Assembly: GCA_027315205.1 (NCBI GenBank)
Contig: DAHUYM010000001.1
Coordinates: 248,001-312,000 of the forward strand
Source: Leptospirillum sp.
GTDB lineage: Bacteria; Nitrospirota; Leptospirillia; Leptospirillales; Leptospirillaceae
DNA: 64,000 nucleotides
Direction of reading: 5' to 3'
Shown here: piece by piece, positions 1 to 64,000 of the stretch
Layout of the letters: each line of letters starts with the position of its first letter
Position numbering within the stretch: the first letter of the stretch is position 1
Translations under genes and position numbers: made by a program
The notes under the pieces: model-generated
What the model was told of the DNA's origin: nothing
Seen by the model: the letters and a program-made list of their open reading frames with translations, nothing else
Database searches by the model: none

Positions 1-778
1 TCGTATCTTCCGTCCATTCCGGCAAGAGACGGTCGAGCGTCAAGACGACGGACCCGACATCAAGGGGTTTCTGGAAGTAGGCTTTCGCTCCCGCCCTCAC
101 CGCGAAAAGCCGGGACCGCAAATCTCCCTTGTCTGAAATCGCGATGACGGGAGGAATCTCCGGAATCGACTTCAGAAGGGCGGAAACCGGATAGGGGGAG
201 TCTCCCTCTTCCATGCGCAGGTCAAGAATGATAGCGTCCGGCGGATCGGACATCGCTTTGCACAGTGCGTTCAGATCGGGAAAAACCCGGACTGAAAAAC
301 CGAAACAGTCGAGCCAACCCCAAATATCCTGCCCGAGCCGGACGTCCGAGATGACAAGGTCGATTTTCCGAGAAGGATTTTCCCTGCCGACGGAAACGGG
401 AACGGACGATTTCCGAATCTGGGGAAAGAAGATAGGCCCCGAAGGCCCCAAACTCGCCGCTTTCCCCATCTTTCGGATCACGTCCCGGATTTCGTTTCGC
501 TGGGCGAAGGGAAACAAGACGCCATCCGGAAGGTGGTGAAATCGCTCGAGTAGATTCTGGGCGCCTTCGCCGACTTTTGAAAAACCGAACGTCCTCGCGT
601 TACCCGCAAGATCGTGCAGCATTCTCCGGGCTTTTTTCAAAGTCTCCGGTTCCATCGGTTCCGGATCCGGAAACAATGCCTCTTCGATTTCCCGGATCCA
701 CCCCGGAAGGTTGGACACGTATTGCTTCTGGAGTTCCTCGAGCTGCCTCTGAACCTCTTCCTCGGGGGTCGGATCCAT
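1..778 (-). CDS. Hpt-receiver two-component protein, 3' part outside window
   Basis: Reverse-strand translation from the ATG at 776-778 (preceded by GAGGAATAAGG) is open to the window edge, so at least 259 residues are visible and the C terminus is missing. Residues about 45-75 carry a histidine phosphotransfer-like segment with LHDLAGNARTFGF, resembling the H-x-L-K-G helix of Hpt domains. From about residue 135 a CheY-like receiver follows: the likely phospho-acceptor lies in AIILDLRM and the conserved lysine in YFQKPL. An output domain, perhaps GGDEF, may follow beyond position 1 but cannot be seen. It transcribes away from the ornithine-lipid genes. The Hpt assignment rests on one short motif; the receiver is more secure. 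Confidence 0.7.
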   Translation of the reverse strand, partial: MDPTPEEEVQRQLEELQKQYVSNLPGWIREIEEALFPDPEPMEPETLKKARRMLHDLAGNARTFGFSKVGEGAQNLLERFHHLPDGVLFPFAQRNEIRDVIRKMGKAASLGPSGPIFFPQIRKSSVPVSVGRENPSRKIDLVISDVRLGQDIWGWLDCFGFSVRVFPDLNALCKAMSDPPDAIILDLRMEEGDSPYPVSALLKSIPEIPPVIAISDKGDLRSRLFAVRAGAKAYFQKPLDVGSVVLTLDRLLPEWTEDT

Positions 779-1053
779 CCTTATTCCTCACGGAAGCCGG
801 AGCGCGGAACACACATTTGTCCACCAAGGATCGCAAGCCGCGCTGTATCTCCCTCCGGGCGGGTTCCCCAACGGGGTCGTGACGCGCGTCATGCACTCCT
901 GTCCCTGAACTTTCCGGTACTTTACCGGATCGTCCCTCTAAAATCATCACGCAATGAGCCCGTTTCTCAAGATCTGAACGATTCCTTTACATATCCGTTA
1001 CAGGGTGGGGTTAGTGTGGCCTGCGGATAACGAACCGTCAGGAGGAGGGTCCT

Positions 1054-1866
1054 ATGCAGACCGTCACCGATCGTCCGAAATCTCCGAAATCGCACAGGTT
1101 GCATGTCGGATTCGCACGATACAAGGAAGAAATCGCCGAGGCGCAACGGCTGAGAAAAGACGTGTTTTCAAGCGAAACAGGCGCAGCGTTTCCCGAAGGG
1201 GAATTGGATATCGATCCGTTCGACAAATATTGCGAACATCTTTTGGTCAGGGATACTCGAAGTGGAAAGGTCGTCGGAACCTATCGCCTCCTGACCCCCG
1301 ACGGCGCCAAAAATGCCGGCCGGTTCTACTCCCAGACGGAATTCGACCTGTCCCTCATTTCCAACAGGCTCGACCGAACCGTGGAAGTCGGACGATCCTG
1401 CGTCGATCCGGGATATCGGAGCGGGGCCGTCATTTCTCTTCTCTGGAGCGCTTTGGCACGGTTCATGAGCGAACGCTCGTACTCCTTCCTTATGGGATGC
1501 GCCAGCGTCCCTCTCTCCGAAGGCTCCGCGCACATCAGTGAGATTCGGCACTTCCTCCGCAAAACGGCGTGGGGAAGAGACGACATGCGGGTCCGGCCTC
1601 TCATTCCCTTCCCGGTTTCCGATGAAGAACCCACCTGCCTCTGGCCTCCCATGCCCCCCCTTCTGAAAGGCTACCTGAGACTCGGCGCGCGAGTCCTGGG
1701 AGACCCGGCCCTCGACGCCGAATTCGGGACTGCCGATTTCCTCGTTTTCCTCTCCTTCAGCGGGATCAATCCACGATATGCCCGTCATTTCCTGAGGGAG
1801 TCGACCGGGGGGGAAGCGTCCATATCCCGTGCAGTCAATCCTGATTGGGTCGGGAATCTTGCCTGA
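1054..1866 (+). CDS. olsB: L-ornithine N-alpha-acyltransferase, OlsB-like
   Basis: A 270-residue GNAT-type acyltransferase related to OlsB, which transfers a 3-hydroxyacyl group from acyl carrier protein to the alpha-amino group of ornithine, the first step of ornithine-lipid synthesis. Family hallmarks seen are an N-terminal AQRLRKDVF segment, FDKYCEHLLVRD, VGTYRLL and VEVGRSCVDPGYR. The ATG at 1054 follows GGAGGAGGG at 1040-1048. The start of the following lyso-ornithine-lipid acyltransferase lies inside its 3' end, so both biosynthetic steps are coupled. Some family members form N-terminal halves of fused proteins (OlsF); here the two activities are separate. Hemolysin-like GNAT is an equivalent database name. 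Confidence 0.85.
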   Translation: MQTVTDRPKSPKSHRLHVGFARYKEEIAEAQRLRKDVFSSETGAAFPEGELDIDPFDKYCEHLLVRDTRSGKVVGTYRLLTPDGAKNAGRFYSQTEFDLSLISNRLDRTVEVGRSCVDPGYRSGAVISLLWSALARFMSERSYSFLMGCASVPLSEGSAHISEIRHFLRKTAWGRDDMRVRPLIPFPVSDEEPTCLWPPMPPLLKGYLRLGARVLGDPALDAEFGTADFLVFLSFSGINPRYARHFLRESTGGEASISRAVNPDWVGNLA

Positions 1867-2638
1867 GGAGAGCGTCCTGCTACCGACACGGATCCTCCGG
1901 ACCGTTTTCCTGGGAATGCACGTCCTGCAAGGCTTGGGACGCGTGCGACCCTATCATCCGAAATCCGGATATATCCGGAAATGGTGCTGGGGGTTTTTCC
2001 GGCACCTTAATATCCGGGTCGAACATCTGGGGTGCCTTCCCGATCCCGCCCGCGGACCCTACCTGGTCGTTTCTAACCATGTTTCCTGGCTCGATCCCGT
2101 AGGGATAAGTTCGGTCCATCCGGTCCGGTTCGTCTCGAAATCCGAAATCGGTCAATGGCCGGTGCTTGGTCCCTTGTCACGCCGGGGTGGTGCCGTCTTC
2201 CTGGAACGAGGTTCCCCCCGTTCCCTGAAAGGCGTGTCGCAGGAGATGGAGACATTGCTCGGCCAAGGGGAGTCGATCGGCCTGTTTCCGGAAGGAACGA
2301 CGACAAAGGGATCGGGGGTCCTCCCTTTCGCCCCCGCCCTCTTCGAACCGGCATGCCGGACAAAAGCGTCCGTCCTTCCCGTCGCTATAAAGTACACCCG
2401 CAAAAACGGGACGGAGCTCGCCCTGTCCGCCGCTTTCGTCGACAACCAGAGCTTTCTTTCCTCGTTCAAAAGCATCCTCAATGAGGGGGACTTGCGCGTC
2501 ACTCTCTCCTGGACCCCACCGGTCCGGCCGGATGAGATGTCACGGCGGAACCTCGCGGAACTTTCCCGAAACCGGATCGAAGCCATTCTGAAATCGGAAA
2601 AAAGTCTTGATACCGAGGCTCCGTTCCTGTTGCCCTGA
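1829..2638 (+). CDS. olsA: 1-acyl-sn-glycerol-3-phosphate-type acyltransferase, OlsA-like
   Basis: A 269-residue PlsC-family acyltransferase. The catalytic HX4D block is seen as SNHVSWLDPVG (residues about 83-93) and the substrate-binding block as LFPEGTTTKG (about 151-160). Because it overlaps the olsB-like gene by 38 bp it most likely adds the second acyl chain to lyso-ornithine lipid at the membrane, although a general phosphatidic-acid role is possible from the domain alone. The GTG at 1829 is chosen for the purine-rich GGGGGGGAAG upstream; later in-frame starts such as TTG at 1859 would also keep the motifs. The gene ends about 90 bp before the oppositely oriented tRNA. Confidence 0.82.
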   Translation: MQSILIGSGILPEESVLLPTRILRTVFLGMHVLQGLGRVRPYHPKSGYIRKWCWGFFRHLNIRVEHLGCLPDPARGPYLVVSNHVSWLDPVGISSVHPVRFVSKSEIGQWPVLGPLSRRGGAVFLERGSPRSLKGVSQEMETLLGQGESIGLFPEGTTTKGSGVLPFAPALFEPACRTKASVLPVAIKYTRKNGTELALSAAFVDNQSFLSSFKSILNEGDLRVTLSWTPPVRPDEMSRRNLAELSRNRIEAILKSEKSLDTEAPFLLP

Positions 2639-2726
2639 TTTTCTGCCGCATGGTATAGTTGTCGACGCGGAGCTGCTTGGCGAAATGGGTTCGTACGGCC
2701 TGCGGATTTGCACGGATGACAAACGA

Positions 2727-2801
2727 TGGTGGGCGATACAGGGCTCGAACCTGTGACCCCTGCCGTGTGAAGGCAGTGCTCTACCGCTGAGCTAATCGCC
2801 C
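2727..2801 (-). tRNA. tRNA-Val (anticodon CAC)
   Basis: Reverse-strand reading gives a complete cloverleaf: acceptor GGGCGAT/ATCGCCC, D-arm GCTCAGCGGTAGAGC, anticodon stem CTGCC/GGCAG closing a TTCACAC loop (anticodon CAC), and a T-arm containing GTTCGAGCC. The discriminator A and an encoded CCA are present at 2727-2730. It is a single tRNA gene between olsA and ileS. Confidence 0.95.
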
Positions 2802-2812
2802 GAAGACGAACC

Positions 2813-2842
2813 ATCTTATCGAATAACCAATGTTGTTTACAA
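2813..2842 (-). promoter_or_regulatory. probable promoter of the tRNA-Val gene
   Basis: On the minus strand TTGTAA (2837-2842) and TAAGAT (2813-2818) are separated by 18 bp and lie about 12 bp upstream of the tRNA 5' end, a sigma70-like arrangement. Confidence 0.5.
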
Positions 2843-2906
2843 CTCCCTGAGCCCGTCTCCAAAGGCCGGTACACCTCTCGGACACTCCAGGAGTCACAGG
2901 AAAAGC

Positions 2907-5828
2907 GTGGAATTCAAAGAGACCCTGAACCTCCCCCGTACGTCGTTTCCCATGCAAGCCAAACTCCCGGAACGGGAACCGGAAATCCTGGACCGATGGG
3001 AAAAAGGCGACCTGCATGGCCGCCTTCTCCGGATCCTTGCGGACCGCCCCCTGTTCATCCTTCACGACGGCCCTCCTTACGCCAACGGTCATCTCCATAT
3101 GGGACACGCCCTCAACAAGATCCTGAAGGACATCATAAACCGTGCCGCGATCAAGGAAGGGAAGCGCCCGGTCTATGTCCCCGGGTGGGATTGCCACGGC
3201 CTTCCGATCGAGCACCGGGTCCTGGCCGAACTGAAGAAAAACCGGTCTGAGCTTTCCCCCCTTGAGATCCGTTCGAGGTGCCGCTCGTCGGCGCAGTCCT
3301 TCGCGGACATCCAGAAAGAGGAATTCCGGCGCATGGGGGTCATGGGAGACTGGAACAATCCCTACCTGACCATGGCCTTCGGATACGAGGCGACGATCCT
3401 GGAATCCTTCGCGGCCATCGTCCGTGACGGCCGCGTCTACAAGGGAGTAAAACCGGTCCTCTGGTGTCCAAACTGCGAAACAGCGCTCGCCGACGCCGAG
3501 GTCGAGTACGAAGACCATCTCTCTCATACGGCGACGGTCCTCTTTCCGGAGACGAACCGTTCCGGAAACCGCCGATTCTTTCCGATCTGGACGACAACGC
3601 CATGGACCTTGCCGGCGAACCGGGCGGTCGCCATCAACCCTGATGCCGTCTACCTCGAACTCGAATGGAGATCCGACACGGCTTCCGGCCCCTTCCATAA
3701 AGGAGACCAGATCGTTGTCGGCTCGCTTCTCTGGGATGCGGAAAAAGGTTTTGCGGGATTCGAAACCTTCAAAGACGGGTTCAGCATCATCTCGTCGGTC
3801 AAGGGGGTCGATCTCCTGCACCTCGAACCCAAGCTCAAAAGCCCCCTGAACGGACAAACGGTTCCCCTGGTCCCGGGTCCGTTCGTGACGCTGGACCAGG
3901 GGACCGGGCTGGTCCACGTCGCACCTGGGCACGGAGAAGACGATTTCGAAGTCGGAAAAGCCTTCGGACTCGAGATCTTCGCACCGGTCGACAATCGGGG
4001 ACGGTACACAGAAGCCTTGGGGCCGGGGTTGCCGGACCTGATCGGACTTCCCGTCCTGAAAGCCGACCCCGTCGTCCTCGAGAAGCTCGGAAACGCAGGC
4101 CTCCTGGTCCGGACGGAAGAATACCACCACTCCTATCCTCATTGCTGGAGATGCAAAAAGCCGGTCATTTTCCGGGCGACGCCCCAGTGGTTCCTTTCAT
4201 TGTCCCGGGAGAACCTTCGGGAAAAGGCCCTGGCCGCGATCAAAAAGGTGGAGTGGATACCGGCAAAAGGGGAAAACCGGATTTCGGGGATGATCGAATC
4301 CCGTCCGGACTGGTGCCTCTCCAGGCAAAGGGCCTGGGGGATCCCCATTCCGGCATTCCATTGTCTCGGGTGCAAGGACAGTTTCATCGATCCCGAATTC
4401 GTCTTTCGGCTCGCGGACTGGACACGCTCCAACGGGATCGACTGCTGGTTCGGGCCCTCCCTTCCCGAAGAGCTCTTGAAAGATCTTGTCTGTCCCGGCT
4501 GCGGAGGAAACGATCTCCAGGCTGAGAGGGACATCCTGGATGTCTGGTTCGATTCCGGAGTTAGCCACGTCGCGGTCCTCCGGGAACGGGAAGACCTGAA
4601 ATGGCCTGCGGACCTTTACCTTGAAGGGTCCGACCAGCACCGGGGCTGGTTCCATTCGTCTTTGCTGACGAGCATGGCCCTGTACGGAACCCCGCCCTAC
4701 CGAAAGGTCCTGACCCACGGATTCGTCGTCGACGGCCAGGGGCGAAAGATGGCAAAGTCCCTGAACAACGTCATCTCGCCGCTCGATATCGTCAAAAAGT
4801 ACGGGGCCGAGATCCTGAGGCTCTGGGCCGGTTCCGCTGACTACAGGGAGGACACGAGGCTTTCCGACGTGATTCTCTCGCACCTTGTCGAATCCTACCG
4901 GAAAATCCGGAACACCTTCCGGTTCATCGTGTCGAACCTGTATGACGCTCCGGACTCCGGCACAGGCCTGGAGACCGTGTCGCGAACCCCTTCGGAGGAT
5001 CTGCTGGACCGCTGGATCCTGTCTCTTTGGGAGCGGACAAAGGGCCGGATCCGGACCTCCTATGAAATATACGACTTCTCACAGGTGGCCCAGATCGCCA
5101 ACCAGTTCTGTTCTGTCAGCCTTTCGGCCCATTATTTCGACATGATCAAGGACCGCCTCTATGCCGATGGTTCCGACGGCACGGCACGCCGTCAGACTCA
5201 GGCGGTGCTTTCCATCATCGGAAGGGAACTCCTACTGTGCCTCGAGCCGATCCTCGCGTTCACCTCTGAAGAACTGGCGCCTCACCTCCTGAAAAATCCG
5301 TCCACACCCGGGGTTCCTCCGGAAATCGGCGTTCACTCAGATGGTTTTCCCACCCCGGTCCCTTCGCGATCCGATCCGGCTCTCGAAGAGAAAATGGACC
5401 TCCTCCTGGGCCTTCGGGGGGAACTCGGACGCATGCTCGACGACCTCCGGAAATCCAAGACGATCGGGTCCGGTCTCGAAGTCAGTGTCCTCCTCTCGGG
5501 ACCCTTGATCCGATCGGAGCCTTTCAAAGACCTTTCGCCGGATTTTCTGTCGACCTTCTTCATCGTGTCGGAGGTGCAACTTACCGACCGGGGTGGGCAG
5601 GTAGAGACGGAAGAAAAAAAGGACCGCGTTCCTCTTGCAATCCTCGAAAGCGAAACGCTTCCCCAAATCCACTGGTCCGTGTTTAGGGCCAGGGGAACAA
5701 AATGCGAACGATGCTGGAACTACAGGACCGATACGGGACAGAATCTGAAAAACCTTCCTGTCTGCGCCCGGTGTTTCGCGGTCGTCTCCGAAGGATTCCC
5801 GGACCTCATGAAGCCTGCGAACACGTGA
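2907..5828 (+). CDS. ileS: isoleucyl-tRNA synthetase
   Basis: A full-length 973-residue cytoplasmic class I synthetase that charges tRNA-Ile. The HIGH signature is GHLHMGH near residue 64 and the KMSKS loop reads KMAKS near residue 615. The CP1 editing domain carries WTTTPWTLPANRA, and LEGSDQHRGWFHSSL is intact. The C-terminal zinc module CERCWNY...CARC typical of bacterial IleS is present. The GTG at 2907 follows AGGAAAAGC; no T-box leader was recognised. Its TGA overlaps the GTG of lspA by 4 bp. The ileS-lspA pairing is common in bacteria. Confidence 0.97.
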   Translation: MEFKETLNLPRTSFPMQAKLPEREPEILDRWEKGDLHGRLLRILADRPLFILHDGPPYANGHLHMGHALNKILKDIINRAAIKEGKRPVYVPGWDCHGLPIEHRVLAELKKNRSELSPLEIRSRCRSSAQSFADIQKEEFRRMGVMGDWNNPYLTMAFGYEATILESFAAIVRDGRVYKGVKPVLWCPNCETALADAEVEYEDHLSHTATVLFPETNRSGNRRFFPIWTTTPWTLPANRAVAINPDAVYLELEWRSDTASGPFHKGDQIVVGSLLWDAEKGFAGFETFKDGFSIISSVKGVDLLHLEPKLKSPLNGQTVPLVPGPFVTLDQGTGLVHVAPGHGEDDFEVGKAFGLEIFAPVDNRGRYTEALGPGLPDLIGLPVLKADPVVLEKLGNAGLLVRTEEYHHSYPHCWRCKKPVIFRATPQWFLSLSRENLREKALAAIKKVEWIPAKGENRISGMIESRPDWCLSRQRAWGIPIPAFHCLGCKDSFIDPEFVFRLADWTRSNGIDCWFGPSLPEELLKDLVCPGCGGNDLQAERDILDVWFDSGVSHVAVLREREDLKWPADLYLEGSDQHRGWFHSSLLTSMALYGTPPYRKVLTHGFVVDGQGRKMAKSLNNVISPLDIVKKYGAEILRLWAGSADYREDTRLSDVILSHLVESYRKIRNTFRFIVSNLYDAPDSGTGLETVSRTPSEDLLDRWILSLWERTKGRIRTSYEIYDFSQVAQIANQFCSVSLSAHYFDMIKDRLYADGSDGTARRQTQAVLSIIGRELLLCLEPILAFTSEELAPHLLKNPSTPGVPPEIGVHSDGFPTPVPSRSDPALEEKMDLLLGLRGELGRMLDDLRKSKTIGSGLEVSVLLSGPLIRSEPFKDLSPDFLSTFFIVSEVQLTDRGGQVETEEKKDRVPLAILESETLPQIHWSVFRARGTKCERCWNYRTDTGQNLKNLPVCARCFAVVSEGFPDLMKPANT

Positions 5829-6391
5829 ACAAACTCTCCGGAGAATCCCATCCACCTTCCCCACCGGCTCGAGCATGGGGAATCTACGCCCTGATCGCGG
5901 GCTTGATTTTCATATCGGACCAGCTCACGAAGCATCTTATTGCCGGGAAACTGTACGAAGGGGAGAGTCTGAAGGTCATCCCCCATTTTTTCCATATCGT
6001 TTCGATCCGGAACACGGGAATCGTCTTCGGACTCTTTCAGGATCCGAACGGGTGGACCCATCGCGCAGCGTTCATAGTCCTGACCGTTGCAGCGGTGACC
6101 CTTATCCTTTATTATAGTAAAAGGAAGAAAGAAGCCGGGGATCTGGATTTTTATTTCCTGTCTCTCGTGCTGGGCGGAGCGTGCGGGAATCTGTCCGACC
6201 GAATCATGAAGGGAAGAGTTGTGGATTTTCTTGACTTTTCCTTTTACGGGCATCATTGGCCGGCATTCAACATTGCCGACTCCGCTATTGTCATGGGTGT
6301 ATTCCTTCTCGTACTTTTTCCGTTGATTGCCCCTCCGAAACCCGTCTCCTCTCCAGACGACAGCGTTTCCATGAACGGACGAAGGAAGTAA
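5825..6391 (+). CDS. lspA: lipoprotein signal peptidase
   Basis: An inner-membrane aspartic protease that removes signal peptides from prolipoproteins. The 188-residue protein has four hydrophobic segments and both catalytic-aspartate motifs, GNLSDRI and AFNIADSA. The N-terminal conserved DQLTK motif is present (SDQLTKHLI). The GTG at 5825 overlaps the ileS stop (GTGA), indicating translational coupling; an upstream in-frame extension inside ileS is not needed. Substrates in this window would include the lipobox proteins ending near 17.3 kb and starting at 55.5 kb. Confidence 0.95.
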   Translation: MNKLSGESHPPSPPARAWGIYALIAGLIFISDQLTKHLIAGKLYEGESLKVIPHFFHIVSIRNTGIVFGLFQDPNGWTHRAAFIVLTVAAVTLILYYSKRKKEAGDLDFYFLSLVLGGACGNLSDRIMKGRVVDFLDFSFYGHHWPAFNIADSAIVMGVFLLVLFPLIAPPKPVSSPDDSVSMNGRRK

Positions 6392-6403
6392 GGAGGATTG
6401 GGC

Positions 6404-7348
6404 ATGGCCAAAGACGTGAAAAACCTTGTCCCCCAGATCCAGCGCGCACTCGAAGATCGGGAATGGATCAAGGCCTTTCATCTGGCATCGGGGATCCTGG
6501 AAACGGATTCGAAAAACGAGACCGTGCGCTATTTCCTGCTCGATTCTCTCGTTCTCGGTGGGCGTTATGACGCCGCTTTGGAACAGGTCCGCACATTTCT
6601 CGGGGATTCACCGGAAAATCACCGGTTCAAGCTCTACCTCCTCCACCTCCTGGTCTACCACAGGACGTTCGACGAAGCGGCGCTCCTCGGTAAAGGGCTC
6701 CTGAAGGAATCTCTCACTCCTCTCGAAAAGCGGGATGTCCTGCTCCATACGTCGTTCGCCCTGCATGGAACGGGAGAGTTGCGGCGTGCGGTTCGCATGC
6801 TGAACGAACTCCTTGACGAAGATCCTCTGAATACGGATGCCCTGGAGACCCTTGGAAAGATCTATTTCGAGCAAGGACATTTCGAAGAGGCGGAGCGGTA
6901 TTTTCTCGAACTGACCGAAATGGACCCGTCGCACCCCCGGGTCCACCAGCTTCTGGGGCTTTTGTACTCCGAACAGGGAAAGTGGGACGAAGCCATCATG
7001 GAGTGGGAAGAGGCCATGGAAATCGCCCCCAGCGACGAGGTCCTGCGGGAACTCGGATGGACGCTCAACATGGCGGGGGAAAAGGAAGCGGCCGTCTCGA
7101 TGCTCGAAGAGGCGCTCGACCTGAATCCGATGAACCTGCAGGCGCGGATCGATCTCGGGTCGGTCCTGATGGACCAGGAGAAATTCGAACGGGCCATCAA
7201 GGAGTGGGAAATCGCGCAGAAGCAAGATCCCAGTAACAGCATGATCCGGCTCTATCTCGAAAACGCACAGAAGGCAGTGGCCGGACACAATCCCCAGAAC
7301 CTGGCCCGTCCCGGCGATACCGGTGGCACTCGCAAGAAAACCAACTGA
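6404..7348 (+). CDS. TPR-repeat protein
   Basis: A 314-residue soluble protein without a signal peptide, made largely of tetratricopeptide repeats. TPR consensus features recur, for example ALETLGKIYFEQGHFEEAER and LGLLYSEQGKWDEAI. Such superhelices mediate protein-protein contacts; no enzymatic domain is seen. The ATG at 6404 lies 7 nt after AGGAGG at 6391-6396, which directly abuts the lspA stop, while the end overlaps the next gene by 26 bp. It therefore belongs to the ileS-lspA-rluD transcription unit. The specific partner is unknown. Confidence 0.85.
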   Translation: MAKDVKNLVPQIQRALEDREWIKAFHLASGILETDSKNETVRYFLLDSLVLGGRYDAALEQVRTFLGDSPENHRFKLYLLHLLVYHRTFDEAALLGKGLLKESLTPLEKRDVLLHTSFALHGTGELRRAVRMLNELLDEDPLNTDALETLGKIYFEQGHFEEAERYFLELTEMDPSHPRVHQLLGLLYSEQGKWDEAIMEWEEAMEIAPSDEVLRELGWTLNMAGEKEAAVSMLEEALDLNPMNLQARIDLGSVLMDQEKFERAIKEWEIAQKQDPSNSMIRLYLENAQKAVAGHNPQNLARPGDTGGTRKKTN

Positions 7349-8366
7349 TCCTTCTCTCCGGGAATCTCCGGAGTCTCCCGGAATATTCTCCGAACACGAA
7401 GAGTCCTTCCGGGAGTTCCTGGTCCCCCGGGGGGAAACGCCCAAGAGACTCGACCTCTACCTGGCCCGAAACTGTCTCCCGTTCACCCGCTCCCGCATCC
7501 AGAAACTGATCGAAGAGGGCCTGATCACCGTCGACGGCCGACCGGGTGACGCGGCGCTCAAGATCCGCGGGGGAAACCAGATCCGAGTCCGTATCCCGCC
7601 TCCCCGCGCCGGGAACGCGCTTCCCGAACCCATGGAACTGGACATTCTCCATGAGGACGCCGATGTCCTCGTTTTGTCCAAGCCCCCGGGACTGGTCGTT
7701 CATCCGGCTCCGGGACATGCGGGAGGAACGCTGGTCAACGGACTCCTGGCCCATTTTCAATCAAAGGTTGCACCGGAAGAAGATCTCGGAGATATCGAAG
7801 ACGGGGAAGGTGGGGAACCCTCCCTGGAACGCGCGGGTCTCGTCCATCGCCTCGACCAGGATACGTCGGGCGTGATGGTGATCGGGAAGACCGAAGAGGC
7901 GGTATCGAACCTGATGCTTCAGTTCAAGGACAGGACGGTCACGAAGAAGTACCTGGCCCTTGTGAAAGGAATCCCTGTGAAAAAAAGGGGCGAGATCGAC
8001 GCCCCGATAGGTAGGGCGCCCCACGACCGGAAGAAATTCACGGTACGGGAGGACGGAAAACCTTCGGTGACGCGGTATCGGATCCTTCGGACCTTTCGGG
8101 AGGACTGCGCCCTCCTCGAAGTGACCCTTCTCACGGGTCGGACCCATCAGATCCGGGTCCATTTCCGCCATCTCGGGCACCCGCTCCTGGGCGACCGCGT
8201 CTATGGGACGCGTGGCACCAGCGCCCACGACAGATTCCCGCGGCAGATGCTCCACGCCTGGAAACTCGGGTTCGCCCACCCGAAAACCGGAGAAGCCCTC
8301 CACTTCGAAGCTCCCGTTCCGGAAGACTTCCAGGACGTTCTCGATTCACTGACGCCGCTGGAGTAA
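7323..8366 (+). CDS. rluD: RluD-family 23S rRNA pseudouridine synthase
   Basis: A 347-residue protein with an N-terminal S4 RNA-binding domain (RLDLYLARN through DGRP, about residues 40-75). The RluA/RluD catalytic domain follows, with catalytic aspartate in HRLDQDTSG and RTHQIRVH downstream. LSKPPGLVVHPAPGH is the conserved strand before the active site. It probably isomerises uridines in helix 69 of 23S rRNA, though exact RluA-family specificity is not visible. The GTG at 7323 overlaps the TPR gene. An insertion rich in Asp/Glu (about residues 150-165) precedes the catalytic motif. Confidence 0.88.
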   Translation: MALARKPTDPSLRESPESPGIFSEHEESFREFLVPRGETPKRLDLYLARNCLPFTRSRIQKLIEEGLITVDGRPGDAALKIRGGNQIRVRIPPPRAGNALPEPMELDILHEDADVLVLSKPPGLVVHPAPGHAGGTLVNGLLAHFQSKVAPEEDLGDIEDGEGGEPSLERAGLVHRLDQDTSGVMVIGKTEEAVSNLMLQFKDRTVTKKYLALVKGIPVKKRGEIDAPIGRAPHDRKKFTVREDGKPSVTRYRILRTFREDCALLEVTLLTGRTHQIRVHFRHLGHPLLGDRVYGTRGTSAHDRFPRQMLHAWKLGFAHPKTGEALHFEAPVPEDFQDVLDSLTPLE

Positions 8367-8414
8367 GGGGAAGGATCCGCACCTCCGAAATCGTCGCCCC
8401 TTTCTCCGGACTTC

Positions 8415-9695
8415 CTACAAAAGCGTCATTACCATTCCCGTCAAGGGCTTGGGATAAAAATAGGTCGATTTCTGGGGCATCAGTTCCCCCCGCAAGGACA
8501 CCTCTTCCACGACCCGGGGAGAAGACGGCCTCAAAAGAAACGCGACGGGATATTCGCCGGCGGAGACTTTCCCGATCACTTCGTCCGCAGACTTGTTGTA
8601 CCGGAGCAGGTCTTCTTTTGCGACCCGCTCCGGCGTGATCCCCAGGGCAGGTCCCAAAACACCCTCCTGGAGCCAGAAGCTGTCCAGGCTCCGGACGCCG
8701 GGCTCTTTGGGCTGCTCGAGAGTCACGATCCTGAGCTCACCGGGCTCATGCCGCACAACTCCAAAAACGATACGGTTCGGGTCGGATTCGACGAGCCTCT
8801 TCAAAAACTCGGCCTTTTTTTCGACCGGATAGGTCGATTCGGTCTTGAGCACTCCCTTTTCCCCGAACAACGAGCCGATCCGGGACAGAGGCACGTTGTG
8901 TACAAGCCTGTGCGTCGGAAGAACCGTGAGCGATGGATCGTCCAGGGCGGCGAGGAAAACCGTGATGAATTCGTAGGGTGCCGACGGATCTGCCGATCGC
9001 GCACTTTGCCGGCGGGCATTCCGGTAGGCCAGGTAGGTCTCGTAGCGATGATGGCCGTCCGCGATGAAAAGGGGGATCCGGGAAAAATATTCCCGGACGA
9101 ACGCCACCGTGTCGGGATCGGTCACCGACGACAGGGCATGCCGGACACCGTCCTGGTCGGTGGAGGCGAACCGGGGCACGGTCTTTTCGTATAACCTCTT
9201 CACGACCTCTCCCTTGGGATCGGCGTAGAGGCAGAAAATCTGGCTGAATGATGCTTGGGTCGCCTTGAACAGGGCCATCCGGTCTTCTTTCGGACCCGCC
9301 AGGGTCTTTTCGTGAGGGTAGACAACCTTTTTATCCCATTCCTCGAGACGGATCCGTGCGATGAACCCGCGGATCGTCCGTTCCTTCTTCGTGAACGGAT
9401 CCGAAAACGTCATCGAATAGGGATAGATCGCAGGCGTCGGGTCGACCGTCAGAACTCCTTGCGACGTCATTCGGTCGAACTCTTTTCGGGCCTCGGTATA
9501 CCGGTTGCGGTCGGGAGTTTCGGGGGCCGGGGGAATCGGAAGCTCCAGCCGTATGACGTTGTTGGGGTCCTTCTTGTAAAACGCTTCCTGAGCCTCTTTC
9601 GAGATGATGTCGTAGGGAGGGGTCGTCAACCGGTCCATCGATTGTTTCAGGTCTTCGCGGTAGACCAAGCCGCGAAAAGGAATCAGTTCAGCCAC
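8415..9695 (-). CDS. DUF1015 family protein
   Basis: A 426-residue conserved protein of unknown biochemical role (DUF1015/COG4198). The N terminus AELIPFRGLVYR, TPPYDIIS and NVIRLELP are characteristic, as is FIADGHHRYETYLAYR in the central region. Its ATG lies at 9695. It is followed on the same strand, with a 48-bp gap, by the end of rluD in the opposite direction. Some genomes place this family beside serine or amino-acid metabolism genes, but nothing here confirms that. Confidence 0.9.
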   Translation of the reverse strand: MAELIPFRGLVYREDLKQSMDRLTTPPYDIISKEAQEAFYKKDPNNVIRLELPIPPAPETPDRNRYTEARKEFDRMTSQGVLTVDPTPAIYPYSMTFSDPFTKKERTIRGFIARIRLEEWDKKVVYPHEKTLAGPKEDRMALFKATQASFSQIFCLYADPKGEVVKRLYEKTVPRFASTDQDGVRHALSSVTDPDTVAFVREYFSRIPLFIADGHHRYETYLAYRNARRQSARSADPSAPYEFITVFLAALDDPSLTVLPTHRLVHNVPLSRIGSLFGEKGVLKTESTYPVEKKAEFLKRLVESDPNRIVFGVVRHEPGELRIVTLEQPKEPGVRSLDSFWLQEGVLGPALGITPERVAKEDLLRYNKSADEVIGKVSAGEYPVAFLLRPSSPRVVEEVSLRGELMPQKSTYFYPKPLTGMVMTLL

Positions 9696-9774
9696 ACGTG
9701 CATCCTTTCGGAAAGAGCGTTAACCGAATTTCGGGGGTTGGCCCAGAGCGGAAAAGTCCCGCCGGAGAAAAAGG

Positions 9775-10767
9775 TCAGAGATCCCTCTCGATGATGAAAT
9801 CGGAGAGAGCAAGAAGGTTCTGCTTGTGGGAAGAGTCCGGAAACGGATCCAGGGATTGCTTGGCTTTCCTCATGAAAAGCATCGCCTTTTCGAGCGAAAA
9901 CTCGAGCGATCCCGTCTCTTTCATCAGGCCCAGAACATCGCCCAACTGGAGAGCCGTGATTTCTCCCTGCCCCATCATACGCACAAGCTGCTCCCTTCGG
10001 GAGGCCGACGAATGCGCCAGGCAATGGAGAAGGGGAAGGGTCATCTTCCCTTCTGAAAGATCCTTTCCGAGGGTTTTTCCAAGCCGGTCCTCCCTCGCCA
10101 TATAGTCGAGGGTATCGTCCGCGACCTGAAAGGCCATTCCGATGTAGTACCCGAAGTCCTCAAGGGCTTTCTTTCCCGCCGTGTCCAGGTCGCCCAGAAT
10201 GGCGCCCATCCGGCAGGTACCTGCCGTCAGGGCGGCCGTCTTGCATTCGACTACCTTGAGGTAGTCTTCCTCTGTGGCGTCGAGATTGTTGTCGAGCATG
10301 AGCTCGAGAACCTCACCTTCGGACATTTTCCGGCACGCCAGCGTCAGGACGTCGTTGATCTCGTGGTTGTGGATGCCGGTGGCCATCCACAGCGCCGTGG
10401 CATAAAGGTAATCGCCGACAAGCACCGCCGACTGGTTCCCCCACAGCTGGTTCACGGCAGGCCTGCCGCGGCGCATTTCCGCGCGGTCCACGACATCGTC
10501 ATGCAGGAGGGTCGCCGTATGGATGAATTCGACGACGGCGGACAGAAGGACCATGTTGGAGCCCGAATACTCCGAAAGGCGGGAAGAGATGACCATCAGG
10601 AGGGGCCTTAGGCGTTTTCCACCGCTTCTTATAATATGGGTGGTCACGTCACGTATGGTCTCCGTTGTGCTTTCGCTGAACTGGAGGAGACAGTCCTCGA
10701 CCGCAAGGAGGTCCGGCTCATACTCGGCCCATACGTTTTTCAAACCGGTCGTTGACAGAGGATTCAT
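9775..10767 (-). CDS. ispB: polyprenyl diphosphate synthase (trans-prenyltransferase)
   Basis: A 330-residue E-type prenyltransferase that chains isopentenyl diphosphate onto allylic diphosphates, probably supplying the quinone side chain. The first aspartate-rich motif is HDDVVDRAEMRRG (about residues 90-102) and the second is VADDTLDY (about 217-224). GGKRLRP near residue 49 binds substrate. The exact product chain length (octaprenyl, heptaprenyl or other) cannot be read from sequence. It is transcribed divergently from the small membrane protein at 10883, sharing an intergenic region with an inverted repeat. Confidence 0.9.
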   Translation of the reverse strand: MNPLSTTGLKNVWAEYEPDLLAVEDCLLQFSESTTETIRDVTTHIIRSGGKRLRPLLMVISSRLSEYSGSNMVLLSAVVEFIHTATLLHDDVVDRAEMRRGRPAVNQLWGNQSAVLVGDYLYATALWMATGIHNHEINDVLTLACRKMSEGEVLELMLDNNLDATEEDYLKVVECKTAALTAGTCRMGAILGDLDTAGKKALEDFGYYIGMAFQVADDTLDYMAREDRLGKTLGKDLSEGKMTLPLLHCLAHSSASRREQLVRMMGQGEITALQLGDVLGLMKETGSLEFSLEKAMLFMRKAKQSLDPFPDSSHKQNLLALSDFIIERDL

Positions 10768-10776
10768 AGGGTATAA

Positions 10777-10799
10777 AATATGCCGGATTGGCGCATATT
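10777..10799. promoter_or_regulatory. operator-like inverted repeat between divergent genes
   Basis: AATATGC (10777-10783) and GCATATT (10793-10799) form a perfect 7-bp inverted repeat with 9-bp spacing, in the 115-bp gap between ispB (-) and the 105-residue membrane protein (+). It could be bound by a dimeric regulator; no match to a known regulator was recognised. Confidence 0.35.
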
Positions 10800-10882
10800 G
10801 TCAATCGGAAGAACCTTTTGACGGTCCGGAAAATCCGTATTCCCCGCGTTCCGGAAGGGATCCTTTCGAGGAGATACTGTTC

Positions 10883-11200
10883 ATGAGCGAAGACCCAAGA
10901 TCCCTTCAGCAAAACGAAGTCGCCCGAAACATCGAAAAGTCCCAGGGTCCGATCCCTTACTGGATGGTGGTGCTGACGATACTCGTCTATTCGGTCGCAC
11001 TCATCCTGAGCCTTCCCCTGTTCGGGGACCGGAAAGGAAGCCAGGCCATAGGCACATTTCTGAACCAGTCCCACACGCGTCCATGGGTCGATTACGGCAC
11101 CATCGCCGGAGGGTCGTACCTCGCGATCGGTTTTTTCGTCATATACTACGTGATGATGATCCGCCCCCGAAAAAAACATACCGGCGATTCCCCGGACTAA
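10883..11200 (+). CDS. small two-helix membrane protein
   Basis: A 105-residue protein not assigned to a family. It has a hydrophilic N terminus of about 24 residues and two hydrophobic spans: about 26-46 (beginning IPYWMVVLTILVYSVALIL) and about 72-95. A short basic tail follows (RPRKKH). The ATG at 10883 follows GAGGAG at 10869-10874; a longer in-frame extension upstream would run through the promoter region. The gene ends 10 bp before the site-2 protease gene and probably shares its transcript. The topology resembles small respiratory-chain or protease accessory proteins, but no haem or metal motif is present. Confidence 0.75.
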   Translation: MSEDPRSLQQNEVARNIEKSQGPIPYWMVVLTILVYSVALILSLPLFGDRKGSQAIGTFLNQSHTRPWVDYGTIAGGSYLAIGFFVIYYVMMIRPRKKHTGDSPD

Positions 11201-11210
11201 TCCCATCCCG

Positions 11211-12059
11211 ATGCCTTCCATCCGCCGGATCCGGTGGCTCCCCGTTCTGCTCTACCTGTCCACCGTTGTGACGACAACCGGCGCAGGAGCCTTGCTTTCG
11301 AGCCACAATCCGTTCCATTCCTTCCGATCCTTTTGCACAGGTTTTCCCTTTTCTCTCGTTTTGATGGCTATCCTGACGTTGCACGAAAGCGGACATATGC
11401 TTGCCGCACGAAAGCATGGCCTTCCGGTTTCCCTACCGTACTTCATACCGGCGCCCACCCTGATCGGAACGTTCGGTGCGATCATTCGCATGCCCCCGGT
11501 CGACCACAGCCGGAAAACGCTGTTCGACGTCGGAATAGCGGGGCCCATCGCCGGTCTCATACCATCCATCGTTGCCCTCGCATGGGGCATCCACCGTTCG
11601 ACGGCTCTTCCGGGTAGGTTGCCGTCGGGAGAAGGTCTCGAACTCGGAGACTCCCTCCTTTTTCGGGGATTGGCATCACTTGTCGGTCCGGAAGGAGGCC
11701 TTCACCAGACACTGGTCCTGGATCCCGTCGGATTCGCCGGATGGATGGGGATCTTGATCACGGCCATCAACCTCATCCCGGCCGGACAGCTCGACGGTGG
11801 CCACTTCTTCTACGCCCTGTGGGGGAACCGGTTCCACCGGAAGGCATGGTTCGCCGTCGTGGCATTGCTTCTTGGACTCGGGGGGCTGTACTGGAAGGGT
11901 TGGTGGATCTGGATGGCGTTCATCGTTCTCATGGGCCCGGGACACCCACCTGTTTCCGACGAGGAGAGCCGTTTGTCCGGAAAACGGCTGATCCTCGGCT
12001 ACTCGATGATCCTGATCGAAGCTCTGATTTTCGTTCCGGTCCCGTTCGTCGATCGTTGA
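11211..12059 (+). CDS. site-2 protease family (M50) membrane metalloprotease
   Basis: A 282-residue polytopic membrane protein. The zinc-binding HExxH reads HESGH within TLHESGHMLAARKHG, and the third ligand motif is NLIPAGQLDGGH. This matches intramembrane proteases that cleave membrane-anchored anti-sigma factors or signal-peptide remnants. No PDZ domain is present and the protein is short, resembling the COG0750/COG1994-type relatives rather than RseP. The start overlaps no gene and lies just after the small membrane protein, which may be a partner. The substrate is unknown. Confidence 0.88.
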   Translation: MPSIRRIRWLPVLLYLSTVVTTTGAGALLSSHNPFHSFRSFCTGFPFSLVLMAILTLHESGHMLAARKHGLPVSLPYFIPAPTLIGTFGAIIRMPPVDHSRKTLFDVGIAGPIAGLIPSIVALAWGIHRSTALPGRLPSGEGLELGDSLLFRGLASLVGPEGGLHQTLVLDPVGFAGWMGILITAINLIPAGQLDGGHFFYALWGNRFHRKAWFAVVALLLGLGGLYWKGWWIWMAFIVLMGPGHPPVSDEESRLSGKRLILGYSMILIEALIFVPVPFVDR

Positions 12060-12079
12060 TGCAACGCAGAAATTGAGGT

Positions 12080-12883
12080 TCAGGGCGGGGAGCAGGCCGA
12101 TTCGTTCAGCACCGAAAGCATTTCCCGATGGATCCGGCCATTGGAAGCCACGATGACCGGCCCCGTGAGCTCGTGTCTGCCCCCTTCACGGTCTGTGACC
12201 ATCCCACCGGCTTCCAGGACCATGAGACTTCCCGCCGCCGTGTCCCAGGGAGCCAGGCCGAGTTCCCAGAACCCGTCGAGGGAACCCGATGCCACGTAGC
12301 ACAGGTCGAGGGCTGCCGATCCCGTTCGTCGAAGTCCCTGCACCCTTCGGGAGAAACGGTTGAAGAGAGCCAGATTGCCCTTCGAAGGGTCTACCGGAAG
12401 GGTCGGGGCAAATCCGGTCGCCAGAAGGCTTTTCTGTAGACCTTCCGTCGACGTGACACCGATCGGCTTTCCGTCACGGAAGGCCCCCCCTCCGCGAAAC
12501 GCCTCGAATACCTGGTTCCTCAAAGGGTCGAAAACGATTCCGTACAGAACCTCTCCCTGCTCTTCGTATCCGATCGAGATCGCGAAGAATGGAAAATGGT
12601 GGGTGAAGTTCATCGTGCCGTCAAGCGGGTCAATGATCCAACGCCCGGTTCCCGAGCGGACAACGGCACCGCCTTCTTCTCCCAGGACGTTATGGTCCGG
12701 GAAAGATTCCTGGATAACCCGGATGATCTCCTTTTCCGAAGCCCAGTCGATTTCCGTGACGATGTCGGCGGCGCCTTTGTAACCGACTTCGATCTCCCTC
12801 CCGTACCCTTCCAGAAGAATTCGTCCGGCGCGCCGGACCGCTTCCCGACCCACACTTCCGATGACTTTCAGACCGTCTTCCAA
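12080..12883 (-). CDS. suhB: inositol-1-monophosphatase family protein
   Basis: A 267-residue Mg-dependent phosphatase of the SuhB/IMPase family. Metal-binding motifs are GEEGG near residue 70, WIIDPLDGTMNFTHHFP (about 86-102) and a C-terminal WDTAAGSLMVLEAGG (about 218-232). It likely dephosphorylates inositol or related sugar phosphates; SuhB homologues also act in rRNA transcription antitermination in enterobacteria, which cannot be judged here. It converges on the site-2 protease gene with 20 bp between stops. The 225-bp region upstream (12884-13108) separates it from the divergent membrane protein. Confidence 0.92.
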   Translation of the reverse strand: MEDGLKVIGSVGREAVRRAGRILLEGYGREIEVGYKGAADIVTEIDWASEKEIIRVIQESFPDHNVLGEEGGAVVRSGTGRWIIDPLDGTMNFTHHFPFFAISIGYEEQGEVLYGIVFDPLRNQVFEAFRGGGAFRDGKPIGVTSTEGLQKSLLATGFAPTLPVDPSKGNLALFNRFSRRVQGLRRTGSAALDLCYVASGSLDGFWELGLAPWDTAAGSLMVLEAGGMVTDREGGRHELTGPVIVASNGRIHREMLSVLNESACSPP

Positions 12884-13108
12884 ACCTCTCCCTCTTGGTT
12901 CGCCGGTACAAGATCGGACCGGCCTTCCCGGATCTTTTTCAGGAAATTAGAATAACAATAATCGATCCGATATGATACACTTTCACGCTGATCCTGCCGG
13001 AACGCGTACGCCTCGATGCGTCGGTCTCCCGGTTTTGCCGAATCCTCTCGCGACGGGAAACCCCGCCACCCGTTACGGGATTCTTTTGAGATCCGGAGGT
13101 ATCCCCTC

Positions 13109-13651
13109 ATGTTCGTCACTATCACCTTCATTCGCTGGCTCCATCTGGTGGGAGCCGCAGCACTCGTGGGCGGGATGATCCTTCAACTCTTCGTCGTCAG
13201 CCCTCTTCTTTCGGGAATCGATCCCACGCTCAGGGGAAAAATCGCCAAGAAAGCCTCGGATTTCTACCTGCCTGTTTTCTGGGTCAGCATGGCTCTTTTG
13301 ATCATCACCGGCGCCTTCGTTATTTTCGACCGTCTGGTTTCCCTTGAAAACATGGTATTTCCATACAAAAATTCCTACGAAACATTCTGGCTCCTGAAGC
13401 TCAGTTTCGTGGGCGCCATCGGACTTCTGGGAATCCTCATCGCTCGTCTTTCGAACGAGATCCGGGGCGTTTCGCAGAAACAGATGTCCACCCCCGGCGA
13501 CATGGCCCAGAACACGGTCCTCGAAAATCGCAAGGGCCGCCTTCGCCAAGCCGTCAGTCTCCTCAGGAACCTGAACGTGGTTTTGGGAATTTTTGTCCTT
13601 CTCTGGGCAGCCGTACTGCAAAACATCTTCGGATTGTTGATCCTCCGATAA
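13109..13651 (+). CDS. four-helix membrane protein, CopD-like
   Basis: A 180-residue membrane protein with about four transmembrane helices, beginning with MFVTITFIRWLHLVGAAALV. The W-L-H-L-x-G-A helix with a conserved histidine resembles CopD/DUF4149-type proteins, which may bind haem or copper. The ATG at 13109 is selected because CGGAGGT lies at 13094-13100; a longer in-frame ORF from 13016 lacks such a signal. The central loop after the third helix is basic and polar. PEP carboxylase follows 55 bp downstream. Function is not established. Confidence 0.7.
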   Translation: MFVTITFIRWLHLVGAAALVGGMILQLFVVSPLLSGIDPTLRGKIAKKASDFYLPVFWVSMALLIITGAFVIFDRLVSLENMVFPYKNSYETFWLLKLSFVGAIGLLGILIARLSNEIRGVSQKQMSTPGDMAQNTVLENRKGRLRQAVSLLRNLNVVLGIFVLLWAAVLQNIFGLLILR

Positions 13652-13706
13652 CAAATGGGCCGGCCCGGATCATCGAGCGGGCCATGAAATGCTTAAGGAG
13701 TCCCGG

Positions 13707-15269
13707 GTGCCGAAATCATTTAACAAACCTGTCCACCACCAGACCTTTCTCGACAGGAAGATTCCCACCACGATGGCGACGCAACATCCGGACAACGCGG
13801 GAGCTCCCTACTGGAAAGCGAACCATGATCCGTTCATCAGCACGCTGGACGAAATCGAAGAATGCTTTCGAAGCTATACCGACCTCGGATGCCAGGAATA
13901 CATGTGGGACTGGGAAGGGAAGTATGTGGACGAAGGCGTCGTCGACAAACTGTTTTCCCTCTACCACGACTATTTCGTAGAAAACCAGCTGGGGAAAGAC
14001 GTTTTCCTGACGTTCCGGCTTCCCAACATCTGGTACGAGAAGGAATACCGTATTGCCCGGGCCTATATCGGCATCCTGACATTCGAAGAACTGGCGAGGG
14101 ACCTTGGGCTGAACACTCCTCCGGTCTTCGAAGTCATCCTTCCAATGACCGACGAAGCCCAAAAAATGCTCTACCTCAAAACGACCTTCAAGAAGATCGC
14201 CAAGCTCAAAAGCCAGGTTTTCGAAGAGACTGCGGAACAGGTCGACCCCTCCTACCTCCAGGTCATTCCTCTGATCGAAGGCGTACCCCAGTTGACCGGG
14301 TCCCACACAATCCTGTCCGAGTATTCGGACCTCCACCAGAAGGAATATGGGGAAAAGCCCCGGTATCTCCGTCCCTTCATCGCGCGGTCCGATCCGGCCT
14401 TGAATGCCGGTTTCGTCCCCGCCACCATCGCCGCAAAGGTCGCGCTCTCCGAGTATTACCGCTTCGGCAACGAATCGGGAATCGCCATTTATCCGATCAT
14501 GGGCGTTGGATGCCTTCCGTTCAGAGGCGGCTTGTCCCCCTACACGGTCCCCCAGTTTCTCGAAGAATACCCGGGAGTCCGCACGGTCACGCTCCAGTCC
14601 GCATTCCGGTACGATTACCCGATCGACAAAGTCCGGGAAGCGATCCATTCACTGAACAGGACGCTGCCCTTCACGAAACCCCTGTCCTACACGGACGAGG
14701 AAATTCGGATGGGGGAACGGCTTGCGACCCTGTTTTCCGAGATCTATCAAAAAACGATCGAAGAAATCTCCGAGACGATCAACCAGGTTTCGTCCCATAT
14801 CCCGGCCCGGCGGGAACGGAAACTTCATATCGGTTTGTTCGGGTATTCGCGCGGCATCGGACAAAAGCGCCTTCCCAGAGCCATCAGCTTCACGGGAGCC
14901 CTTTACTCCCTGGGCATCCCTCCCGAACTCATCGCTATCGGACGGGGGATAGAACAGGCGAAACGCGAAAATCTCGAGGATGCCCTGTTTTCCTTTTGCA
15001 GGCACCTTAAAGAGGAACTCCGGCAGGCGGGGTATTATTTAAATCGGGAAAATCTCAAGTTTCTCGCCACGAGCGATCCGGCCTGGGAGCGCATCATCGA
15101 AGATATTTCGAAGGCCGAACAGTATTTCCGTTTCGAGCTTGGACCCGTCACGACCGAACACTACCTTCACAGAAACCTTGTTTCCAGCATTTTTTTCCTC
15201 ATGCAGGAAAACAAGGACGTTTCCCAGTATCTTTTTGACGCGGCCATCTTGAGAAAGTCGCTCGGATGA
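13707..15269 (+). CDS. ppcA: phosphoenolpyruvate carboxylase, archaeal type
   Basis: A roughly 520-residue enzyme forming oxaloacetate from PEP and bicarbonate. Its length and the N-terminal ATQHPDNAGAPYW motif mark it as the short archaeal-type PEPC, not the about 900-residue bacterial form. Other recognisable blocks are VIPLIEGVPQL, RPFIARSDPALNAG and KLHIGLFGYSRGIG. The GTG at 13707 is placed 6 nt after AAGGAG (13695-13700); an in-frame ATG at 13689 lies upstream of that site and is less likely. In an autotroph using the reductive TCA cycle this enzyme would supply oxaloacetate. Archaeal-type PEPC is uncommon in bacteria. Confidence 0.93.
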   Translation: MPKSFNKPVHHQTFLDRKIPTTMATQHPDNAGAPYWKANHDPFISTLDEIEECFRSYTDLGCQEYMWDWEGKYVDEGVVDKLFSLYHDYFVENQLGKDVFLTFRLPNIWYEKEYRIARAYIGILTFEELARDLGLNTPPVFEVILPMTDEAQKMLYLKTTFKKIAKLKSQVFEETAEQVDPSYLQVIPLIEGVPQLTGSHTILSEYSDLHQKEYGEKPRYLRPFIARSDPALNAGFVPATIAAKVALSEYYRFGNESGIAIYPIMGVGCLPFRGGLSPYTVPQFLEEYPGVRTVTLQSAFRYDYPIDKVREAIHSLNRTLPFTKPLSYTDEEIRMGERLATLFSEIYQKTIEEISETINQVSSHIPARRERKLHIGLFGYSRGIGQKRLPRAISFTGALYSLGIPPELIAIGRGIEQAKRENLEDALFSFCRHLKEELRQAGYYLNRENLKFLATSDPAWERIIEDISKAEQYFRFELGPVTTEHYLHRNLVSSIFFLMQENKDVSQYLFDAAILRKSLG

Positions 15270-15316
15270 CGGTGCGTCGGATCCTTTCCCTGCACGCAGC
15301 AAGGATGTCCTGAACG

Positions 15317-15622
15317 ATGATACCCCTCGAAAAACGCCTTTTCCTGAAGATTTTTATCCCTCTTGTGATCGTGACCCTCATCGGTTGGATCCTCTATTCC
15401 GTTTCGGACCCACTGATGAAGGGGGCGGCTCTTGTTGCCCTTCTCTTTTTCGTCACGTTCGGTGTGTTCGTCATCCGGAAACAGTGGCAGAACCGGGACG
15501 ATTTCAAGATCCCGCCATGGATCTTCATCACGCTGATCGTGATTTTCATCGCGTTTTTTTCTTTGGTGGGAGCCATACCCATTCTTACCATGTTCACCAA
15601 GCCTCCGGCGGACATCCCCTAG
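15317..15622 (+). CDS. small membrane protein, three predicted helices
   Basis: A 101-residue hydrophobic protein with spans at about 10-28, 33-52 and 66-92 and a short basic loop RKQWQNRDD between the second and third. No family was recognised. ATG at 15317, 47 bp after the PEP carboxylase stop, so it may be cotranscribed. The end is followed by the AT-rich lpxC promoter region. Confidence 0.65.
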   Translation: MIPLEKRLFLKIFIPLVIVTLIGWILYSVSDPLMKGAALVALLFFVTFGVFVIRKQWQNRDDFKIPPWIFITLIVIFIAFFSLVGAIPILTMFTKPPADIP

Positions 15623-15699
15623 ACGGGTCCTGTCGGAAGTGTGCAACACCCTGAAGCTCTTTTGCGACAATCGGTCGGTCCGATCCCTCCCTCCCTCCT

Positions 15700-15728
15700 T
15701 TGTCAAAATTTTTTTAAATCCATATATA
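15700..15728 (+). promoter_or_regulatory. probable lpxC promoter
   Basis: TTGTCA (15700-15705) and TATATA (15723-15728) are spaced by exactly 17 bp, in the AT-rich 200-bp gap before lpxC. The predicted transcript start is about 85-90 nt upstream of the ATG. Confidence 0.55.
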
Positions 15729-15740
15729 AAAAAGATTTAA
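15714..15740. promoter_or_regulatory. inverted repeat straddling the lpxC -10 box
   Basis: TTAAATC (15714-15720) and GATTTAA (15734-15740) form a perfect 7-bp inverted repeat enclosing the -10 element, a position suited to a repressor site. The binding protein is unknown. Confidence 0.4.
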
Positions 15741-15823
15741 TTTATCCGGCCAAAAAAATCTACCCTTAGGCACGATTTGTGCTGTCTATGAAGCCAAACG
15801 ATGATTCGCAAGGAGGAGTTCGG

Positions 15824-16726
15824 ATGCGATACCAAAGGACGCTCAAAAAACCGGTAGAACTTAAAGGTCTCGGACTTCATACCGGAAAGGAAATCCATGT
15901 ACGGATCCTTCCGGCTCCGGAAGAGACCGGAATCATCTTCGTCAGGACGGATCTCTCGGGTATGACGCTTCCGGCCCTGGTCGACCATGTCTCGCCCGAT
16001 CGCTCCATCCTTTCGACGACACTCGGAGAAGGCCGCTTGACGGTCCAGACGGTCGAACATCTCATGTCTGCCGCTAACGGTCTTTATCTCGACAACCTCC
16101 GGGTGGAGCTCGACGGACCCGAACTCCCCATACTGGATGGGAGCGCCTACCCCTACACCGTTTTGTTCCGGGAAGCCGGCATCGTCGACCAGTCCCGCAG
16201 GCAATTCTTCTATACCGTTTCCAAAGTCGTAGAGTTCTCGGAAGGGGACAAGTGGATCCGGGTCGAACCGTCTTATCACCTCTCGGTTTCCTACAGGATC
16301 GCCTTCGGGGACCGTCTCACCCAGGAACGCGTCTTTGTTCTGACGAAGAAGGAATTCGAGCGGGAGATCGCTCAGGCTAAAACGTTCTGCTTCTTAAGCG
16401 ATGTCGAAAAGATGCGGGAGATGGGGCTGGTCAAGGGAGGTTCCCTGGAAAACGCCCTCGTCATCGGGGACGACGGCGTGATCAACCCGGAATACCAGAC
16501 CTATCCGGACGAGTTCGTGCGGCACAAGATCCTGGATTTTCTGGGCGACATCCGTCTGCTCGACCGTCCCCTCATCGGTGCATTCGCGGTCCTGAAGGGC
16601 GGACATGCTTTCCATACACGATTTCTTTCGTTCCTGATCGAAGAAAATCTTCTCGTTCGGGTGGATGCGCCGATCCCGGCTCCTTCTTCCTGGTCTCCCC
16701 TCGCATGTCCGATACCTATCGGTTGA
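15824..16726 (+). CDS. lpxC: UDP-3-O-acyl-N-acetylglucosamine deacetylase
   Basis: A 300-residue zinc amidase carrying out the committed step of lipid A synthesis. Zinc and catalytic residues lie in VQTVEHLMSA (about residue 80) and EFVRHKILDFLGD (about 235-247), with a final histidine in GGHAFHT. The KGLGLHTG opening is typical. The ATG at 15824 lies 7 nt after AGGAGGAG. Its presence shows the organism makes a lipopolysaccharide-bearing outer membrane. The stop is 4 bp from the convergent lipoprotein gene. Confidence 0.95.
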   Translation: MRYQRTLKKPVELKGLGLHTGKEIHVRILPAPEETGIIFVRTDLSGMTLPALVDHVSPDRSILSTTLGEGRLTVQTVEHLMSAANGLYLDNLRVELDGPELPILDGSAYPYTVLFREAGIVDQSRRQFFYTVSKVVEFSEGDKWIRVEPSYHLSVSYRIAFGDRLTQERVFVLTKKEFEREIAQAKTFCFLSDVEKMREMGLVKGGSLENALVIGDDGVINPEYQTYPDEFVRHKILDFLGDIRLLDRPLIGAFAVLKGGHAFHTRFLSFLIEENLLVRVDAPIPAPSSWSPLACPIPIG

Positions 16727-16730
16727 CGCT

Positions 16731-17432
16731 TCAGCGCACCTTCGGCAGTTTGGAAACCAGTCCGTTCACGGCCACTTTAGCGTCCTTTTCGAACGGTGCG
16801 GGAACGGCGGGAAAGAACAGATACACATAACCGCGGGCTTCGCCGTATCCGCTCCAGACAATCTCTTTTTCCCAACCGTCCCAGAGCCTTCCGAATATCC
16901 TGACATGCTGGGCTCCTCCCGCGATCTCCGCATACCGGATGTCGGTCTGCAGAAGGTAGCGGACTCCCAGTCTCTTCGACAGTCGGTCGATCCCTTCGAC
17001 ACGGCCCACAACGTTGGGCGATGCGGTGGCCACAAGATGTTCCACCCAGGGCTTGTCTTTCGATCCCTTCACGAGGACATCTATATCGGCGGTCGAGACC
17101 GTCTTCACATTGGGAAAGCGGCGTTTGACGGCATCCTGCAACGTAGATTCGATGAATGCCTTTTCCTCCGGCGTCGCCTCGTTTTGACGGACCGGCAAAA
17201 GGGCAATCCCATCCCTGGCAAGCAAGCCGGCCGAAAAGCTTTTGCTGCTATAGGACAAAACGGATAGGTCGTTGATAGTCTTGGGATCCGACAGATCGTT
17301 GATGAACGTGGTGCACGACGAGAGGAAAAGTGCGAGGACGACCGCACCCAGCCCCGAACTAAACGTCCGGAGGTTCCGACTCTTCGGGACTGTCGAGGAG
17401 CTGTTTGAAATCTGGATGATCCGGAATCTGAT
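16731..17432 (-). CDS. putative lipoprotein of unknown function, start uncertain
   Basis: The frame encodes a lipobox VVLALFLSSC with the modified cysteine at 17313-17315, followed by a mature domain of roughly 194 residues with no recognised family; a GNA1162/CsgG-like fold is possible. No ATG, GTG or TTG lies in frame between the lipobox and the ATG at 17489, which would give a signal region of about 59 residues. The coordinates used here begin at an ATC (17432) placed 6 nt after GGAGG; the alternative is ATG 17489. Either way the gene starts inside the 3' end of the bifunctional-nuclease gene. It converges on lpxC with a 4-bp gap. Confidence 0.6.
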   Translation of the reverse strand: MRFRIIQISNSSSTVPKSRNLRTFSSGLGAVVLALFLSSCTTFINDLSDPKTINDLSVLSYSSKSFSAGLLARDGIALLPVRQNEATPEEKAFIESTLQDAVKRRFPNVKTVSTADIDVLVKGSKDKPWVEHLVATASPNVVGRVEGIDRLSKRLGVRYLLQTDIRYAEIAGGAQHVRIFGRLWDGWEKEIVWSGYGEARGYVYLFFPAVPAPFEKDAKVAVNGLVSKLPKVR

Positions 17433-17808
17433 GGAGAACCTCCTCTTTCGCAAAAATGGGAGCCTGGGCCCGAATGGCGATCGCGATGGCATCGCTCGGA
17501 CGCGCATCGATCGAAAACTCCGACGACTCGGAGAGAAGATGGAGGGAAGCAAAAAAGGTGCCGTCCTCGACTTTCATGATGACCGTTGACAGGATCTTGA
17601 TCTTGAGGTGATCAAGGAGTCCGAGGAACAAATCATGCGTCTGCGGTCTTTCAGGCGGGGTTCCCGCCCGGCCCATCGAAATCGCCTGGGCTTCGAAAGG
17701 ACCGATCCAGATCGGAAGCGTCCATTCCTTTTGTTCATCCTGCAGGATCAGGATATAAGATTTGGTCGATCCGTCAAAAAAGATCTCCCTGACGAACATT
17801 TCAATCAT
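17359..17808 (-). CDS. bifunctional nuclease family protein (DUF151)
   Basis: A 149-residue cytosolic protein of the DUF151/BFN family, members of which have shown DNase and RNase activity. Family blocks are LPIWIGPFEAQAI near residue 30, RPQTHDLF near 50 and DARPSDAIAIAIR near 105. The ATG at 17808 is preceded by GGAGGAGG with a 10-nt spacing; the upstream in-frame extension reaches into the divergent promoter region. It is transcribed divergently from a 2Fe-2S ferredoxin and overlaps the downstream lipoprotein. Confidence 0.88.
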   Translation of the reverse strand: MIEMFVREIFFDGSTKSYILILQDEQKEWTLPIWIGPFEAQAISMGRAGTPPERPQTHDLFLGLLDHLKIKILSTVIMKVEDGTFFASLHLLSESSEFSIDARPSDAIAIAIRAQAPIFAKEEVLHQIPDHPDFKQLLDSPEESEPPDV

Positions 17809-17873
17809 TATGGGTGAACCTCCTCCACAATAGTATAACCCGCACGTACCAAATTCAACGGTATGGGTCTCTT

Positions 17874-17894
17874 GAACGATGGGGCCAATCGTTC
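17874..17894. promoter_or_regulatory. inverted repeat upstream of the ferredoxin promoter
   Basis: GAACGAT (17874-17880) and ATCGTTC (17888-17894) form a perfect 7-bp inverted repeat, 4 bp upstream of the ferredoxin -35 element and between two divergent genes. It may be an activator or repressor site. Confidence 0.4.
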
Positions 17895-17898
17895 TGTG

Positions 17899-17928
17899 TT
17901 GACGAGATTTTAGGGTCTTCTCTACAAT
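17899..17928 (+). promoter_or_regulatory. sigma70-like promoter of the ferredoxin gene
   Basis: TTGACG (17899-17904), 18-bp spacer, TACAAT (17923-17928); the ferredoxin ATG follows about 50 bp downstream. Confidence 0.6.
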
Positions 17929-17979
17929 AGAGAACCTACGGCGGAACCCTTCGCCTCGCACCGACACGAAAGGAATGTC

Positions 17980-18309
17980 ATGCCTAAATTGAAGATCTTG
18001 GAAATCAACAAGGAACTTTCCATCGAACCTGGAATTCCCATCCTAATCGGAGCCAGTCTGCAGGGGATCAATTTCGGTTTTGTATGCGGAGGCAATGCCG
18101 CTTGCGGTACGTGCACGATCGTCGTCAAGGAAGGAGGGGAGAACCTGAGCCCTCGAAACTCAAAAGAAGCGTTCCTAGCCAAGGCCATGATGCTGAACGA
18201 TGATCAGCGCCTCGGCTGCCAGACGGAAATGGGCTCCGGAGACCTTACGGTTTCGATTCCTGCCCTGGGACGTCCCCCTTCCCCATTTTCCCTTCCGTTT
18301 CCCCGCTAG
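17980..18309 (+). CDS. 2Fe-2S ferredoxin
   Basis: A 109-residue electron carrier. The cluster ligands are seen in CGGNAACGTC and a fourth cysteine in RLGCQTE, the C-x5-C-x2-C...C pattern of plant/adrenodoxin-type ferredoxins. The final 15 residues are proline-rich. The ATG at 17980 follows GAAAGGAATGTC. Its own promoter lies upstream and a strong hairpin terminator downstream, so it is probably monocistronic. The redox partner is not evident; nearby tusA suggests, without proof, a link to sulfur chemistry. Confidence 0.9.
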   Translation: MPKLKILEINKELSIEPGIPILIGASLQGINFGFVCGGNAACGTCTIVVKEGGENLSPRNSKEAFLAKAMMLNDDQRLGCQTEMGSGDLTVSIPALGRPPSPFSLPFPR

Positions 18310-18314
18310 GTTCC

Positions 18315-18356
18315 GACGGGGCGGATCATCTCCCGATCCCGCCCCGTCATTTTTCC
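18315..18356. terminator. rho-independent terminator between ferredoxin and tusA
   Basis: GACGGGGCGG and CCGCCCCGTC pair over 10 bp, extended past a bulge by GATC/GATC, and are followed on the + strand by ATTTTTCC. It overlaps the tusA stop codon and could serve both convergent genes. Confidence 0.8.
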
Positions 18357-18586
18357 TTTCGAATCCAGAACTGGTGCTTGTCTGCGACTTTTTCATATCG
18401 CAAAAGGGATTGGCCCGTCTTTCGGGTCCATGCTTCCATATCCGGCTTGGATCCAGGGTCTGTCGAGATCATGAGTAGAACCGCCCCGAGTGTCATCTGA
18501 TCCATCGCTTTCTTAGTTTTCAGTACTGGCATCGGGCATGCAAGTCCAGAACAATCCAGTATTTCTGAAGTTTCCGTTTCCTTCAC
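18347..18586 (-). CDS. tusA: TusA-family sulfur carrier protein
   Basis: A 79-residue SirA/TusA-like protein. The characteristic CPMPVLKTKKA helix start carries the persulfide-bearing cysteine near residue 17, preceded by the family's LDCSGLA. In acidophilic sulfur or iron oxidisers TusA proteins shuttle sulfur between enzymes; elsewhere they feed tRNA thiolation. The GTG at 18586 is chosen because GAGG lies 6 nt upstream and the product then matches the usual TusA length; a TTG at 18622 would overlap the promoter of the neighbouring small gene. Converges with the ferredoxin gene. Confidence 0.85.
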   Translation of the reverse strand: MKETETSEILDCSGLACPMPVLKTKKAMDQMTLGAVLLMISTDPGSKPDMEAWTRKTGQSLLRYEKVADKHQFWIRKEK

Positions 18587-18615
18587 GCCACACCTCGTGA
18601 TTGTGTAAGTTCGTT

Positions 18616-18644
18616 TTGACAATAGACCGGGGAAGTGATAATTT
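18616..18644 (+). promoter_or_regulatory. near-consensus promoter of the 45-residue peptide gene
   Basis: Perfect TTGACA (18616-18621), 17-bp spacer, TAATTT (18639-18644). The only gene between it and the terminator at 18873 is the 45-codon ORF. Confidence 0.7.
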
Positions 18645-18728
18645 TCACGAGACGGACTTCCGACTTTAAATCAATGCTTTCATATTTCCAGATTCTTGAT
18701 CACACATCGACCTTAGCTCGGAGGCATC

Positions 18729-18866
18729 ATGAAGAACATTTCTGATTCCGGAAACACACAGCCCATCATCACGTTTGTGATGGTCATCGGAACCCTGGTT
18801 GGGCTCGTCGTTATCTTCGGCAAGCTCTACGCCGTCGCCAACCACGTTCCTATCGGCCACTTCTAA
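18729..18866 (+). CDS. small single-span membrane peptide, 45 residues
   Basis: A short ORF with ATG at 18729, preceded by CGGAGG (18719-18724) and ended by TAA at 18864-18866. The peptide has a 10-residue polar N terminus, a hydrophobic span at about 12-31 (IITFVMVIGTLVGLVVIF) and a short C-terminal tail with two histidines. A near-consensus promoter lies about 85 bp upstream and a long hairpin terminator immediately downstream, so it looks like an independent, possibly highly expressed unit. No family was recognised. Small subunits of respiratory oxidases have this size and topology, but nothing in the sequence proves that role. Confidence 0.75.
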   Translation: MKNISDSGNTQPIITFVMVIGTLVGLVVIFGKLYAVANHVPIGHF

Positions 18867-18872
18867 GGCTTC

Positions 18873-18908
18873 GGGGAGTGAGCGTCCAAAGACGCTTCAC
18901 TCCCCTTT
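18873..18908. terminator. hairpin terminator after the 45-residue gene
   Basis: GGGGAGTGA plus GCGTC pairs with GACGC plus TTCACTCCCC around a CAAA loop with a single bulge; TTT follows on the + strand. The 3' arm overlaps the stop codon of rnc, so it may act on both strands. Confidence 0.75.
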
Positions 18909-19955
18909 CGCCTCTCCTTCCGTTCCCACCGTTTCCGACACAGGTAATTCCGGGTCGTTCATAACCATGGACGACGTTTCAAAGCTTTCCAGACCAACCC
19001 CATGTGAAAAAGGTTCCTCCAGGATCGCTTCGCTGATCGTACCAGCTTCCACTTGGCCCGTTTCCGAAGGATGATTTTCCGGAGCGCTCCCATTCGCGGA
19101 CTCCTGAACGGACATCGCTTTGGACGGGGATTCCATCGGTTCCATGGCTGCCAATGAGGGCTCGGCCTGGATTTTTTCCCACGCCTTGCGCGCTGCGTTT
19201 ATGGATGCGGCCCGTTTCGTCGTCCCATCTCCCTCTCCCAAAAGCGCTCCATGGACCAGTACCCCCATCCGGAATCGTCTCTGGTGCGGGGGGCCGATCT
19301 CCTCAAGGACCCGGTAATCCGGTAATTCACCATACCGGGACTGGCTCCATTTTTGAAGAAGTAACTTATAGTTGAGGTTTCCGTTTCGCCGGGCTGCCGG
19401 CGGGGATACCACAGGAGCGGCTGGAACCGCACTTTCTCTCAGATCCCTTTGGGCTTCGAGCTGGGTAATCTGGTCGAAAAGGGGTTGCGTGAACCAGGGG
19501 ATGAGTACCTGGCGGGCTGTTTCCAAGCCATACTCCAGATAAAGCGACGCCGCGAGCGCTTCAAACGTATCGGCAAGGAGGGATGAATTTTCCCGATCCC
19601 CCGAGGAGTGACTGCCCTTTCCCAGGATCATGTACGCCCCAAGGTCCATGCGGCGGGCAATGGCTGCCAGTGTTTGCGTACTGACGATTCCCGAAAAAAT
19701 TTGACCGATATCCCCTTCTGAGGCGCCTGGCCATGTATTCAGGAGATATTCGCTCACTATCAGACCGATAACCCGGTCCCCCAGAAACTCCAGTCTTTCA
19801 TAGTTCGGGATCGGGGTTTTCTTTCCCCTTTCATGGGAGGCCGAGCGATGGGTCAAGGCTTCTTCGATACGCAACGTCGGTTTGAACGGTAATCCGAGAA
19901 TCCGGATCAGTTGTTCCGGAGATCTTGGTAGATTTTTACCGCGATATTCGAACAA
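18897..19955 (-). CDS. rnc: ribonuclease III with long C-terminal extension
   Basis: A 352-residue dsRNA endonuclease that processes rRNA precursors and structured mRNAs. The RNase III signature reads YERLEFLGDRVIG near residue 51, with Arg where most homologues have Ala or Ser. The second metal motif is LLADTFEALAASLYLE near residue 124. A dsRNA-binding domain spans about 195-265 (NYKLLLQKW ... AASINAARKAWE). About 85 further residues, rich in Glu, Ser and Pro, follow and have no recognised fold; most bacterial RNase III proteins are 220-250 residues. ATG at 19955. Confidence 0.92.
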   Translation of the reverse strand: MFEYRGKNLPRSPEQLIRILGLPFKPTLRIEEALTHRSASHERGKKTPIPNYERLEFLGDRVIGLIVSEYLLNTWPGASEGDIGQIFSGIVSTQTLAAIARRMDLGAYMILGKGSHSSGDRENSSLLADTFEALAASLYLEYGLETARQVLIPWFTQPLFDQITQLEAQRDLRESAVPAAPVVSPPAARRNGNLNYKLLLQKWSQSRYGELPDYRVLEEIGPPHQRRFRMGVLVHGALLGEGDGTTKRAASINAARKAWEKIQAEPSLAAMEPMESPSKAMSVQESANGSAPENHPSETGQVEAGTISEAILEEPFSHGVGLESFETSSMVMNDPELPVSETVGTEGEAKGE

Positions 19956-20024
19956 TGGGCCTCCTTAATCTTTGGCACTGCAGAACCGTGCACTCTTTTG
20001 AATGAACGCCGCCCGAGATTCCAG

Positions 20025-20044
20025 AACTCTCGTAAACGAGAGTT
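20025..20044. other. perfect hairpin in the gap between exonuclease gene and rnc
   Basis: AACTCTCG and CGAGAGTT form an 8-bp stem around TAAA. It lies between the end of the exonuclease gene (20129) and rnc (starts at 19955), both on the minus strand. No T-run follows on either strand, so it may be a weak terminator or an RNA processing element. Confidence 0.4.
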
Positions 20045-20128
20045 TAAGAATGCGGCCAGGATGCCATTTTCGCATCGTGACAACGTTTATGCAAATCTTG
20101 GGCCGGTACCCATATCGACAGAATGTAC

Positions 20129-20923
20129 CTAGGGAAGAAACGACCCGGGCTCATGTTTACGGACGCCAATTTCGATCAAAGCGTCGAACGAATAATCCTT
20201 GAACCCCTCGTCCCCTTCTCCCGACAGGCCAACCGCATGGACCCGGGTCGGCCGTATGCTGATGGATTCCATTCCGTCCAGACGACCGCCCGGTGATATC
20301 GAAAGTTCAAGAGAGATTTGGTGCTCAAATCCGAATAATGCGACATCCCTGAAATAACGATGGGACGCATAGGCTCCCCATTGGCAGAATAATGCGAGGA
20401 TTCCGCTATCGAACAGAGGCGGCGATGTTTCCAGCATTTTCGATACGATTTTCTCAAGAGCCTCTAGGTCACCGAGTGCCCGATGCGGCGATTCATTGAT
20501 CACCCCGCATTCTTTCGCGATCTCCCCAAGTCTATAATTCTTCATATTTGGAAGAAACTTGCGGGCCATAGGAACGGTATCGATTCCTCTGTTTCCCAGG
20601 GGTATCCTTCCGGATCGAATCAGTTCACGGTTGATCATGCCCATATCGAACGAGAGATTGTGGGCGATCACCATCGCATCGACAAAGAGTTTCCTTTTCT
20701 CTTTCCAATATTCCTCGAACGACGGAGCCTCGCGGATCATTTCCGCGGTAATTCCGTTGATTCGTGTAATATCCGGAGAAATGGCTTCCGCTCCCCGGAT
20801 CAAGGATGAACAACGCTCTAAGGATTTCCCGTCTTCCCAGGAGCTTATCGCTATTTCAACAATACGTGCGTCGGGATCCCTCAAGAGTCCCGTCGTTTCG
20901 ACATCGACAAATGTGATTTTCAA
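20129..20923 (-). CDS. DEDDh 3'-5' exonuclease, DNA polymerase III epsilon-like
   Basis: A 264-residue protein whose first about 165 residues form a DnaQ-type exonuclease: ExoI motif FVDVETTG, ExoII motif AHNLSFDMGM and ExoIII-epsilon motif HRALGDLEAL with the catalytic histidine. The remaining roughly 95 residues are unassigned. It could be a proofreading subunit or a stand-alone repair or RNA-trimming exonuclease; the lack of a clear polymerase-binding tail leaves this open. The ATG overlaps the end of mnmA by 4 bp, placing it in the par-region operon. Confidence 0.88.
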   Translation of the reverse strand: MKITFVDVETTGLLRDPDARIVEIAISSWEDGKSLERCSSLIRGAEAISPDITRINGITAEMIREAPSFEEYWKEKRKLFVDAMVIAHNLSFDMGMINRELIRSGRIPLGNRGIDTVPMARKFLPNMKNYRLGEIAKECGVINESPHRALGDLEALEKIVSKMLETSPPLFDSGILALFCQWGAYASHRYFRDVALFGFEHQISLELSISPGGRLDGMESISIRPTRVHAVGLSGEGDEGFKDYSFDALIEIGVRKHEPGSFLP

Positions 20924-22038
20924 TGGCCTTCTCTTTCATTCGTCAGAATTCCGGACCCGAGGACGACCCCTTCGGTGTCGTAGAAGACAGCCACCTGTCC
21001 CGGAGTGATTCCATCGCTTTCCTTCAGCAGGGTGAAGCGGCGTTCGCGGGCTCTCACATCGCCTGATACGGGAACGCATGGAACCGGCGACATCGTGGAA
21101 CGGAAACGGACCCGGATCGTCCGGTCCCATCCCCGTTCAAATAAATATCCAGATGTTTCTGTTACGATAAATTCATTTTCCAATATGCGTTCTTTCGGGG
21201 CCAGGACAACTTCCTTCTTTCCAACGTTGATTTCTCTGACGTACAACTTCGTTCCAGTTGCGATTCCGAGCCCTTTCCTTTGCCCACGGGTCAACCCAAT
21301 TCCTGTCGGGATCTGGCCAAGGTGTTCCCCTCCTTCGGTCAGGACCAACCAGGCCGGCTCATTTTTAACGGTTTCCTTTTCCGTTTCTTTTTGCAGGAAT
21401 TGGACAACATTGCGCTCGGATAAAAAGCAGGCCTCCTGATTTTCCACCATTTCATCGACAGGAAAACCCCGGGATCTTCCGAATTTCCGGACAGATTCCT
21501 TGTCCCATTCACCAAGGGGAAAGAGGACGTTACGAAGCGAATTCTCCGACACTCTCGATAAAAAGTAGGACTGGTCTTTTTTTTGGTCTCTTCCCTCCTG
21601 AATGCCCCAAAATCTCCCATCCCTGGAAAAACCCTTCCGCGCATAATGTCCGGTGGCCACGAACCGGATACCCAATTCATCCGCCTTTTCCCGGAGCGTT
21701 CGAATTTTGATTTCCGCATTGCAGATCGTGCAGGGATTTGGCGTAACTCCCGAACGGTAGCCGTCCCGGAATGGCGTGACGACGGTTTCCCGGAACGCCT
21801 CAATTTTGGGAATCGTGACGACGGGGATTTGGAGAATTTCTTGGCACAGGTATTCGACCATCGGAACATGGCAACACGTTCGCTCAAACCACGCTTTGAC
21901 TTCTCCTTCTTTCGACGGAGCGCTTTCCCAGATCTCAACCACCGCACCCGTCACGTCGAAACCGGCCTCTTTCAGAAGGAGGGCGGTAACGGATGAATCG
22001 ATTCCTCCGCTAAGCCCTACCAGAACTTTTTCTTTCAT
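20920..22038 (-). CDS. mnmA: tRNA-uridine 2-sulfurtransferase
   Basis: A 372-residue ATP-dependent thiouridylase that makes s2U34 in tRNA-Lys, -Glu and -Gln. The PP-loop is GLSGGIDSSVTA near residue 8. The two catalytic cysteines are recognisable in TPNPCTICNAEIK (about 110-122) and NQEACFLSE (about 210-218). The C-terminal barrel is present. The ATG at 22038 overlaps the bactofilin stop by 4 bp (ATGA). The sulfur donor could be the TusA-like protein or a desulfurase elsewhere. Confidence 0.93.
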   Translation of the reverse strand: MKEKVLVGLSGGIDSSVTALLLKEAGFDVTGAVVEIWESAPSKEGEVKAWFERTCCHVPMVEYLCQEILQIPVVTIPKIEAFRETVVTPFRDGYRSGVTPNPCTICNAEIKIRTLREKADELGIRFVATGHYARKGFSRDGRFWGIQEGRDQKKDQSYFLSRVSENSLRNVLFPLGEWDKESVRKFGRSRGFPVDEMVENQEACFLSERNVVQFLQKETEKETVKNEPAWLVLTEGGEHLGQIPTGIGLTRGQRKGLGIATGTKLYVREINVGKKEVVLAPKERILENEFIVTETSGYLFERGWDRTIRVRFRSTMSPVPCVPVSGDVRARERRFTLLKESDGITPGQVAVFYDTEGVVLGSGILTNEREGH

Positions 22039-22451
22039 CCCCTTACCGTTTCCTCCTTCTGAACATGGAATTCTTTTTCCTTGATTTCTTCTTGTGACGC
22101 AAATCCCGTTTCCATCCGGCAATTTCCGTTAAAGATGACTCCTTCCTCAACGACCAATACCGGGGTCTTGATGTCGGCCCTCACGTTTGATGGCTTTACC
22201 AGATGAATCGATTCTGCGGATTCGATCGACCCCGTTACATTTCCGCCGCACACCACCTTGTTTACTTTAATTGTTCCCTTGATACTCGCGCCATCCCCGA
22301 TAATGAGGGTATTCTCCGATCGGATTTCGCCCTCGACCTGCCCGTCGATCCGGACCGTTCCCTCGAATTGGAGATAACCCTTGAAAAATGTTTCCTTGCC
22401 CAAGAATGCAATGATGTTGTTTTGCTTCGGATCTTGATGAATCCCTCTCAT
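22035..22451 (-). CDS. bacA: bactofilin
   Basis: A 138-residue polymer-forming cytoskeletal protein (DUF583). The core about 12-110 has the repeated beta-helix pattern with glycine-spaced turns, for example FEGTVRIDGQVEGEI and GASIKGTIKVNK. A short charged C terminus is rich in Glu and Lys. Bactofilins form non-polar filaments that organise cell-shape enzymes or chromosome-segregation factors. It lies between parB and mnmA, overlapping mnmA. Adjacency to parAB recalls the bactofilin-ParABS link described in Myxococcus xanthus. Confidence 0.9.
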   Translation of the reverse strand: MRGIHQDPKQNNIIAFLGKETFFKGYLQFEGTVRIDGQVEGEIRSENTLIIGDGASIKGTIKVNKVVCGGNVTGSIESAESIHLVKPSNVRADIKTPVLVVEEGVIFNGNCRMETGFASQEEIKEKEFHVQKEETVRG

Positions 22452-22463
22452 TCGAATCTCTCC

Positions 22464-23333
22464 TTACGACGTAAAATCCATGGACTCGGCAAACCCCATG
22501 CGTTCCAAAAAGGCGGTCAGCTCCGATTCATTTTCAATCGCGACGGTAAATTTCACTTTGTTTTTGGTACGGGAAACATAAACCGGATGTGAAAAGGCTT
22601 TCGACAAAAGGTCGGCACCTTTTTTCCCCCACACAGGGATGTCCTGGCGGACCTGTTTTTCGGATATTCGATGTTCCAAATCACGAACCGACATATTGGT
22701 TCGGACGATTTCATCTTCCAGCAACAATTGCTCCCGGGAATCCTTCACACCGAGCAGAACCTTCGCGTGGCCAAGACTGATTTGCCCTTGCTCGATCTTT
22801 TGAAGAATTCCGGGCGGCAGGGTAAGAATACGCAAGAAATTCGCGATCGTCGACCGTTTCATTCCCAAGTGGGCTGCAAGTTCCTCCTGAGTCCAGCTAA
22901 ACTCTTCGATGAGCCGGTTGAAACCTTCGGCCACTTCCACCGGGTTCAGATCGCTTCGCTGAAGATTTTCGACAAGGGCCAACTCAAGAAGTTCACGGTC
23001 CCCGTAGGTCCGGATGACAGCCGGAATCGTCGCCCAGTCAAGAGTCCGGGCCGCCCTAAAACGTCTTTCCCCGGCAATCAGAATGAATTCGCTTTCCCCT
23101 TCGGGTTCTCCTTCCGTTCTCACTTTTTGCATCACGATAATTGGCTGAAGGAGTCCGTGATTCTTTAAAGATTCGGCCATTTCCCGAATTTCGTCTTCTC
23201 GAAATGTCTTTCTTGGCTGAAACGGATTCGGGCGGACCTGCGAGATGGGAATCAATAGAACATCTTCTTTTTTTTCGGGGCCTTCGGAGCCGAAAAGTGA
23301 GTCAAGCCCTCGCCCCAGACCGTTTTTAACCAT
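22464..23333 (-). CDS. parB: chromosome-partitioning protein ParB
   Basis: A 289-residue CTP-dependent clamp protein that loads at parS. The N-terminal ParA-stimulating segment (VKNGLGRGLDSLF), the arginine-rich CTPase motif GERRFRAA near residue 87, the helix-turn-helix region with WTQEELAAHLGMKRSTIANFLR and a C-terminal dimerisation domain are all visible. Its start overlaps the end of parA by 8 bp. A perfect parS-like site lies in the parA leader. Confidence 0.95.
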   Translation of the reverse strand: MVKNGLGRGLDSLFGSEGPEKKEDVLLIPISQVRPNPFQPRKTFREDEIREMAESLKNHGLLQPIIVMQKVRTEGEPEGESEFILIAGERRFRAARTLDWATIPAVIRTYGDRELLELALVENLQRSDLNPVEVAEGFNRLIEEFSWTQEELAAHLGMKRSTIANFLRILTLPPGILQKIEQGQISLGHAKVLLGVKDSREQLLLEDEIVRTNMSVRDLEHRISEKQVRQDIPVWGKKGADLLSKAFSHPVYVSRTKNKVKFTVAIENESELTAFLERMGFAESMDFTS

Positions 23334-24090
23334 ATGCCAGGATCTCCCGCGCTAAATGTAGGTAAGATTGGGCGCCCCTTGACAGCGCATCGTACAGAAG
23401 GACTGGCTTTCCATGGCTTGGGGCCTCTCCCAACGTCACATTCCTGGGGATCACGCTTTTAAAAATCATTTCGGGAAAATGCCGTTTTAGATCTTCCAAC
23501 ACTTGATTTGACAGTTTGTTCCGACGGTCGAACATCGTCGGAAGGATCCCTTCGATCGTAAGCGAAGGATTCCATTGCTTGCGGATCCGTTCCAATGTTT
23601 TTAAGAGGTGGGAAAGGCCTTCGAGAGCAAAAAATTCGCATTGGACCGGAATCAAAACCGAATTGGAACTTACGAGCGCATTGATCGTGATGAATCCGAG
23701 AGATGGAGGGCAATCGAGGATAATGAAGTCATACGAATCGATCAGCGCTTTTTCAAGTCTTCCCTGCAGAATCTGGTGTGATCCCTTGACTTTTGACGCT
23801 TCCGATTCAAATCCTGCCATGTCCATGGACCCTGGTATCAGAGAGAGAAATTTTAACCCCAAGGACACGATGCAGTCGTCTGCAGACTTCTCCCCGACGA
23901 TAAAAGGATACGCGCTTAACTTCGGGTTCGCGATCGAAATACCCAATCCGCTTGTCGTATTTGCCTGGGGATCGAGATCGACGACCAGTACTTTTTTCTC
24001 TTCTACCGCCAACGATGCTGCCAAATTTATCGTTGTCGTTGTCTTGCCCACCCCGCCTTTTTGATTGGCAACCGCTACGATTCTGCCCAA
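23326..24090 (-). CDS. parA: chromosome-partitioning ATPase ParA
   Basis: A 254-residue Walker-type ATPase that drives ParB-origin segregation. The deviant Walker A is KGGVGKTTTTINLA near the N terminus, switch motifs DLDPQANTT and DCPPSLG follow, and both are intact. The TTG at 24090 is preferred because AAGGAGG sits about 5 nt upstream; the in-frame ATG at 24159 lies inside rsmG and would place the parS palindrome inside the coding region. It heads a parA-parB-bactofilin-mnmA-exonuclease series. Confidence 0.93.
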   Translation of the reverse strand: MGRIVAVANQKGGVGKTTTTINLAASLAVEEKKVLVVDLDPQANTTSGLGISIANPKLSAYPFIVGEKSADDCIVSLGLKFLSLIPGSMDMAGFESEASKVKGSHQILQGRLEKALIDSYDFIILDCPPSLGFITINALVSSNSVLIPVQCEFFALEGLSHLLKTLERIRKQWNPSLTIEGILPTMFDRRNKLSNQVLEDLKRHFPEMIFKSVIPRNVTLGEAPSHGKPVLLYDALSRGAQSYLHLAREILAYG

Positions 24091-24112
24091 TCCCTCCTCC
24101 TTCTCTCCATTT

Positions 24113-24128
24113 TGTTCCACGTGGAACA
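24113..24128. promoter_or_regulatory. parS centromere site
   Basis: TGTTCCACGTGGAACA is a perfect 16-bp palindrome closely matching the bacterial parS consensus (TGTTNCACGTGNAACA). It lies between the rsmG stop and the parA start. Confidence 0.85.
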
Positions 24129-24131
24129 AAA

Positions 24132-24737
24132 TCAAATCGTTCCGGGCCGATAGTCGCATTCAGAAATATCTATCGTCATAAAGGATTGTCGACGTTCGTC
24201 TGGACACGTTATGACATGAAGACAAATACGATTGCAATCTTTATTTTGATCCAACGATCCAAATTTAAACATATGAATTTGCACAGGAAGGGGAGTATTC
24301 CTATGTTTCAGTGCATCTTGTAAGCTTTCAACTGAAATTCCCTTCATCCATAAAGCGATTTCATTATTGCCAGAAAAATGGTCGATCGCCTCGTTCAGAT
24401 CGGAAAAGATCAAGACGTTCTTGAGATCAAGGAGTCCGACAAGGTAGATGAGAAACGATCTTTTCTTCCGTTTTCGGTCGACGAGAGCGACGGGAAGGTC
24501 CGGGTTCAGGATCGAAAAGACGACTCCAGGAGTCCCGTTTCCTGAACCAAAATCGACGATCGGCAATACCGTTTCCCCAATCCTGAAAAACTGGGCGACG
24601 CGTACGGACTCTCCAATCAGTTTGTCGCGGATCTCCTTCAAAGAACGGTACCCCGTCAGACGGATCGACTGGTTCCAGTCGAACAAAGTCCGGGCATAGG
24701 TTTCGAGCAGATTCTTCTGGGCATGGGTCGGGGTCAT
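24132..24737 (-). CDS. rsmG: 16S rRNA methyltransferase G (divergent C terminus)
   Basis: A 201-residue SAM-dependent methyltransferase that would methylate G527 of 16S rRNA. The SAM-binding loop DFGSGNGTPGVVFSI, the following ALVDRKRKKRSFL and the N-terminal NLTG-like block (IRLTGYRSLKEI) match RsmG. The last about 70 residues are poorly conserved and cysteine-containing compared with usual RsmG. The position between mnmG and parA is the classical gidB location, which supports the call. ATG at 24737. Confidence 0.78.
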   Translation of the reverse strand: MTPTHAQKNLLETYARTLFDWNQSIRLTGYRSLKEIRDKLIGESVRVAQFFRIGETVLPIVDFGSGNGTPGVVFSILNPDLPVALVDRKRKKRSFLIYLVGLLDLKNVLIFSDLNEAIDHFSGNNEIALWMKGISVESLQDALKHRNTPLPVQIHMFKFGSLDQNKDCNRICLHVITCPDERRQSFMTIDISECDYRPGTI

Positions 24738-24755
24738 AGAATCGTTCGCACGGGG

Positions 24756-26582
24756 TTACGATCTTTTCACTTGTTCTTTCCGGAGACGGGTTTTCAGAGC
24801 ATCGAGCGCACCAGGGGTCATTCCCCGGATCGACAGGGCTTCCATGAAGGTCCGGGGCGACGCTTTTTTCAGGCGACCGAGGATTTCTTTCGAAACGCCG
24901 GGGATTTGAGTTTCAAACAGAGCGGGAGGAATTTGGAAATCATCCTCATCCCGAAGGTGTTTCTCCCGGGAGATCCGTATATAACCCTCATATTTGACCT
25001 CCGATTCAAAAGAAATTTTCCAGGAGATCGGCCATTCCGTCATCCCGTCAGGTATCGGAGGATCCGGAAGGCCATCAAAGGTCGAATCGGGCCTTTTGAG
25101 CCACTGAAACAATGTTGATCCTCCATGCCTACAGGACTTGACAAAATCATGGAGGTGGTCAAGGCTTTCTCGCTTTTTTTGGTACCAGGTCCATTGCCGT
25201 TCCGAGACCACACCCAAAGAACGGCCTTTAGGCGTTAATCGATCGTCGGCATTATGATGGCGGATTGTTAGTCGGTTTTCCGCCCTAGAGGTAAACATCC
25301 GGTAAGGCTCGTCAACGCCCTGTGTGACGAGGTCATCTATCATAACACCGAGATACGAATCCGACCGTTCGGGATGCCACGGCTCCCGTTCTTTCGAGAC
25401 GAGGGACGCATTGATTCCAGCAACCAATCCCTGTCCAGCGGCTTCCTCATATCCCGTCGTTCCGTTGATCTGGCCGGCAAGAAAAAAATTCCCGAAGTTT
25501 TTAAGTCTGAGCCCGTGATCGAGTTGATCCGGAAAAACAAAGTCATATTCGACAGCGTATCCCGGACGGGTAATCCATGCCCTTTCGAGCCCCGGAATGG
25601 AATGGACAATCTCTTCCTGGACGTCGACAGGAAGACTCGTCGAAATGCCGTTCGGATAGACCTCGTCGAAATCGAGCCCTTCAGGTTCGATGAACACCTG
25701 GTGCGATTCGCGATCCGGAAATTTGACAACCTTGTCTTCAATCGAAGGACAGTATCGGGGACCGATTCCGGAAATTCGTCCGCTATAGAGCGGGGACCTG
25801 TCGAGGTTCTTCCGAATCACGTTACGGGTCTGATCGGTCGTCGCGGTCAGATGACACACACGTTGGGGTCCATCGAAGAACAGTCCATGGGAAGAAAGAT
25901 CCATCGAATAGAATGGGACCGGATCGTCCCCCGGTTGTACCGCCATCCTGGAAAAATCGATCGTGCTTCCCCTGAGTCGGGGGGGAGTTCCAGTCTTCAG
26001 CCGTCCGATCGACAGGCCCAAGCCGTCCGTGAATCGCGAAGACAGGACCCCGGCGCTTCTCTCCCCTCCCCTTCCCCCTTCGAAGTTGTTCATCCCGATA
26101 TGAAGTTTCCCGGACAAAAACGTTCCGGTCGTCACGACGAAAGATATACCTTCAATCCGGGTCCCGTCGTGCAGGATCAAGGCGCGGACCCGGTCGCCTG
26201 CGATCTCGATATCGACCACCTCGCCCTGCCGCAAGGTCAATTTTTCGAGACTTTCGAGGTATCGCCGGGATTCCTGCCGGTACCGGTACCGGTCGCATTG
26301 GACCCTTAACGCCTGGACGGCATAACCTTTTCGGGTATTCAGCATCTTGAACTGGAGTCCGGAACGGTCTGCAAGTTTCCCAATGGCACCGTCCATCGCC
26401 TCGATCTCGGCGACGATGTGTCCTTTGCCGATTCCGCCGACGGAAGGGTTGCAGGACATTTGTCCGATAAGGTCAAGGTGCATCGTCACAAGAAGTGTTT
26501 TGACGCCCATACGCGCCGACGCCGAAGCAGCTTCGATGCCCGCATGCCCCCCGCCGACGACAACGACATCCCATTTATTCAT
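24756..26582 (-). CDS. mnmG: tRNA uridine-5-carboxymethylaminomethyl modification enzyme, FAD subunit
   Basis: A 608-residue FAD-dependent protein that works with MnmE to make cmnm5U34 in tRNA. The dinucleotide-binding VVGGGHAGIEAA opens the protein; GTFLSGKLHIG, LKTGTPPRL and GQINGTTGYEEAAGQG are diagnostic. The ATG at 26582 lies 9 nt after GGAGGA; the further upstream in-frame start is inside the gap to mnmE. It follows mnmE by 20 bp, in the conserved origin-proximal order mnmE-mnmG-rsmG. Confidence 0.96.
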   Translation of the reverse strand: MNKWDVVVVGGGHAGIEAASASARMGVKTLLVTMHLDLIGQMSCNPSVGGIGKGHIVAEIEAMDGAIGKLADRSGLQFKMLNTRKGYAVQALRVQCDRYRYRQESRRYLESLEKLTLRQGEVVDIEIAGDRVRALILHDGTRIEGISFVVTTGTFLSGKLHIGMNNFEGGRGGERSAGVLSSRFTDGLGLSIGRLKTGTPPRLRGSTIDFSRMAVQPGDDPVPFYSMDLSSHGLFFDGPQRVCHLTATTDQTRNVIRKNLDRSPLYSGRISGIGPRYCPSIEDKVVKFPDRESHQVFIEPEGLDFDEVYPNGISTSLPVDVQEEIVHSIPGLERAWITRPGYAVEYDFVFPDQLDHGLRLKNFGNFFLAGQINGTTGYEEAAGQGLVAGINASLVSKEREPWHPERSDSYLGVMIDDLVTQGVDEPYRMFTSRAENRLTIRHHNADDRLTPKGRSLGVVSERQWTWYQKKRESLDHLHDFVKSCRHGGSTLFQWLKRPDSTFDGLPDPPIPDGMTEWPISWKISFESEVKYEGYIRISREKHLRDEDDFQIPPALFETQIPGVSKEILGRLKKASPRTFMEALSIRGMTPGALDALKTRLRKEQVKRS

Positions 26583-26602
26583 GGGCTTCTGTTCCTCCAA
26601 AG

Positions 26603-27940
26603 CTATTTGCCGATACAAAAACTCTTAAAAACTCTATCATAAACCATTCCATGGGAAACGACCCCGATCGCTTCCTCCAACCGAACCCGTTCCGACTCCA
26701 TCTCATGGAGAACCACTTCCCACAATCCCGCATTCGCGAGGGGAAGAATCCGACGCAGAAGACGGGAGAGCTCTCCCAGGATCCGGAACTGCCGGGGACT
26801 GGAAATAATGGGTTCGGATCTTATGAGCCCCGTTTGGTAAAAAATCCGCGCCTGGTCTTCCAGAAAACGATACACCTCTGCCACCCCTTTTTTCGTCTTG
26901 GCCGACACGGAATAGTCGTATAAGCTCTCTCCGGGCGGCCCCTTTCCGAGGTCGCATTTGTTCCATATTCTCAAGAGGCGCGCCTTCCCACTCTTAAAAA
27001 ATTTTTCTGGGGGGGTCGTGGCATCGTTCGACTCGAGCCATAAAACCAGGGATGCTCCTCGTATGGCAGAACGCGACTTTTGGATTCCCGCTTTTTCCAA
27101 TATGTCTTTCGTAGGACGAATACCCGCGGAATCGACCAAAAGGATATCGCCGTGCTCTGTCGCGATACGACCTTCCAGCATGTCCCGGGTCGTACCCGGA
27201 ATATCCGAGACGAGCGCTCTCGGACCTCCCAGCAAACGGTTGAACAGGGACGATTTCCCGGAGTTCGGTGGGCCGGCCAGAACTACGGTAAAGCCGTTCC
27301 AGCGCAAACGTTCTTTTTGATAGGACCTGCGGGATCGTTCAACGGTTTCAAAAAGATCTCTCATGTCGTCTTTGATGCTTGAGGCGTCCGGAATTTCGGA
27401 AACATCGAGATCCACATGATCGATAAGGACATACAAGCGGGCAAGAAGATCGATCCAGTCCTCTCGGATACGCTCGAGAGGTGCCGGAAGAGAACTGTCG
27501 TATTCTCTGAACTGTCGCTGAAAATCCTGAAAAGACGGGGCCTGGATCATCCGGTTCAGCGATTCGGATTTGAGAAGGGTGATCTTCTGGTGCTGATAGG
27601 CCCGATAAAGAAATTCCCCGGGTTTTGCGGGGCGGGCACCCAGGGAATAGGCGTGTTCCAGTATCCGGCGCATGGAATGAGGATTTCCATGGAGCTGGAG
27701 TTCGATAACATCTTCGCCGGTCAGGCTCGACGGCGCCTTGAAATAAATAAATAAACCGTCGTCGAGAATTTGACCGTCGATGTCTTTGACACGGATCCGA
27801 TAAACAAAACGGGGAATGACCGGTTTCGGAAGTCGGTCGACGATCGGGGAAAATCGATCGATGAGATTTGACCCCGAAAAGCGAACGATTCCGACGGGTT
27901 GAGCGATCAGTTTTGTGGCAGGCGCCACGATCGGGTCCAT
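26603..27940 (-). CDS. mnmE: tRNA modification GTPase
   Basis: A 445-residue GTPase partner of MnmG. The N-terminal formyl-THF-binding domain is present and the G domain has G1 AGPPNSGKSSLFNRL (about 225-239), G3 DSAG and G4 NKCD. The C terminus ends FCIGK, conserving the catalytic CxxGK. In the N-terminal half VELQLHG-type spacing is retained (IELQLHGNPHSM). ATG at 27940, 15 bp after the yidC stop. Confidence 0.95.
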   Translation of the reverse strand: MDPIVAPATKLIAQPVGIVRFSGSNLIDRFSPIVDRLPKPVIPRFVYRIRVKDIDGQILDDGLFIYFKAPSSLTGEDVIELQLHGNPHSMRRILEHAYSLGARPAKPGEFLYRAYQHQKITLLKSESLNRMIQAPSFQDFQRQFREYDSSLPAPLERIREDWIDLLARLYVLIDHVDLDVSEIPDASSIKDDMRDLFETVERSRRSYQKERLRWNGFTVVLAGPPNSGKSSLFNRLLGGPRALVSDIPGTTRDMLEGRIATEHGDILLVDSAGIRPTKDILEKAGIQKSRSAIRGASLVLWLESNDATTPPEKFFKSGKARLLRIWNKCDLGKGPPGESLYDYSVSAKTKKGVAEVYRFLEDQARIFYQTGLIRSEPIISSPRQFRILGELSRLLRRILPLANAGLWEVVLHEMESERVRLEEAIGVVSHGMVYDRVFKSFCIGK

Positions 27941-27955
27941 GCAGGCCCCCTTGCG

Positions 27956-29506
27956 TCAGGCCGTTTTTTTGGCCTTCAGAAGATAATTGACCGTCAGGTA
28001 TTGTTGCCCAATCGTAAGGATGTTGTTGATCAACCAATAGAGAACCAGTCCGGACGGGAAATTGAGGAAGAAGAAGGTCATGATGACAGGCACGAACATC
28101 ATCACCTTCTGTTGAACGGGGTCGGGCGATGTCGGATTCAGGCGATACTGGAGGACCATGGTCAGGCCCATGACGATCGGAAGGACATAGTAGGGATCCT
28201 TAAGGGACAGGTCATGGATCCACAACAAGAACGGGGCCTGCCGGAGCTCGACCGTGTTATTCAAGATATTATACAGCGCGATGAAGACAGGAATCTGCAC
28301 GATCATCGGAAGACAGCCCCCAAGTGGATTGACCTTCCGTTCCTTGTAGAGTTCCATGAGCGCCTGGTTCAGGGCCGCCTTGTCGTCCTTGTGCTTGGCT
28401 TGTAGCTTTTTAATTTCGGGTTGGAGATTCTGCATCTCGTGAATGCTTTTGTAACTCAAATAGGCCAAAGGCGAAAAGAAAATCTTGATGAGGATCGTGA
28501 CAAAAATAATTGCAAGCCCATAGTTGTGAGTGATCGCATGAAAGAAGGTCATCAGAAGGAAAAGTGGCTTGGCGAGGAAACTGATCAGGAGGATGCGTCC
28601 AAAAAGGAACCAGCCGAAATCGATCGTATCGATCAGACCTGCATCCTGAGCTTTCAGCAGCCGGTACTGCTTCGGTTCTCCAAAAAGGGAAAAATGCATG
28701 TCCTCTTTTGAAAGAAGCTGAAACCAGCTGTTCGATCCGTCTTTGCGGATTTCTATGCCGATGACTTTAGAAAGTGGCGCGACATAACCGATGAAGTACT
28801 TGTCCTCGTTCCCTACCCATTTCAGTGGGGAATCAAAATAAAGGGAACCGTCCTTTTTGACTTCCTGAAATTTCTCGTTGATGCGATAGATCGGTCCCTG
28901 AAACTCTGTGCCGTATGTCTGGGTAATACCGGACAGTCCGAAATTGAGTCCGGAACCGAACACCAGATTTTCCTTTCGGGGATTGTCGATCCGGGTATCT
29001 ATCCCATAACCCTTCAGGGAAAACGTGTACGTGAGAGTGATATCCCGGGTACCGTCCCGAAATCTTTCAACGAGGGTGGATTTTTTCCCGATGACGGAAA
29101 CGGAACCCGGGGTCGTCTGGCTCCCGTTCCATAAGATGGCCGTGGGAAACAGGGGCACCAAGGTCCCTCCCTCCCGGGAGAACAATCCCATTCCCGAATA
29201 TCCGGGTTTGGGATTAAGGAGCGACAGCGGTTCTTTCTTGGCGCTTGAATGATGAAACTTGCTGAGCCCCCAGCGGATCACCTGACCGCTCTTCAGGGAA
29301 ACGGTCCACGCGATATCTCCGTTATTGACCGTCAGGGTCCGATCGAAGGGGTCATCAACCATCGGAACGGAAAGGGCGGCAAAAGACTGCTTGCCGGCTT
29401 TCTGGGGTTTGGGATGATTTTTCTGGCCCCAAAAGTAATAAAGGATCAGATTGAACGTGACGATGATGACGACAAGAGGGAGAAGACGCTTCCACATACC
29501 GGTCAA
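27956..29506 (-). CDS. yidC: membrane protein insertase YidC
   Basis: A 516-residue insertase. It has the Gram-negative architecture: an N-terminal helix (about 5-24), a large periplasmic domain (about 60-320), then the conserved membrane core with QIPVFIALYNIL (about 403-414) and FFFLNFPSGLVLYWLINN near the end. This protein inserts and folds inner-membrane proteins with or without Sec. It follows yidD by 36 bp in the rpmH-rnpA-yidD-yidC order. The first codon at 29506 and ATG three codons later are both possible. Confidence 0.95.
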   Translation of the reverse strand: MTGMWKRLLPLVVIIVTFNLILYYFWGQKNHPKPQKAGKQSFAALSVPMVDDPFDRTLTVNNGDIAWTVSLKSGQVIRWGLSKFHHSSAKKEPLSLLNPKPGYSGMGLFSREGGTLVPLFPTAILWNGSQTTPGSVSVIGKKSTLVERFRDGTRDITLTYTFSLKGYGIDTRIDNPRKENLVFGSGLNFGLSGITQTYGTEFQGPIYRINEKFQEVKKDGSLYFDSPLKWVGNEDKYFIGYVAPLSKVIGIEIRKDGSNSWFQLLSKEDMHFSLFGEPKQYRLLKAQDAGLIDTIDFGWFLFGRILLISFLAKPLFLLMTFFHAITHNYGLAIIFVTILIKIFFSPLAYLSYKSIHEMQNLQPEIKKLQAKHKDDKAALNQALMELYKERKVNPLGGCLPMIVQIPVFIALYNILNNTVELRQAPFLLWIHDLSLKDPYYVLPIVMGLTMVLQYRLNPTSPDPVQQKVMMFVPVIMTFFFLNFPSGLVLYWLINNILTIGQQYLTVNYLLKAKKTA

Positions 29507-29542
29507 AACCTTTCGGAGGTATCGCTGTCCCGACTGAGTTCC

Positions 29543-29749
29543 CTAGGGGTGATCGACCCCACCAGGGTGGAATGGATGACACTTCAGGATCCGGAATCCG
29601 GATTTACCAACGGCTTTCAAGAACGGATATTTAAGAAAGGAGAGCCGGACATACTCAGAGCACGTTGGATGAAAACGGCACGAAGGCGGAAGATAAGGTG
29701 AGATCCAACGCTGGTATGCCTGAATTATTCGGCTGATTGTCCTTCCCAT
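29543..29749 (-). CDS. yidD: membrane protein insertion efficiency factor YidD
   Basis: A 68-residue protein with the family signature YQRWISPYLPPSCRFHPTCS and the C-terminal HPFHPGGVD. It has an amphipathic N-terminal helix and is thought to assist YidC. The ATG at 29749 overlaps the 3' end of rnpA by 25 bp and is preceded by AAGGTGA. Confidence 0.93.
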   Translation of the reverse strand: MGRTISRIIQAYQRWISPYLPPSCRFHPTCSEYVRLSFLKYPFLKAVGKSGFRILKCHPFHPGGVDHP

Positions 29750-30060
29750 GCTTTCACCTTCAGGATTCCTTTCATGACGCCGGATCGCAGGCTGTCGAAG
29801 TCTTCGATCATCGCGGGCATGCGCCCCATGAAAATCCACAGACCCGTTTCGAGGTGACATGAAAGTCTCAAGGCTTCTCGAAGGCGGCGGCGAATACGAT
29901 TACGCTGATGCGCCTTGCCGAGCTTGCGGCCGACGAGAATCGAAACCCTCAATTCGGATTGGGGTTTGTAAAAGATGACACATTCCGGTAGGGAAATTTT
30001 CAGGGCCGGCGATTGGATGAGATCCTGGATCTGGAACCTCTTCAGCGGAACCCATTTCAA
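29725..30060 (-). CDS. rnpA: ribonuclease P protein component
   Basis: A 111-residue basic protein that binds RNase P RNA for tRNA 5' maturation. The RNR motif is KAHQRNRIRRRLREALR (about 49-65), preceded by VSILVGRKLGKA. The TTG at 30060 is used; 19 bp separate it from the rpmH stop. The N-terminal about 25 residues are less conserved than usual. Confidence 0.92.
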   Translation of the reverse strand: MKWVPLKRFQIQDLIQSPALKISLPECVIFYKPQSELRVSILVGRKLGKAHQRNRIRRRLREALRLSCHLETGLWIFMGRMPAMIEDFDSLRSGVMKGILKVKAWEGQSAE

Positions 30061-30079
30061 CGCATGCGACCGGAACGTA

Positions 30080-30214
30080 TCACACGGTCAAGCGATGCCG
30101 GCCTTTTGCGCGTCGCCGTTTGATGACGTTGCGCCCTTGCGGGGTCGACATTCTCTTTAAGAATCCGTGGGTTCGCTTCCTTCGAAGATTGCTTGGACGA
30201 AATGTGATGGACAT
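30080..30214 (-). CDS. rpmH: 50S ribosomal protein L34
   Basis: A 44-residue, extremely basic protein. The diagnostic [19 protein letters not shown] and [15 protein letters not shown] segments identify L34. ATG at 30214 (minus), stop at 30080-30082. It precedes rnpA as in most bacteria, but dnaA is not on its other side; rplI is. Confidence 0.95.
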
Positions 30215-30270
30215 AGAAAACTCCCTCAAACCTTGCTAGGGGGTGATTTCCCCGAATTCGTTGACGACCT

Positions 30271-30726
30271 CTATGCTTCGGGGTGAATATGGACGTTGAC
30301 TTTGGAGCGCAATCCGCCAGAAAGTCGTACGAGGACTTCCACCGTTCCGATTTCCCGGATCGGGCGTTCCAGGTGAACCTGTTTCTTGTCGAGATGAATG
30401 TCGAGTTTGGCGAGAGCTTCGACAATGTCGTGAGCCGTCACGGAACCGAACATTTTCTCGTTCTCTCCGACTTTCACGGGAAGAGACACTTCAAGGGAGG
30501 CCAAACGATCGGAAAGATCCTGGAGCTCTACCCTTTGCTTTTCAGCACGTTCCCTGGCCAAACGCCGCTGGTGTTCGACGAACGCCAAGTTCTGGCTGTC
30601 GGCTTCGACACCAAGTTTCTGGGGGATCAGGTAATTGCGCGCGAACCCCCTCGATACCTGGACCAAGTCTCCCGCATGGCCCAATTTGTCCACATCTTCC
30701 TTCAAAACCACCGCGACCTTGCTCAT
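30271..30726 (-). CDS. rplI: 50S ribosomal protein L9
   Basis: A 151-residue two-domain ribosomal protein. The N-terminal MSKVAVVLKEDVDKLGHAGD and GFARNYLIPQKLG are typical; a long central helix connects to a C-terminal domain with LFGSV-like MFGSVTAHDI and IKEIG-like PIREIGTVEV. The ATG at 30726 follows AAGGAGGAAGT. L9 normally lies in the rpsF-rpsR-rplI operon; here those genes are absent and rpmH follows by 56 bp. Confidence 0.95.
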   Translation of the reverse strand: MSKVAVVLKEDVDKLGHAGDLVQVSRGFARNYLIPQKLGVEADSQNLAFVEHQRRLARERAEKQRVELQDLSDRLASLEVSLPVKVGENEKMFGSVTAHDIVEALAKLDIHLDKKQVHLERPIREIGTVEVLVRLSGGLRSKVNVHIHPEA

Positions 30727-30825
30727 ACTTCCTCCTTGTCCAGAACCCACGGAGATTATCAGATCAGGACGCAATCCGTCAACAAATCCGTCTTGGCACA
30801 CTCCGGAAACGCCGGTCGATAAAGC

Positions 30826-31650
30826 ATGAACAGCGAAACTGCCACGATCTCTATTCCGGACGGGACGCTTCAGTGCGTTACCATCCGGTACGATATCCAC
30901 CGAGATCGCTATCGTCTCGATTGGAAGTTCGATACTCCGGTTCTATCGGTTCCACGTGGAACAACGCGATCCGAGATCGAATCCATCCTGCATAGGCACC
31001 GCAGATGGATCGGACGAAGGAAATCGGAACGGGAACGAGCGGGTAAAACCGTGGCCGACACTCCTTCGGACATAAGTATTCCATTCGCCGGAAACATCTT
31101 TCATCCCGAACGGTCGGGGGATAACATCCGGGCGGTGACGGCGGATTTCAAAAGGAGAAAAATCCTCGTCCCGACAGGAATCGGCGAACCTTCATCTTCC
31201 GAAGCCATCCGGCTCTGGATCCTGGAACAATTCGTCCGGCAGATCACGGGATCCCTCGACATCTGGTTTGAGCAGACGGGATTTCATCCCGCCCGGATTC
31301 ACATCCGGGCCACCAGGTCCCAATGGGGAAGCATGTCCGCAAGCGGAAACCTGTCCCTTTCCTGGTACCTTTTCCCGAATTCGCCCAGGACTCTCCATTA
31401 CATTGTCCTCCACGAACTTGTTCATCTGCGGTACCGCAACCACTCCCAGGCGTTCTGGAACAAAGTCGAATCCCATGACCCGGAATACCGGAACGCACGG
31501 AAGGAACTCAAAACACCTATAGGGTGTCCGGCATGGCTTTCAGATCTTCCGGGCGGCAAGGCCCAGATTCGAGTCCCTTGGGAACCGGCCAGGGGTCGAA
31601 AGAAAGTGTCCGGTCCGGTTGAAGACTCCGAAAGGATCGTTCTACTATAA
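30826..31650 (+). CDS. DUF45 (YgjP-like) metallopeptidase
   Basis: A 274-residue protein with the zinc-binding HELVHLRYRNHS motif near residue 201 and the RxxxSQWGSMS segment (TRSQWGSMSASGNLSL) typical of DUF45/YgjP proteins. It is probably a cytosolic zinc metallopeptidase; substrates are unknown. It starts 99 bp from the divergent rplI. A parS-like sequence with one mismatch lies at 30948-30963 inside the coding region. The C-terminal about 35 residues, after CPAWLSDLPG, are poorly conserved and basic. Confidence 0.85.
   Translation: MNSETATISIPDGTLQCVTIRYDIHRDRYRLDWKFDTPVLSVPRGTTRSEIESILHRHRRWIGRRKSERERAGKTVADTPSDISIPFAGNIFHPERSGDNIRAVTADFKRRKILVPTGIGEPSSSEAIRLWILEQFVRQITGSLDIWFEQTGFHPARIHIRATRSQWGSMSASGNLSLSWYLFPNSPRTLHYIVLHELVHLRYRNHSQAFWNKVESHDPEYRNARKELKTPIGCPAWLSDLPGGKAQIRVPWEPARGRKKVSGPVEDSERIVLL
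30948..30963. promoter_or_regulatory. second parS-like site (one mismatch)
   Basis: GGTTCCACGTGGAACA matches the parS at 24113 in 15 of 16 positions. It lies in the coding sequence of the DUF45 gene, about 6.8 kb from the first site. Confidence 0.6.
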
Positions 31651-31721
31651 AAGACCGTCTGTTCAATTTATGGAAAATCCCGGTTTCCGGTCACGAAAGT
31701 CGGAAGTCGCTGGAAACCCGA

Positions 31722-32870
31722 GTGTCCCGAGGTCCAAGATTGGAAGCGCCGACCAACCGAAAAAAACTGCGAACCGGCTATACGACCGGGGCCTGTTCCC
31801 AAGCCGGGGTCCGCGCGTGTCTTCTCTCGCTCCTCGAAGGGGCCCCGATCCGGGATGTCGAGGTCGTGCTTCCCATTGGAAAGAAGGCCGCGTTCCACTT
31901 GAAAACCTCGACCTTCGACGCATCCGGGCCACCCCGGGCCCATGCTTCCCTTATAAAGGACGGGGGAGACGATCCCGATTGCACCCATGGGGCGGAAATC
32001 ATTACCGACATCGTGCTCGTTCCCGAGCCGGGGGTCAGGTTCCACAGGGGATCCGGGGTCGGCTGGATCTCGAAGCCCGGTCTCGGCCTGGCGGTCGGTG
32101 AACCGGCGATCAACCCGGTTCCGAGACAATCGATGGAGCGTGAATTCGAAAGCTTGTATCCCAGGATCAAATCGTGGTCGAAAAACCGATTCGGATGGCC
32201 CGACGTGGGGATCGACGTGACAATCTCCATTCCCAACGGGGAAGAACTTGCAAAAGAAACCTTGAACGGAAGGCTCGGAATCCTCGAGGGGCTTTCGATT
32301 CTCGGAACGAAAGGAATCGTTGTTCCGTTCAGCACATCCGCTTATCGCGCAAGCATTTCCCAGGCGATGGACGTGGCCGTCGCCCGGGGCATCAAGACTC
32401 TGGTCCTCACCACGGGAGGGCAAAGCGAAAAATTTGCGCAGAAGATCCTGTCCGGACTTCCCGAGGAAGCGTTCGTCCAGATCGGGGATTTCGCAGGATT
32501 TTCAATACGCGAAGCGGGCAAACGATCAATCGAAAAAGTTGTGATGGCAGGACTGATGGGGAAGTTTTCCAAACTTGCGACCGGAGTCAAGCAGACGCAT
32601 GCCGCGGGTTCCCAGGTCGACTTCGATTTTCTTTCGAAGCTCGCTAAAGAGTCGGGAGCGTCAGAGTCCCTGGTCGAAGCGATACGGAATGCGAACACGG
32701 CCCGTCATGCCGGAGAGCTTGCCGCGGAATCCGGATTTCCGGCATTTTTTCAAGCGATCTGCGAACGTATCTTGTATCATTTTTCGAAGATCCCGAGCGG
32801 ACCGCCTTCCATCGGCATCCTATTGACCGATTTCCAGGGGAAACAGATTGGATACGCCGAAACCGATTGA
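31722..32870 (+). CDS. cbiD: cobalt-precorrin-5B C1-methyltransferase
   Basis: A 382-residue enzyme of anaerobic cobalamin synthesis. LRTGYTTGACSQAG at the N terminus is the family signature; GGDDPDCTHGAEI and GTKGIVVPFSTSAY are further conserved blocks. CbiD marks the anaerobic (early cobalt insertion) route. The GTG at 31722 is chosen by homology of the N terminus; no strong ribosome site is seen. It begins an operon cbiD-cbiE-cbiT-cbiG-cbiH-cobO with overlapping starts. No cobalamin riboswitch was recognised in the 71 bp upstream. Confidence 0.93.
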   Translation: MSRGPRLEAPTNRKKLRTGYTTGACSQAGVRACLLSLLEGAPIRDVEVVLPIGKKAAFHLKTSTFDASGPPRAHASLIKDGGDDPDCTHGAEIITDIVLVPEPGVRFHRGSGVGWISKPGLGLAVGEPAINPVPRQSMEREFESLYPRIKSWSKNRFGWPDVGIDVTISIPNGEELAKETLNGRLGILEGLSILGTKGIVVPFSTSAYRASISQAMDVAVARGIKTLVLTTGGQSEKFAQKILSGLPEEAFVQIGDFAGFSIREAGKRSIEKVVMAGLMGKFSKLATGVKQTHAAGSQVDFDFLSKLAKESGASESLVEAIRNANTARHAGELAAESGFPAFFQAICERILYHFSKIPSGPPSIGILLTDFQGKQIGYAETD

Positions 32871-33534
32871 AACGAATTCGCCGAATATCCACGTGATCGG
32901 GATGGAACCGGAAGGCTTGAGAACAGACGACCCCCGATTCTCGGGACTGTTTTTCCGCTGCCGGTTTCTCGCGGGAGGCCGCCGACATCTCGAGACCCTG
33001 TCCGGTCCCCTTCCCGAGGACGCGGAACGGTTCGAAATCCGTTCCGACCTCAAGAGCCTGTCGGAGCGTCTAAAACCGTTCGAAAAGACCGTTCCGTCCC
33101 GCGAAACGGCGATCGTGCTCTCATCGGGAGACCCCCTCTATTACGGCATCGGTACTCGCCTATTGAAGGACCTTTCCCCCGATTCGGTCTGTTTCCATCC
33201 CGCCACGACGTTGGCCCAACGCGCCTTTTCCCTCCTGAAAAAACCCTGGGAAAGAGCCCGGGTGGGATCGATTCATAGCCGCTCGGCCGATTCCATCCTC
33301 CCCCTCCTGGAGTCTGAAGGAGTGGTGGCCGTCTATACCGACGGGACGGAAGGACCCGGGACCGTTCTCGAACTCTGCCGGAATTCGGGAAAAACGCCGG
33401 CAGAGTTCTGGGTCGTCGAAAACATCGGGCTTCCGGACCAACGTGTCCGTTGTTTTTCTCCCCCCCAACTCGATATCGTGGGAAAGACGGACTTCACATC
33501 CCTGAACATCGTCGTCATCACACTCAATCCATGA
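32848..33534 (+). CDS. cbiE: cobalt-precorrin-7 C5-methyltransferase, CbiE
   Basis: A 228-residue SAM-dependent tetrapyrrole methylase. The family strand VLSSGDPLYYGIG (about residues 90-102) binds SAM, and IHVIGMEPEG forms the first strand. It methylates C5 of the corrin ring; in many organisms it is fused with CbiT as CobL, here separate. The start (TTG) lies inside the 3' end of cbiD and its stop overlaps the cbiT ATG by 4 bp. Confidence 0.88.
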   Translation: MDTPKPIETNSPNIHVIGMEPEGLRTDDPRFSGLFFRCRFLAGGRRHLETLSGPLPEDAERFEIRSDLKSLSERLKPFEKTVPSRETAIVLSSGDPLYYGIGTRLLKDLSPDSVCFHPATTLAQRAFSLLKKPWERARVGSIHSRSADSILPLLESEGVVAVYTDGTEGPGTVLELCRNSGKTPAEFWVVENIGLPDQRVRCFSPPQLDIVGKTDFTSLNIVVITLNP

Positions 33535-34163
33535 GGTCGCGCACCGTGTCCCATCCACTTTTCGGAATCCCTGACGAACGCTTCTTCTTCACAGTACCGA
33601 GGAAAGGCCTGATCACGAAAGCCGAAATCCGGGTCCTTTCGCTATCGAAACTGGACCTCCGGCCGGGACAGACCCTTTGGGACATCGGCGCCGGATCCGG
33701 GTCCGTGGGCATCGAGGCGGCCCGTCTCATGCCGGACCTGACCGTCGTCGCCATCGAAAAGGACCGTGAAGACTTCGATTGCCTCATGAAAAACATCGAG
33801 ACGTTCGGGGTGACAGACCGGTTCCACCCGATCCACGGGAAAGCCCCCGAAGACCTCCCGGAATCCCCAAAACCCGACAGGGTGTTCATCGGGGGATCGG
33901 GAGGCCGGATGGCACCCCTCCTCGACCGGGCAAAAGCCGTTCTTCCCCCCGGTGGGGTGATCGTCCTCAACCTCGCTACCTTTGAAAACACGGCCGAAGC
34001 CCTCACATGGGCGAATGCCTCCGGCATCGAACCAGATATCTCGCATGTCCAGATCGGAAGGGGAAAACTCTTGGTCGGACTCCATCGCATCGACGCGCTC
34101 AATCCCGTCTGGATCATGACCCTGACCCTTCCGGGCGGAACCGCTGAGGACGGGACCCCATGA
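33531..34163 (+). CDS. cbiT: cobalt-precorrin-6B C15-methyltransferase (decarboxylating), CbiT
   Basis: A 210-residue Rossmann methyltransferase. FGIPDERFFFT and ITKAEIRVLSL at the N terminus and the SAM loop WDIGAGSGSVGIEAA identify CbiT, which methylates C15 and decarboxylates the C12 acetate. The ATG at 33531 overlaps the cbiE stop (ATGA), and the gene's own stop overlaps cbiG likewise. Confidence 0.93.
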   Translation: MRSRTVSHPLFGIPDERFFFTVPRKGLITKAEIRVLSLSKLDLRPGQTLWDIGAGSGSVGIEAARLMPDLTVVAIEKDREDFDCLMKNIETFGVTDRFHPIHGKAPEDLPESPKPDRVFIGGSGGRMAPLLDRAKAVLPPGGVIVLNLATFENTAEALTWANASGIEPDISHVQIGRGKLLVGLHRIDALNPVWIMTLTLPGGTAEDGTP

Positions 34164-35293
34164 CGATCCCCGCTTCGGAACGGATCGCGATTGTCACCAT
34201 CACGCGTCCCGGCCTGGGGGTGGCGCTCAAAATCCAGGGAAGGGTCGCGGCCGATCTCTATGTGTCCGAACGATACGTCGATCCGGCCGATACCCGTATG
34301 ATCTCCTTTGACGGAATTGTAAAGAATCTCCTGCCGGGCCTGTTCGAGCGTTACGACGGTATCGTTCTCGTCATGGCCCTGGGAATCGTCGTCAGGACAA
34401 TCGCGCCCCTGATACAGGACAAAAAACACGATCCGGGAATCGTCGTCGTCGACGTCTCCGGCCGTTTCGCGATCAGTGTCCTTTCCGGACACCTCGGCGG
34501 TGCCAACCAACTTGCCCGTGACGTGGCCGAACCCATCGGAGCGACGCCGGTCATCACCACCGGTACCGATGCGACGGGAACCATCGCCCCGGATCTGATG
34601 TCGAAAGAAATCGGGGCCGACCTCGAGCCCTTCGATCTCCTGAAGAGGGTCAGTTCGGCCATCGTCGACGGCGACAAGGTTCTGATACTAAACCCCGAAC
34701 GCATCCCGTTCCCCTCTCTCCAGGGCCCGATGAAACCCCACATTCTTGTCCACGACCGATGGCCGGATCCCGTACCTCAAACCAGGGCCGCCGTCGTAAT
34801 TTCAAACCGGACCGACAGGCCGACCCAAACTCTTCCGGTCCACGTGACGATTTACCCGCGTACACTTGCCGTCGGGATCGGATGCAACCGGGGGACGGCG
34901 TTCGAAGAGATCCGGGACCTAGTCTTGGACGAATTCAGGAAGAACCATCTCGCGACATCCTCTATCCGTAAATTCGGAACCATCGACCTGAAAAGCGACG
35001 AAGCGGGAATCATAGAAACCGCGCGCCATTTTGACCGGGCCCTGGCGACTTTCACACGCGAGGAACTCTCTGCCGTTCCTGTGCCGACCCCTTCCCAGGC
35101 CGTCCTTGATCACGTCGGAACCCCCGGGGTCGCGGAACCCGCGGCCGTCCTTGTCCTAAAAAAGGACCCCCCGTTCGCAGGAGGGCAGGTCCGCATTGTC
35201 ATTACCAAGACGAAATCCCTTAACGCCACCCTTTCGGTGTCGGAGTGGATACCGGATTCTCCGGATTCCTCGTCCCGCACCGACAATACATAA
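34160..35293 (+). CDS. cbiG: cobalt-precorrin-5A hydrolase, CbiG
   Basis: A 377-residue enzyme opening the delta-lactone ring with loss of acetaldehyde in anaerobic cobalamin synthesis. VMALGIVVRTIAPLI, DVSGRFAISVLSGHLGGAN and the C-terminal GIGCNRGT are characteristic. It starts in the cbiT stop (ATGA). CbiG and CbiD together fix the pathway as the anaerobic type. Confidence 0.93.
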   Translation: MTIPASERIAIVTITRPGLGVALKIQGRVAADLYVSERYVDPADTRMISFDGIVKNLLPGLFERYDGIVLVMALGIVVRTIAPLIQDKKHDPGIVVVDVSGRFAISVLSGHLGGANQLARDVAEPIGATPVITTGTDATGTIAPDLMSKEIGADLEPFDLLKRVSSAIVDGDKVLILNPERIPFPSLQGPMKPHILVHDRWPDPVPQTRAAVVISNRTDRPTQTLPVHVTIYPRTLAVGIGCNRGTAFEEIRDLVLDEFRKNHLATSSIRKFGTIDLKSDEAGIIETARHFDRALATFTREELSAVPVPTPSQAVLDHVGTPGVAEPAAVLVLKKDPPFAGGQVRIVITKTKSLNATLSVSEWIPDSPDSSSRTDNT

Positions 35294-35306
35294 AGGAATG
35301 CAAACG

Positions 35307-36131
35307 ATGTCCCAAGACCCTGCCTCCGTGCCGGCTTCCCGTCCGGGCAAACTCCTTCTCGTCGGATTCGGCCCCGGATCCGAAGAACACCTGACGTTCC
35401 GCGCCAAGAAAGCCATTGAAGAAGCCGAGTGCGTGATCGGCTACAGAACCTACATCGACCTTGTCCGGCCCCTGATCGCCGGAAAGGAAGTTATCCAGAC
35501 GGGAATGACGGAAGAGATCGAACGGGCTTCGCTTGCCGTCGACCTGGCCTACCAGGGACGTACCGTGGCACTTGTCAGCAGCGGGGACGTCGGCATTTAC
35601 GGGATGGCCGGACTCGCTTTCGAAGTCTTGGCCGACCGGGGATGGACCGGATCGGAAATCTCCGTGGAGGTGATCCCGGGCGTCACGGCCCTGTCCTCCT
35701 GCGCATCGGTCCTTGGAGCTCCCCTCATGCACGATTTCGCCTCGATCAGTCTCTCCGACCTCCTCACCCCATGGGAAATCATCGTAAAACGGCTCCATGC
35801 CGCCGCACAGGCGGATTTTGTCGTCGCCCTGTACAACCCAAAGTCGTCGAAAAGGGTCCGCCAGATCGAAGAGGCACAGGAAATTTTCCTGAAGTACCGG
35901 ACCCCCGAAACCCCCGTCGGAATCGTAAAAAGCGCGACCAGGGAAGGGGAGTCGATCGTCATTTCGACGATCTCAGACATGCTCTCCCATCCGATCGGCA
36001 TGCTGACGACCATCCTGATCGGGAACTCGCAAACCAAGATCTTTCAGAACCGGATGGTCACCCCAAGGGGATATCAACGGAAATACGACATCCATACCGG
36101 AGACCGGCTGGCGCGGAGTGAGCGGAGATGA
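35307..36131 (+). CDS. cbiH: (cobalt-)precorrin-3B C17-methyltransferase
   Basis: A 274-residue tetrapyrrole methylase of the CbiH/CobJ family. It opens with LLLVGFGPGSEEHLT and has VSSGDVGIYGMAGLA (about 85-99) and LYNPKSSKR. It contracts the macrocycle by methylating C17. The ATG at 35307 is 9 nt after AAAGGA; the ATG at 35298 is too close to that site. Its stop overlaps cobO by 4 bp. No C-terminal ferredoxin-like extension is present. Confidence 0.93.
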   Translation: MSQDPASVPASRPGKLLLVGFGPGSEEHLTFRAKKAIEEAECVIGYRTYIDLVRPLIAGKEVIQTGMTEEIERASLAVDLAYQGRTVALVSSGDVGIYGMAGLAFEVLADRGWTGSEISVEVIPGVTALSSCASVLGAPLMHDFASISLSDLLTPWEIIVKRLHAAAQADFVVALYNPKSSKRVRQIEEAQEIFLKYRTPETPVGIVKSATREGESIVISTISDMLSHPIGMLTTILIGNSQTKIFQNRMVTPRGYQRKYDIHTGDRLARSERR

Positions 36132-36664
36132 CCGAAGGGGAGAATCAGAAAGGGCTTGTGATCGTCCACACCGGAAACGGGAAAGGAAAAACCACGGCTG
36201 CCCTCGGAATGGCATTCCGTGCCGCGGGATACGGATACAAAGTTCTTATGGTCCAGTTCATCAAGGGCTCCTGGCATTACGGTGAACTCGACGCCGCCAA
36301 GAAGTTCGAGGGAATCCTGACGATCCGTCCTATGGGGGAAGGGTTCACCTGGGAGACCAAAAACCCCGAGCGGGACCGGGAAGTGGCCCAGAAAGCCTTT
36401 GCGTACGGGAGGGATGAAGCCCTTACCGGGAAATACCATATGGTCATCTTTGATGAAATCAACGTTGCCCTGCGGTATCATTATGTCGATATCGATCAGG
36501 TTCTCGACCTGATCGGCAAAAAGGCCGAATCCCTCCATCTGGTGTTCACCGGGCGGGATGCCCATCCGGATCTCATCGAACGGGCGGACCTCGTCACGGA
36601 GATGAAGAGTCTGAAACACCCCTTCGACAAAGGGATACTGGCCCAGAAAGGAGTCGAGTTCTGA
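36128..36664 (+). CDS. cobO: corrinoid adenosyltransferase, CobO/BtuR type
   Basis: A 178-residue ATP:cob(I)alamin adenosyltransferase. The P-loop is HTGNGKGKTTAALGMA near residue 15, followed by VQFIKG and VIFDEINVALRY. It makes adenosylcobamides late in the pathway. The start overlaps the cbiH stop and the end overlaps the def start by one base, so def is cotranscribed. Confidence 0.95.
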   Translation: MTEGENQKGLVIVHTGNGKGKTTAALGMAFRAAGYGYKVLMVQFIKGSWHYGELDAAKKFEGILTIRPMGEGFTWETKNPERDREVAQKAFAYGRDEALTGKYHMVIFDEINVALRYHYVDIDQVLDLIGKKAESLHLVFTGRDAHPDLIERADLVTEMKSLKHPFDKGILAQKGVEF

Positions 36665-37218
36665 TGTCCCTTTTGAAGATCGCGAAGATGGGAAACCCCA
36701 TCCTTCGCAAGATCGCCGAGCCGGTTTCGACGAAAGAACTTGAAACCGTCGAATTCCAGAAATTCATCGACGACATGGTCGAGACCATGCGGGACGGGGA
36801 CGGTCTGGGACTGGCAGCTCCCCAGGTGCACGTTTCCAAGCAGGTCGTCGTCATCGAATCCTTCGAAAACGAGCGTTATCCGGACGCTCCTACGATTCCC
36901 CTCCTGATCCTCGTCAACCCGGTCTTCAAATATATGTCGAGAGAGACCCGAACCGGCTGGGAAGGATGCCTGTCCGTCGACAACCTGAGGGGAAAGGTCA
37001 CCCGATCCCGGGCCGTCAAGTTGGAAGCAGTCGACCGGAACGGGAACGCCCTCGTCCTGGAATGGGAGGATTTCCCGGCCGTCGTGCTCCAGCACGAGAC
37101 GGACCATCTCCGGGGACACCTGTTCATCGACCGGATGAAGGACCTGTCGACTCTTACTCACCTAGACGAGTTCGGAAAGTTCTGGATCAAGGGGGAGAAC
37201 GACGTCCGGGAAGTCTGA
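36664..37218 (+). CDS. def: peptide deformylase
   Basis: A 184-residue metal-dependent hydrolase that removes formyl groups from nascent proteins. Motif 1 GLGLAAPQVH, motif 2 EGCLSVD and motif 3 HETDHLRGHLFIDR with the HExxH-type metal site are intact. An insertion between motifs 1 and 2 slightly lengthens the protein. ATG at 36664. It ends one base before the convergent pyrF stop. Confidence 0.95.
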   Translation: MSLLKIAKMGNPILRKIAEPVSTKELETVEFQKFIDDMVETMRDGDGLGLAAPQVHVSKQVVVIESFENERYPDAPTIPLLILVNPVFKYMSRETRTGWEGCLSVDNLRGKVTRSRAVKLEAVDRNGNALVLEWEDFPAVVLQHETDHLRGHLFIDRMKDLSTLTHLDEFGKFWIKGENDVREV

Positions 37219-37219
37219 T

Positions 37220-37951
37220 CTATTCCGGTCGGCATTGACCGAGGATCTCTTCAAGGGTTTTTTCGGGTGTCGGGCTTTCGAGTATGGGACGGCCGACCAC
37301 GAGGAGGTCGGAACCGTTTTCGAGGGCCCTGGCAGGCGTTTCCGACAAGACCTGGTCATCCCCCGAACCCGCTTCGGGCCGAACGAAGCGGATCCCGGGG
37401 GTCACGATGAAAGGTCCAGGGCCCCATTCCTCCCTCGCACGAACGACGTCCCCAGGAGCCATCACCAGGCCGTCCGCTCCGGCATCGAGCGCCGCCTTTC
37501 CCAGCCTTTGGATCCCTTCCCACCGGTCTTTGATCCCCAGAAGGCAAAGCTCTCCCTTCGCAAGGTGGGTGAGGAGAGTGACCGCGATAACCAGTGGACG
37601 GTTCTCCCCCTTTTTTTCCGCCGCTTCCCGAGCCGCACTGATCATGGCCGGACCCCCCTGGGCATGGATCGTCACCAACCGAACCGACCGACCGGGTAAG
37701 CCCCGGATTGCTTCCGATACCGTATGCGGGATATCGTGCCACTTGAAATCCAGGAAAACCGGGCATGTTCCCGATTCGATCCAGTCCGTGACGGAACCGG
37801 CGGCACGGACGTACAGGACGGGCCCGATCTTGACCATGCCCAGGCTCGGGCCAAGCCGTTCAAGAAGGGATTCCGCCGTCGGCCAGTCGGGGGTATCGAG
37901 CGCCAGGCACACCGGATTTTTGAGAGACCGCCTTAGGTTCTCCGTAGTCAT
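37220..37951 (-). CDS. pyrF: orotidine 5'-phosphate decarboxylase
   Basis: A 243-residue TIM-barrel enzyme forming UMP. The catalytic Asp-Lys-x-x-Asp segment is FLDFKWHDIPHTV (about 67-79), and the phosphate-binding end VTPGIRF is present. An insertion of the type SGDDQ (about 200) is normal. The ATG at 37951 overlaps the prmA stop by 4 bp, so pyrF is translationally coupled to prmA. Converges on def. Confidence 0.93.
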   Translation of the reverse strand: MTTENLRRSLKNPVCLALDTPDWPTAESLLERLGPSLGMVKIGPVLYVRAAGSVTDWIESGTCPVFLDFKWHDIPHTVSEAIRGLPGRSVRLVTIHAQGGPAMISAAREAAEKKGENRPLVIAVTLLTHLAKGELCLLGIKDRWEGIQRLGKAALDAGADGLVMAPGDVVRAREEWGPGPFIVTPGIRFVRPEAGSGDDQVLSETPARALENGSDLLVVGRPILESPTPEKTLEEILGQCRPE

Positions 37952-38832
37952 CGCGTCCTGCCGATCTTCCTGAGAGACACTGTGTGGAATTTTCGTCCGC
38001 GGTGGACCGAAAACGGCTCGGGGCAGATCGCGGTCACCGAATCCAGTTCTCCGGTTGAAATGCCCGAGAGGATCATCGTTCCCCCTTCCGGGAGAACTCC
38101 CCACCATTCCGGGAAATACCGGGTGATGACGCTTCCCGTGACGTTGGCGACGATCAGAGGGAAAACGATCTTTTCCGCCATCACGAGACGAAACAGGTCG
38201 CCGATATCGGAAAGAACCGTCGATCGACTTGTATATCCGTTCCGGTCGATATTGGCACGGGTCGCCTCGCGCGCCAGGGGATCGTCGTCCACCGAGAGCA
38301 GGCGATCCCCGTGTCCCATAGCCAAAGCCGCGATTCCTAGGATCCCGGTGCCGGACCCAAAATCCAGAACGGCCCGATCGGTTACCGGGGGAACCGGCAT
38401 ATGGTCGACAAGGAGCGAAAGGCAACGGCCCGTCGTTTCGTGGTGTCCGGTACCGAATGCCAGGTGGGGATGGATCCGGAGGACCGGTCCTCCCGGTACG
38501 GGTTCATCGTCCCAGTCCGGCACGATATTGAGCCACCCGTTCACACGGAACCTTTTAAAACCCTGGCGTTTCCAGAGCTCTTCCCAGTCCCGGTCGGTCA
38601 GCCGCTCCTCGGACAGGATCTCCCCGCCCAGAGAGCGGGCTCCCTCCCGAAGGAGCAGGAGTTTCATTTCATCGATGTCGTCCATGAATACCGACAAGAC
38701 CCGACGGGATCGTATCCGCTCTTCCACCACCGGTTGGCCGGTGGCGCGAGAAAGCCATCCCGAGAGGGTCTCCACGGTTGACGGGGGACAGCCGAAACGG
38801 ATCTGCCGATACTCCTTCGTCGACGGTATCAT
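37948..38832 (-). CDS. prmA: ribosomal protein L11 methyltransferase
   Basis: A 294-residue SAM-dependent methyltransferase. [14 protein letters not shown] and [18 protein letters not shown] are the PrmA signature and SAM loop; VANVTGSVI corresponds to the NILAxxL active-site segment, here divergent. It trimethylates L11, though the altered active-site motif leaves some doubt about substrate. The ATG at 38832 follows GGGAGACCG and overlaps the yjbQ-like stop by 4 bp. Confidence 0.88.
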
Positions 38833-39245
38833 CGGTCTCCCAGCACCTTTACGACGACCCGCTTTCTCCGCTGCCCGTCGAACTCCGCGTAGAAGATTTC
38901 CTGCCATGGGCCGAAATCGAGCTTTCCCCCGGTTACCGGAACGATCACCTCGTGATGGATGAGAAGGCTCTTCAGATGGGCATCCCCGTTGTCCTCCCCG
39001 GTGCGATGGTGCCGATAGTCCTTGCCCAGGGGTGCCAGGCCCTGGAGCCAGTCGTCGATGTCCAAGATCAGTCCGGGCTCATTGTCGTTCACATAGACCC
39101 CCGCCGTGATGTGCATGGCGGACACCAGAGCCATCCCGTCCTGAATCCCGGACCGCCCGACGATCTCACGGACCTGGTCGGTGATCCTTACATACTCGCG
39201 GCGGTTTTCCGTTTCGAAAAAAAGGTACTCGGTGTGGGTTGCCAT
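38829..39245 (-). CDS. yjbQ: YjbQ/UPF0047 family protein
   Basis: A 138-residue small protein of the UPF0047 family, some members of which show low thiamine-phosphate synthase activity. Conserved residues appear in [10 protein letters not shown]-like [18 protein letters not shown] and in [21 protein letters not shown]. Cellular role remains unclear. ATG at 39245, heading the yjbQ-prmA-pyrF unit. Confidence 0.9.
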
Positions 39246-39266
39246 ATTCTAAGGCCTCCAAAAGGC

Positions 39267-40304
39267 TCAACCCGGGTCGAAGGTCGCGGAATAGATGGCA
39301 GGTCCGTTGCCCTGCGGTTCCAGACCGAGGGTGTAGGATCCGAAGGGCTGATGCGCGGTCAGATCGTACATCCGTGCGGCCCCGACCGCAAGATAGGAAT
39401 GTCCTTTCCGGTCAAAGCGGATATCCGGACCCGCAACCGACCGGGGAACGGGATGGCCGTCGAGAGTCACCCGGATTTTCTCCCCCTTTGTCCCGGCCGG
39501 ACGAAGAACCAGGTGAACCCCGGACGCATTGTACGGGAGAAGAAGAACGGGAGGACTGTGTCCCTGAACCGGACGGGGCAGGAGATATTCCCGGTGCACG
39601 CTCCACGTCCCGCGGGGATTGAAGCGATCGGGCCGCAGGTCGCCACCGGAAAAGCGGGACACGGTTTCGTTCCCTAAGGATTGGACTTCGGCCGGAGCGG
39701 GCAGGAGTCCCCGTTCCGAACCGGCATAGAGCTCCCGTGTCATCTCCGGATGGTAGGGCTCCTCTTCCACAGACGAACCGGACGGTTTTCCGTTAAGGTC
39801 GAGCGTCGAACGGATCCTCTTCTCCATCTCGTCATAGTCTCCTTCCCCGATCGAATGGTAGACCAGACGGCCATTTCGGTCGAACAGATACTCCGCGGGC
39901 CAGTAATGGTTCCGGAACCGGTCCCAGAGGACCATGTGGTTGTCCAGTACAACCGGATAGGCAAGTTTGAACCGGGTCACGGCTTTCTGGACATTGGACC
40001 GTTTCTGTCCGAACGTGAACTCGGGTGTATGGATTCCGACGATCACGAGCCCCTTCGGACCGTAGTCACGGTACCATTTTCTGAGGGTCGGAAACGTCCG
40101 GACGCAGTTGACGCAGGTGTATTCCCAGAAATCCACCAGAACGACCTTGCCGGATAGGTCGGCACGCGAGAGCGGGGACGTGTTGATCCATCCGTCCGAG
40201 CCTTCGAACGACGGGAGCTCCGTCCCCCGCGCCGGGACACGGCAGATTATCAACAGAGCGGCGACGACCAAAACGGCGGCCGTAACGAACGGGGTTTTTC
40301 CCAC
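39267..40304 (-). CDS. DipZ-like thioredoxin-domain protein
   Basis: A 345-residue secreted or membrane-anchored protein. One N-terminal hydrophobic segment (about 8-25) is followed by a thioredoxin-like redoxin domain with the redox motif EYTCVNCVRTFP (about 60-71). A beta-rich C-terminal domain (about 210-340) resembles the C-terminal module of DipZ proteins. It probably keeps exported cysteine proteins reduced or delivers electrons outside the cytoplasm. The GTG at 40304 follows AAGGAGG; the in-frame upstream start at 40337 lacks support. No CcdA/DsbD membrane partner lies beside it. Confidence 0.8.
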   Translation of the reverse strand: MGKTPFVTAAVLVVAALLIICRVPARGTELPSFEGSDGWINTSPLSRADLSGKVVLVDFWEYTCVNCVRTFPTLRKWYRDYGPKGLVIVGIHTPEFTFGQKRSNVQKAVTRFKLAYPVVLDNHMVLWDRFRNHYWPAEYLFDRNGRLVYHSIGEGDYDEMEKRIRSTLDLNGKPSGSSVEEEPYHPEMTRELYAGSERGLLPAPAEVQSLGNETVSRFSGGDLRPDRFNPRGTWSVHREYLLPRPVQGHSPPVLLLPYNASGVHLVLRPAGTKGEKIRVTLDGHPVPRSVAGPDIRFDRKGHSYLAVGAARMYDLTAHQPFGSYTLGLEPQGNGPAIYSATFDPG

Positions 40305-40346
40305 ATCCTCCTCCTTAACATGTTCGTATCGCCGCATGTTCCGTTC

Positions 40347-41258
40347 TTATTCGGGTGAATGAACCCCGTTCCCATGTCCGGCATCCTTCCGGTCTTGAAC
40401 CCAGGATTGTATCGCGTCCGCGAAGGCAACCGCCGCGGGAGAGAGCGAGCCGAAGGATGGCGCGATAAGCACGAGATCCCGGACCAGGGGAGGCTCAATC
40501 CGGACGACCTTGATCCCGGAACGGTCCAATGGCAGGGCAAGCTCAGGAAGAATGCCAGCGCCGGCCCCCGCGCGGACCATCGCAGCAAGGGTTTCAAGAC
40601 TCCGGGCCTCGATCATCTTCGGCCCCGGTGCAATGCCGATGCCGGCAAGACCCGATGCCACCAATGTGCCGCATGTTCCGAACGCCCGGATCAGGGGCCA
40701 TTCGGAGAGTTCCTGGAGGGTGATTTCCATCCGCTCCCGCAGCGGATGACATTCGGGAAGAACGGCCATTAACCGGTCCTTCATCAGGAAGCGAGCGTCC
40801 ATGCGGTCGGCCGGAGCCGTGACGATCCCCAACTCCACCGTGTCGGAGCCGAACCATTCGAAGATTTCGGGATCGGTTCCTTCGAAGACCGAAACTTCGA
40901 TTCCTGGGTATTTCGTCCGGAATCGGGTCACCACACCGGGAAGCACGCGAGCCGCCACGCTCTGGAGGCTCCCCACCCGTACGGTTCCGACTGTGAGCCC
41001 CGCCAGGGCGGAAACATCCTCCCGAATCCGGTCCATGCGGGCCAGCACCTCCCTGGCATGGGCCAGGACCCGCTTACCCGCTTCGGTCGGCACCCCTCCG
41101 CGGCGGTCCCGGTAGACGAGCGGGGTTCCGAGTTCCTCCTCGAGCCCCGCCAGAGAGTGGCTCACGGCGGACTGAGTGATCCCGAGCTTCTCGGCTACAT
41201 CGGTGAATCGGCCGAATTCCTCCAACGCCACCAATATCCGCAGTTGGGTGATCGTCAT
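40347..41258 (-). CDS. LysR-family transcriptional regulator
   Basis: A 303-residue regulator. The N-terminal winged helix reads RFTDVAEKLGITQSAVSHSL (about 18-37), and a periplasmic-binding-like effector domain covers about 90-290. It is divergent from an EamA-type transporter, the usual arrangement for LysR control of an exporter. A 6-bp inverted repeat at 41258-41275 abuts its start codon. The effector is unknown; residues after 295 are polar and variable. Confidence 0.92.
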   Translation of the reverse strand: MTITQLRILVALEEFGRFTDVAEKLGITQSAVSHSLAGLEEELGTPLVYRDRRGGVPTEAGKRVLAHAREVLARMDRIREDVSALAGLTVGTVRVGSLQSVAARVLPGVVTRFRTKYPGIEVSVFEGTDPEIFEWFGSDTVELGIVTAPADRMDARFLMKDRLMAVLPECHPLRERMEITLQELSEWPLIRAFGTCGTLVASGLAGIGIAPGPKMIEARSLETLAAMVRAGAGAGILPELALPLDRSGIKVVRIEPPLVRDLVLIAPSFGSLSPAAVAFADAIQSWVQDRKDAGHGNGVHSPE

Positions 41259-41275
41259 ATGAGTAATTCCTCATA
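41258..41275. promoter_or_regulatory. inverted repeat in the LysR-EamA intergenic region
   Basis: TATGAG (41258-41263) and CTCATA (41270-41275) form a perfect 6-bp inverted repeat with 6-bp spacing, starting on the first base of the LysR coding sequence and inside the divergent control region. It is a candidate LysR binding site. Confidence 0.4.
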
Positions 41276-41395
41276 CAGAACATGTATTTTATTAATTTGA
41301 CTCATGAATATTGGGGATTTTACCATGAAATAGAGTTCAGGACGAAAGGATACCGCTTCAAACAATGAAGCGTCCATTTGCTGAAAGGACGATCG

Positions 41396-42367
41396 ATGCC
41401 GCGACATATTCTGTTGGGAACCGCGCTGTGCCTGGTCGCGGTCGTTTCATGGGGAGGCATGTTCCATATTATGGAGCATGCCCTGATGTTCGTGGACCCT
41501 TTTTACATCACGGCCATCCGCTACATGATCGCATCGCTGATTTTCCTGGGGATCCTGGCTTGGGCGGAAGGGACGGCCTCGCTCAAGCTCGAAGGCCGGG
41601 GAGTGTATCTCTGGCTTTTGGGGACGGCGGGATTCGCGGGATTCGGGTTCCTGGTCTTTCTGGGACAGGAAAAGATTTCGGGACATGAAGGCGCGGTGTC
41701 GGCATCTGTCATCCTGGCCACCATGCCGCTCATGACGGCCTTCGTCCATTGGGTCACGTCGGGCAAACGGCCGGCGGCCTACACGGTCGTCTCCCTCTTC
41801 ATCGCGCTCAGTGGGGTTTTTCTCGTCGTCACCCGGGGCCACATTTCCAACCTCCTTTCGATGGGAAGCAGCCTCCTGGCCGATGCCACAATCATCGGGG
41901 GCGTTCTGTGCTGGGTGTTTTATACTTGGGGCGGAAGCCGTTTTCCCCGATGGTCCGTTCTCCGGTACACCGCCCTGTCCTGCTTTCTGGGCACGCTGAG
42001 CGTCCTCGGGATCACCCTGGCCGCCACCTTCGCCCGTTACCTTTCCGTTCCCGATCCCGGGAGCGTGTTCCGCATCGGCTGGGACATGGCCTACATGGTC
42101 CTGGTCGCGGGCATCCTGGCGGTTTTTTCCTGGAACAGCGGAAACCGGACACTGGGACCGGTCAACGGGGCCCTTTTCGTCAACATGATTCCCGTCACCA
42201 CCCTGGCCCTCGCGGTCGCGTCCGGAGAGAAAGTCGTGTCCAGCGAGCTCTATGGGGCATTGATGGTCATCGGGGCGCTGGTCATGAACAACCTGTTCCA
42301 GAGGAACGGATCCCCCAAGGCGGCCCATGGGGATTCTCGGGAGAAGGCTACCCTTCCACCGCGGTGA
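41396..42367 (+). CDS. EamA/DMT-family transporter
   Basis: A 323-residue inner-membrane protein with ten predicted helices in two EamA repeats. It begins RHILLGTALCLVAVVSWGG and ends in a polar tail. Members export metabolites or amino acids. The ATG at 41396 follows AAAGGA; a TTG at 41378 is an alternative. It is divergent from the LysR gene and converges with hyfI, overlapping its end by 20 bp. Confidence 0.88.
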   Translation: MPRHILLGTALCLVAVVSWGGMFHIMEHALMFVDPFYITAIRYMIASLIFLGILAWAEGTASLKLEGRGVYLWLLGTAGFAGFGFLVFLGQEKISGHEGAVSASVILATMPLMTAFVHWVTSGKRPAAYTVVSLFIALSGVFLVVTRGHISNLLSMGSSLLADATIIGGVLCWVFYTWGGSRFPRWSVLRYTALSCFLGTLSVLGITLAATFARYLSVPDPGSVFRIGWDMAYMVLVAGILAVFSWNSGNRTLGPVNGALFVNMIPVTTLALAVASGEKVVSSELYGALMVIGALVMNNLFQRNGSPKAAHGDSREKATLPPR

Positions 42368-42854
42368 TCAACCCCTGAAGAAGAGCTCTCGGGTCCGGCG
42401 GACATCCCGGCACCCGGACCCTCACCGGGACGACCGAATCGACTCCGCCGGCCACGGCATACGACCCGGCGAACACCCCCCCGTCGAGGCTGCAATCGCC
42501 CACGGCGACGACAAGCTTGGGGTGGGGCATGGCCTCCCACGTCGCGAGAAGGGCTTCCTTCATATGAAGCGAGACAGGGCCGGTCACCATGAGAAGATCC
42601 GCGTGTCTGGGCGATGCGACGAAACGGAACCCCAGGGCTTCGAGCATCGAGTAGGGGCTGTTCAGAAGATGGATCTCGAGTTCGCATCCGTTGCAGGACC
42701 CGGCATCCAAATGGCGGATGGACAGGCTGTGTCCGAAACGGCGATACGAGAGGGCGGAGAGATTTTCGGCTTGCGCGAGCAACGTGTCGGACGGGGACGG
42801 CGCGGGTTCCGTGAGGATTCCGGTTTTCAGGATGCGGTACAGAATGTGGTGCAT
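42348..42854 (-). CDS. hyfI: HyfI/NuoB-like small subunit of an Ehr-type complex
   Basis: A 168-residue subunit that should carry a [4Fe-4S] cluster like N2 of Complex I. Cysteine ligands are present in GSCNGCELEIH (about 53-63), VGDCS (about 117-121) and VPGCPPDP (about 147-154). It normally sits at the interface with the large subunit. The ATG at 42854 follows GGAGGCG. It is the last gene of the six-gene operon. Confidence 0.9.
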   Translation of the reverse strand: MHHILYRILKTGILTEPAPSPSDTLLAQAENLSALSYRRFGHSLSIRHLDAGSCNGCELEIHLLNSPYSMLEALGFRFVASPRHADLLMVTGPVSLHMKEALLATWEAMPHPKLVVAVGDCSLDGGVFAGSYAVAGGVDSVVPVRVRVPGCPPDPRALLQGLITAVEG

Positions 42855-42898
42855 CTCAATCGCCTCCGAGAGCGAACGGTCGCCCCGCCGGCACGCGG

Positions 42899-44389
42899 CT
42901 ACACATCATGGCCCGAATAGCTCAGGTTGAAGGATTTGTTGATCAGGGGAAAGTCCGCGACGAGATTCCCGGGAACGGCCAGTTCTAGCGCGGGCCAGAG
43001 AATCCAGGAAGGGTCGTGGGAGTGGCCTCCTTCGAGCGTCCCGCTTCTTCCGAGCCGGACCCACGAGAGGATTTCCCCCCGCCATCCTTCCACCCAGCCG
43101 ACCCCTTCGGAACCCGGAACTCCCTCCGGAACCGGGCATTGGATCGGTCCATCGGGCATCCGTTCCATAATGAGCCTTTCGAGCCTCAGGCACTCAAGAA
43201 GTTCGAAGAAACGGACGACCACCCGGGCCCGGACGTCGCCGGACGTCTCGAGGGCCGGCATGACCGCCAGATCATTGTAAGGAGGCCGGTTCAGGTCGGC
43301 ACGCAAATCCCCCCTCTGCCCGCTCGCCCTCCCGACGACGCCCGTCAATCCCAACCGGCCCGCGATTTCGGGGGAGAGGACCCCGGTACCCATGAAACGG
43401 TCCTGGAGCCCCCCGTGTTCCTCGTAGAGCGTCTCGAGGATCCGGACAGTCTCTTCGAGCGCGATTCCCGAACGGATCAAAGTGTCTCGGCCGGCGGGTT
43501 CGAGGTCACGGGCCACCCCTCCCGGCACGACGAGGTCCATCAAGAGACGGTGGCCGAAAAGGTCGCGGTTTTGCCGGAAAAGATCTTCCTTGAGCCGACT
43601 GAACTGGACAAGTCCGAACGACAGTCCCGCATCGTTGGCCAAAGCCCCCAGGTCCCCCAGATGATTGGCGATTCTTTCCCGTTCGAGAAAGAGACCCCTT
43701 AGCCACTTGGACCGTGGAGGAGTCTCGATCTCGAGCGCCCCCTCAATCGCCTGGGCGAAAGCCAGAGCATGGCCGACGGTGGAGTCTCCCGACACCCGGC
43801 CGGACAACCGGGCCGCCTTCGCCCGGGAAGCGCCCCGATAGAGCCCGTCGATTCCCTTGTGCGTAAATCCCAGGCGTTCCTCCATCCGGAGCACCTTTTC
43901 CCCGACCACCTGGAACCGGAAATGCCCGGGCTCGATGATTCCGGCATGGACAGGACCCACGGGAATTTCGTGGACGCCCTCTCCGGAAACCCAGACGAAA
44001 GGATAATCCCCGTCGTCCCCGGAAAACGTGGCGATCCGGGGAGATTCCGAAAGCGGAGCCCTCGTTCCCCAGTCGCCATGATCCAGCCACGGCCGGCGAT
44101 CGGAAAGACCTTCGGGGTCAAGTCCGAAAAGATCCCGGACGGCGCGCTCCATGCGCACTGCGGACGGAAAGAGGGCGGAGACCGAGGGAAAGGTCGACCG
44201 GCTATCCGGCAAGGACAACCGGGCGACGAGCAGCGAATTCTCGTGGCAGTAAGCCGAAAAGACGCCTTTAAAACCGTACGTCCGGGCTCCCCACAAGGCC
44301 ACCAGCCGTCCCCCGCACCCCGAAATCGATTCAGCGAGCCCCACATATCCGGCTTCGTCGACGTGTTGGATGGAAATATCCTTGTTCAT
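42899..44389 (-). CDS. hyfG: HyfG-like large subunit lacking Ni-Fe ligands
   Basis: A roughly 496-residue NuoC-NuoD-like protein. The N-terminal about 110 residues match the NuoC/30-kDa domain; the rest is the 49-kDa/hydrogenase-large fold, with EPGHFRFQVVGEKVL and THKGIDGL. In group 4 hydrogenases the L1 motif is RxCGxC and the C-terminal L2 motif is DPCxxC. Here L1 reads RVSGDSTVGH and the C terminus NLSYSGHD, so all four nickel-iron cysteines are absent. It therefore cannot be a Ni-Fe hydrogenase and belongs with Ehr-type complexes. The ATG at 44389 follows GGGAGA; ATG 44428 is an alternative. Confidence 0.88.
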   Translation of the reverse strand: MNKDISIQHVDEAGYVGLAESISGCGGRLVALWGARTYGFKGVFSAYCHENSLLVARLSLPDSRSTFPSVSALFPSAVRMERAVRDLFGLDPEGLSDRRPWLDHGDWGTRAPLSESPRIATFSGDDGDYPFVWVSGEGVHEIPVGPVHAGIIEPGHFRFQVVGEKVLRMEERLGFTHKGIDGLYRGASRAKAARLSGRVSGDSTVGHALAFAQAIEGALEIETPPRSKWLRGLFLERERIANHLGDLGALANDAGLSFGLVQFSRLKEDLFRQNRDLFGHRLLMDLVVPGGVARDLEPAGRDTLIRSGIALEETVRILETLYEEHGGLQDRFMGTGVLSPEIAGRLGLTGVVGRASGQRGDLRADLNRPPYNDLAVMPALETSGDVRARVVVRFFELLECLRLERLIMERMPDGPIQCPVPEGVPGSEGVGWVEGWRGEILSWVRLGRSGTLEGGHSHDPSWILWPALELAVPGNLVADFPLINKSFNLSYSGHDV

Positions 44390-44446
44390 GAGATCTTGTC
44401 TCCCGTGTCCTCCCGTTTTGACCTCCATGGCCCCAAACCTTGCCTC

Positions 44447-45898
44447 CTAACCGATGAAAAGGGCGGCCTGCTGGTACCAGTGCGCCAGAAAAGGGGGAAG
44501 GAATACCCCAAGGAGGAGAACCAGTCCCAGGTGGACGAATACGGGAAACAGAGCCGGCGGATGGGAGAGACGGTCAGGGGAAGCGTCGCCCAGGACCATA
44601 TTCTGAACCCGGAAAAAAATGACGCCGAACGCCACCGCGAGGCAGAGGAGGAGGATGGGCGTCGCCCAGGCCGCTTCCTTCATGGCCATGGTCAGGACCA
44701 GAAATTCGCTCGCGAACACCCCGAACGGAGGCATGCCGAGGATCGCGAAAGCTCCCAGAACCAGTCCCCAGCCCAGCCTCGGAACCCGTTTCATGAGACC
44801 CCGGATCTGTTCCATCTGCTGAGTACCCGCGATCTGGGCGGCATGGCCCACGGAAAAAAAGATCGAAGATTTCGTGAGGCTGTGCACGGTCATGTGGAGG
44901 AGAGCCGCAAAGGTTGCAAGAGGCCCCCCGAGACCGAACGCGAAGGTCGCGATTCCCATATGTTCGATGGAAGAATACGCGAACAGCCGCTTGACATCCT
45001 TTCTCCGGATCATCGAGAAAACCGCGACCACCATGGACAGTAGCCCGAACCCGATCATCAGGTGGCTTGCCAGATTCGATTGAAGGGCACCGTCGACCAG
45101 GATCTTCCCCCGAACCAGCGCATAAAGCGCCACGTTCAGGAGCAGTCCGGACAGGACGGCCGAAATGGGTGTCGGCCCTTCGGCATGGGCGTCGGGAAGC
45201 CAGTTGTGAAGGGGCACGAGCCCCACTTTCGTCCCGTATCCGACCAGGAGGAACACGAACGCGATCTTCAAAACGGTGGGTTCGAGCTGGAAGCGGATCT
45301 GAAAAAGATGGGTCCACAGGAGGGCGGTTCCTCCGGATCCCAGGATCTTTTCCGCCGCGAAATACAGAAGAATGGTCCCGAACAGGGCCTGGGCGATACC
45401 GACGCCGCACAGGATGAAATACTTCCAGGCGGCTTCGATGCTGGCCCTTGTCCGGTAAAGGCTGACCAACAGCACCGTCGCCAGGGTCGCTCCTTCCAGG
45501 GAAACCCACAGTATTCCGAGGTTGTTGCTCAACAGGGCGAGAAGCATCGTGAAGAGAAAGATCTGGTAGGCGCTGTGGTAAAGCCTCAGGATCCGGGCGC
45601 CGACCCTCCCCTTTTCCTCCTCGATCCTCATGTAGGGTCCGGAAAAGAGGGCCGTCGTAAAACCGACAAACGCAGTGAGCGACACGAGGAAGACGTTGAA
45701 CGAATCGACGTAGAACGTTTCTCCCCACGCCAGGATCGGACCCGTTCGAAGGACTTCGAGGGCCAGGACCAGGCTTGCAGAAAACGTACCCAGCGTCAGG
45801 AATGCATTTAAATGCGATGCCCATCGACGATGTCCGGTGAAGGCCATCACCGCCGATGAAAAGATCGGGACTCCGAGAACGAAGAAGACGAGCATCAT
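44447..45898 (-). CDS. hyfF: HyfF-like antiporter-type membrane subunit
   Basis: A 483-residue polytopic subunit related to NuoN/NuoM and Mrp antiporters. It has about fourteen hydrophobic segments; the conserved region VGLVPLHNWLPDAHAEGPTP and the lysine/glutamate-bearing central helices for proton translocation are visible. Overlaps hyfE by 4 bp. Confidence 0.9.
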   Translation of the reverse strand: MMLVFFVLGVPIFSSAVMAFTGHRRWASHLNAFLTLGTFSASLVLALEVLRTGPILAWGETFYVDSFNVFLVSLTAFVGFTTALFSGPYMRIEEEKGRVGARILRLYHSAYQIFLFTMLLALLSNNLGILWVSLEGATLATVLLVSLYRTRASIEAAWKYFILCGVGIAQALFGTILLYFAAEKILGSGGTALLWTHLFQIRFQLEPTVLKIAFVFLLVGYGTKVGLVPLHNWLPDAHAEGPTPISAVLSGLLLNVALYALVRGKILVDGALQSNLASHLMIGFGLLSMVVAVFSMIRRKDVKRLFAYSSIEHMGIATFAFGLGGPLATFAALLHMTVHSLTKSSIFFSVGHAAQIAGTQQMEQIRGLMKRVPRLGWGLVLGAFAILGMPPFGVFASEFLVLTMAMKEAAWATPILLLCLAVAFGVIFFRVQNMVLGDASPDRLSHPPALFPVFVHLGLVLLLGVFLPPFLAHWYQQAALFIG

Positions 45899-46566
45899 TC
45901 TTCCTTCAGCTTTTCGAAGAACTTCAGGTCCAGGCTCTCGAACGTCTCCCGGATCTGAAAAAAGAAAATCCCGAAGATGATCGATCCGATCAGAACATCC
46001 AGGGCGATGCCGAGCTCGACGACCATGGGCATCCCGTACGTGGCATTGGTCGCGGAAAAGAGCAGGCCGTTCTCCATGGCGAGAAAGCCGATGATCTGCG
46101 TCATCGCCTTTTTACGGGTGATCATCGCGAGGAAGGAGAGAAGAACGCAGGCCAGACCGACCCCGATCAGGCTCCGGGTCACTGTACTCGCGGCCTCCGA
46201 GATGGGCGCGGCCAGCGAAAACGAAAAAACGACGATCCCGATTCCCAGGATCATCGTGACCGGCACATTGACCAGGGTTTCGATATCTCTCTGGATATCG
46301 AGACGAAGGGTCAACTCTTTGAGGATATAGGGGAGGAGTATCACTTTAAGGGCGAAGGTAAAAAGGGCCGAATAATAAAGATTCGTTTCCCCCGAGAGAA
46401 ACGCCACGATGAAGATGCTGGCCGACAAAAAGAACCCCTGCATGGCGAAAAATCGGATCAGCGAAAGGGTCCTCCGGGCCGCGAGCATCGCAAAAGCAAG
46501 TAGCAGGAGAAAGGCCCCCAATAGATTCACCATCTCGATTCCCAGGTTCGACGCGTGGGGCGACAT
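45895..46566 (-). CDS. hyfE: HyfE-like membrane subunit
   Basis: A 223-residue hydrophobic protein with six or seven helices, related to HyfE and the NuoK-like part of energy-converting hydrogenases. ETNLYYSALFTFALKVILLP and GLACVLLSFLAMITRKKA are recognisable. The ATG directly abuts the hyfC stop (TGA ATG) and the end overlaps hyfF. Its C terminus is charged. Confidence 0.85.
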   Translation of the reverse strand: MSPHASNLGIEMVNLLGAFLLLLAFAMLAARRTLSLIRFFAMQGFFLSASIFIVAFLSGETNLYYSALFTFALKVILLPYILKELTLRLDIQRDIETLVNVPVTMILGIGIVVFSFSLAAPISEAASTVTRSLIGVGLACVLLSFLAMITRKKAMTQIIGFLAMENGLLFSATNATYGMPMVVELGIALDVLIGSIIFGIFFFQIRETFESLDLKFFEKLKEE

Positions 46567-47520
46567 TCACACCTCCAGGATGAAGTGAGACAGGAACGCA
46601 ATCACGGCCAGAAGGTAGGCCGCCGCCAGAAATTCGGGGGCGCGAAACAGCCGGAGTTTCGCCAGCAAGGACTCGAGAACGGCAAGCAAAGGACCCAGAA
46701 GGGCGAGCTTGAGGAAGAGAAGGACGAAAGCCTTGAGGACTTCCTCTTTTGAAAGGACCGGCGTGATTCCCCATGGAATGAAAAAAGAAATGCCGATGGA
46801 AAAATAGACGAGAAGCTTGACCGCGCTCCCCCATTCCATCAGAGCCAGGTGACGGCCCGAATACTCGAGGAGCATGGCTTCGTGGATCATCGTCAATTCC
46901 AGGTGGGTCCCGGGATTGTCGATGGGGATTCGGGCGTTCTCCGCCAGAATGATCAGGAAAAACGACGTCGTGGCGAAGACGAGGCTCGGATAGAGGGTGA
47001 AATGGTGCGTTCCCAACGTTTCGGCGATTGTGGATAGGGAGGTGGAATGGGAAATGAGCGACGCCGTGAAAAGGACCATCATCGTCGCGGGTTCGGCCAG
47101 AAAGGCGATCATCATTTCACGCCGCGCCCCGATATCCCCGAAAGGCGTTCCGATGTCCATCGCTCCGAGGGCCATGAAAACCCTGGCCAGCGCAAAGATT
47201 CCGACCAGGGCGATAGCATCGGCCGCCGGCCCGAACGGCAGATCGGTCGACACGGTGGGAACCAGCCCTGCGGCCAGCCCCATGGAACCGAATACGACGT
47301 AGGGAGCCAACCGGAACAACGGAGAAGCGCCATACGCAAGGACGGCCTCCTTGTTCATGAGCTTCACCAGATCCCGGTAGGGCTGCAAAACGCCTGCCGC
47401 CTTTCGGTTACCGAGCCAGGCCCGCCAAGTGTTGATCCAGCCCAGGAAGAGAGGCGCCGCGAAGATCACCAGAAGCGCCTGGAACAGCTCTCCCAGGCTT
47501 CGGAAAAGAATCGGGATCAT
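46567..47520 (-). CDS. hyfC: HyfC/HycD-like (NuoH-type) membrane subunit
   Basis: A 317-residue subunit of the NuoH/HycD family that couples the redox module to the membrane arm. GARREMMIAFLAEPA (about 137-151) and ENARIPIDNPGTHLELTMIH (about 198-217) are diagnostic, with conserved acidic residues at the ion channel entrance. Overlaps hyfB by 4 bp. Confidence 0.92.
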   Translation of the reverse strand: MIPILFRSLGELFQALLVIFAAPLFLGWINTWRAWLGNRKAAGVLQPYRDLVKLMNKEAVLAYGASPLFRLAPYVVFGSMGLAAGLVPTVSTDLPFGPAADAIALVGIFALARVFMALGAMDIGTPFGDIGARREMMIAFLAEPATMMVLFTASLISHSTSLSTIAETLGTHHFTLYPSLVFATTSFFLIILAENARIPIDNPGTHLELTMIHEAMLLEYSGRHLALMEWGSAVKLLVYFSIGISFFIPWGITPVLSKEEVLKAFVLLFLKLALLGPLLAVLESLLAKLRLFRAPEFLAAAYLLAVIAFLSHFILEV

Positions 47521-49565
47521 GAGGCCTTCACCAGGAACAGGAGGAAGAGAAGCGTCAGGAAACTATAGAGAAGGTAGACGGAGATGCGGCCCGTCTGGAG
47601 CTTTCCCGCCAAGGCCGACAAAAATCCCACGATTTTCAGGACGGGAAGATAAAGGGCATTCCAGTGCCGATCGCCAATGGTCACGTGAAAATGAGGTTTT
47701 TCGTCCTCCGGCGAAGGGAGCTGCCTCTTCATGAGGTAGACCGGCGCGAAAAAATGTCGGATCGGCTGGCTGAACGCATCGGCCGTATCCTGCATCCGGG
47801 GATTCCGGACGGGGTAGCCGCAGTTCCACGACGGCGCTCTTCGGATCCGGCTGTTGAACAGGAGCCGAATGGCGAGGAACGTGAGAGCGATCGAACCCAG
47901 CACGACGACGAAGAAAATGAAAGGACTGTAGCTGGCCTTCCGGGCCGACTCCGGAACGAGCCAAAGCCATCCCGACGCTTTCGATTCGGCGGGGAGTCCT
48001 TGTCCCGTCAACGCGAGTGATACGTCGCCCAGCCGGTTCAGGACGGCAACCGGGAGAACCCCCAGGACGAGACAGCCGATGCCCAGCCACAGCATGCCCA
48101 TGCGCTCGGGAAGCGTCGCCTCGTGGGTGGGCTTGTCCGGTGCGGTTCTGCGGACCCCCAGGAAACCGATACCGAAGACTTTCACGAAACACATGGCCGT
48201 AAGCGCCCCGGCCAAAGCGAGAACCGCCGCGGACAATGCGATCAGGCTCCGGAGAACGCCGATATCGAGAGTGGATACGGAAAGGGCCGTCTGGAAAGTC
48301 AGCCACTCCGACACGAATCCGTTCAGCGGCGGAATCGCGGAAATTGCCAGCGCCCCCGTCAAAAAAAGCACGGCCGTCTGGGGCATAACCCGCATGAGGC
48401 CCCCCATCCGGTTCAGGTCCCTCTCGCCCGTCGCGTGAAGGATGGATCCGGCCCCGAGAAACAGGAGCCCCTTGAAAATCGCGTGATTCAGGGTGTGGTA
48501 AAGAGCCGCGACAAGACCCAGAACCCCGGGGACGGGGTGGCCCGTGCCGAAAAAAACGAGGGACAATCCCAACCCGATGACGATGATTCCGATATTCTCG
48601 ATCGAATGGTAGGCCAAAAGCCTTTTCAGGTCGTGCTGCATGAGGGCGTAAAGGACGCCGAACAGGGAGGTGATCATCCCCACCAAAAGCACCGCGGCTC
48701 CCCATTCCCACGCGATGCCGTGGAGACCGATCAGGTCGAACCACACACGAACCATTCCATAGATGGCGGTTTTCAGCATCACCCCGCTCATGAGCGCCGA
48801 AACCGGTGACGGAGCCGCGGGATGGGCGTCCGGAAGCCACACATGAAGAGGAAGGATCCCCGCCTTGGCCCCGAAACCCAAAAACGCCAGAAAAAAGGCA
48901 CAGGCCTGCGCAAATGTGGAGAGGTGTCCCGAACGCATCCGGTCGAACGTGTACTGGTCGAACCCCGAAACATGGGACCCTCCGGCCAAGATGCCGAACG
49001 CCAGGAAAAGGGCCAAGGTTCCGATATGCGCCAGCAAAAGATATAGAAATCCCGCGCGTCTGACCGACTCGTCCCCGTGATCCGTGACGACGAGGAAGTA
49101 GGAGGTCAGGGCCATCGATTCCCATGCCAGCAGAAAGAAATACGCGTCGCCCGCGAGGAGGACGCAGGTCATCGACGCCTGGAAGAGGTGGAATTCGAGC
49201 AAAAGCCGTCCCAGAGAAAAACGATCCTGCCCCTTGAAATAACCGGCGGAAAAAACAGACACACCGAATGAAACCGCGCCAAGGAGCAGGAGGAAGAAGG
49301 CAGACAGCCCGTCCTCCCTTACGTGGAACGGAAGGTCCGGGAGACCTAGGGGCAGGGTCCGGGATTCAAGACCAAAATCGAGCCCGCGATATCCCGAGAA
49401 GGCGAGAAGGGCTCCGCCCAGGGCACCGGGAAGAAACATCCAGCGAAGAGGAAAAAGGCGGACGCGGGAAAAAAAGAGGGAGAGCCCGCCGACGGCGGAC
49501 CAAAATACAACGACGAACAGGGAGGCGTCCAGGGGGGAAGAAAAAAAAGGCAACGGATAAGACAT
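47517..49565 (-). CDS. hyfB: HyfB-like (NuoL-type) membrane subunit
   Basis: A 682-residue NuoL/Mrp-like protein with many transmembrane helices and the HVWLPDAHPAAPSPVSALMS signature (about 243-262). The C-terminal part has an additional helix and a long amphipathic segment, as in HyfB. It heads the operon and would carry out cation translocation. No hyfA or hyfH ferredoxin-like gene is found beside it. Confidence 0.92.
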   Translation of the reverse strand: MSYPLPFFSSPLDASLFVVVFWSAVGGLSLFFSRVRLFPLRWMFLPGALGGALLAFSGYRGLDFGLESRTLPLGLPDLPFHVREDGLSAFFLLLLGAVSFGVSVFSAGYFKGQDRFSLGRLLLEFHLFQASMTCVLLAGDAYFFLLAWESMALTSYFLVVTDHGDESVRRAGFLYLLLAHIGTLALFLAFGILAGGSHVSGFDQYTFDRMRSGHLSTFAQACAFFLAFLGFGAKAGILPLHVWLPDAHPAAPSPVSALMSGVMLKTAIYGMVRVWFDLIGLHGIAWEWGAAVLLVGMITSLFGVLYALMQHDLKRLLAYHSIENIGIIVIGLGLSLVFFGTGHPVPGVLGLVAALYHTLNHAIFKGLLFLGAGSILHATGERDLNRMGGLMRVMPQTAVLFLTGALAISAIPPLNGFVSEWLTFQTALSVSTLDIGVLRSLIALSAAVLALAGALTAMCFVKVFGIGFLGVRRTAPDKPTHEATLPERMGMLWLGIGCLVLGVLPVAVLNRLGDVSLALTGQGLPAESKASGWLWLVPESARKASYSPFIFFVVVLGSIALTFLAIRLLFNSRIRRAPSWNCGYPVRNPRMQDTADAFSQPIRHFFAPVYLMKRQLPSPEDEKPHFHVTIGDRHWNALYLPVLKIVGFLSALAGKLQTGRISVYLLYSFLTLLFLLFLVKAS

Positions 49566-49669
49566 CAGGAATCGTCCTTATCCCGACACCCGCCGGAGTA
49601 GTCCGGCCCATCGTCTGAATTCCGCCGACACACGAATTTCTTTCCTTTTTTCAGGATCCCGTCACCATG

Positions 49670-50014
49670 TCAGAAAGGCGAGGTTCTTTTTCCGTGCTTC
49701 CTTCCCGTATGTCGTCCGTTTTCGGAAAGGCCGGGCAACGGACCAACAGGTACGTGGCTGCGCCGGGCATGCCAAAGGTCGCAGTCCCGCTGCAAGTTCA
49801 ACCAGTACTCCGGTGTCGTCTCAGGAAAGGATTCGGAGAACGCGAGAGCGGAATCCGGCGTGATCCCCCGTTTGGCGTTGACGATCTCGTTGAGCCGGGC
49901 GAAGGTCCATCCCAAATGACGGGCGAATTCCTTCTGGGTCAGGTTCTTGGGTGCCAGAAAAACTTCGACCAGAACTTTTCCGGGATGCATCGGCTGCGTT
50001 TTCGATTGGCTCAA
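49670..50014 (-). CDS. higA: HigA-family antitoxin, no adjacent toxin
   Basis: A 114-residue helix-turn-helix protein. MHPGKVLVEVFLAP and LTQKEFARHLGWTFARLNEI are the HigA signature. TTG at 50014 follows GGAGGTG at 8 nt. HigA normally pairs with a HigB RelE-like toxin upstream; the 195 bp upstream contain only a promoter and a palindrome, and the next gene is the divergent thpR. Hence it appears as an orphan or a regulator of other genes. About 20 C-terminal residues are basic and extra. Confidence 0.85.
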   Translation of the reverse strand: MSQSKTQPMHPGKVLVEVFLAPKNLTQKEFARHLGWTFARLNEIVNAKRGITPDSALAFSESFPETTPEYWLNLQRDCDLWHARRSHVPVGPLPGLSENGRHTGRKHGKRTSPF

Positions 50015-50040
50015 TGTTTTCCACCTCCGGACCAGCGATA

Positions 50041-50072
50041 AATATCGTATACCGATATTCGATAATCATCAA
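50041..50072 (-). promoter_or_regulatory. higA promoter with overlapping operator
   Basis: On the minus strand TTGATG (50067-50072), 17-bp spacer and TACGAT (50044-50049). AATATCG (50041-50047) and CGATATT (50053-50059) form a perfect 7-bp inverted repeat overlapping the -10 box, fitting autoregulation by HigA. Confidence 0.6.
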
Positions 50073-50209
50073 GAGCTGTTTTCCAGGGGGGCCGCATGCC
50101 CTTCTCAAGTACCAAAAAGATCCCGCGTCTGGTATGGTAGGATTGTTCATTCCCGCTGTCGTTTCGAGCCGGTTCGCTAAGGAGGCGATCTCTCCGCCAC
50201 GCGTCAAGA

Positions 50210-50830
50210 ATGCAGCCCCAAGAGAACCCGAACGATCCAACAGAGGGAAAAACGAGCGGGCGGATCCGGATCTTTCTGGCCCTGATCCCCGACGAGGGGT
50301 CCAGGGATCGTCTTTTCCGGAAAACCCGTTCGACGGTCCCGTCGCAGTCGGACCGGTGGACCCATCCGGACGATCTTCACATGACGCTCCTGTTCGGGGA
50401 CGCACAGCCAAAGATCTGTCACCCTGCCTGGAAAAAAGCGGTGGAAACCGCGGCGGACTCCCTATCTACCGAGACAGTGAGCCATGTCGAACGGACCGGC
50501 CGGATCACGTGGGACTCGAAACGAAAATTCCTGGCATTGGAATTCCCCCCGGAAGCGCCGTTCTGGAGGGAAGCGGACCGTGTGTACCATTTGCTGTCCG
50601 AACGCCTTATGGGTACGGCGCCGGTTCGAACTCTCTGGCCGCATCTGACGCTGGCCCGACATGTCCTCATCAAAAGGGAATCGGTTTTCGAAATCGGCAC
50701 GATCGCCAACCAGATCCTCGTCGAAACCCCATTGAGATGGACCCGCGTGCGTCTTCTCGAAAGCCCGCTCGGGAACCTGAACCAAAGCCCCCGATACCGG
50801 ACCCTGTTCGAACGACTGTTAGACAGTTAG
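50210..50830 (+). CDS. thpR: RNA 2',3'-cyclic phosphodiesterase, ThpR/LigT
   Basis: A 206-residue 2H phosphoesterase. The two HxTx catalytic motifs are HMTLLF (about 58-63) and HLTLAR (about 145-150). Such enzymes hydrolyse 2',3'-cyclic RNA ends; the ligase activity seen in vitro may not be physiological. ATG at 50210, divergent from higA. Confidence 0.92.
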   Translation: MQPQENPNDPTEGKTSGRIRIFLALIPDEGSRDRLFRKTRSTVPSQSDRWTHPDDLHMTLLFGDAQPKICHPAWKKAVETAADSLSTETVSHVERTGRITWDSKRKFLALEFPPEAPFWREADRVYHLLSERLMGTAPVRTLWPHLTLARHVLIKRESVFEIGTIANQILVETPLRWTRVRLLESPLGNLNQSPRYRTLFERLLDS

Positions 50831-50847
50831 AGCCACGGAGGAATCCT

Positions 50848-51774
50848 ATCGACGTCCCACAACCACCGAACCGGTTTTCCACCCATGGGATCGGGTGGGC
50901 CCTCATGGCGGCCCTTCTTTTCGGGGTGTCGACCCCACTTTCCAAGCCCCTGGCCCTTGAAATGTCGCCTCTCTGGCTCGCGGGGTTCTTCTATACGGGA
51001 TCGCTTTTGGGCATCCTGCCCGGATTCTTTCCCCGCTTAGGAATGAGACCGGCGTCGACCGCTTCATTCCTGTCGATCGGAGTTCTCGAGCGAGCGGAGA
51101 AAGTGGCCCTGGCCGCATCGATCCTGATCGGGGGCGTCGTCGCCCCGGTTCTTCTGGTGATCGGTCTGACACGGTTTCCCGCGTCGCGCGGAAGTCTTTT
51201 GATGAACGCCGAGTCGGTCTTCACGGTTCTCTTCGCCTACATCCTGTACCGGGAACGGATGACACTACGGCTCATGGTCGGTGCCGCGCTCGGATCCACC
51301 GGGTGCGCAGTCGCGTCCCTGAATCACGCGAGCGGTGGGTCCGGTGGCGCCCTTTTCTTCCTGTCCGCCGCTCTTCTCTGGGCGCTGGATACCAATATTC
51401 TGCGGGTACTTTCCGGGGTCAATCCGCTGGCTGTCACCGTGTGGAAAGGGATCGGGTCGGCCCTGTTCCTGATTCCCGCAGCCGCTCTCACCGGACCGCC
51501 GCCCCATTCTCCCGTCCTCGTTCTCTGGGCGCTCGTCGTCGGATCCTTCGGCTACGGTTTTTCTCTCGTCTGCTTTCTCAGGTCGATCCGTGGCATCGGC
51601 GTTTCCAGGACCGGAGCCTGGTTCGGGTTCTCCCCCTTCATCGGAGCGGTCCTGTCCATCGCGCTTCTGAAAGAGCCGGTCACGCCGGCATTCCTGATCG
51701 CATCGGGAATCCTGCTCCTGGCGGTCCTGACCCTCCAGGGTTTCAGGATGCCCCGGGTCAAACGTACGTCTTGA
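50848..51774 (+). CDS. EamA/DMT-family transporter, start uncertain
   Basis: A roughly 300-residue ten-helix EamA exporter; first helix reads GIGWALMAALLFGVSTPL. No ATG, GTG or TTG precedes this helix in frame after the thpR gene. An ATC at 50848 lies 6 nt after GGAGG (50837-50841), while the first canonical start, ATG 50905, would cut off part of helix 1. The coordinates use the ATC as a hypothesis. The gene converges on the RuBisCO-like gene with a 17-bp overlap. Substrate unknown. Confidence 0.82.
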   Translation: MDVPQPPNRFSTHGIGWALMAALLFGVSTPLSKPLALEMSPLWLAGFFYTGSLLGILPGFFPRLGMRPASTASFLSIGVLERAEKVALAASILIGGVVAPVLLVIGLTRFPASRGSLLMNAESVFTVLFAYILYRERMTLRLMVGAALGSTGCAVASLNHASGGSGGALFFLSAALLWALDTNILRVLSGVNPLAVTVWKGIGSALFLIPAAALTGPPPHSPVLVLWALVVGSFGYGFSLVCFLRSIRGIGVSRTGAWFGFSPFIGAVLSIALLKEPVTPAFLIASGILLLAVLTLQGFRMPRVKRTS

Positions 51775-52936
51775 ACGCGTCCAACGCCTGGGACAACTCT
51801 TTGTGGGTCTTTCGGTAGGTTTCGAGGGGGATGCCCTTCTCCAGGGCTTCCCAGGCCTGCCTGATAGACTTTCCTCCGGCCTTCGCCCCTCCCGGATGGG
51901 CGCATACCCCCCCGCCGCAAAGATAGACGAAGTCAGGACCGAAGAGGCGTTGATGGACTTCCATCGTCCCGGCATGCATACCTCCGCCGACTGCGATCAG
52001 ACTCTTCCGGACCTTGCCCATCGGAATCCCGCATGCCGCATGAACAGAATCGAGATCTTTCCGGGTGGCTTTCAGCGTCCCCTGGAGCGCGGGATACAGG
52101 ACGATATCCGCACCCGCGAGCCTCATGAACTTGGCCCACGAGCCCACGGTCATCCCGTCCTTGTGCCACAGCCATCCGGACATCGCCATGTGCGCCATGA
52201 TCGGAGCCTTCTTGAGTCGCGCCAGTTCTTCGAGCATCGGAAAACCGGACGCCGCGGGGGAAAGCATGGCGATCTGGGATCCCAGCCTTGCCCCCTCGAC
52301 ATACCTCTCCCCCATCCTGGACGGCGTATCGACCGTGTGCATCATGACCCACTTCGGCTCTCCCGTTTCCTCTTCCGCCCGGCGTGCGACCTCCAGCGTC
52401 CTCTTGAGCCTCGCGACATACCGGTCGAACGGTTCCTGGAGGAGTTCGTCCGATTTCACCACGTCCATCCCGCCGATAAGGCTGTCGTAGGCGATCTTGG
52501 AGTATTCGTCAGGGGAAAGTCCCTGGGAGGGCTTGATGACCGTGATGAACAGGGGCCTCGACGGGCCGCCTCGCTTTTTCCGGATCCCGTCGATGCCGAA
52601 CTGGGGGCCGGGAAGCCGTTCGGCCATGGCCGCGGGGGGCACGAAATCCGTCAATTCGATGGATTTCAGGATGTTGAGACAGCTGATTTCTCCTGCGATC
52701 GAAAGCAGAAGGCCGTAGACGGACGTAATGTTCTGGCAGGGGACATCGATGGTGAGAACTGCCTTGTTCCTCGAGACCGACACGTCCTCGACCCGGGCTT
52801 CGAATCCTTGTGTCGACCGATTTTCGTAATCGGTTTTCTTGACGCCGAGACTCATTTCCCGGGCTACGAGTCCGGCCGCTTTCCTGATGTCGGACGACGT
52901 GATGGTATAGGTCGCGCGTATGACTTCGGTCGCCAT
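51758..52936 (-). CDS. RuBisCO-like protein (form IV)
   Basis: A 392-residue RuBisCO-fold protein. The catalytic lysine corresponding to K175 is in TVIKPSQGLS, where the second lysine (K177) is Ser; the carbamylated lysine and two metal-binding acids are kept in GGMDVVKSDE. No loop 6 GK(M/L)EGE motif exists; the corresponding region reads ALQGTLKATRKD. The phosphate-binding GGG of CGGGVCAHPGG is present. Hence a RuBisCO-like protein, possibly an enolase or isomerase in sulfur or thiomethyl metabolism. ATG 52936 is preceded by AGGAGA. Confidence 0.93.
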   Translation of the reverse strand: MATEVIRATYTITSSDIRKAAGLVAREMSLGVKKTDYENRSTQGFEARVEDVSVSRNKAVLTIDVPCQNITSVYGLLLSIAGEISCLNILKSIELTDFVPPAAMAERLPGPQFGIDGIRKKRGGPSRPLFITVIKPSQGLSPDEYSKIAYDSLIGGMDVVKSDELLQEPFDRYVARLKRTLEVARRAEEETGEPKWVMMHTVDTPSRMGERYVEGARLGSQIAMLSPAASGFPMLEELARLKKAPIMAHMAMSGWLWHKDGMTVGSWAKFMRLAGADIVLYPALQGTLKATRKDLDSVHAACGIPMGKVRKSLIAVGGGMHAGTMEVHQRLFGPDFVYLCGGGVCAHPGGAKAGGKSIRQAWEALEKGIPLETYRKTHKELSQALDAFKTYV

Positions 52937-53097
52937 GCTCTCTCCTTCGGTGTCCGGGATTCTGCCCGGGGGTTGAACGGTCGAAACCGTATCATGAACA
53001 ACACGGAGTCTCTTGCCAAGAGGAAACGACACGGGCGTTCTGTCCGTCGAATCCGGAGGACATGTGACACAGGTTCGGGAGGGGCTCGGAAGGCTGT

Positions 53098-54198
53098 CTA
53101 CGGGATGGGATTGGTGACGCAGATCTGATTTTTTCCCTGGTTCTTCGCCTGGTAGAGTGCGCTGTCCGCCACTTCCATCAGGTCGTCCATCTTCCGGATG
53201 CCGTCCATGTAGGTTCCCGTAAGGCCAAAACTGGCGGTGATCTCGACAGAACGGTTGCCGATGAAGACGGGGAGCTTTTCGATGTTGCTCCGTATCCGTT
53301 CGGCGACGTATTTCGCCTGCGAAATCTCTACCCCGGGCATGAGGACGATGAATTCGTCTCCGCCATACCGGGCGAAGAGATCGACGTTCCGGATCAGCGT
53401 ACGCGTCACACTCGAGATTTTCTTCAGGACTTCGTCCCCGGCGTTGTGCCCGTACGTGTCGTTGACGGCCTTGAAATTGTCGATGTCGAAAATCAGGAGC
53501 GAGATCACCGTATCCTTCAGGAAGGTCAGCTTGTGGTTCAACCCCCGCCGGTTCAGGATACCGGTCAAATGATCGTTGTTCGCTTCCCGGGTGACCTTCT
53601 TGTTGTGTTTCTGGATCAGCCCCATCTTGGATTCCATGCTTTTGACCAGGTTCTTTATGTGGTCCATCTGGGACTGAAGCTTGTTTGCCTCGTTTGAAAG
53701 CTTCTCCAGGGCGGAGTTGACCTCCGTCACAGAAAAATCCTTCCGGCCTCCTTCCGACCGGCCCTGGAACGAGGGAGCGGGGGACGGGGTCGTATGCATG
53801 GAGATCGGGGGTGGGGGAGATGGGCTCGTATGGAGGGTCCTTGGGGGAGGAGACGGGTTACTGAGAGGTTGGTGTATCTGGGTCCGTGCCAGATTTTCGA
53901 CACGGGACCGGACGATCTGGAGGAGATGGTCGATACGGGGCTGGACAGTCGGGGCAGGATCATCCGATTGCACCATATGCTTTAGGGAAAAAAGATGTTC
54001 CTTGAGGGTCGGATCTTCCTGGACTTCGGCAAGGGATACCGTGATGTCGAGTAGCTTACGAAAAAGTTCCTCCATGGACGGAAGTTCTTTTTCATAATAG
54101 AAACGGGAGAAGTTCTCCGGGGTCGGGGGAAGGCTCAGTTCAAGAAGTTTGACCAAGGCATTCCGGGCTCGCGTCTTGGGCTCTTCGGATGTGAACAT
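53098..54198 (-). CDS. diguanylate cyclase (GGDEF)
   Basis: A 366-residue cytosolic protein. The N-terminal part is helical with a proline-rich linker (about 110-150), followed by a coiled-coil helix and a GGDEF domain. The active site is ARYGGDEFIVL, and an I-site RxxD (RNVD) lies 5 residues upstream, so it should be a product-inhibited cyclase making c-di-GMP. The ATG at 54198 is preceded by GAGGAA; ATG 54243 is an alternative. No input domain was recognised. Confidence 0.9.
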   Translation of the reverse strand: MFTSEEPKTRARNALVKLLELSLPPTPENFSRFYYEKELPSMEELFRKLLDITVSLAEVQEDPTLKEHLFSLKHMVQSDDPAPTVQPRIDHLLQIVRSRVENLARTQIHQPLSNPSPPPRTLHTSPSPPPPISMHTTPSPAPSFQGRSEGGRKDFSVTEVNSALEKLSNEANKLQSQMDHIKNLVKSMESKMGLIQKHNKKVTREANNDHLTGILNRRGLNHKLTFLKDTVISLLIFDIDNFKAVNDTYGHNAGDEVLKKISSVTRTLIRNVDLFARYGGDEFIVLMPGVEISQAKYVAERIRSNIEKLPVFIGNRSVEITASFGLTGTYMDGIRKMDDLMEVADSALYQAKNQGKNQICVTNPIP

Positions 54199-54395
54199 CG
54201 ACCGGCGTTCCTCTTGCTGAGGGCGGTTTGAAAAGGAATCCATATCTTCGGACGTTCTCCCTGACGATTATACTTCCAAAAGACCTCATGATCATAGGGC
54301 ACGACGACGCTCAGGGAGCGCCAAGCGTACACTTTCACTTCAGACACGGCCTGTACCCAAATACAGGCTCCGGACCGGTATTTAAGGAAGCGTTG

Positions 54396-55016
54396 TCAGT
54401 TTTTCTTCGGGGATGGGGCTTCGAGATGCATACAAACCTGACCGGAGCTTCTCTCCCAGTGCCATCGGGAGTTCCGGACCAGGGCCACCCAGTGTATCCC
54501 CTTCGAAACGCGCGCCAGCATGGGATCAAGCTCTTCGTCGGGGAAGACTTCGGTCAGGCTGACAAGGAAGTCCGCCGACTCGATTCCGCCCCAATCGTTC
54601 CATGGCATGGTTTCGATGGAATAAAGAATCCTCTCGAGGATGAGAATGGCATGGGTACAGGCTTGGGGTATCAGCATGACGAACAGTCCGGGTTCGATCG
54701 TGGCCAGAAGATCGTCTCCCCGTTCCCTGGTGGCATTCTTCAGGAGCTTGCCGAGCTTCGCCCAGAAAAGCCGGGCATTGACCTCCTTCTTGCCCGACAT
54801 GCCGGGAATTCCGTCCACCCGGATGACACCCAGGGTGCAGGAAATTTTGCTTCGGGCCAACCGCGCCTGAACCCGCCGGAATTCCTCCGAGAAAAAAGCC
54901 AGGTTGTAAAGACCTGTCACTTCGTCCCTGATCGGGTCCTGGGGCCGGGAGGACGACTCCTTGGAATCTTTGAGGAGTGCCTCGATCTCTTCCTGGGAAA
55001 GAACGGAAAAATTCAT
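54396..55016 (-). CDS. degenerate GGDEF protein with FliM-like N-terminal peptide
   Basis: A 206-residue protein. The N terminus NFSVLSQEEIEALLKDS closely resembles the FliM N-terminal peptide (LSQxEIDALL) that binds phosphorylated CheY. Residues about 30-195 match the GGDEF fold, beginning RDEVTGLYNLAFF, but the GGDEF position reads EPGLFVML, so catalysis is not expected. It may be a receptor or scaffold tuned by a receiver protein. The 150-bp gap to the active cyclase suggests a pair. ATG 55016. Confidence 0.75.
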   Translation of the reverse strand: MNFSVLSQEEIEALLKDSKESSSRPQDPIRDEVTGLYNLAFFSEEFRRVQARLARSKISCTLGVIRVDGIPGMSGKKEVNARLFWAKLGKLLKNATRERGDDLLATIEPGLFVMLIPQACTHAILILERILYSIETMPWNDWGGIESADFLVSLTEVFPDEELDPMLARVSKGIHWVALVRNSRWHWERSSGQVCMHLEAPSPKKN

Positions 55017-55217
55017 CAATATCGCCCTTCATGTCCACGGACCGGAAGCTTCCGGTCCTCGCTTTAGGGTAGTCACACGTATTCGGGATGGGCCTTTGTT
55101 TCCTTTTCGATGGAACGACCGTTTCGGTTCATTCCGAACTTCAAACACGCAATTTCTGTTCCATCTTGAAGAATGTTTGCAGGGCTTGACCGTATTTTTC
55201 AACACCCCGAATTATGA

Positions 55218-55233
55218 TGTGATTTTCATCACA
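55218..55233. promoter_or_regulatory. CRP/FNR-family consensus site
   Basis: TGTGATTTTCATCACA is a perfect palindrome identical to the CRP pattern TGTGAT-N4-ATCACA. Confidence 0.55.
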
Positions 55234-55415
55234 ACTGTAAACAGAACTTTACAGATCGTGTATCTGACGTTAACCCGATTCACATCTTTACCATAGTATC
55301 CTACTCCCTGGCGATCCGGAACCGAATGGGCGACGATCCCCCTCACCAATCCCTTATATCCACTGTCCAGACCGTTGACAGTTTTCGAAACTCCCTATAT
55401 GATCCTTCAAGGTAC

Positions 55416-55430
55416 TGATACTCAGTATCA
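55416..55430. promoter_or_regulatory. 15-bp palindrome upstream of the lipoprotein operon
   Basis: TGATACT-C-AGTATCA is a perfect 7-bp inverted repeat around one base, 103 bp upstream of the lipoprotein ATG. It resembles iron-type (Fur-like) operators only loosely. Confidence 0.4.
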
Positions 55431-55532
55431 TTTAACCGGGTTGTCTTTTTAATAATCAACGCCAGACGTACATTAAAATTAAAGATGCGTTCAGGGACCT
55501 CGGGTCCCATACGTTCCACACGAAAGGGTTCG

Positions 55533-56144
55533 ATGCCCCATCGTTTCCGCCTGCCCACCAGCCTGGCTCCCGTCGCTTCGGGATTCCTGGGGCTCCTTCT
55601 GGGGATTCTTCTCGCCTCGTGCGCGACACCTGCACCGTCCGGAACGGGTCCCCTGATCTCCAGGGCCAATGCGGATCTTCGCGCCGGTAAATACAGAGAA
55701 TCCAAAAAGATTCTGGACGAACTCAGCCGTACCGACAAGGACGATCCAGCCGTCTGGAACAATCTTGCGACCCTGGAGTTCCGGGAACACCACTTCCAAA
55801 AAGCAATGGCCGATCTCGAACGCGGATTGACCTTCGACCCGGAAAATCCGGGACTCAGGCTCAACAAGGCCCGTCTCCTTCTCGCGATGGGAAAGAATCC
55901 GGAAGCCCGGGACCTGCTTCTTCAAATAGGGGAGAAAACCCCGTGGCCCCCGGGGTTTCGGATTTTGATGGCCATCGCCGACTGGCGCACGGGACATATG
56001 TCGTCCGCCCGGCTTCTCTTCCGGGAGATCCTGGTCGACCATCCGAACGATCCGCTGGCTGAAGCCTATCTTTCGAAGCCGACCGGAAGCATGTATACGA
56101 TCAATCCTCCGGAGACCTCCCTTGTCCCGAATTCGAAACCTTAG
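55533..56144 (+). CDS. TPR-containing lipoprotein
   Basis: A 203-residue protein with a signal peptide ending in the lipobox ILLASC (cysteine near residue 30), followed by two or three TPR-like repeats (for example WNNLATLEFREHHFQKAM). It should be anchored to the periplasmic face of a membrane. The ATG at 55533 follows AAGGG. It overlaps the next gene by 23 bp, so a lipoprotein, barrel and membrane protein are cotranscribed. Confidence 0.85.
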   Translation: MPHRFRLPTSLAPVASGFLGLLLGILLASCATPAPSGTGPLISRANADLRAGKYRESKKILDELSRTDKDDPAVWNNLATLEFREHHFQKAMADLERGLTFDPENPGLRLNKARLLLAMGKNPEARDLLLQIGEKTPWPPGFRILMAIADWRTGHMSSARLLFREILVDHPNDPLAEAYLSKPTGSMYTINPPETSLVPNSKP

Positions 56145-57228
56145 TCTTCTCCTTGTCTCCCTGGGATTCCTCCTGACGGCCGGGACAGTCTGGGGGGCGG
56201 ACCCCGTACCGGCTTCCCCGCCCGAGCTGAAATCGTTCCCTCCCGCAGCGCTTTCGCCACAAGATCGGGAAGAGGACCAAAACCAGGACCTGGTTCCCGA
56301 CCTAGAACCCATCGAACCCGCCTACCTTCCCTGGGGCCCGAACACCAGCGGTCCGTTCTTCACCGGTACGGCCGAAGTGGAGCCGGTGGGTTCCTTTTTC
56401 CTCGAACCCTACTGGTACGACTTCCTCCAGCCTTCTCTCGGCACCTCGATTCTTTCCATGCCCCAGCGCATCTCCGTCGGCGTGATCAAGAACTGGGAGT
56501 TCGACGCCAGTGTTCCGATCGTAGTCAATCAGGCCACGTCGCCGACCGCCCCCGCCGGGCAGTCGGTCCAGAACCTTGGCGTCGGTGACACGCTCCTCTG
56601 GATCAAGCGCCAGATCTCCGACGACGGAAATGTCTTTTCCTTCTGGAGCCTTCCGGCGATGTCCTTCGACCTTCAGTTCACCCTTCCGACCGGGCATTAC
56701 CTGAACCTCGACCCGAACCAGTACACGACAGACCAGACCGGCGGCGGAACCTTCGACGAAGCCTTCTACCTGATCCTCCGAAAACATTTCCGTCCGTTCA
56801 TGTTCTACCTACAGCTCGGGGACATTATCGAAAATCCGACTTCCGTCGGCCCGGGATATACGATGAACAACCAGACGGCCGTCACGACACAGGCCCAGAA
56901 AATCGTAAACGGCAACATCTTCTATTACGCCGGAGCCCTGGAGCACGTTCTCTCCGATACATGGGGGGCGGGCTATCTCATCGAATTCTTCGGAGAGAGC
57001 CAGGTCGGGCAGAGCCTCTTGTTCGGCGCCGCCAACACCCCCGCCTGGAGTTTCTTCTGGGCGGCACCCGAGCTCGAGATCTCATATCCCTACGAGGGGA
57101 GCGTCACTGTCACCTGGGGCGTGGGAATGGCCTTCCCCGTCTACTCCTCCAACTATCCGCAGACTTACACCCCCATGGGGACCATCACCGTTTACTACAA
57201 CGGGCCCTTCGGCTACCGGGGAGAATGA
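56122..57228 (+). CDS. outer-membrane beta-barrel protein
   Basis: A 368-residue protein with a cleavable signal peptide (LLLVSLGFLLTAGTVWG, cleavage near ADPVP), a proline-rich N-terminal segment and many aromatic-ended amphipathic strands, typical of an outer-membrane barrel. A resemblance to transporter-type channels of the phenol MetA-like class is possible but not certain. TTG start at 56122, within the lipoprotein gene. Confidence 0.7.
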   Translation: MSRIRNLSLLLVSLGFLLTAGTVWGADPVPASPPELKSFPPAALSPQDREEDQNQDLVPDLEPIEPAYLPWGPNTSGPFFTGTAEVEPVGSFFLEPYWYDFLQPSLGTSILSMPQRISVGVIKNWEFDASVPIVVNQATSPTAPAGQSVQNLGVGDTLLWIKRQISDDGNVFSFWSLPAMSFDLQFTLPTGHYLNLDPNQYTTDQTGGGTFDEAFYLILRKHFRPFMFYLQLGDIIENPTSVGPGYTMNNQTAVTTQAQKIVNGNIFYYAGALEHVLSDTWGAGYLIEFFGESQVGQSLLFGAANTPAWSFFWAAPELEISYPYEGSVTVTWGVGMAFPVYSSNYPQTYTPMGTITVYYNGPFGYRGE

Positions 57229-57256
57229 AGGAGCACATCTTGAAAGGACCCTTCCA

Positions 57257-58303
57257 TTGAAAAACGGATTGGGGCTTGTCATGCCCTTCTTATGGGCATC
57301 GGTGATTCTGGGAAGCCTGGCGTTTTCCATCCACCTCTACCGCCAGACGTATCGCGCGGGAACGGTCTTTACACCCGCCGTGCCGAGGATGCAGAGACCG
57401 TTCGATTTTAAGGCGGACAAGAAAGACCTGGGCGCTTTTACGGGTCCGGTCCTCCTCCTGTCCGTCAAAAAGGAAAGAAACGCCCTTTGGAGCACGCGAT
57501 ACTGGAACCCGGGATCGGTCGTTCTTGAAGTGCCGGTCCAGGTGACATCCTGCGGTATCTGCGTCCGGTTGGCCCTCTGGGATGCGGGACAATATTCGGT
57601 GGATCTTTCCGATCCCGGCACGGGACGGGTTGTGTCAAGGTCCTCCCTGAAGGTCGTCGTTCCTCTTTCCGTCTATAGAAACGACGTTTTGCTCCTTGGC
57701 GCGATCCTGGCATTGTCGTTCCTGTCGGGACGACTCGCCTCCGGGACCCTGTTCCAAATCCTCCCCCAGGCCTTCCAGAACCGGAAAAAATACGGGATTT
57801 TCTTGGCCGGGCTGGTTTTTTTCGCCCTGGGCCTGATTCTGCTTCCCTATCCCGAAACGGCCCCCCCCAGGGGGCACACGATTTCACATTCCCCCGGCCC
57901 GACCTTCGAATCCGAAGGCCGCCCGGACGCCGTTCCGGCTTTTCTCGGAACCAATGTTGGACAAGGAGGATCCGGCGGAGTTCTCCGGATTTGGCACCAC
58001 ATGGACAACTGGACCGAGTTCGGTCGGACACTGACCCTTTTCGAAGGGCCGGTCGGCCCTCTATCGCCCCGGAACGCATTCTTTCTGCCACCGGACGACG
58101 GCCGGTATTTCTTGACGTTCTGGCATTCGGCCTATCCTGGCCTCTCGTTCGAAGAGGAAAACGGGCTTTTCCGCGCCCACCCCGTTTCTCCCCCGTTTCC
58201 CGCGGGGATCTACCTGGGTCTGGCGCTCCTGTCTTTCGCCGGTTTTTCGAGGGGGGCCCTTCCCCCCGCAGGGAAAGTGTCCAGACGATCGAATCGTCCT
58301 TGA
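57257..58303 (+). CDS. membrane protein of unknown function
   Basis: A 348-residue protein with an N-terminal helix (about 7-27), two central helices (about 138-155 and 176-193) and a C-terminal helix (about 319-337), framing two soluble, probably periplasmic domains. Cysteines appear in VTSCGICVRL. No family was recognised. ATG at 57257, 28 bp after the barrel gene, so it is likely in the same operon. Confidence 0.7.
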   Translation: MKNGLGLVMPFLWASVILGSLAFSIHLYRQTYRAGTVFTPAVPRMQRPFDFKADKKDLGAFTGPVLLLSVKKERNALWSTRYWNPGSVVLEVPVQVTSCGICVRLALWDAGQYSVDLSDPGTGRVVSRSSLKVVVPLSVYRNDVLLLGAILALSFLSGRLASGTLFQILPQAFQNRKKYGIFLAGLVFFALGLILLPYPETAPPRGHTISHSPGPTFESEGRPDAVPAFLGTNVGQGGSGGVLRIWHHMDNWTEFGRTLTLFEGPVGPLSPRNAFFLPPDDGRYFLTFWHSAYPGLSFEEENGLFRAHPVSPPFPAGIYLGLALLSFAGFSRGALPPAGKVSRRSNRP

Positions 58304-58328
58304 CATATCGATCGAAGGGGCCTATTTT
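58300..58328 (+). promoter_or_regulatory. near-consensus promoter before the structured leader
   Basis: TTGACA (58300-58305), 17-bp spacer, TATTTT (58323-58328), overlapping the end of the membrane-protein gene. Confidence 0.65.
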
Positions 58329-58333
58329 TGTCA

Positions 58334-58358
58334 ACGCATTTCCCTCCCGGAAATGCGT
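58334..58358 (+). other. 5' stem-loop of the predicted transcript
   Basis: ACGCATTTCC and GGAAATGCGT form a perfect 10-bp stem around CTCCC, at or just after the predicted transcription start. Confidence 0.55.
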
Positions 58359-58425
58359 CCGGAACCTTTAGGACAAACCGGAAGACTTTTTCGGGTCTTC
58401 ACCACACTGATTGCGAAGGAGAAGC

Positions 58426-58533
58426 ATGGACGGCAATTCGCCCCTGCCCCCCAGACACGAGGGATTTGGAAAAGGTCCCCGGTGCCGGGAGGATCGTCGG
58501 CAGGTTCGTATCGCCGCCCGTCCGCCTTTGTAA
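58426..58533 (+). CDS. 35-codon leader ORF
   Basis: ATG at 58426 follows GAAGGAG; the 35-residue product is rich in Pro, Arg and Gly, with no known homologue. It lies between the 5' stem-loop and the sequestering hairpin and may act as a leader peptide rather than a functional protein. Confidence 0.4.
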   Translation: MDGNSPLPPRHEGFGKGPRCREDRRQVRIAARPPL

Positions 58534-58541
58534 CTGCGCCG

Positions 58542-58586
58542 GTTCCTTTCCGAATCCCGTCTTGTTCGCGTTTTTCGGAAAGGAAC
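58542..58586 (+). promoter_or_regulatory. stem that hides a ribosome-binding site
   Basis: GTTCCTTTCCG (58542-58552) and CGGAAAGGAAC (58576-58586) form a perfect 11-bp stem with a 23-nt loop. The 3' arm contains AAAGGA, the ribosome site for the ATG at 58593, so the stem could switch translation. Confidence 0.5.
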
Positions 58587-58592
58587 AGCACC

Positions 58593-58688
58593 ATGCGTCA
58601 CTTCAATTGGAAATGGATCGGAAGAACATTGGCAGGGGTCTTTTCTCTCCTGGACGGTCCGGGAGTACGGGGAAGGCTCCTTCTGTAA
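58593..58688 (+). CDS. 31-codon ORF controlled by the hairpin
   Basis: ATG at 58593, stop at 58686-58688. The 31-residue product starts RHFNWKWIGRTLAGVFSLL, basic and amphipathic. Its ribosome site lies within the 3' arm of the preceding stem. No family was recognised; whether it is translated is open. Confidence 0.4.
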   Translation: MRHFNWKWIGRTLAGVFSLLDGPGVRGRLLL

Positions 58689-58689
58689 T

Positions 58690-58738
58690 GAAAACCCGCC
58701 TACGACGGCCGGTCCTGGCCGGCCGGTCGTCCCGGCGG
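58690..58738 (-). terminator. hairpin terminator after the VOC gene
   Basis: On the minus strand CCCGCC and GGCGGG enclose a nested CCGGCC-rich stem, followed by TTTTCATT. It overlaps the end of the VOC gene and also the end of the short-ORF transcript, so it may stop both. Confidence 0.5.
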
Positions 58739-59122
58739 GAGGTCGAACGTCGTGATCTCTATCCAGTTTCCGTCCGGATCGAAGAAATAGATCGACAGGC
58801 TGATCCCGTGGTCGTCGTACGTGTACGGGATGCCCCGCGAACGGATCTCTCCCAAGGCTTCGTCGAAATCCTCGATGGCGATATTGAAAGCCAGATGGCG
58901 GTCGGGATCCCGGTCCTTTTTCTCCCAGCCTTCGTTGGGCGGGGTGTTGGGGGGGTAGATCAGGGCGACGCAGGTATCTTCCCCGGCGCACAGCATGGCC
59001 GGATAATCGCCCCATTCCTTTTCGTAACGGCGTTCGAGCCCCAGCACGTCCTGGTACCACTGAACCGATCGTTTGATATCGGTGACAGGAATCGCGACAT
59101 GGTCGAGCCGACGAATCTTCAT
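58700..59122 (-). CDS. VOC-family (glyoxalase-like) protein
   Basis: A 140-residue metal-dependent VOC protein. The N-terminal strand RLDHVAIPVTDIKRSVQWY, central RHLAFNIAIEDFDEAL and C-terminal FFDPDGNWIEIT match the glyoxalase/bleomycin-resistance fold with metal residues His and Glu. Function within the family cannot be decided. ATG at 59122 follows GGAAAGGAAG. Confidence 0.85.
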   Translation of the reverse strand: MKIRRLDHVAIPVTDIKRSVQWYQDVLGLERRYEKEWGDYPAMLCAGEDTCVALIYPPNTPPNEGWEKKDRDPDRHLAFNIAIEDFDEALGEIRSRGIPYTYDDHGISLSIYFFDPDGNWIEITTFDLPPGRPAGQDRPS

Positions 59123-59205
59123 TCTTCCTTTCCCCTCTCCTCCCGTTAAAAAGGCCCCGGTCAAGTCTTGGACCCCTTCCTATCGTACCATCCGCAAAGG
59201 TCCGA

Positions 59206-59235
59206 TTGACAATCCCCCGGACGAATTCTTAAAAT
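59206..59235 (+). promoter_or_regulatory. promoter of the CdhB/PorE-like gene
   Basis: TTGACA (59206-59211), 18-bp spacer, TAAAAT (59230-59235). It leaves an untranslated leader of about 150 nt, including a hairpin CCGATT-GAA-AATCGG at 59268-59282. Confidence 0.6.
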
Positions 59236-59395
59236 AAGGGTTCCTCGGATTGTAGAAGACCTTCACACCGATTGAAAATCGGAACGATAAACACGCTCGG
59301 TCTCCCGGTATCCACGGGGTGGAAGGGTTGACCACAGATCGGCTTTCCTCTGGGCTGAGGACCGAAATATCCCACGTTATTTTTAAGGAGAGACA

Positions 59396-59977
59396 GTGTC
59401 CCAATATCGCGTAGTCGCCGGACCGGAAGCCTTTTTACCCCCTGCCGCATCTCTGATGGGTATCGTTCTTCCCGATCCCGGGCAGGGTCATATCGAAGGG
59501 CGGCTCGTTCCCGAAGAGGAAGCGATCGAAGAAGCCGCACGACGGCTGTCCAAGGCCACGTACCCGACCTTCTTCCCGGGACCCCTGGTTCTCTGGAAGT
59601 GGAACGAAAAATCCGCCAAGATGGCCAAAGTGATCAAACGGGCCGCGGTGGAAGGCGGAATCCACATCATTCCCATGTCCGACTATCGACCGAAATACCC
59701 CAAGATCGATCCCGAGACAGAGATCAACCCGAACCACCCGAACCTCACGATCTGGCACAACAAGATCGACGTCTGCCTTTTCGTCGGCGTCCATTGCCAC
59801 CAGGCGAACCTCGCCCTGAAGATCATCCGGGGCGGAACCAGCTGCTACACCCTGGCGTTTTGTTCGTTTGCCGGACACGAAGATGCCAATCTCTCCGTTC
59901 GCGACACCGGCCCGGAAAAATTCGACCTCCTGACTGATTATCTCAAGAAAATGAAGACGAACTCCCGGGGCTTCTAA
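59396..59977 (+). CDS. CdhB/PorE-like subunit of a ferredoxin oxidoreductase
   Basis: A 193-residue protein resembling the CO dehydrogenase/acetyl-CoA synthase epsilon (CdhB) fold, as also described for fifth (epsilon) subunits of pyruvate:ferredoxin oxidoreductase in reductive-TCA bacteria. GPLVLWKWNEKSAKMAKV and VGVHCHQANLALKIIRGG are the visible blocks. Other subunits are not in the window, so pairing with PorDABG is inference. The GTG at 59396 follows AAGGAG. A strong terminator ends the unit. Confidence 0.65.
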   Translation: MSQYRVVAGPEAFLPPAASLMGIVLPDPGQGHIEGRLVPEEEAIEEAARRLSKATYPTFFPGPLVLWKWNEKSAKMAKVIKRAAVEGGIHIIPMSDYRPKYPKIDPETEINPNHPNLTIWHNKIDVCLFVGVHCHQANLALKIIRGGTSCYTLAFCSFAGHEDANLSVRDTGPEKFDLLTDYLKKMKTNSRGF

Positions 59978-59992
59978 CGCCGGGAAGGGCAA

Positions 59993-60020
59993 GAACCCGC
60001 CTGAAGGCGGGTTCTTTTTT
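59993..60020 (+). terminator. rho-independent terminator
   Basis: GAACCCGCC and GGCGGGTTC form a perfect 9-bp stem around TGAA, followed by TTTTTT, just after the CdhB/PorE-like gene. Confidence 0.9.
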
Positions 60021-60046
60021 CGTCCGGATTCCCGGAGGTCACCGCC

Positions 60047-60526
60047 GTGTATGTGGAAAAAAAATGGCAGGTCAACCGGGAAAAAGTGGCGTGGGCCAAG
60101 TCATTTCCAGGACTTCTCAGAGCCCCGTCGGATGCGATCGGCCTCACCCTCCGGAAAGTCATTCCCCTCGAAAAGGAACCCTATTTCATTCTCCTGTTCG
60201 ACGAGGGACGGATCCTCCTGACCCCCGCTCCTGCTGAAATTCTCCCGCCCGAAATTCTCGAAGCCCTCCAGAGAGCCCGTACGGACATCGAACCGTTCCA
60301 TCGGGAGTTTTTCCGGGAACTCGACCGCCTGGCCGGCGAAGACAGGGAAATGCAGCGTTTGGCGCGCCTCGAAAATATCGTGGGGGCGATCCGAAACAAT
60401 GCCAGGACGATCCCCGAGCTCAAGGACACCCTCAGGGTTCTCCTGTCGGAACTGGAGGGGGAAGAACCAGGTCCCGCTTGTCCCCCGGAAGATCAGGGAC
60501 GGCCGGAAAACCGGGAGAAAAAATAG
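60047..60526 (+). CDS. hypothetical protein, helical C terminus
   Basis: A 159-residue soluble protein of unknown family. The first about 60 residues look globular; the segment 70-140 is strongly helical and charged (for example LDRLAGEDREMQRLARLENI), suggesting a coiled coil. GTG at 60047 shortly after the terminator. It converges on the DUF2905 gene with a 34-bp overlap. Confidence 0.65.
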   Translation: MYVEKKWQVNREKVAWAKSFPGLLRAPSDAIGLTLRKVIPLEKEPYFILLFDEGRILLTPAPAEILPPEILEALQRARTDIEPFHREFFRELDRLAGEDREMQRLARLENIVGAIRNNARTIPELKDTLRVLLSELEGEEPGPACPPEDQGRPENREKK

Positions 60527-60729
60527 AGGATCAGCGTGAGGAGAATGCTCAGGAGAAGACTGGTCATAAGAGGAAAATAGAGCTTGAAGCCGGGACGGTC
60601 GACGACGATATCGCCCGGAAGGTGACCCAGGACCGAAAAAACGCCTTTTCCGAATCCCTTTCCGATCAGGTACGCCACGAAAGAAAGCGCCAGGAATCCG
60701 ATCCCCAGAAAAAAGAATGTCCGCGTCAC
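60493..60729 (-). CDS. DUF2905 membrane protein
   Basis: A 78-residue protein with two hydrophobic helices (about 5-20 and 50-70), and GHLPGDIVVDRPGFKLYFPL between them, the family hallmark. Function unknown. GTG at 60729, one base after the nadA stop, hence part of the leu-asd-nadA operon. Confidence 0.85.
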   Translation of the reverse strand: MTRTFFFLGIGFLALSFVAYLIGKGFGKGVFSVLGHLPGDIVVDRPGFKLYFPLMTSLLLSILLTLILYFFSRFSGRP

Positions 60730-60730
60730 C

Positions 60731-61690
60731 TCACCCGACCTCGAGCATCCGATCCAGGGCTTTCCGGGCTTTCTCGACGATCTCTCCGGGAAGAAGGATC
60801 TCGGGGGAGAGATCTTCAAGGGACCAGAGAATTTTCTCCAGAGAATTCACTTTCATGTTGGCGCAGTCGCACGTTGAACAGGCCGGGATGAATTCCTTTT
60901 CGGGATTTTCCTTCTGCAGTCGGTAAATCATCCCGAGCTCGGTCCCGACCACCACCGTCTGGACTGCACTTTCCTGGACCGCCCTGGCCATACGGCTCGT
61001 CGAGGCGACCACGTCTGATTTCATCGCCACCTCGGGCTGACATTCCGGATGGGCGATGACGAGGGCCTTCGGGTGCTCCTTCCGGGCCGTTTCGATGTCG
61101 GAGGCCATGATGCGCATATGGGTCGGACAAAACCCTTCGAACAGGATCAGGTTGCGACCCGTCGCCCTTTGGACGTAATCACCAAGGAACTGGTCCGGAA
61201 TGAAAATGACCGGACGATCAGGGGGGATGGACCGGACGATCTTGACGGCGTTGGCGGACGTGCAACAGATGTCGCTCTTGGCCTTCACCGCCGCCGGCGA
61301 ATTCACATAGGTCACCACGACCGCGCCGGGATGAAGGGACCTGAGGCGGTCAACCTCTTCGGGGGTGATCATGTCGGACATGGGGCAACCGGCTTTCAGG
61401 TCTGGAACGATCACCCTCCGCGACGGATTCAGGATCTTGGCGGTTTCGGCCATGAAGTGAACGCCGCAGAAAACGATCGTTTCGGCGTCGGTCGTCGCGG
61501 CATAACGGGAAAGCTCGAGGGAATCGCCAACATAATCGGCCACATCCTGGACTTCCCCGATCTGGTAGTTATGGGCGAGTATCAGCGCCCGGCGCTCTTC
61601 TTTAAAGGCCTTGATCTTCCGGACCAGGGATTCGGCCTGGGGATCGAGGCCGGCTTTCTTCAAAGGAACGAAGGGTGTCGACCCGTTCAT
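60731..61690 (-). CDS. nadA: quinolinate synthase
   Basis: A 319-residue [4Fe-4S] enzyme that condenses iminoaspartate with dihydroxyacetone phosphate in NAD synthesis. The N-terminal ALILAHNYQIGEVQDVADY, FCGVHFMAETAKIL and the C-terminal cysteines in ACSTCDCANM are characteristic. Its start overlaps the asd stop by 4 bp. Confidence 0.95.
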   Translation of the reverse strand: MNGSTPFVPLKKAGLDPQAESLVRKIKAFKEERRALILAHNYQIGEVQDVADYVGDSLELSRYAATTDAETIVFCGVHFMAETAKILNPSRRVIVPDLKAGCPMSDMITPEEVDRLRSLHPGAVVVTYVNSPAAVKAKSDICCTSANAVKIVRSIPPDRPVIFIPDQFLGDYVQRATGRNLILFEGFCPTHMRIMASDIETARKEHPKALVIAHPECQPEVAMKSDVVASTSRMARAVQESAVQTVVVGTELGMIYRLQKENPEKEFIPACSTCDCANMKVNSLEKILWSLEDLSPEILLPGEIVEKARKALDRMLEVG

Positions 61691-62727
61691 TCTTCGCCTC
61701 GAACGATGGTTTCGGCGATCTGGATCGCGTTCAGCGCCGCGCCTTTCCGAAGATTGTCCCCGACCACCCAGAGGTTCAAACCGTACTCCACCGAATCGTC
61801 TTCACGGATCCGGCCGACAAAGACCTCGTCCTGGCCCGCCACGTCACGGGGAACGGGATAGATTTTCCGGGAGGGATCGTCCCAGACGCGGATCCCGGGC
61901 GCCTCGGAAAGGATCGCCCTGGCTTCGTCGGCGGAAAGGGGACGCTCGAACTCCACGTTGACCGATTCTGAATGGCCGACCATCACCGGAACACGGACCG
62001 TGGTCGCACTGACCCTGAGATCAGGAATTTCAAGGATTTTCCGGCTTTCGAACTTCATTTTCTCTTCTTCTTTCGTCGAGCCGTCGGGAAGAAACTGGTC
62101 GATCTGGGGAAGCACGTTGAAGGCGATCTGGTAGGGAGCGTATACCTCGGGTTTGATCTCGCCGACCCGGCCGTTCAGGATCAGGGTGATTTGCCGGGAC
62201 AGCTCGTCGATGGCGTCTTTTCCCGTCCCCGACACGGACTGGAAGGTCGTCACCACGATGCGCCGGACCCCGGCTCTGTCGATCAGGGGTTTGACGGCAA
62301 GAAGCATCTGGATGGTGGCGCAATTGGGGTTCGCGATCAGGGCCGGCGTCACCCGTTCCGGCAACCGGTGGGGGTTGATCTCCGTCACCACGAGCGGAAT
62401 TTCCGGTACCATGCGGAACGCCGAACTGTTGTCGATGACCAATGTCCCTTGTCGGACCAGTTCGGGCGAGATCGCCCGGCTGACGTCGCTTCCGGCGGAC
62501 ATGAGGGCGATCTGGACGCCTTTCGCGTCTTCCGGCCCGGAAAGCCTCTTGACCGTCAGGGGCTTCCCCCGGAACTCGATCCGTTCCCCGGCCGACCTCT
62601 CCGACGAAAAGAGATGGAGTTCCGAAACGGGAAAGCTCCGTTCCTCGAGGATCGCGACCATCTCGCGTCCGACCGCTCCCGTTGCTCCGATCACGGCGAC
62701 ATTATAGCTTTTTCGTTCCTGTCCCAT
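61687..62727 (-). CDS. asd: aspartate-semialdehyde dehydrogenase
   Basis: A 346-residue NADP-dependent enzyme. The nucleotide-binding AVIGATGAVGREM opens the protein; the catalytic cysteine is in IANPNCATIQM (about residue 134); the QSVSGTGK loop is intact. It supplies lysine, threonine and methionine synthesis. The ATG at 62727 lies 2 bp after the leuB stop. Confidence 0.95.
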   Translation of the reverse strand: MGQERKSYNVAVIGATGAVGREMVAILEERSFPVSELHLFSSERSAGERIEFRGKPLTVKRLSGPEDAKGVQIALMSAGSDVSRAISPELVRQGTLVIDNSSAFRMVPEIPLVVTEINPHRLPERVTPALIANPNCATIQMLLAVKPLIDRAGVRRIVVTTFQSVSGTGKDAIDELSRQITLILNGRVGEIKPEVYAPYQIAFNVLPQIDQFLPDGSTKEEEKMKFESRKILEIPDLRVSATTVRVPVMVGHSESVNVEFERPLSADEARAILSEAPGIRVWDDPSRKIYPVPRDVAGQDEVFVGRIREDDSVEYGLNLWVVGDNLRKGAALNAIQIAETIVRGEE

Positions 62728-62729
62728 CG

Positions 62730-63824
62730 TCAACTCGCAAGAAGTTTCTGGATCACGTGTTCGCCCATTTCCCGGGTACCTACGACCTTTGTCCATCCGT
62801 AGGCGCTGATGTCGGGGGTCCGGATCCCGTCTTTAAGCACCCCCTGGACCGCCGACTCGATCCTCTTGGCCAGGTCCTCCCGATCCAGGGAGTACCGGAA
62901 TAGAAGGGCGAGCGACAGGATCATGGCCAGGGGATTCGCGAGATTCTTTCCCGCAAGATCCGGAGCGCTTCCGTGGATCGGTTCGTAAAGCCCGATCTTT
63001 CCGCCGATCGAAGCCGACGCCAGCATTCCGATAGATCCCGTGAGCTGTGCCGCCTCATCGCTCAGGATGTCTCCGAAAATGTTTCCGGTGACCAGGACAT
63101 CGAACTGTTTCGGGTTCCGGACAAGCTGCATGGCGGCGTTGTCGACATACATATGGTCGAGGGCAACGTCGGAGTACTCCTTGTGGACCCGGGACACGAT
63201 CTCCCGCCAAAGGACCGAGGACTCCAGGACGTTGGCCTTGTCGACCGAAGTCACCTTTTTGCGCCTTTTCCGGGCCAGGTCGAAGGCGACCCGGGCGATC
63301 CGCTCGATTTCCGGCTCGGAATAGGTTTCGGTATTGATCCCCCGGCGGATGCCGTTTTCAACGACGATCCCCCGGGGTTTCCCGAAGTAGATCCCTCCGG
63401 TCAGCTCCCGGACGACGACCAGGTCGAGGCCGGAAATGACCTCGGGCTTGAGCGTCGATGCGTCGGCCAGTTCCTGGAAAAGGCGAGCGGGCCTAAGATT
63501 CGCGTATGCCCCCAGGTGCTCCCTGATGCCGAGCAACGCCCGTTCGGGCCGAAGCTCGTAGGCAAGCGTATCGTATTTTGGGCCGCCAACCGCACCCAGC
63601 AGGACCGCATCCGAACGGTCGGCCTTTTCGAGCGTCTCCTTGGGGAGGGGCACCCCCGTGGCGTCCGTGGCCGACCCCCCGATCAGGGCGGTTTCCCATT
63701 CCAGGGAAGCCCACTTCTTATCGACGATGAGTTCCAGCATCTCGAGGACCGGTCGAAAAACTTCCGGCCCGATTCCATCCCCCGGGAGAAGAAGAAGCCT
63801 ACGGGGACGATTCGCGTCCTTCAT
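62730..63824 (-). CDS. leuB: 3-isopropylmalate dehydrogenase
   Basis: A 364-residue NAD-dependent enzyme of leucine synthesis. [38 protein letters not shown] and [18 protein letters not shown] are the diagnostic blocks. ATG at 63824. It follows leuA with a 54-bp gap and precedes asd. Confidence 0.96.
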
Positions 63825-63878
63825 GATTCCGTCCTTTGCTGTTGTGTGTGGAGAGCGTTCCGGACCGTTGCTATCCGT

Positions 63879-64000
63879 TCAGGGGGAAGGGGTCGTACCG
63901 GCCCCGGAAACCTCGCCGGAGGTACGCAGGATTCGGCCCTTCTTCCGCTCAAGACGGTTCAAGGCCGCGAGATATGCTTTGGCAGACGCCACGAGGATAT
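63879..64000 (-). CDS. leuA: C-terminal fragment of 2-isopropylmalate synthase
   Basis: The reverse-strand reading from the window edge starts ILVASAKAYLAALNRLERK and runs to TGA at 63879-63881. This matches the C terminus of LeuA-type synthases, and the gene order leuA-leuB supports the call. Most of the gene lies outside the window; CimA or another homologue is possible. Confidence 0.7.
   Translation of the reverse strand, partial: ILVASAKAYLAALNRLERKKGRILRTSGEVSGAGTTPSP

Follow-up and report, generated by a model that had tools for sequence, protein, structure and literature searches.

Within the window (the whole 64,000-nt stretch of DNA analyzed here), a gap of ~396-397 nt between two convergent genes holds an element in which a predicted promoter, two perfect stems and two small ORFs are arranged on the plus strand (Table 1). 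The host assembly, a member of the Leptospirillum family of the Nitrospirota, measures 2.0 Mb and is 99.9% complete, and the membrane-protein gene upstream of the gap matches Leptospirillum records at 45-48% identity. A preliminary description of the region had reported the promoter, a perfect 10-bp 5' hairpin, a 35-codon ORF with a good ribosome site and a 31-codon ORF, all of which we recovered. It had also reported a perfect 11-bp stem whose 3' arm contains the ribosome site of the second ORF; the stem is perfect and holds that site, but is 13 bp long. Elsewhere in the window, a 424-aa minus-strand ORF (51758-53032) is RuBisCO-like in appearance, as judged by eye. Beyond the glyoxalase gene, a strong promoter match (TTGACA-18-TAAAAT, 59206-59235, 11/12) stands ~160 nt ahead of a plus-strand gene (59396-59977; leader of 160 nt, 59236-59395) with a match (PF02552, E 8e-39) to the CO dehydrogenase beta / acetyl-CoA synthase epsilon subunit family.

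Table 1. Features of the intergenic element and its flanking genes (window coordinates)
Feature	Position	Strand	Remarks
Upstream neighbour, membrane protein, 348 aa	57257..58303	+	Conserved Leptospirillum-family protein; no Pfam family
Predicted sigma-70 promoter, TTGACA-17-TATTTT	58300..58328	+	10/12 consensus matches
Perfect 10-bp hairpin, 5-nt loop CTCCC	58334..58358	+	At predicted transcription start
Weaker 8-bp hairpin, GAAGACTT-TTTC-GGGTCTTC, G-U pairs included	58381..58400	+	z -1.8, unremarkable alone
ORF1 ribosome site (SD1), AAGGAG	58416..58421	+	ATG 4 nt downstream
ORF1, 35 codons, MDGNSPLPPRHEGFGKGPRCREDRRQVRIAARPPL	58426..58533	+	Weak coding signal
Perfect 13-bp stem, 19-nt loop	58542..58586	+	ORF2 ribosome site within 3' arm
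ORF2 ribosome site (SD2), AAGGA	58580..58584	+	Entirely within stem, 8 nt ahead of ATG
ORF2, 31 codons (31 aa), MRHFNWKWIGRTLAGVFSLLDGPGVRGRLLL	58593..58688	+	Charge +4; weakly hydrophobic centre
Strong G+C hairpin, CCCGCC...GGCGGG	58695..58739	-	Overlaps glyoxalase stop; TTTTC next on minus strand
Downstream neighbour, convergent, glyoxalase/bleomycin-resistance superfamily protein	58700..59122	-	

The predicted promoter is the sole sigma-70-like site within 57600-58450, where 0.1 would be expected in 850 nt. Its -35 box (58300-58305) overlaps the upstream gene's stop codon and is separated by the 17-nt spacer from a -10 box (58323-58328) that matches the consensus at only 4 of 6 positions. 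RNA polymerase would be expected to start at ~58334-58336. The first base of the 10-bp hairpin (arms ACGCATTTCC/GGAAATGCGT, 58334-58343/58349-58358) lies 6 nt past the -10 box. The hairpin would thus stand at the start of the RNA and shield its 5' end; folded as a 27-nt slice chosen to fit the hairpin, this segment reaches -13.7 kcal/mol (z -7.6). The same 25-bp palindrome might act at the DNA level as an operator for a dimeric repressor rather than as an RNA hairpin, since half-sites of 10 bp without mismatch lie at the transcription start, a common operator position. We regard this as highly improbable: the other genomic sites with at most one mismatch are all intragenic, and the palindrome motif is not commoner in the window than in shuffles (8 vs 6.5). 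Together these two observations indicate no operator regulon, and any such site may be a private one.

In the predicted transcript (58334-58700) SD2 has an unpaired probability of 0.00 and the 13-bp stem (arms GTTCCTTTCCGAA, 58542-58554, and TTCGGAAAGGAAC, 58574-58586) a mean pair probability of 0.98, which supports the view that the ORF2 ribosome site would be sequestered by the stem. The 67-nt stem region alone folds at -24.8 kcal/mol (z -3.7) and is more stable than all of 200 shuffles. SD1 has an accessibility of 0.51, and is thus about half paired in the predicted fold.

From this architecture the preliminary description had proposed a translation switch, with ORF2 opened by ribosome movement on ORF1 or by a ligand; sequestration of the ORF2 site is borne out by folding, while opening by either route is unsupported. 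Under a translation attenuation model like that of erm, cat or toiL, stalling of a ribosome on ORF1 would release an ORF1 segment to pair with the anti-SD arm, thereby exposing ORF2. A candidate partner is present in ORF1 (58463-58472, GATTTGGAAA) and could form 10 bp with 58547-58556, but an alternative helix of this length is expected in 26% of shuffles. We also blocked a 30-nt ribosome footprint at successive ORF1 positions and recomputed the pairing, a thermodynamic calculation without kinetics. Footprints at most positions left SD2 closed; it opened partly only with the ribosome at codons 1 to 5, reaching 0.35-0.40 at codons 1 and 5 (0.39 at the ORF1 start), or near codon 27 (0.22), and a maximum equally high was reached in 3 of 100 shuffled leaders in a coarser scan. 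Both arms of the stem lie past the ORF1 stop (58533), the 5' arm beginning 9 nt beyond it, so that ribosomes finishing ORF1 would not be expected to melt the stem by passage or termination. In addition, SD1 is itself half occluded, and ORF2 falls outside every known resistance, biosynthesis or toxin gene family. The modelled case for an ORF1-driven switch is therefore weak, and attenuation is in our judgment an unlikely account of the locus.

Searches for relatives of the element returned little. By blastn it is single-copy in its own genome, matching only the window itself, and among 60 relatives the one other match (40 nt, E 2.6e-4, in G043) lies within an apparent coding stretch; 295 other genomes of the phylum and collections of plasmids and phages gave no match. 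Searches of 20 other family genomes with the ORF1 and ORF2 peptides yielded noise only, as did single-sequence covariance models of the two structured halves run against family and phylum genomes. Weak matches that were inspected fell within unrelated coding genes (L002, L077, L083, L121 and L124, the first in an apparent coding stretch). A mobile element or repeat was rejected in view of the single genomic copy, the lack of flanking repeats worth noting and the lack of plasmid or phage matches. The preliminary description had named conservation of the stems and ORFs in relatives as a check on its proposal, and none was found among the genomes searched, all of other genera of the family or phylum; because none of the host's own genus is among them, absence would be expected for a young element too.

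Two genomes, G004 and G001, carry the same convergent gene pair with ~26 nt from the upstream stop to the aligned glyoxalase end and no element between them, and the upstream gene is followed by another neighbour in three further Leptospirillum-type genomes. G001 and G004 are assigned to different genera and are identical in sequence at this locus, and G001 has a further copy of the upstream gene that differs from the first; on these two grounds G001 may be a mixed assembly. Because the element is absent both from the relatives searched and from the G004/G001 junction, it appears from these comparisons to be lineage-specific, having been gained or much enlarged after the split from the compared genera. 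The same near-touching gene pair, together with the lack of conservation anywhere searched, is consistent with neutral intergenic DNA, in which ~380 nt were gained or kept and the stems, ORFs and promoter are coincidences or relics with no selected function. We consider this reading quite possible, if short of probable.

A codon score trained on the 47 long ORFs of the window was compared with 33-codon pieces of real genes and with wrong-frame pieces. ORF1 falls at the 10th percentile of the real pieces and above 73% of the wrong-frame pieces, and ORF2 at the 20th percentile and above 87%, respectively. Codon usage is thus equivocal, neither proving nor excluding translation of either ORF, and a coding signal this weak also sits comfortably with neutral DNA. 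Neither peptide has a family in Pfam, NCBIfam, PHROGs or PADLOC. The ORF2 product has a GRAVY of 0.19, and its best 15-residue mean of 0.87 includes R and D. The earlier statement that nothing longer is encoded in sense downstream holds in substance: a 153-codon sense ORF (58688-59149) that starts in the ORF2 stop (TAATG) is an antisense shadow of the glyoxalase gene, whose antisense frame is free of stops in 8 of 16 orthologues because of codon usage. An in-frame 111-aa ORF from 58353 was also rejected, having no ribosome site and a coding score below average.

A structured non-coding RNA, with functional hairpins and incidental ORFs, would agree with the weak coding signal and with a hairpin at the 5' start, and the fold of the whole 405-nt stretch is more stable than that of 98 of 100 shuffles (z -2.5). 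We nevertheless judge it rather unlikely. Both ATGs are preceded by correctly placed ribosome sites, and a covariance-model search of the region against Rfam was negative even with E relaxed to 5, a result that likewise leaves a riboswitch or other known RNA without backing. Furthermore, such an RNA would lack its own terminator: within the gap the plus strand has neither a U-tract terminator nor an end signal comparable to the G+C hairpin at 58695-58739. On the minus strand that hairpin folds at -32.6 kcal/mol (z -2.6 against shuffles) and most probably terminates the glyoxalase transcript, because TTTTC comes after it on that strand. A weak terminator-like site at 58900, inside the glyoxalase gene, is not above chance level. 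A plus-strand RNA from 58334 would, if unterminated, be antisense to glyoxalase.

To gauge how unusual the layout is, 2000 dinucleotide shuffles of the 397-nt gap were scored, counting ATG ORFs of at least 25 codons with a ribosome site. A perfect stem of 10 bp or more turned up in 50 shuffles. A pair of such stems was seen in one of the 2000, a perfect stem of 13 bp or longer in one, and two qualifying ATG ORFs in one. As genomic background we used 332 kb of the same contig, a single contig with 56 kb of gaps. Its intergenic DNA contains 18 stems of 10 bp or more, 2 of them in this gap where 0.13 would be expected, and the 13-bp stem ranks third in length. The two longer perfect stems, of 15 bp with a 3-nt loop at contig position 82188 (TTTTCCAGGTTCCTT) and of 14 bp with a 10-nt loop at 2697 (TTGGACAATATGGT), are both without a U-tract after them. 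A promoter of at least 10/12 occurs in 16 of 164 gap-strands and two such ORFs in 5 of 164; three of these five also have such a promoter, and the present gap is the shortest of the three. Single features are therefore ordinary and the combination alone is uncommon; the layout is unlikely to follow from composition alone, with the chance figures being upper limits on surprise because the features were picked after reading the sequence. That other gaps on the contig carry two small ORFs or long stems agrees with neutral DNA. Against it stand the rarity of the joint layout in shuffles, the perfection of the stems, given that stems without selection decay, and their placement exactly at the expected 5' end and at a ribosome site.

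Our best explanation, held tentatively and judged equally likely as neutral DNA, is a lineage-specific short transcript whose second small ORF is silenced by its own hairpin. The transcript would carry both ORFs, with ORF2 predicted by folding to be silent while its ribosome site is buried in the 13-bp hairpin, and translated only when the hairpin is opened or bypassed. This could come about through a landing zone for ribosomes further upstream, through cleavage of the RNA, or through a ribosome held on the ORF1 start; the last has weak in silico support from the footprint calculations. In favour of a transcript, the promoter, 5' hairpin, ORFs and stem are correctly ordered within 397 nt; counting against it are the lack of a homologue, the equivocal codon usage, the lack of a plus-strand terminator and the imperfect -10 box. 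A more specific and doubtful version is that the locus is a newly born self-silenced small-protein gene of an acidophilic iron oxidizer, having arisen between two convergent genes and perhaps encoding an orphan peptide of the type I toxin kind; its translation would have to await opening of the hairpin through landing-site use, cleavage or stalling. To our knowledge, small proteins and their RNA control have hardly been studied in the Nitrospirota. If ORF2 is indeed translated under hairpin control, the phylum would have in this locus an orphan small gene equipped with a regulatory leader; if not, the locus serves as a warning that a convincing-looking promoter, stems and ribosome sites can co-occur in a lineage-specific gap without conservation.

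Several known systems resemble the element in part. Stabilizing 5' hairpins of the ompA type are stable stem-loops at the very 5' end of bacterial mRNAs, and the locus shares with them a stable stem-loop at the 5' end of its predicted transcript, the start site being predicted as well. In the E. coli toiL leader, the topAI ribosome site becomes unmasked when ribosomes stall within a short ORF (PMC12121999). With toiL-topAI and the ermC/ermB leaders of Gram-positives (PMC12121999) the element shares a short upstream ORF, here ORF1 with its AAGGAG site, and after it a hairpin in which the next ribosome site is hidden, and in silico a ribosome at the ORF1 start partly opens that hairpin. However, the toiL-topAI hairpin pairs the upstream ORF with the ribosome site, whereas both arms here lie beyond ORF1, and the downstream product is just 31 aa and has no recognized function. 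In layout, with a 5' hairpin, an upstream small ORF and a small ORF whose own structure sequesters it, the element is like the tisB toxin mRNA, where 5' structure together with a distant single-stranded site gives ribosomes access to a sequestered ribosome site (PMC7708055). The type I toxin-antitoxin locus tisB-istR1 of E. coli (PMC7708055, PMC7667032) and the present locus share a 5'-terminal hairpin, a long leader, a sequestered small-ORF ribosome site (SD2 in the predicted fold) that follows a possible single-stranded landing site at a distance of ~100 nt or more, and a small-ORF product of similar length. In contrast to tisB, the locus shows no recognized SOS box and no sequence kinship, and its ORF2 peptide is not clearly membrane-spanning. 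A simple consensus scan, a weak test, found no minus-strand promoter of at least 9/12 for an antisense RNA at 57600-58450 or 58200-59200. There is also no regulated downstream gene of recognizable function, ORF2 having no family and the next sense ORF being the glyoxalase shadow. With neither an antisense RNA promoter nor a recognized toxin or regulated gene of known function found, the data do not support membership of either system, and at best the locus may, by analogy, work in the manner of tisB or toiL.
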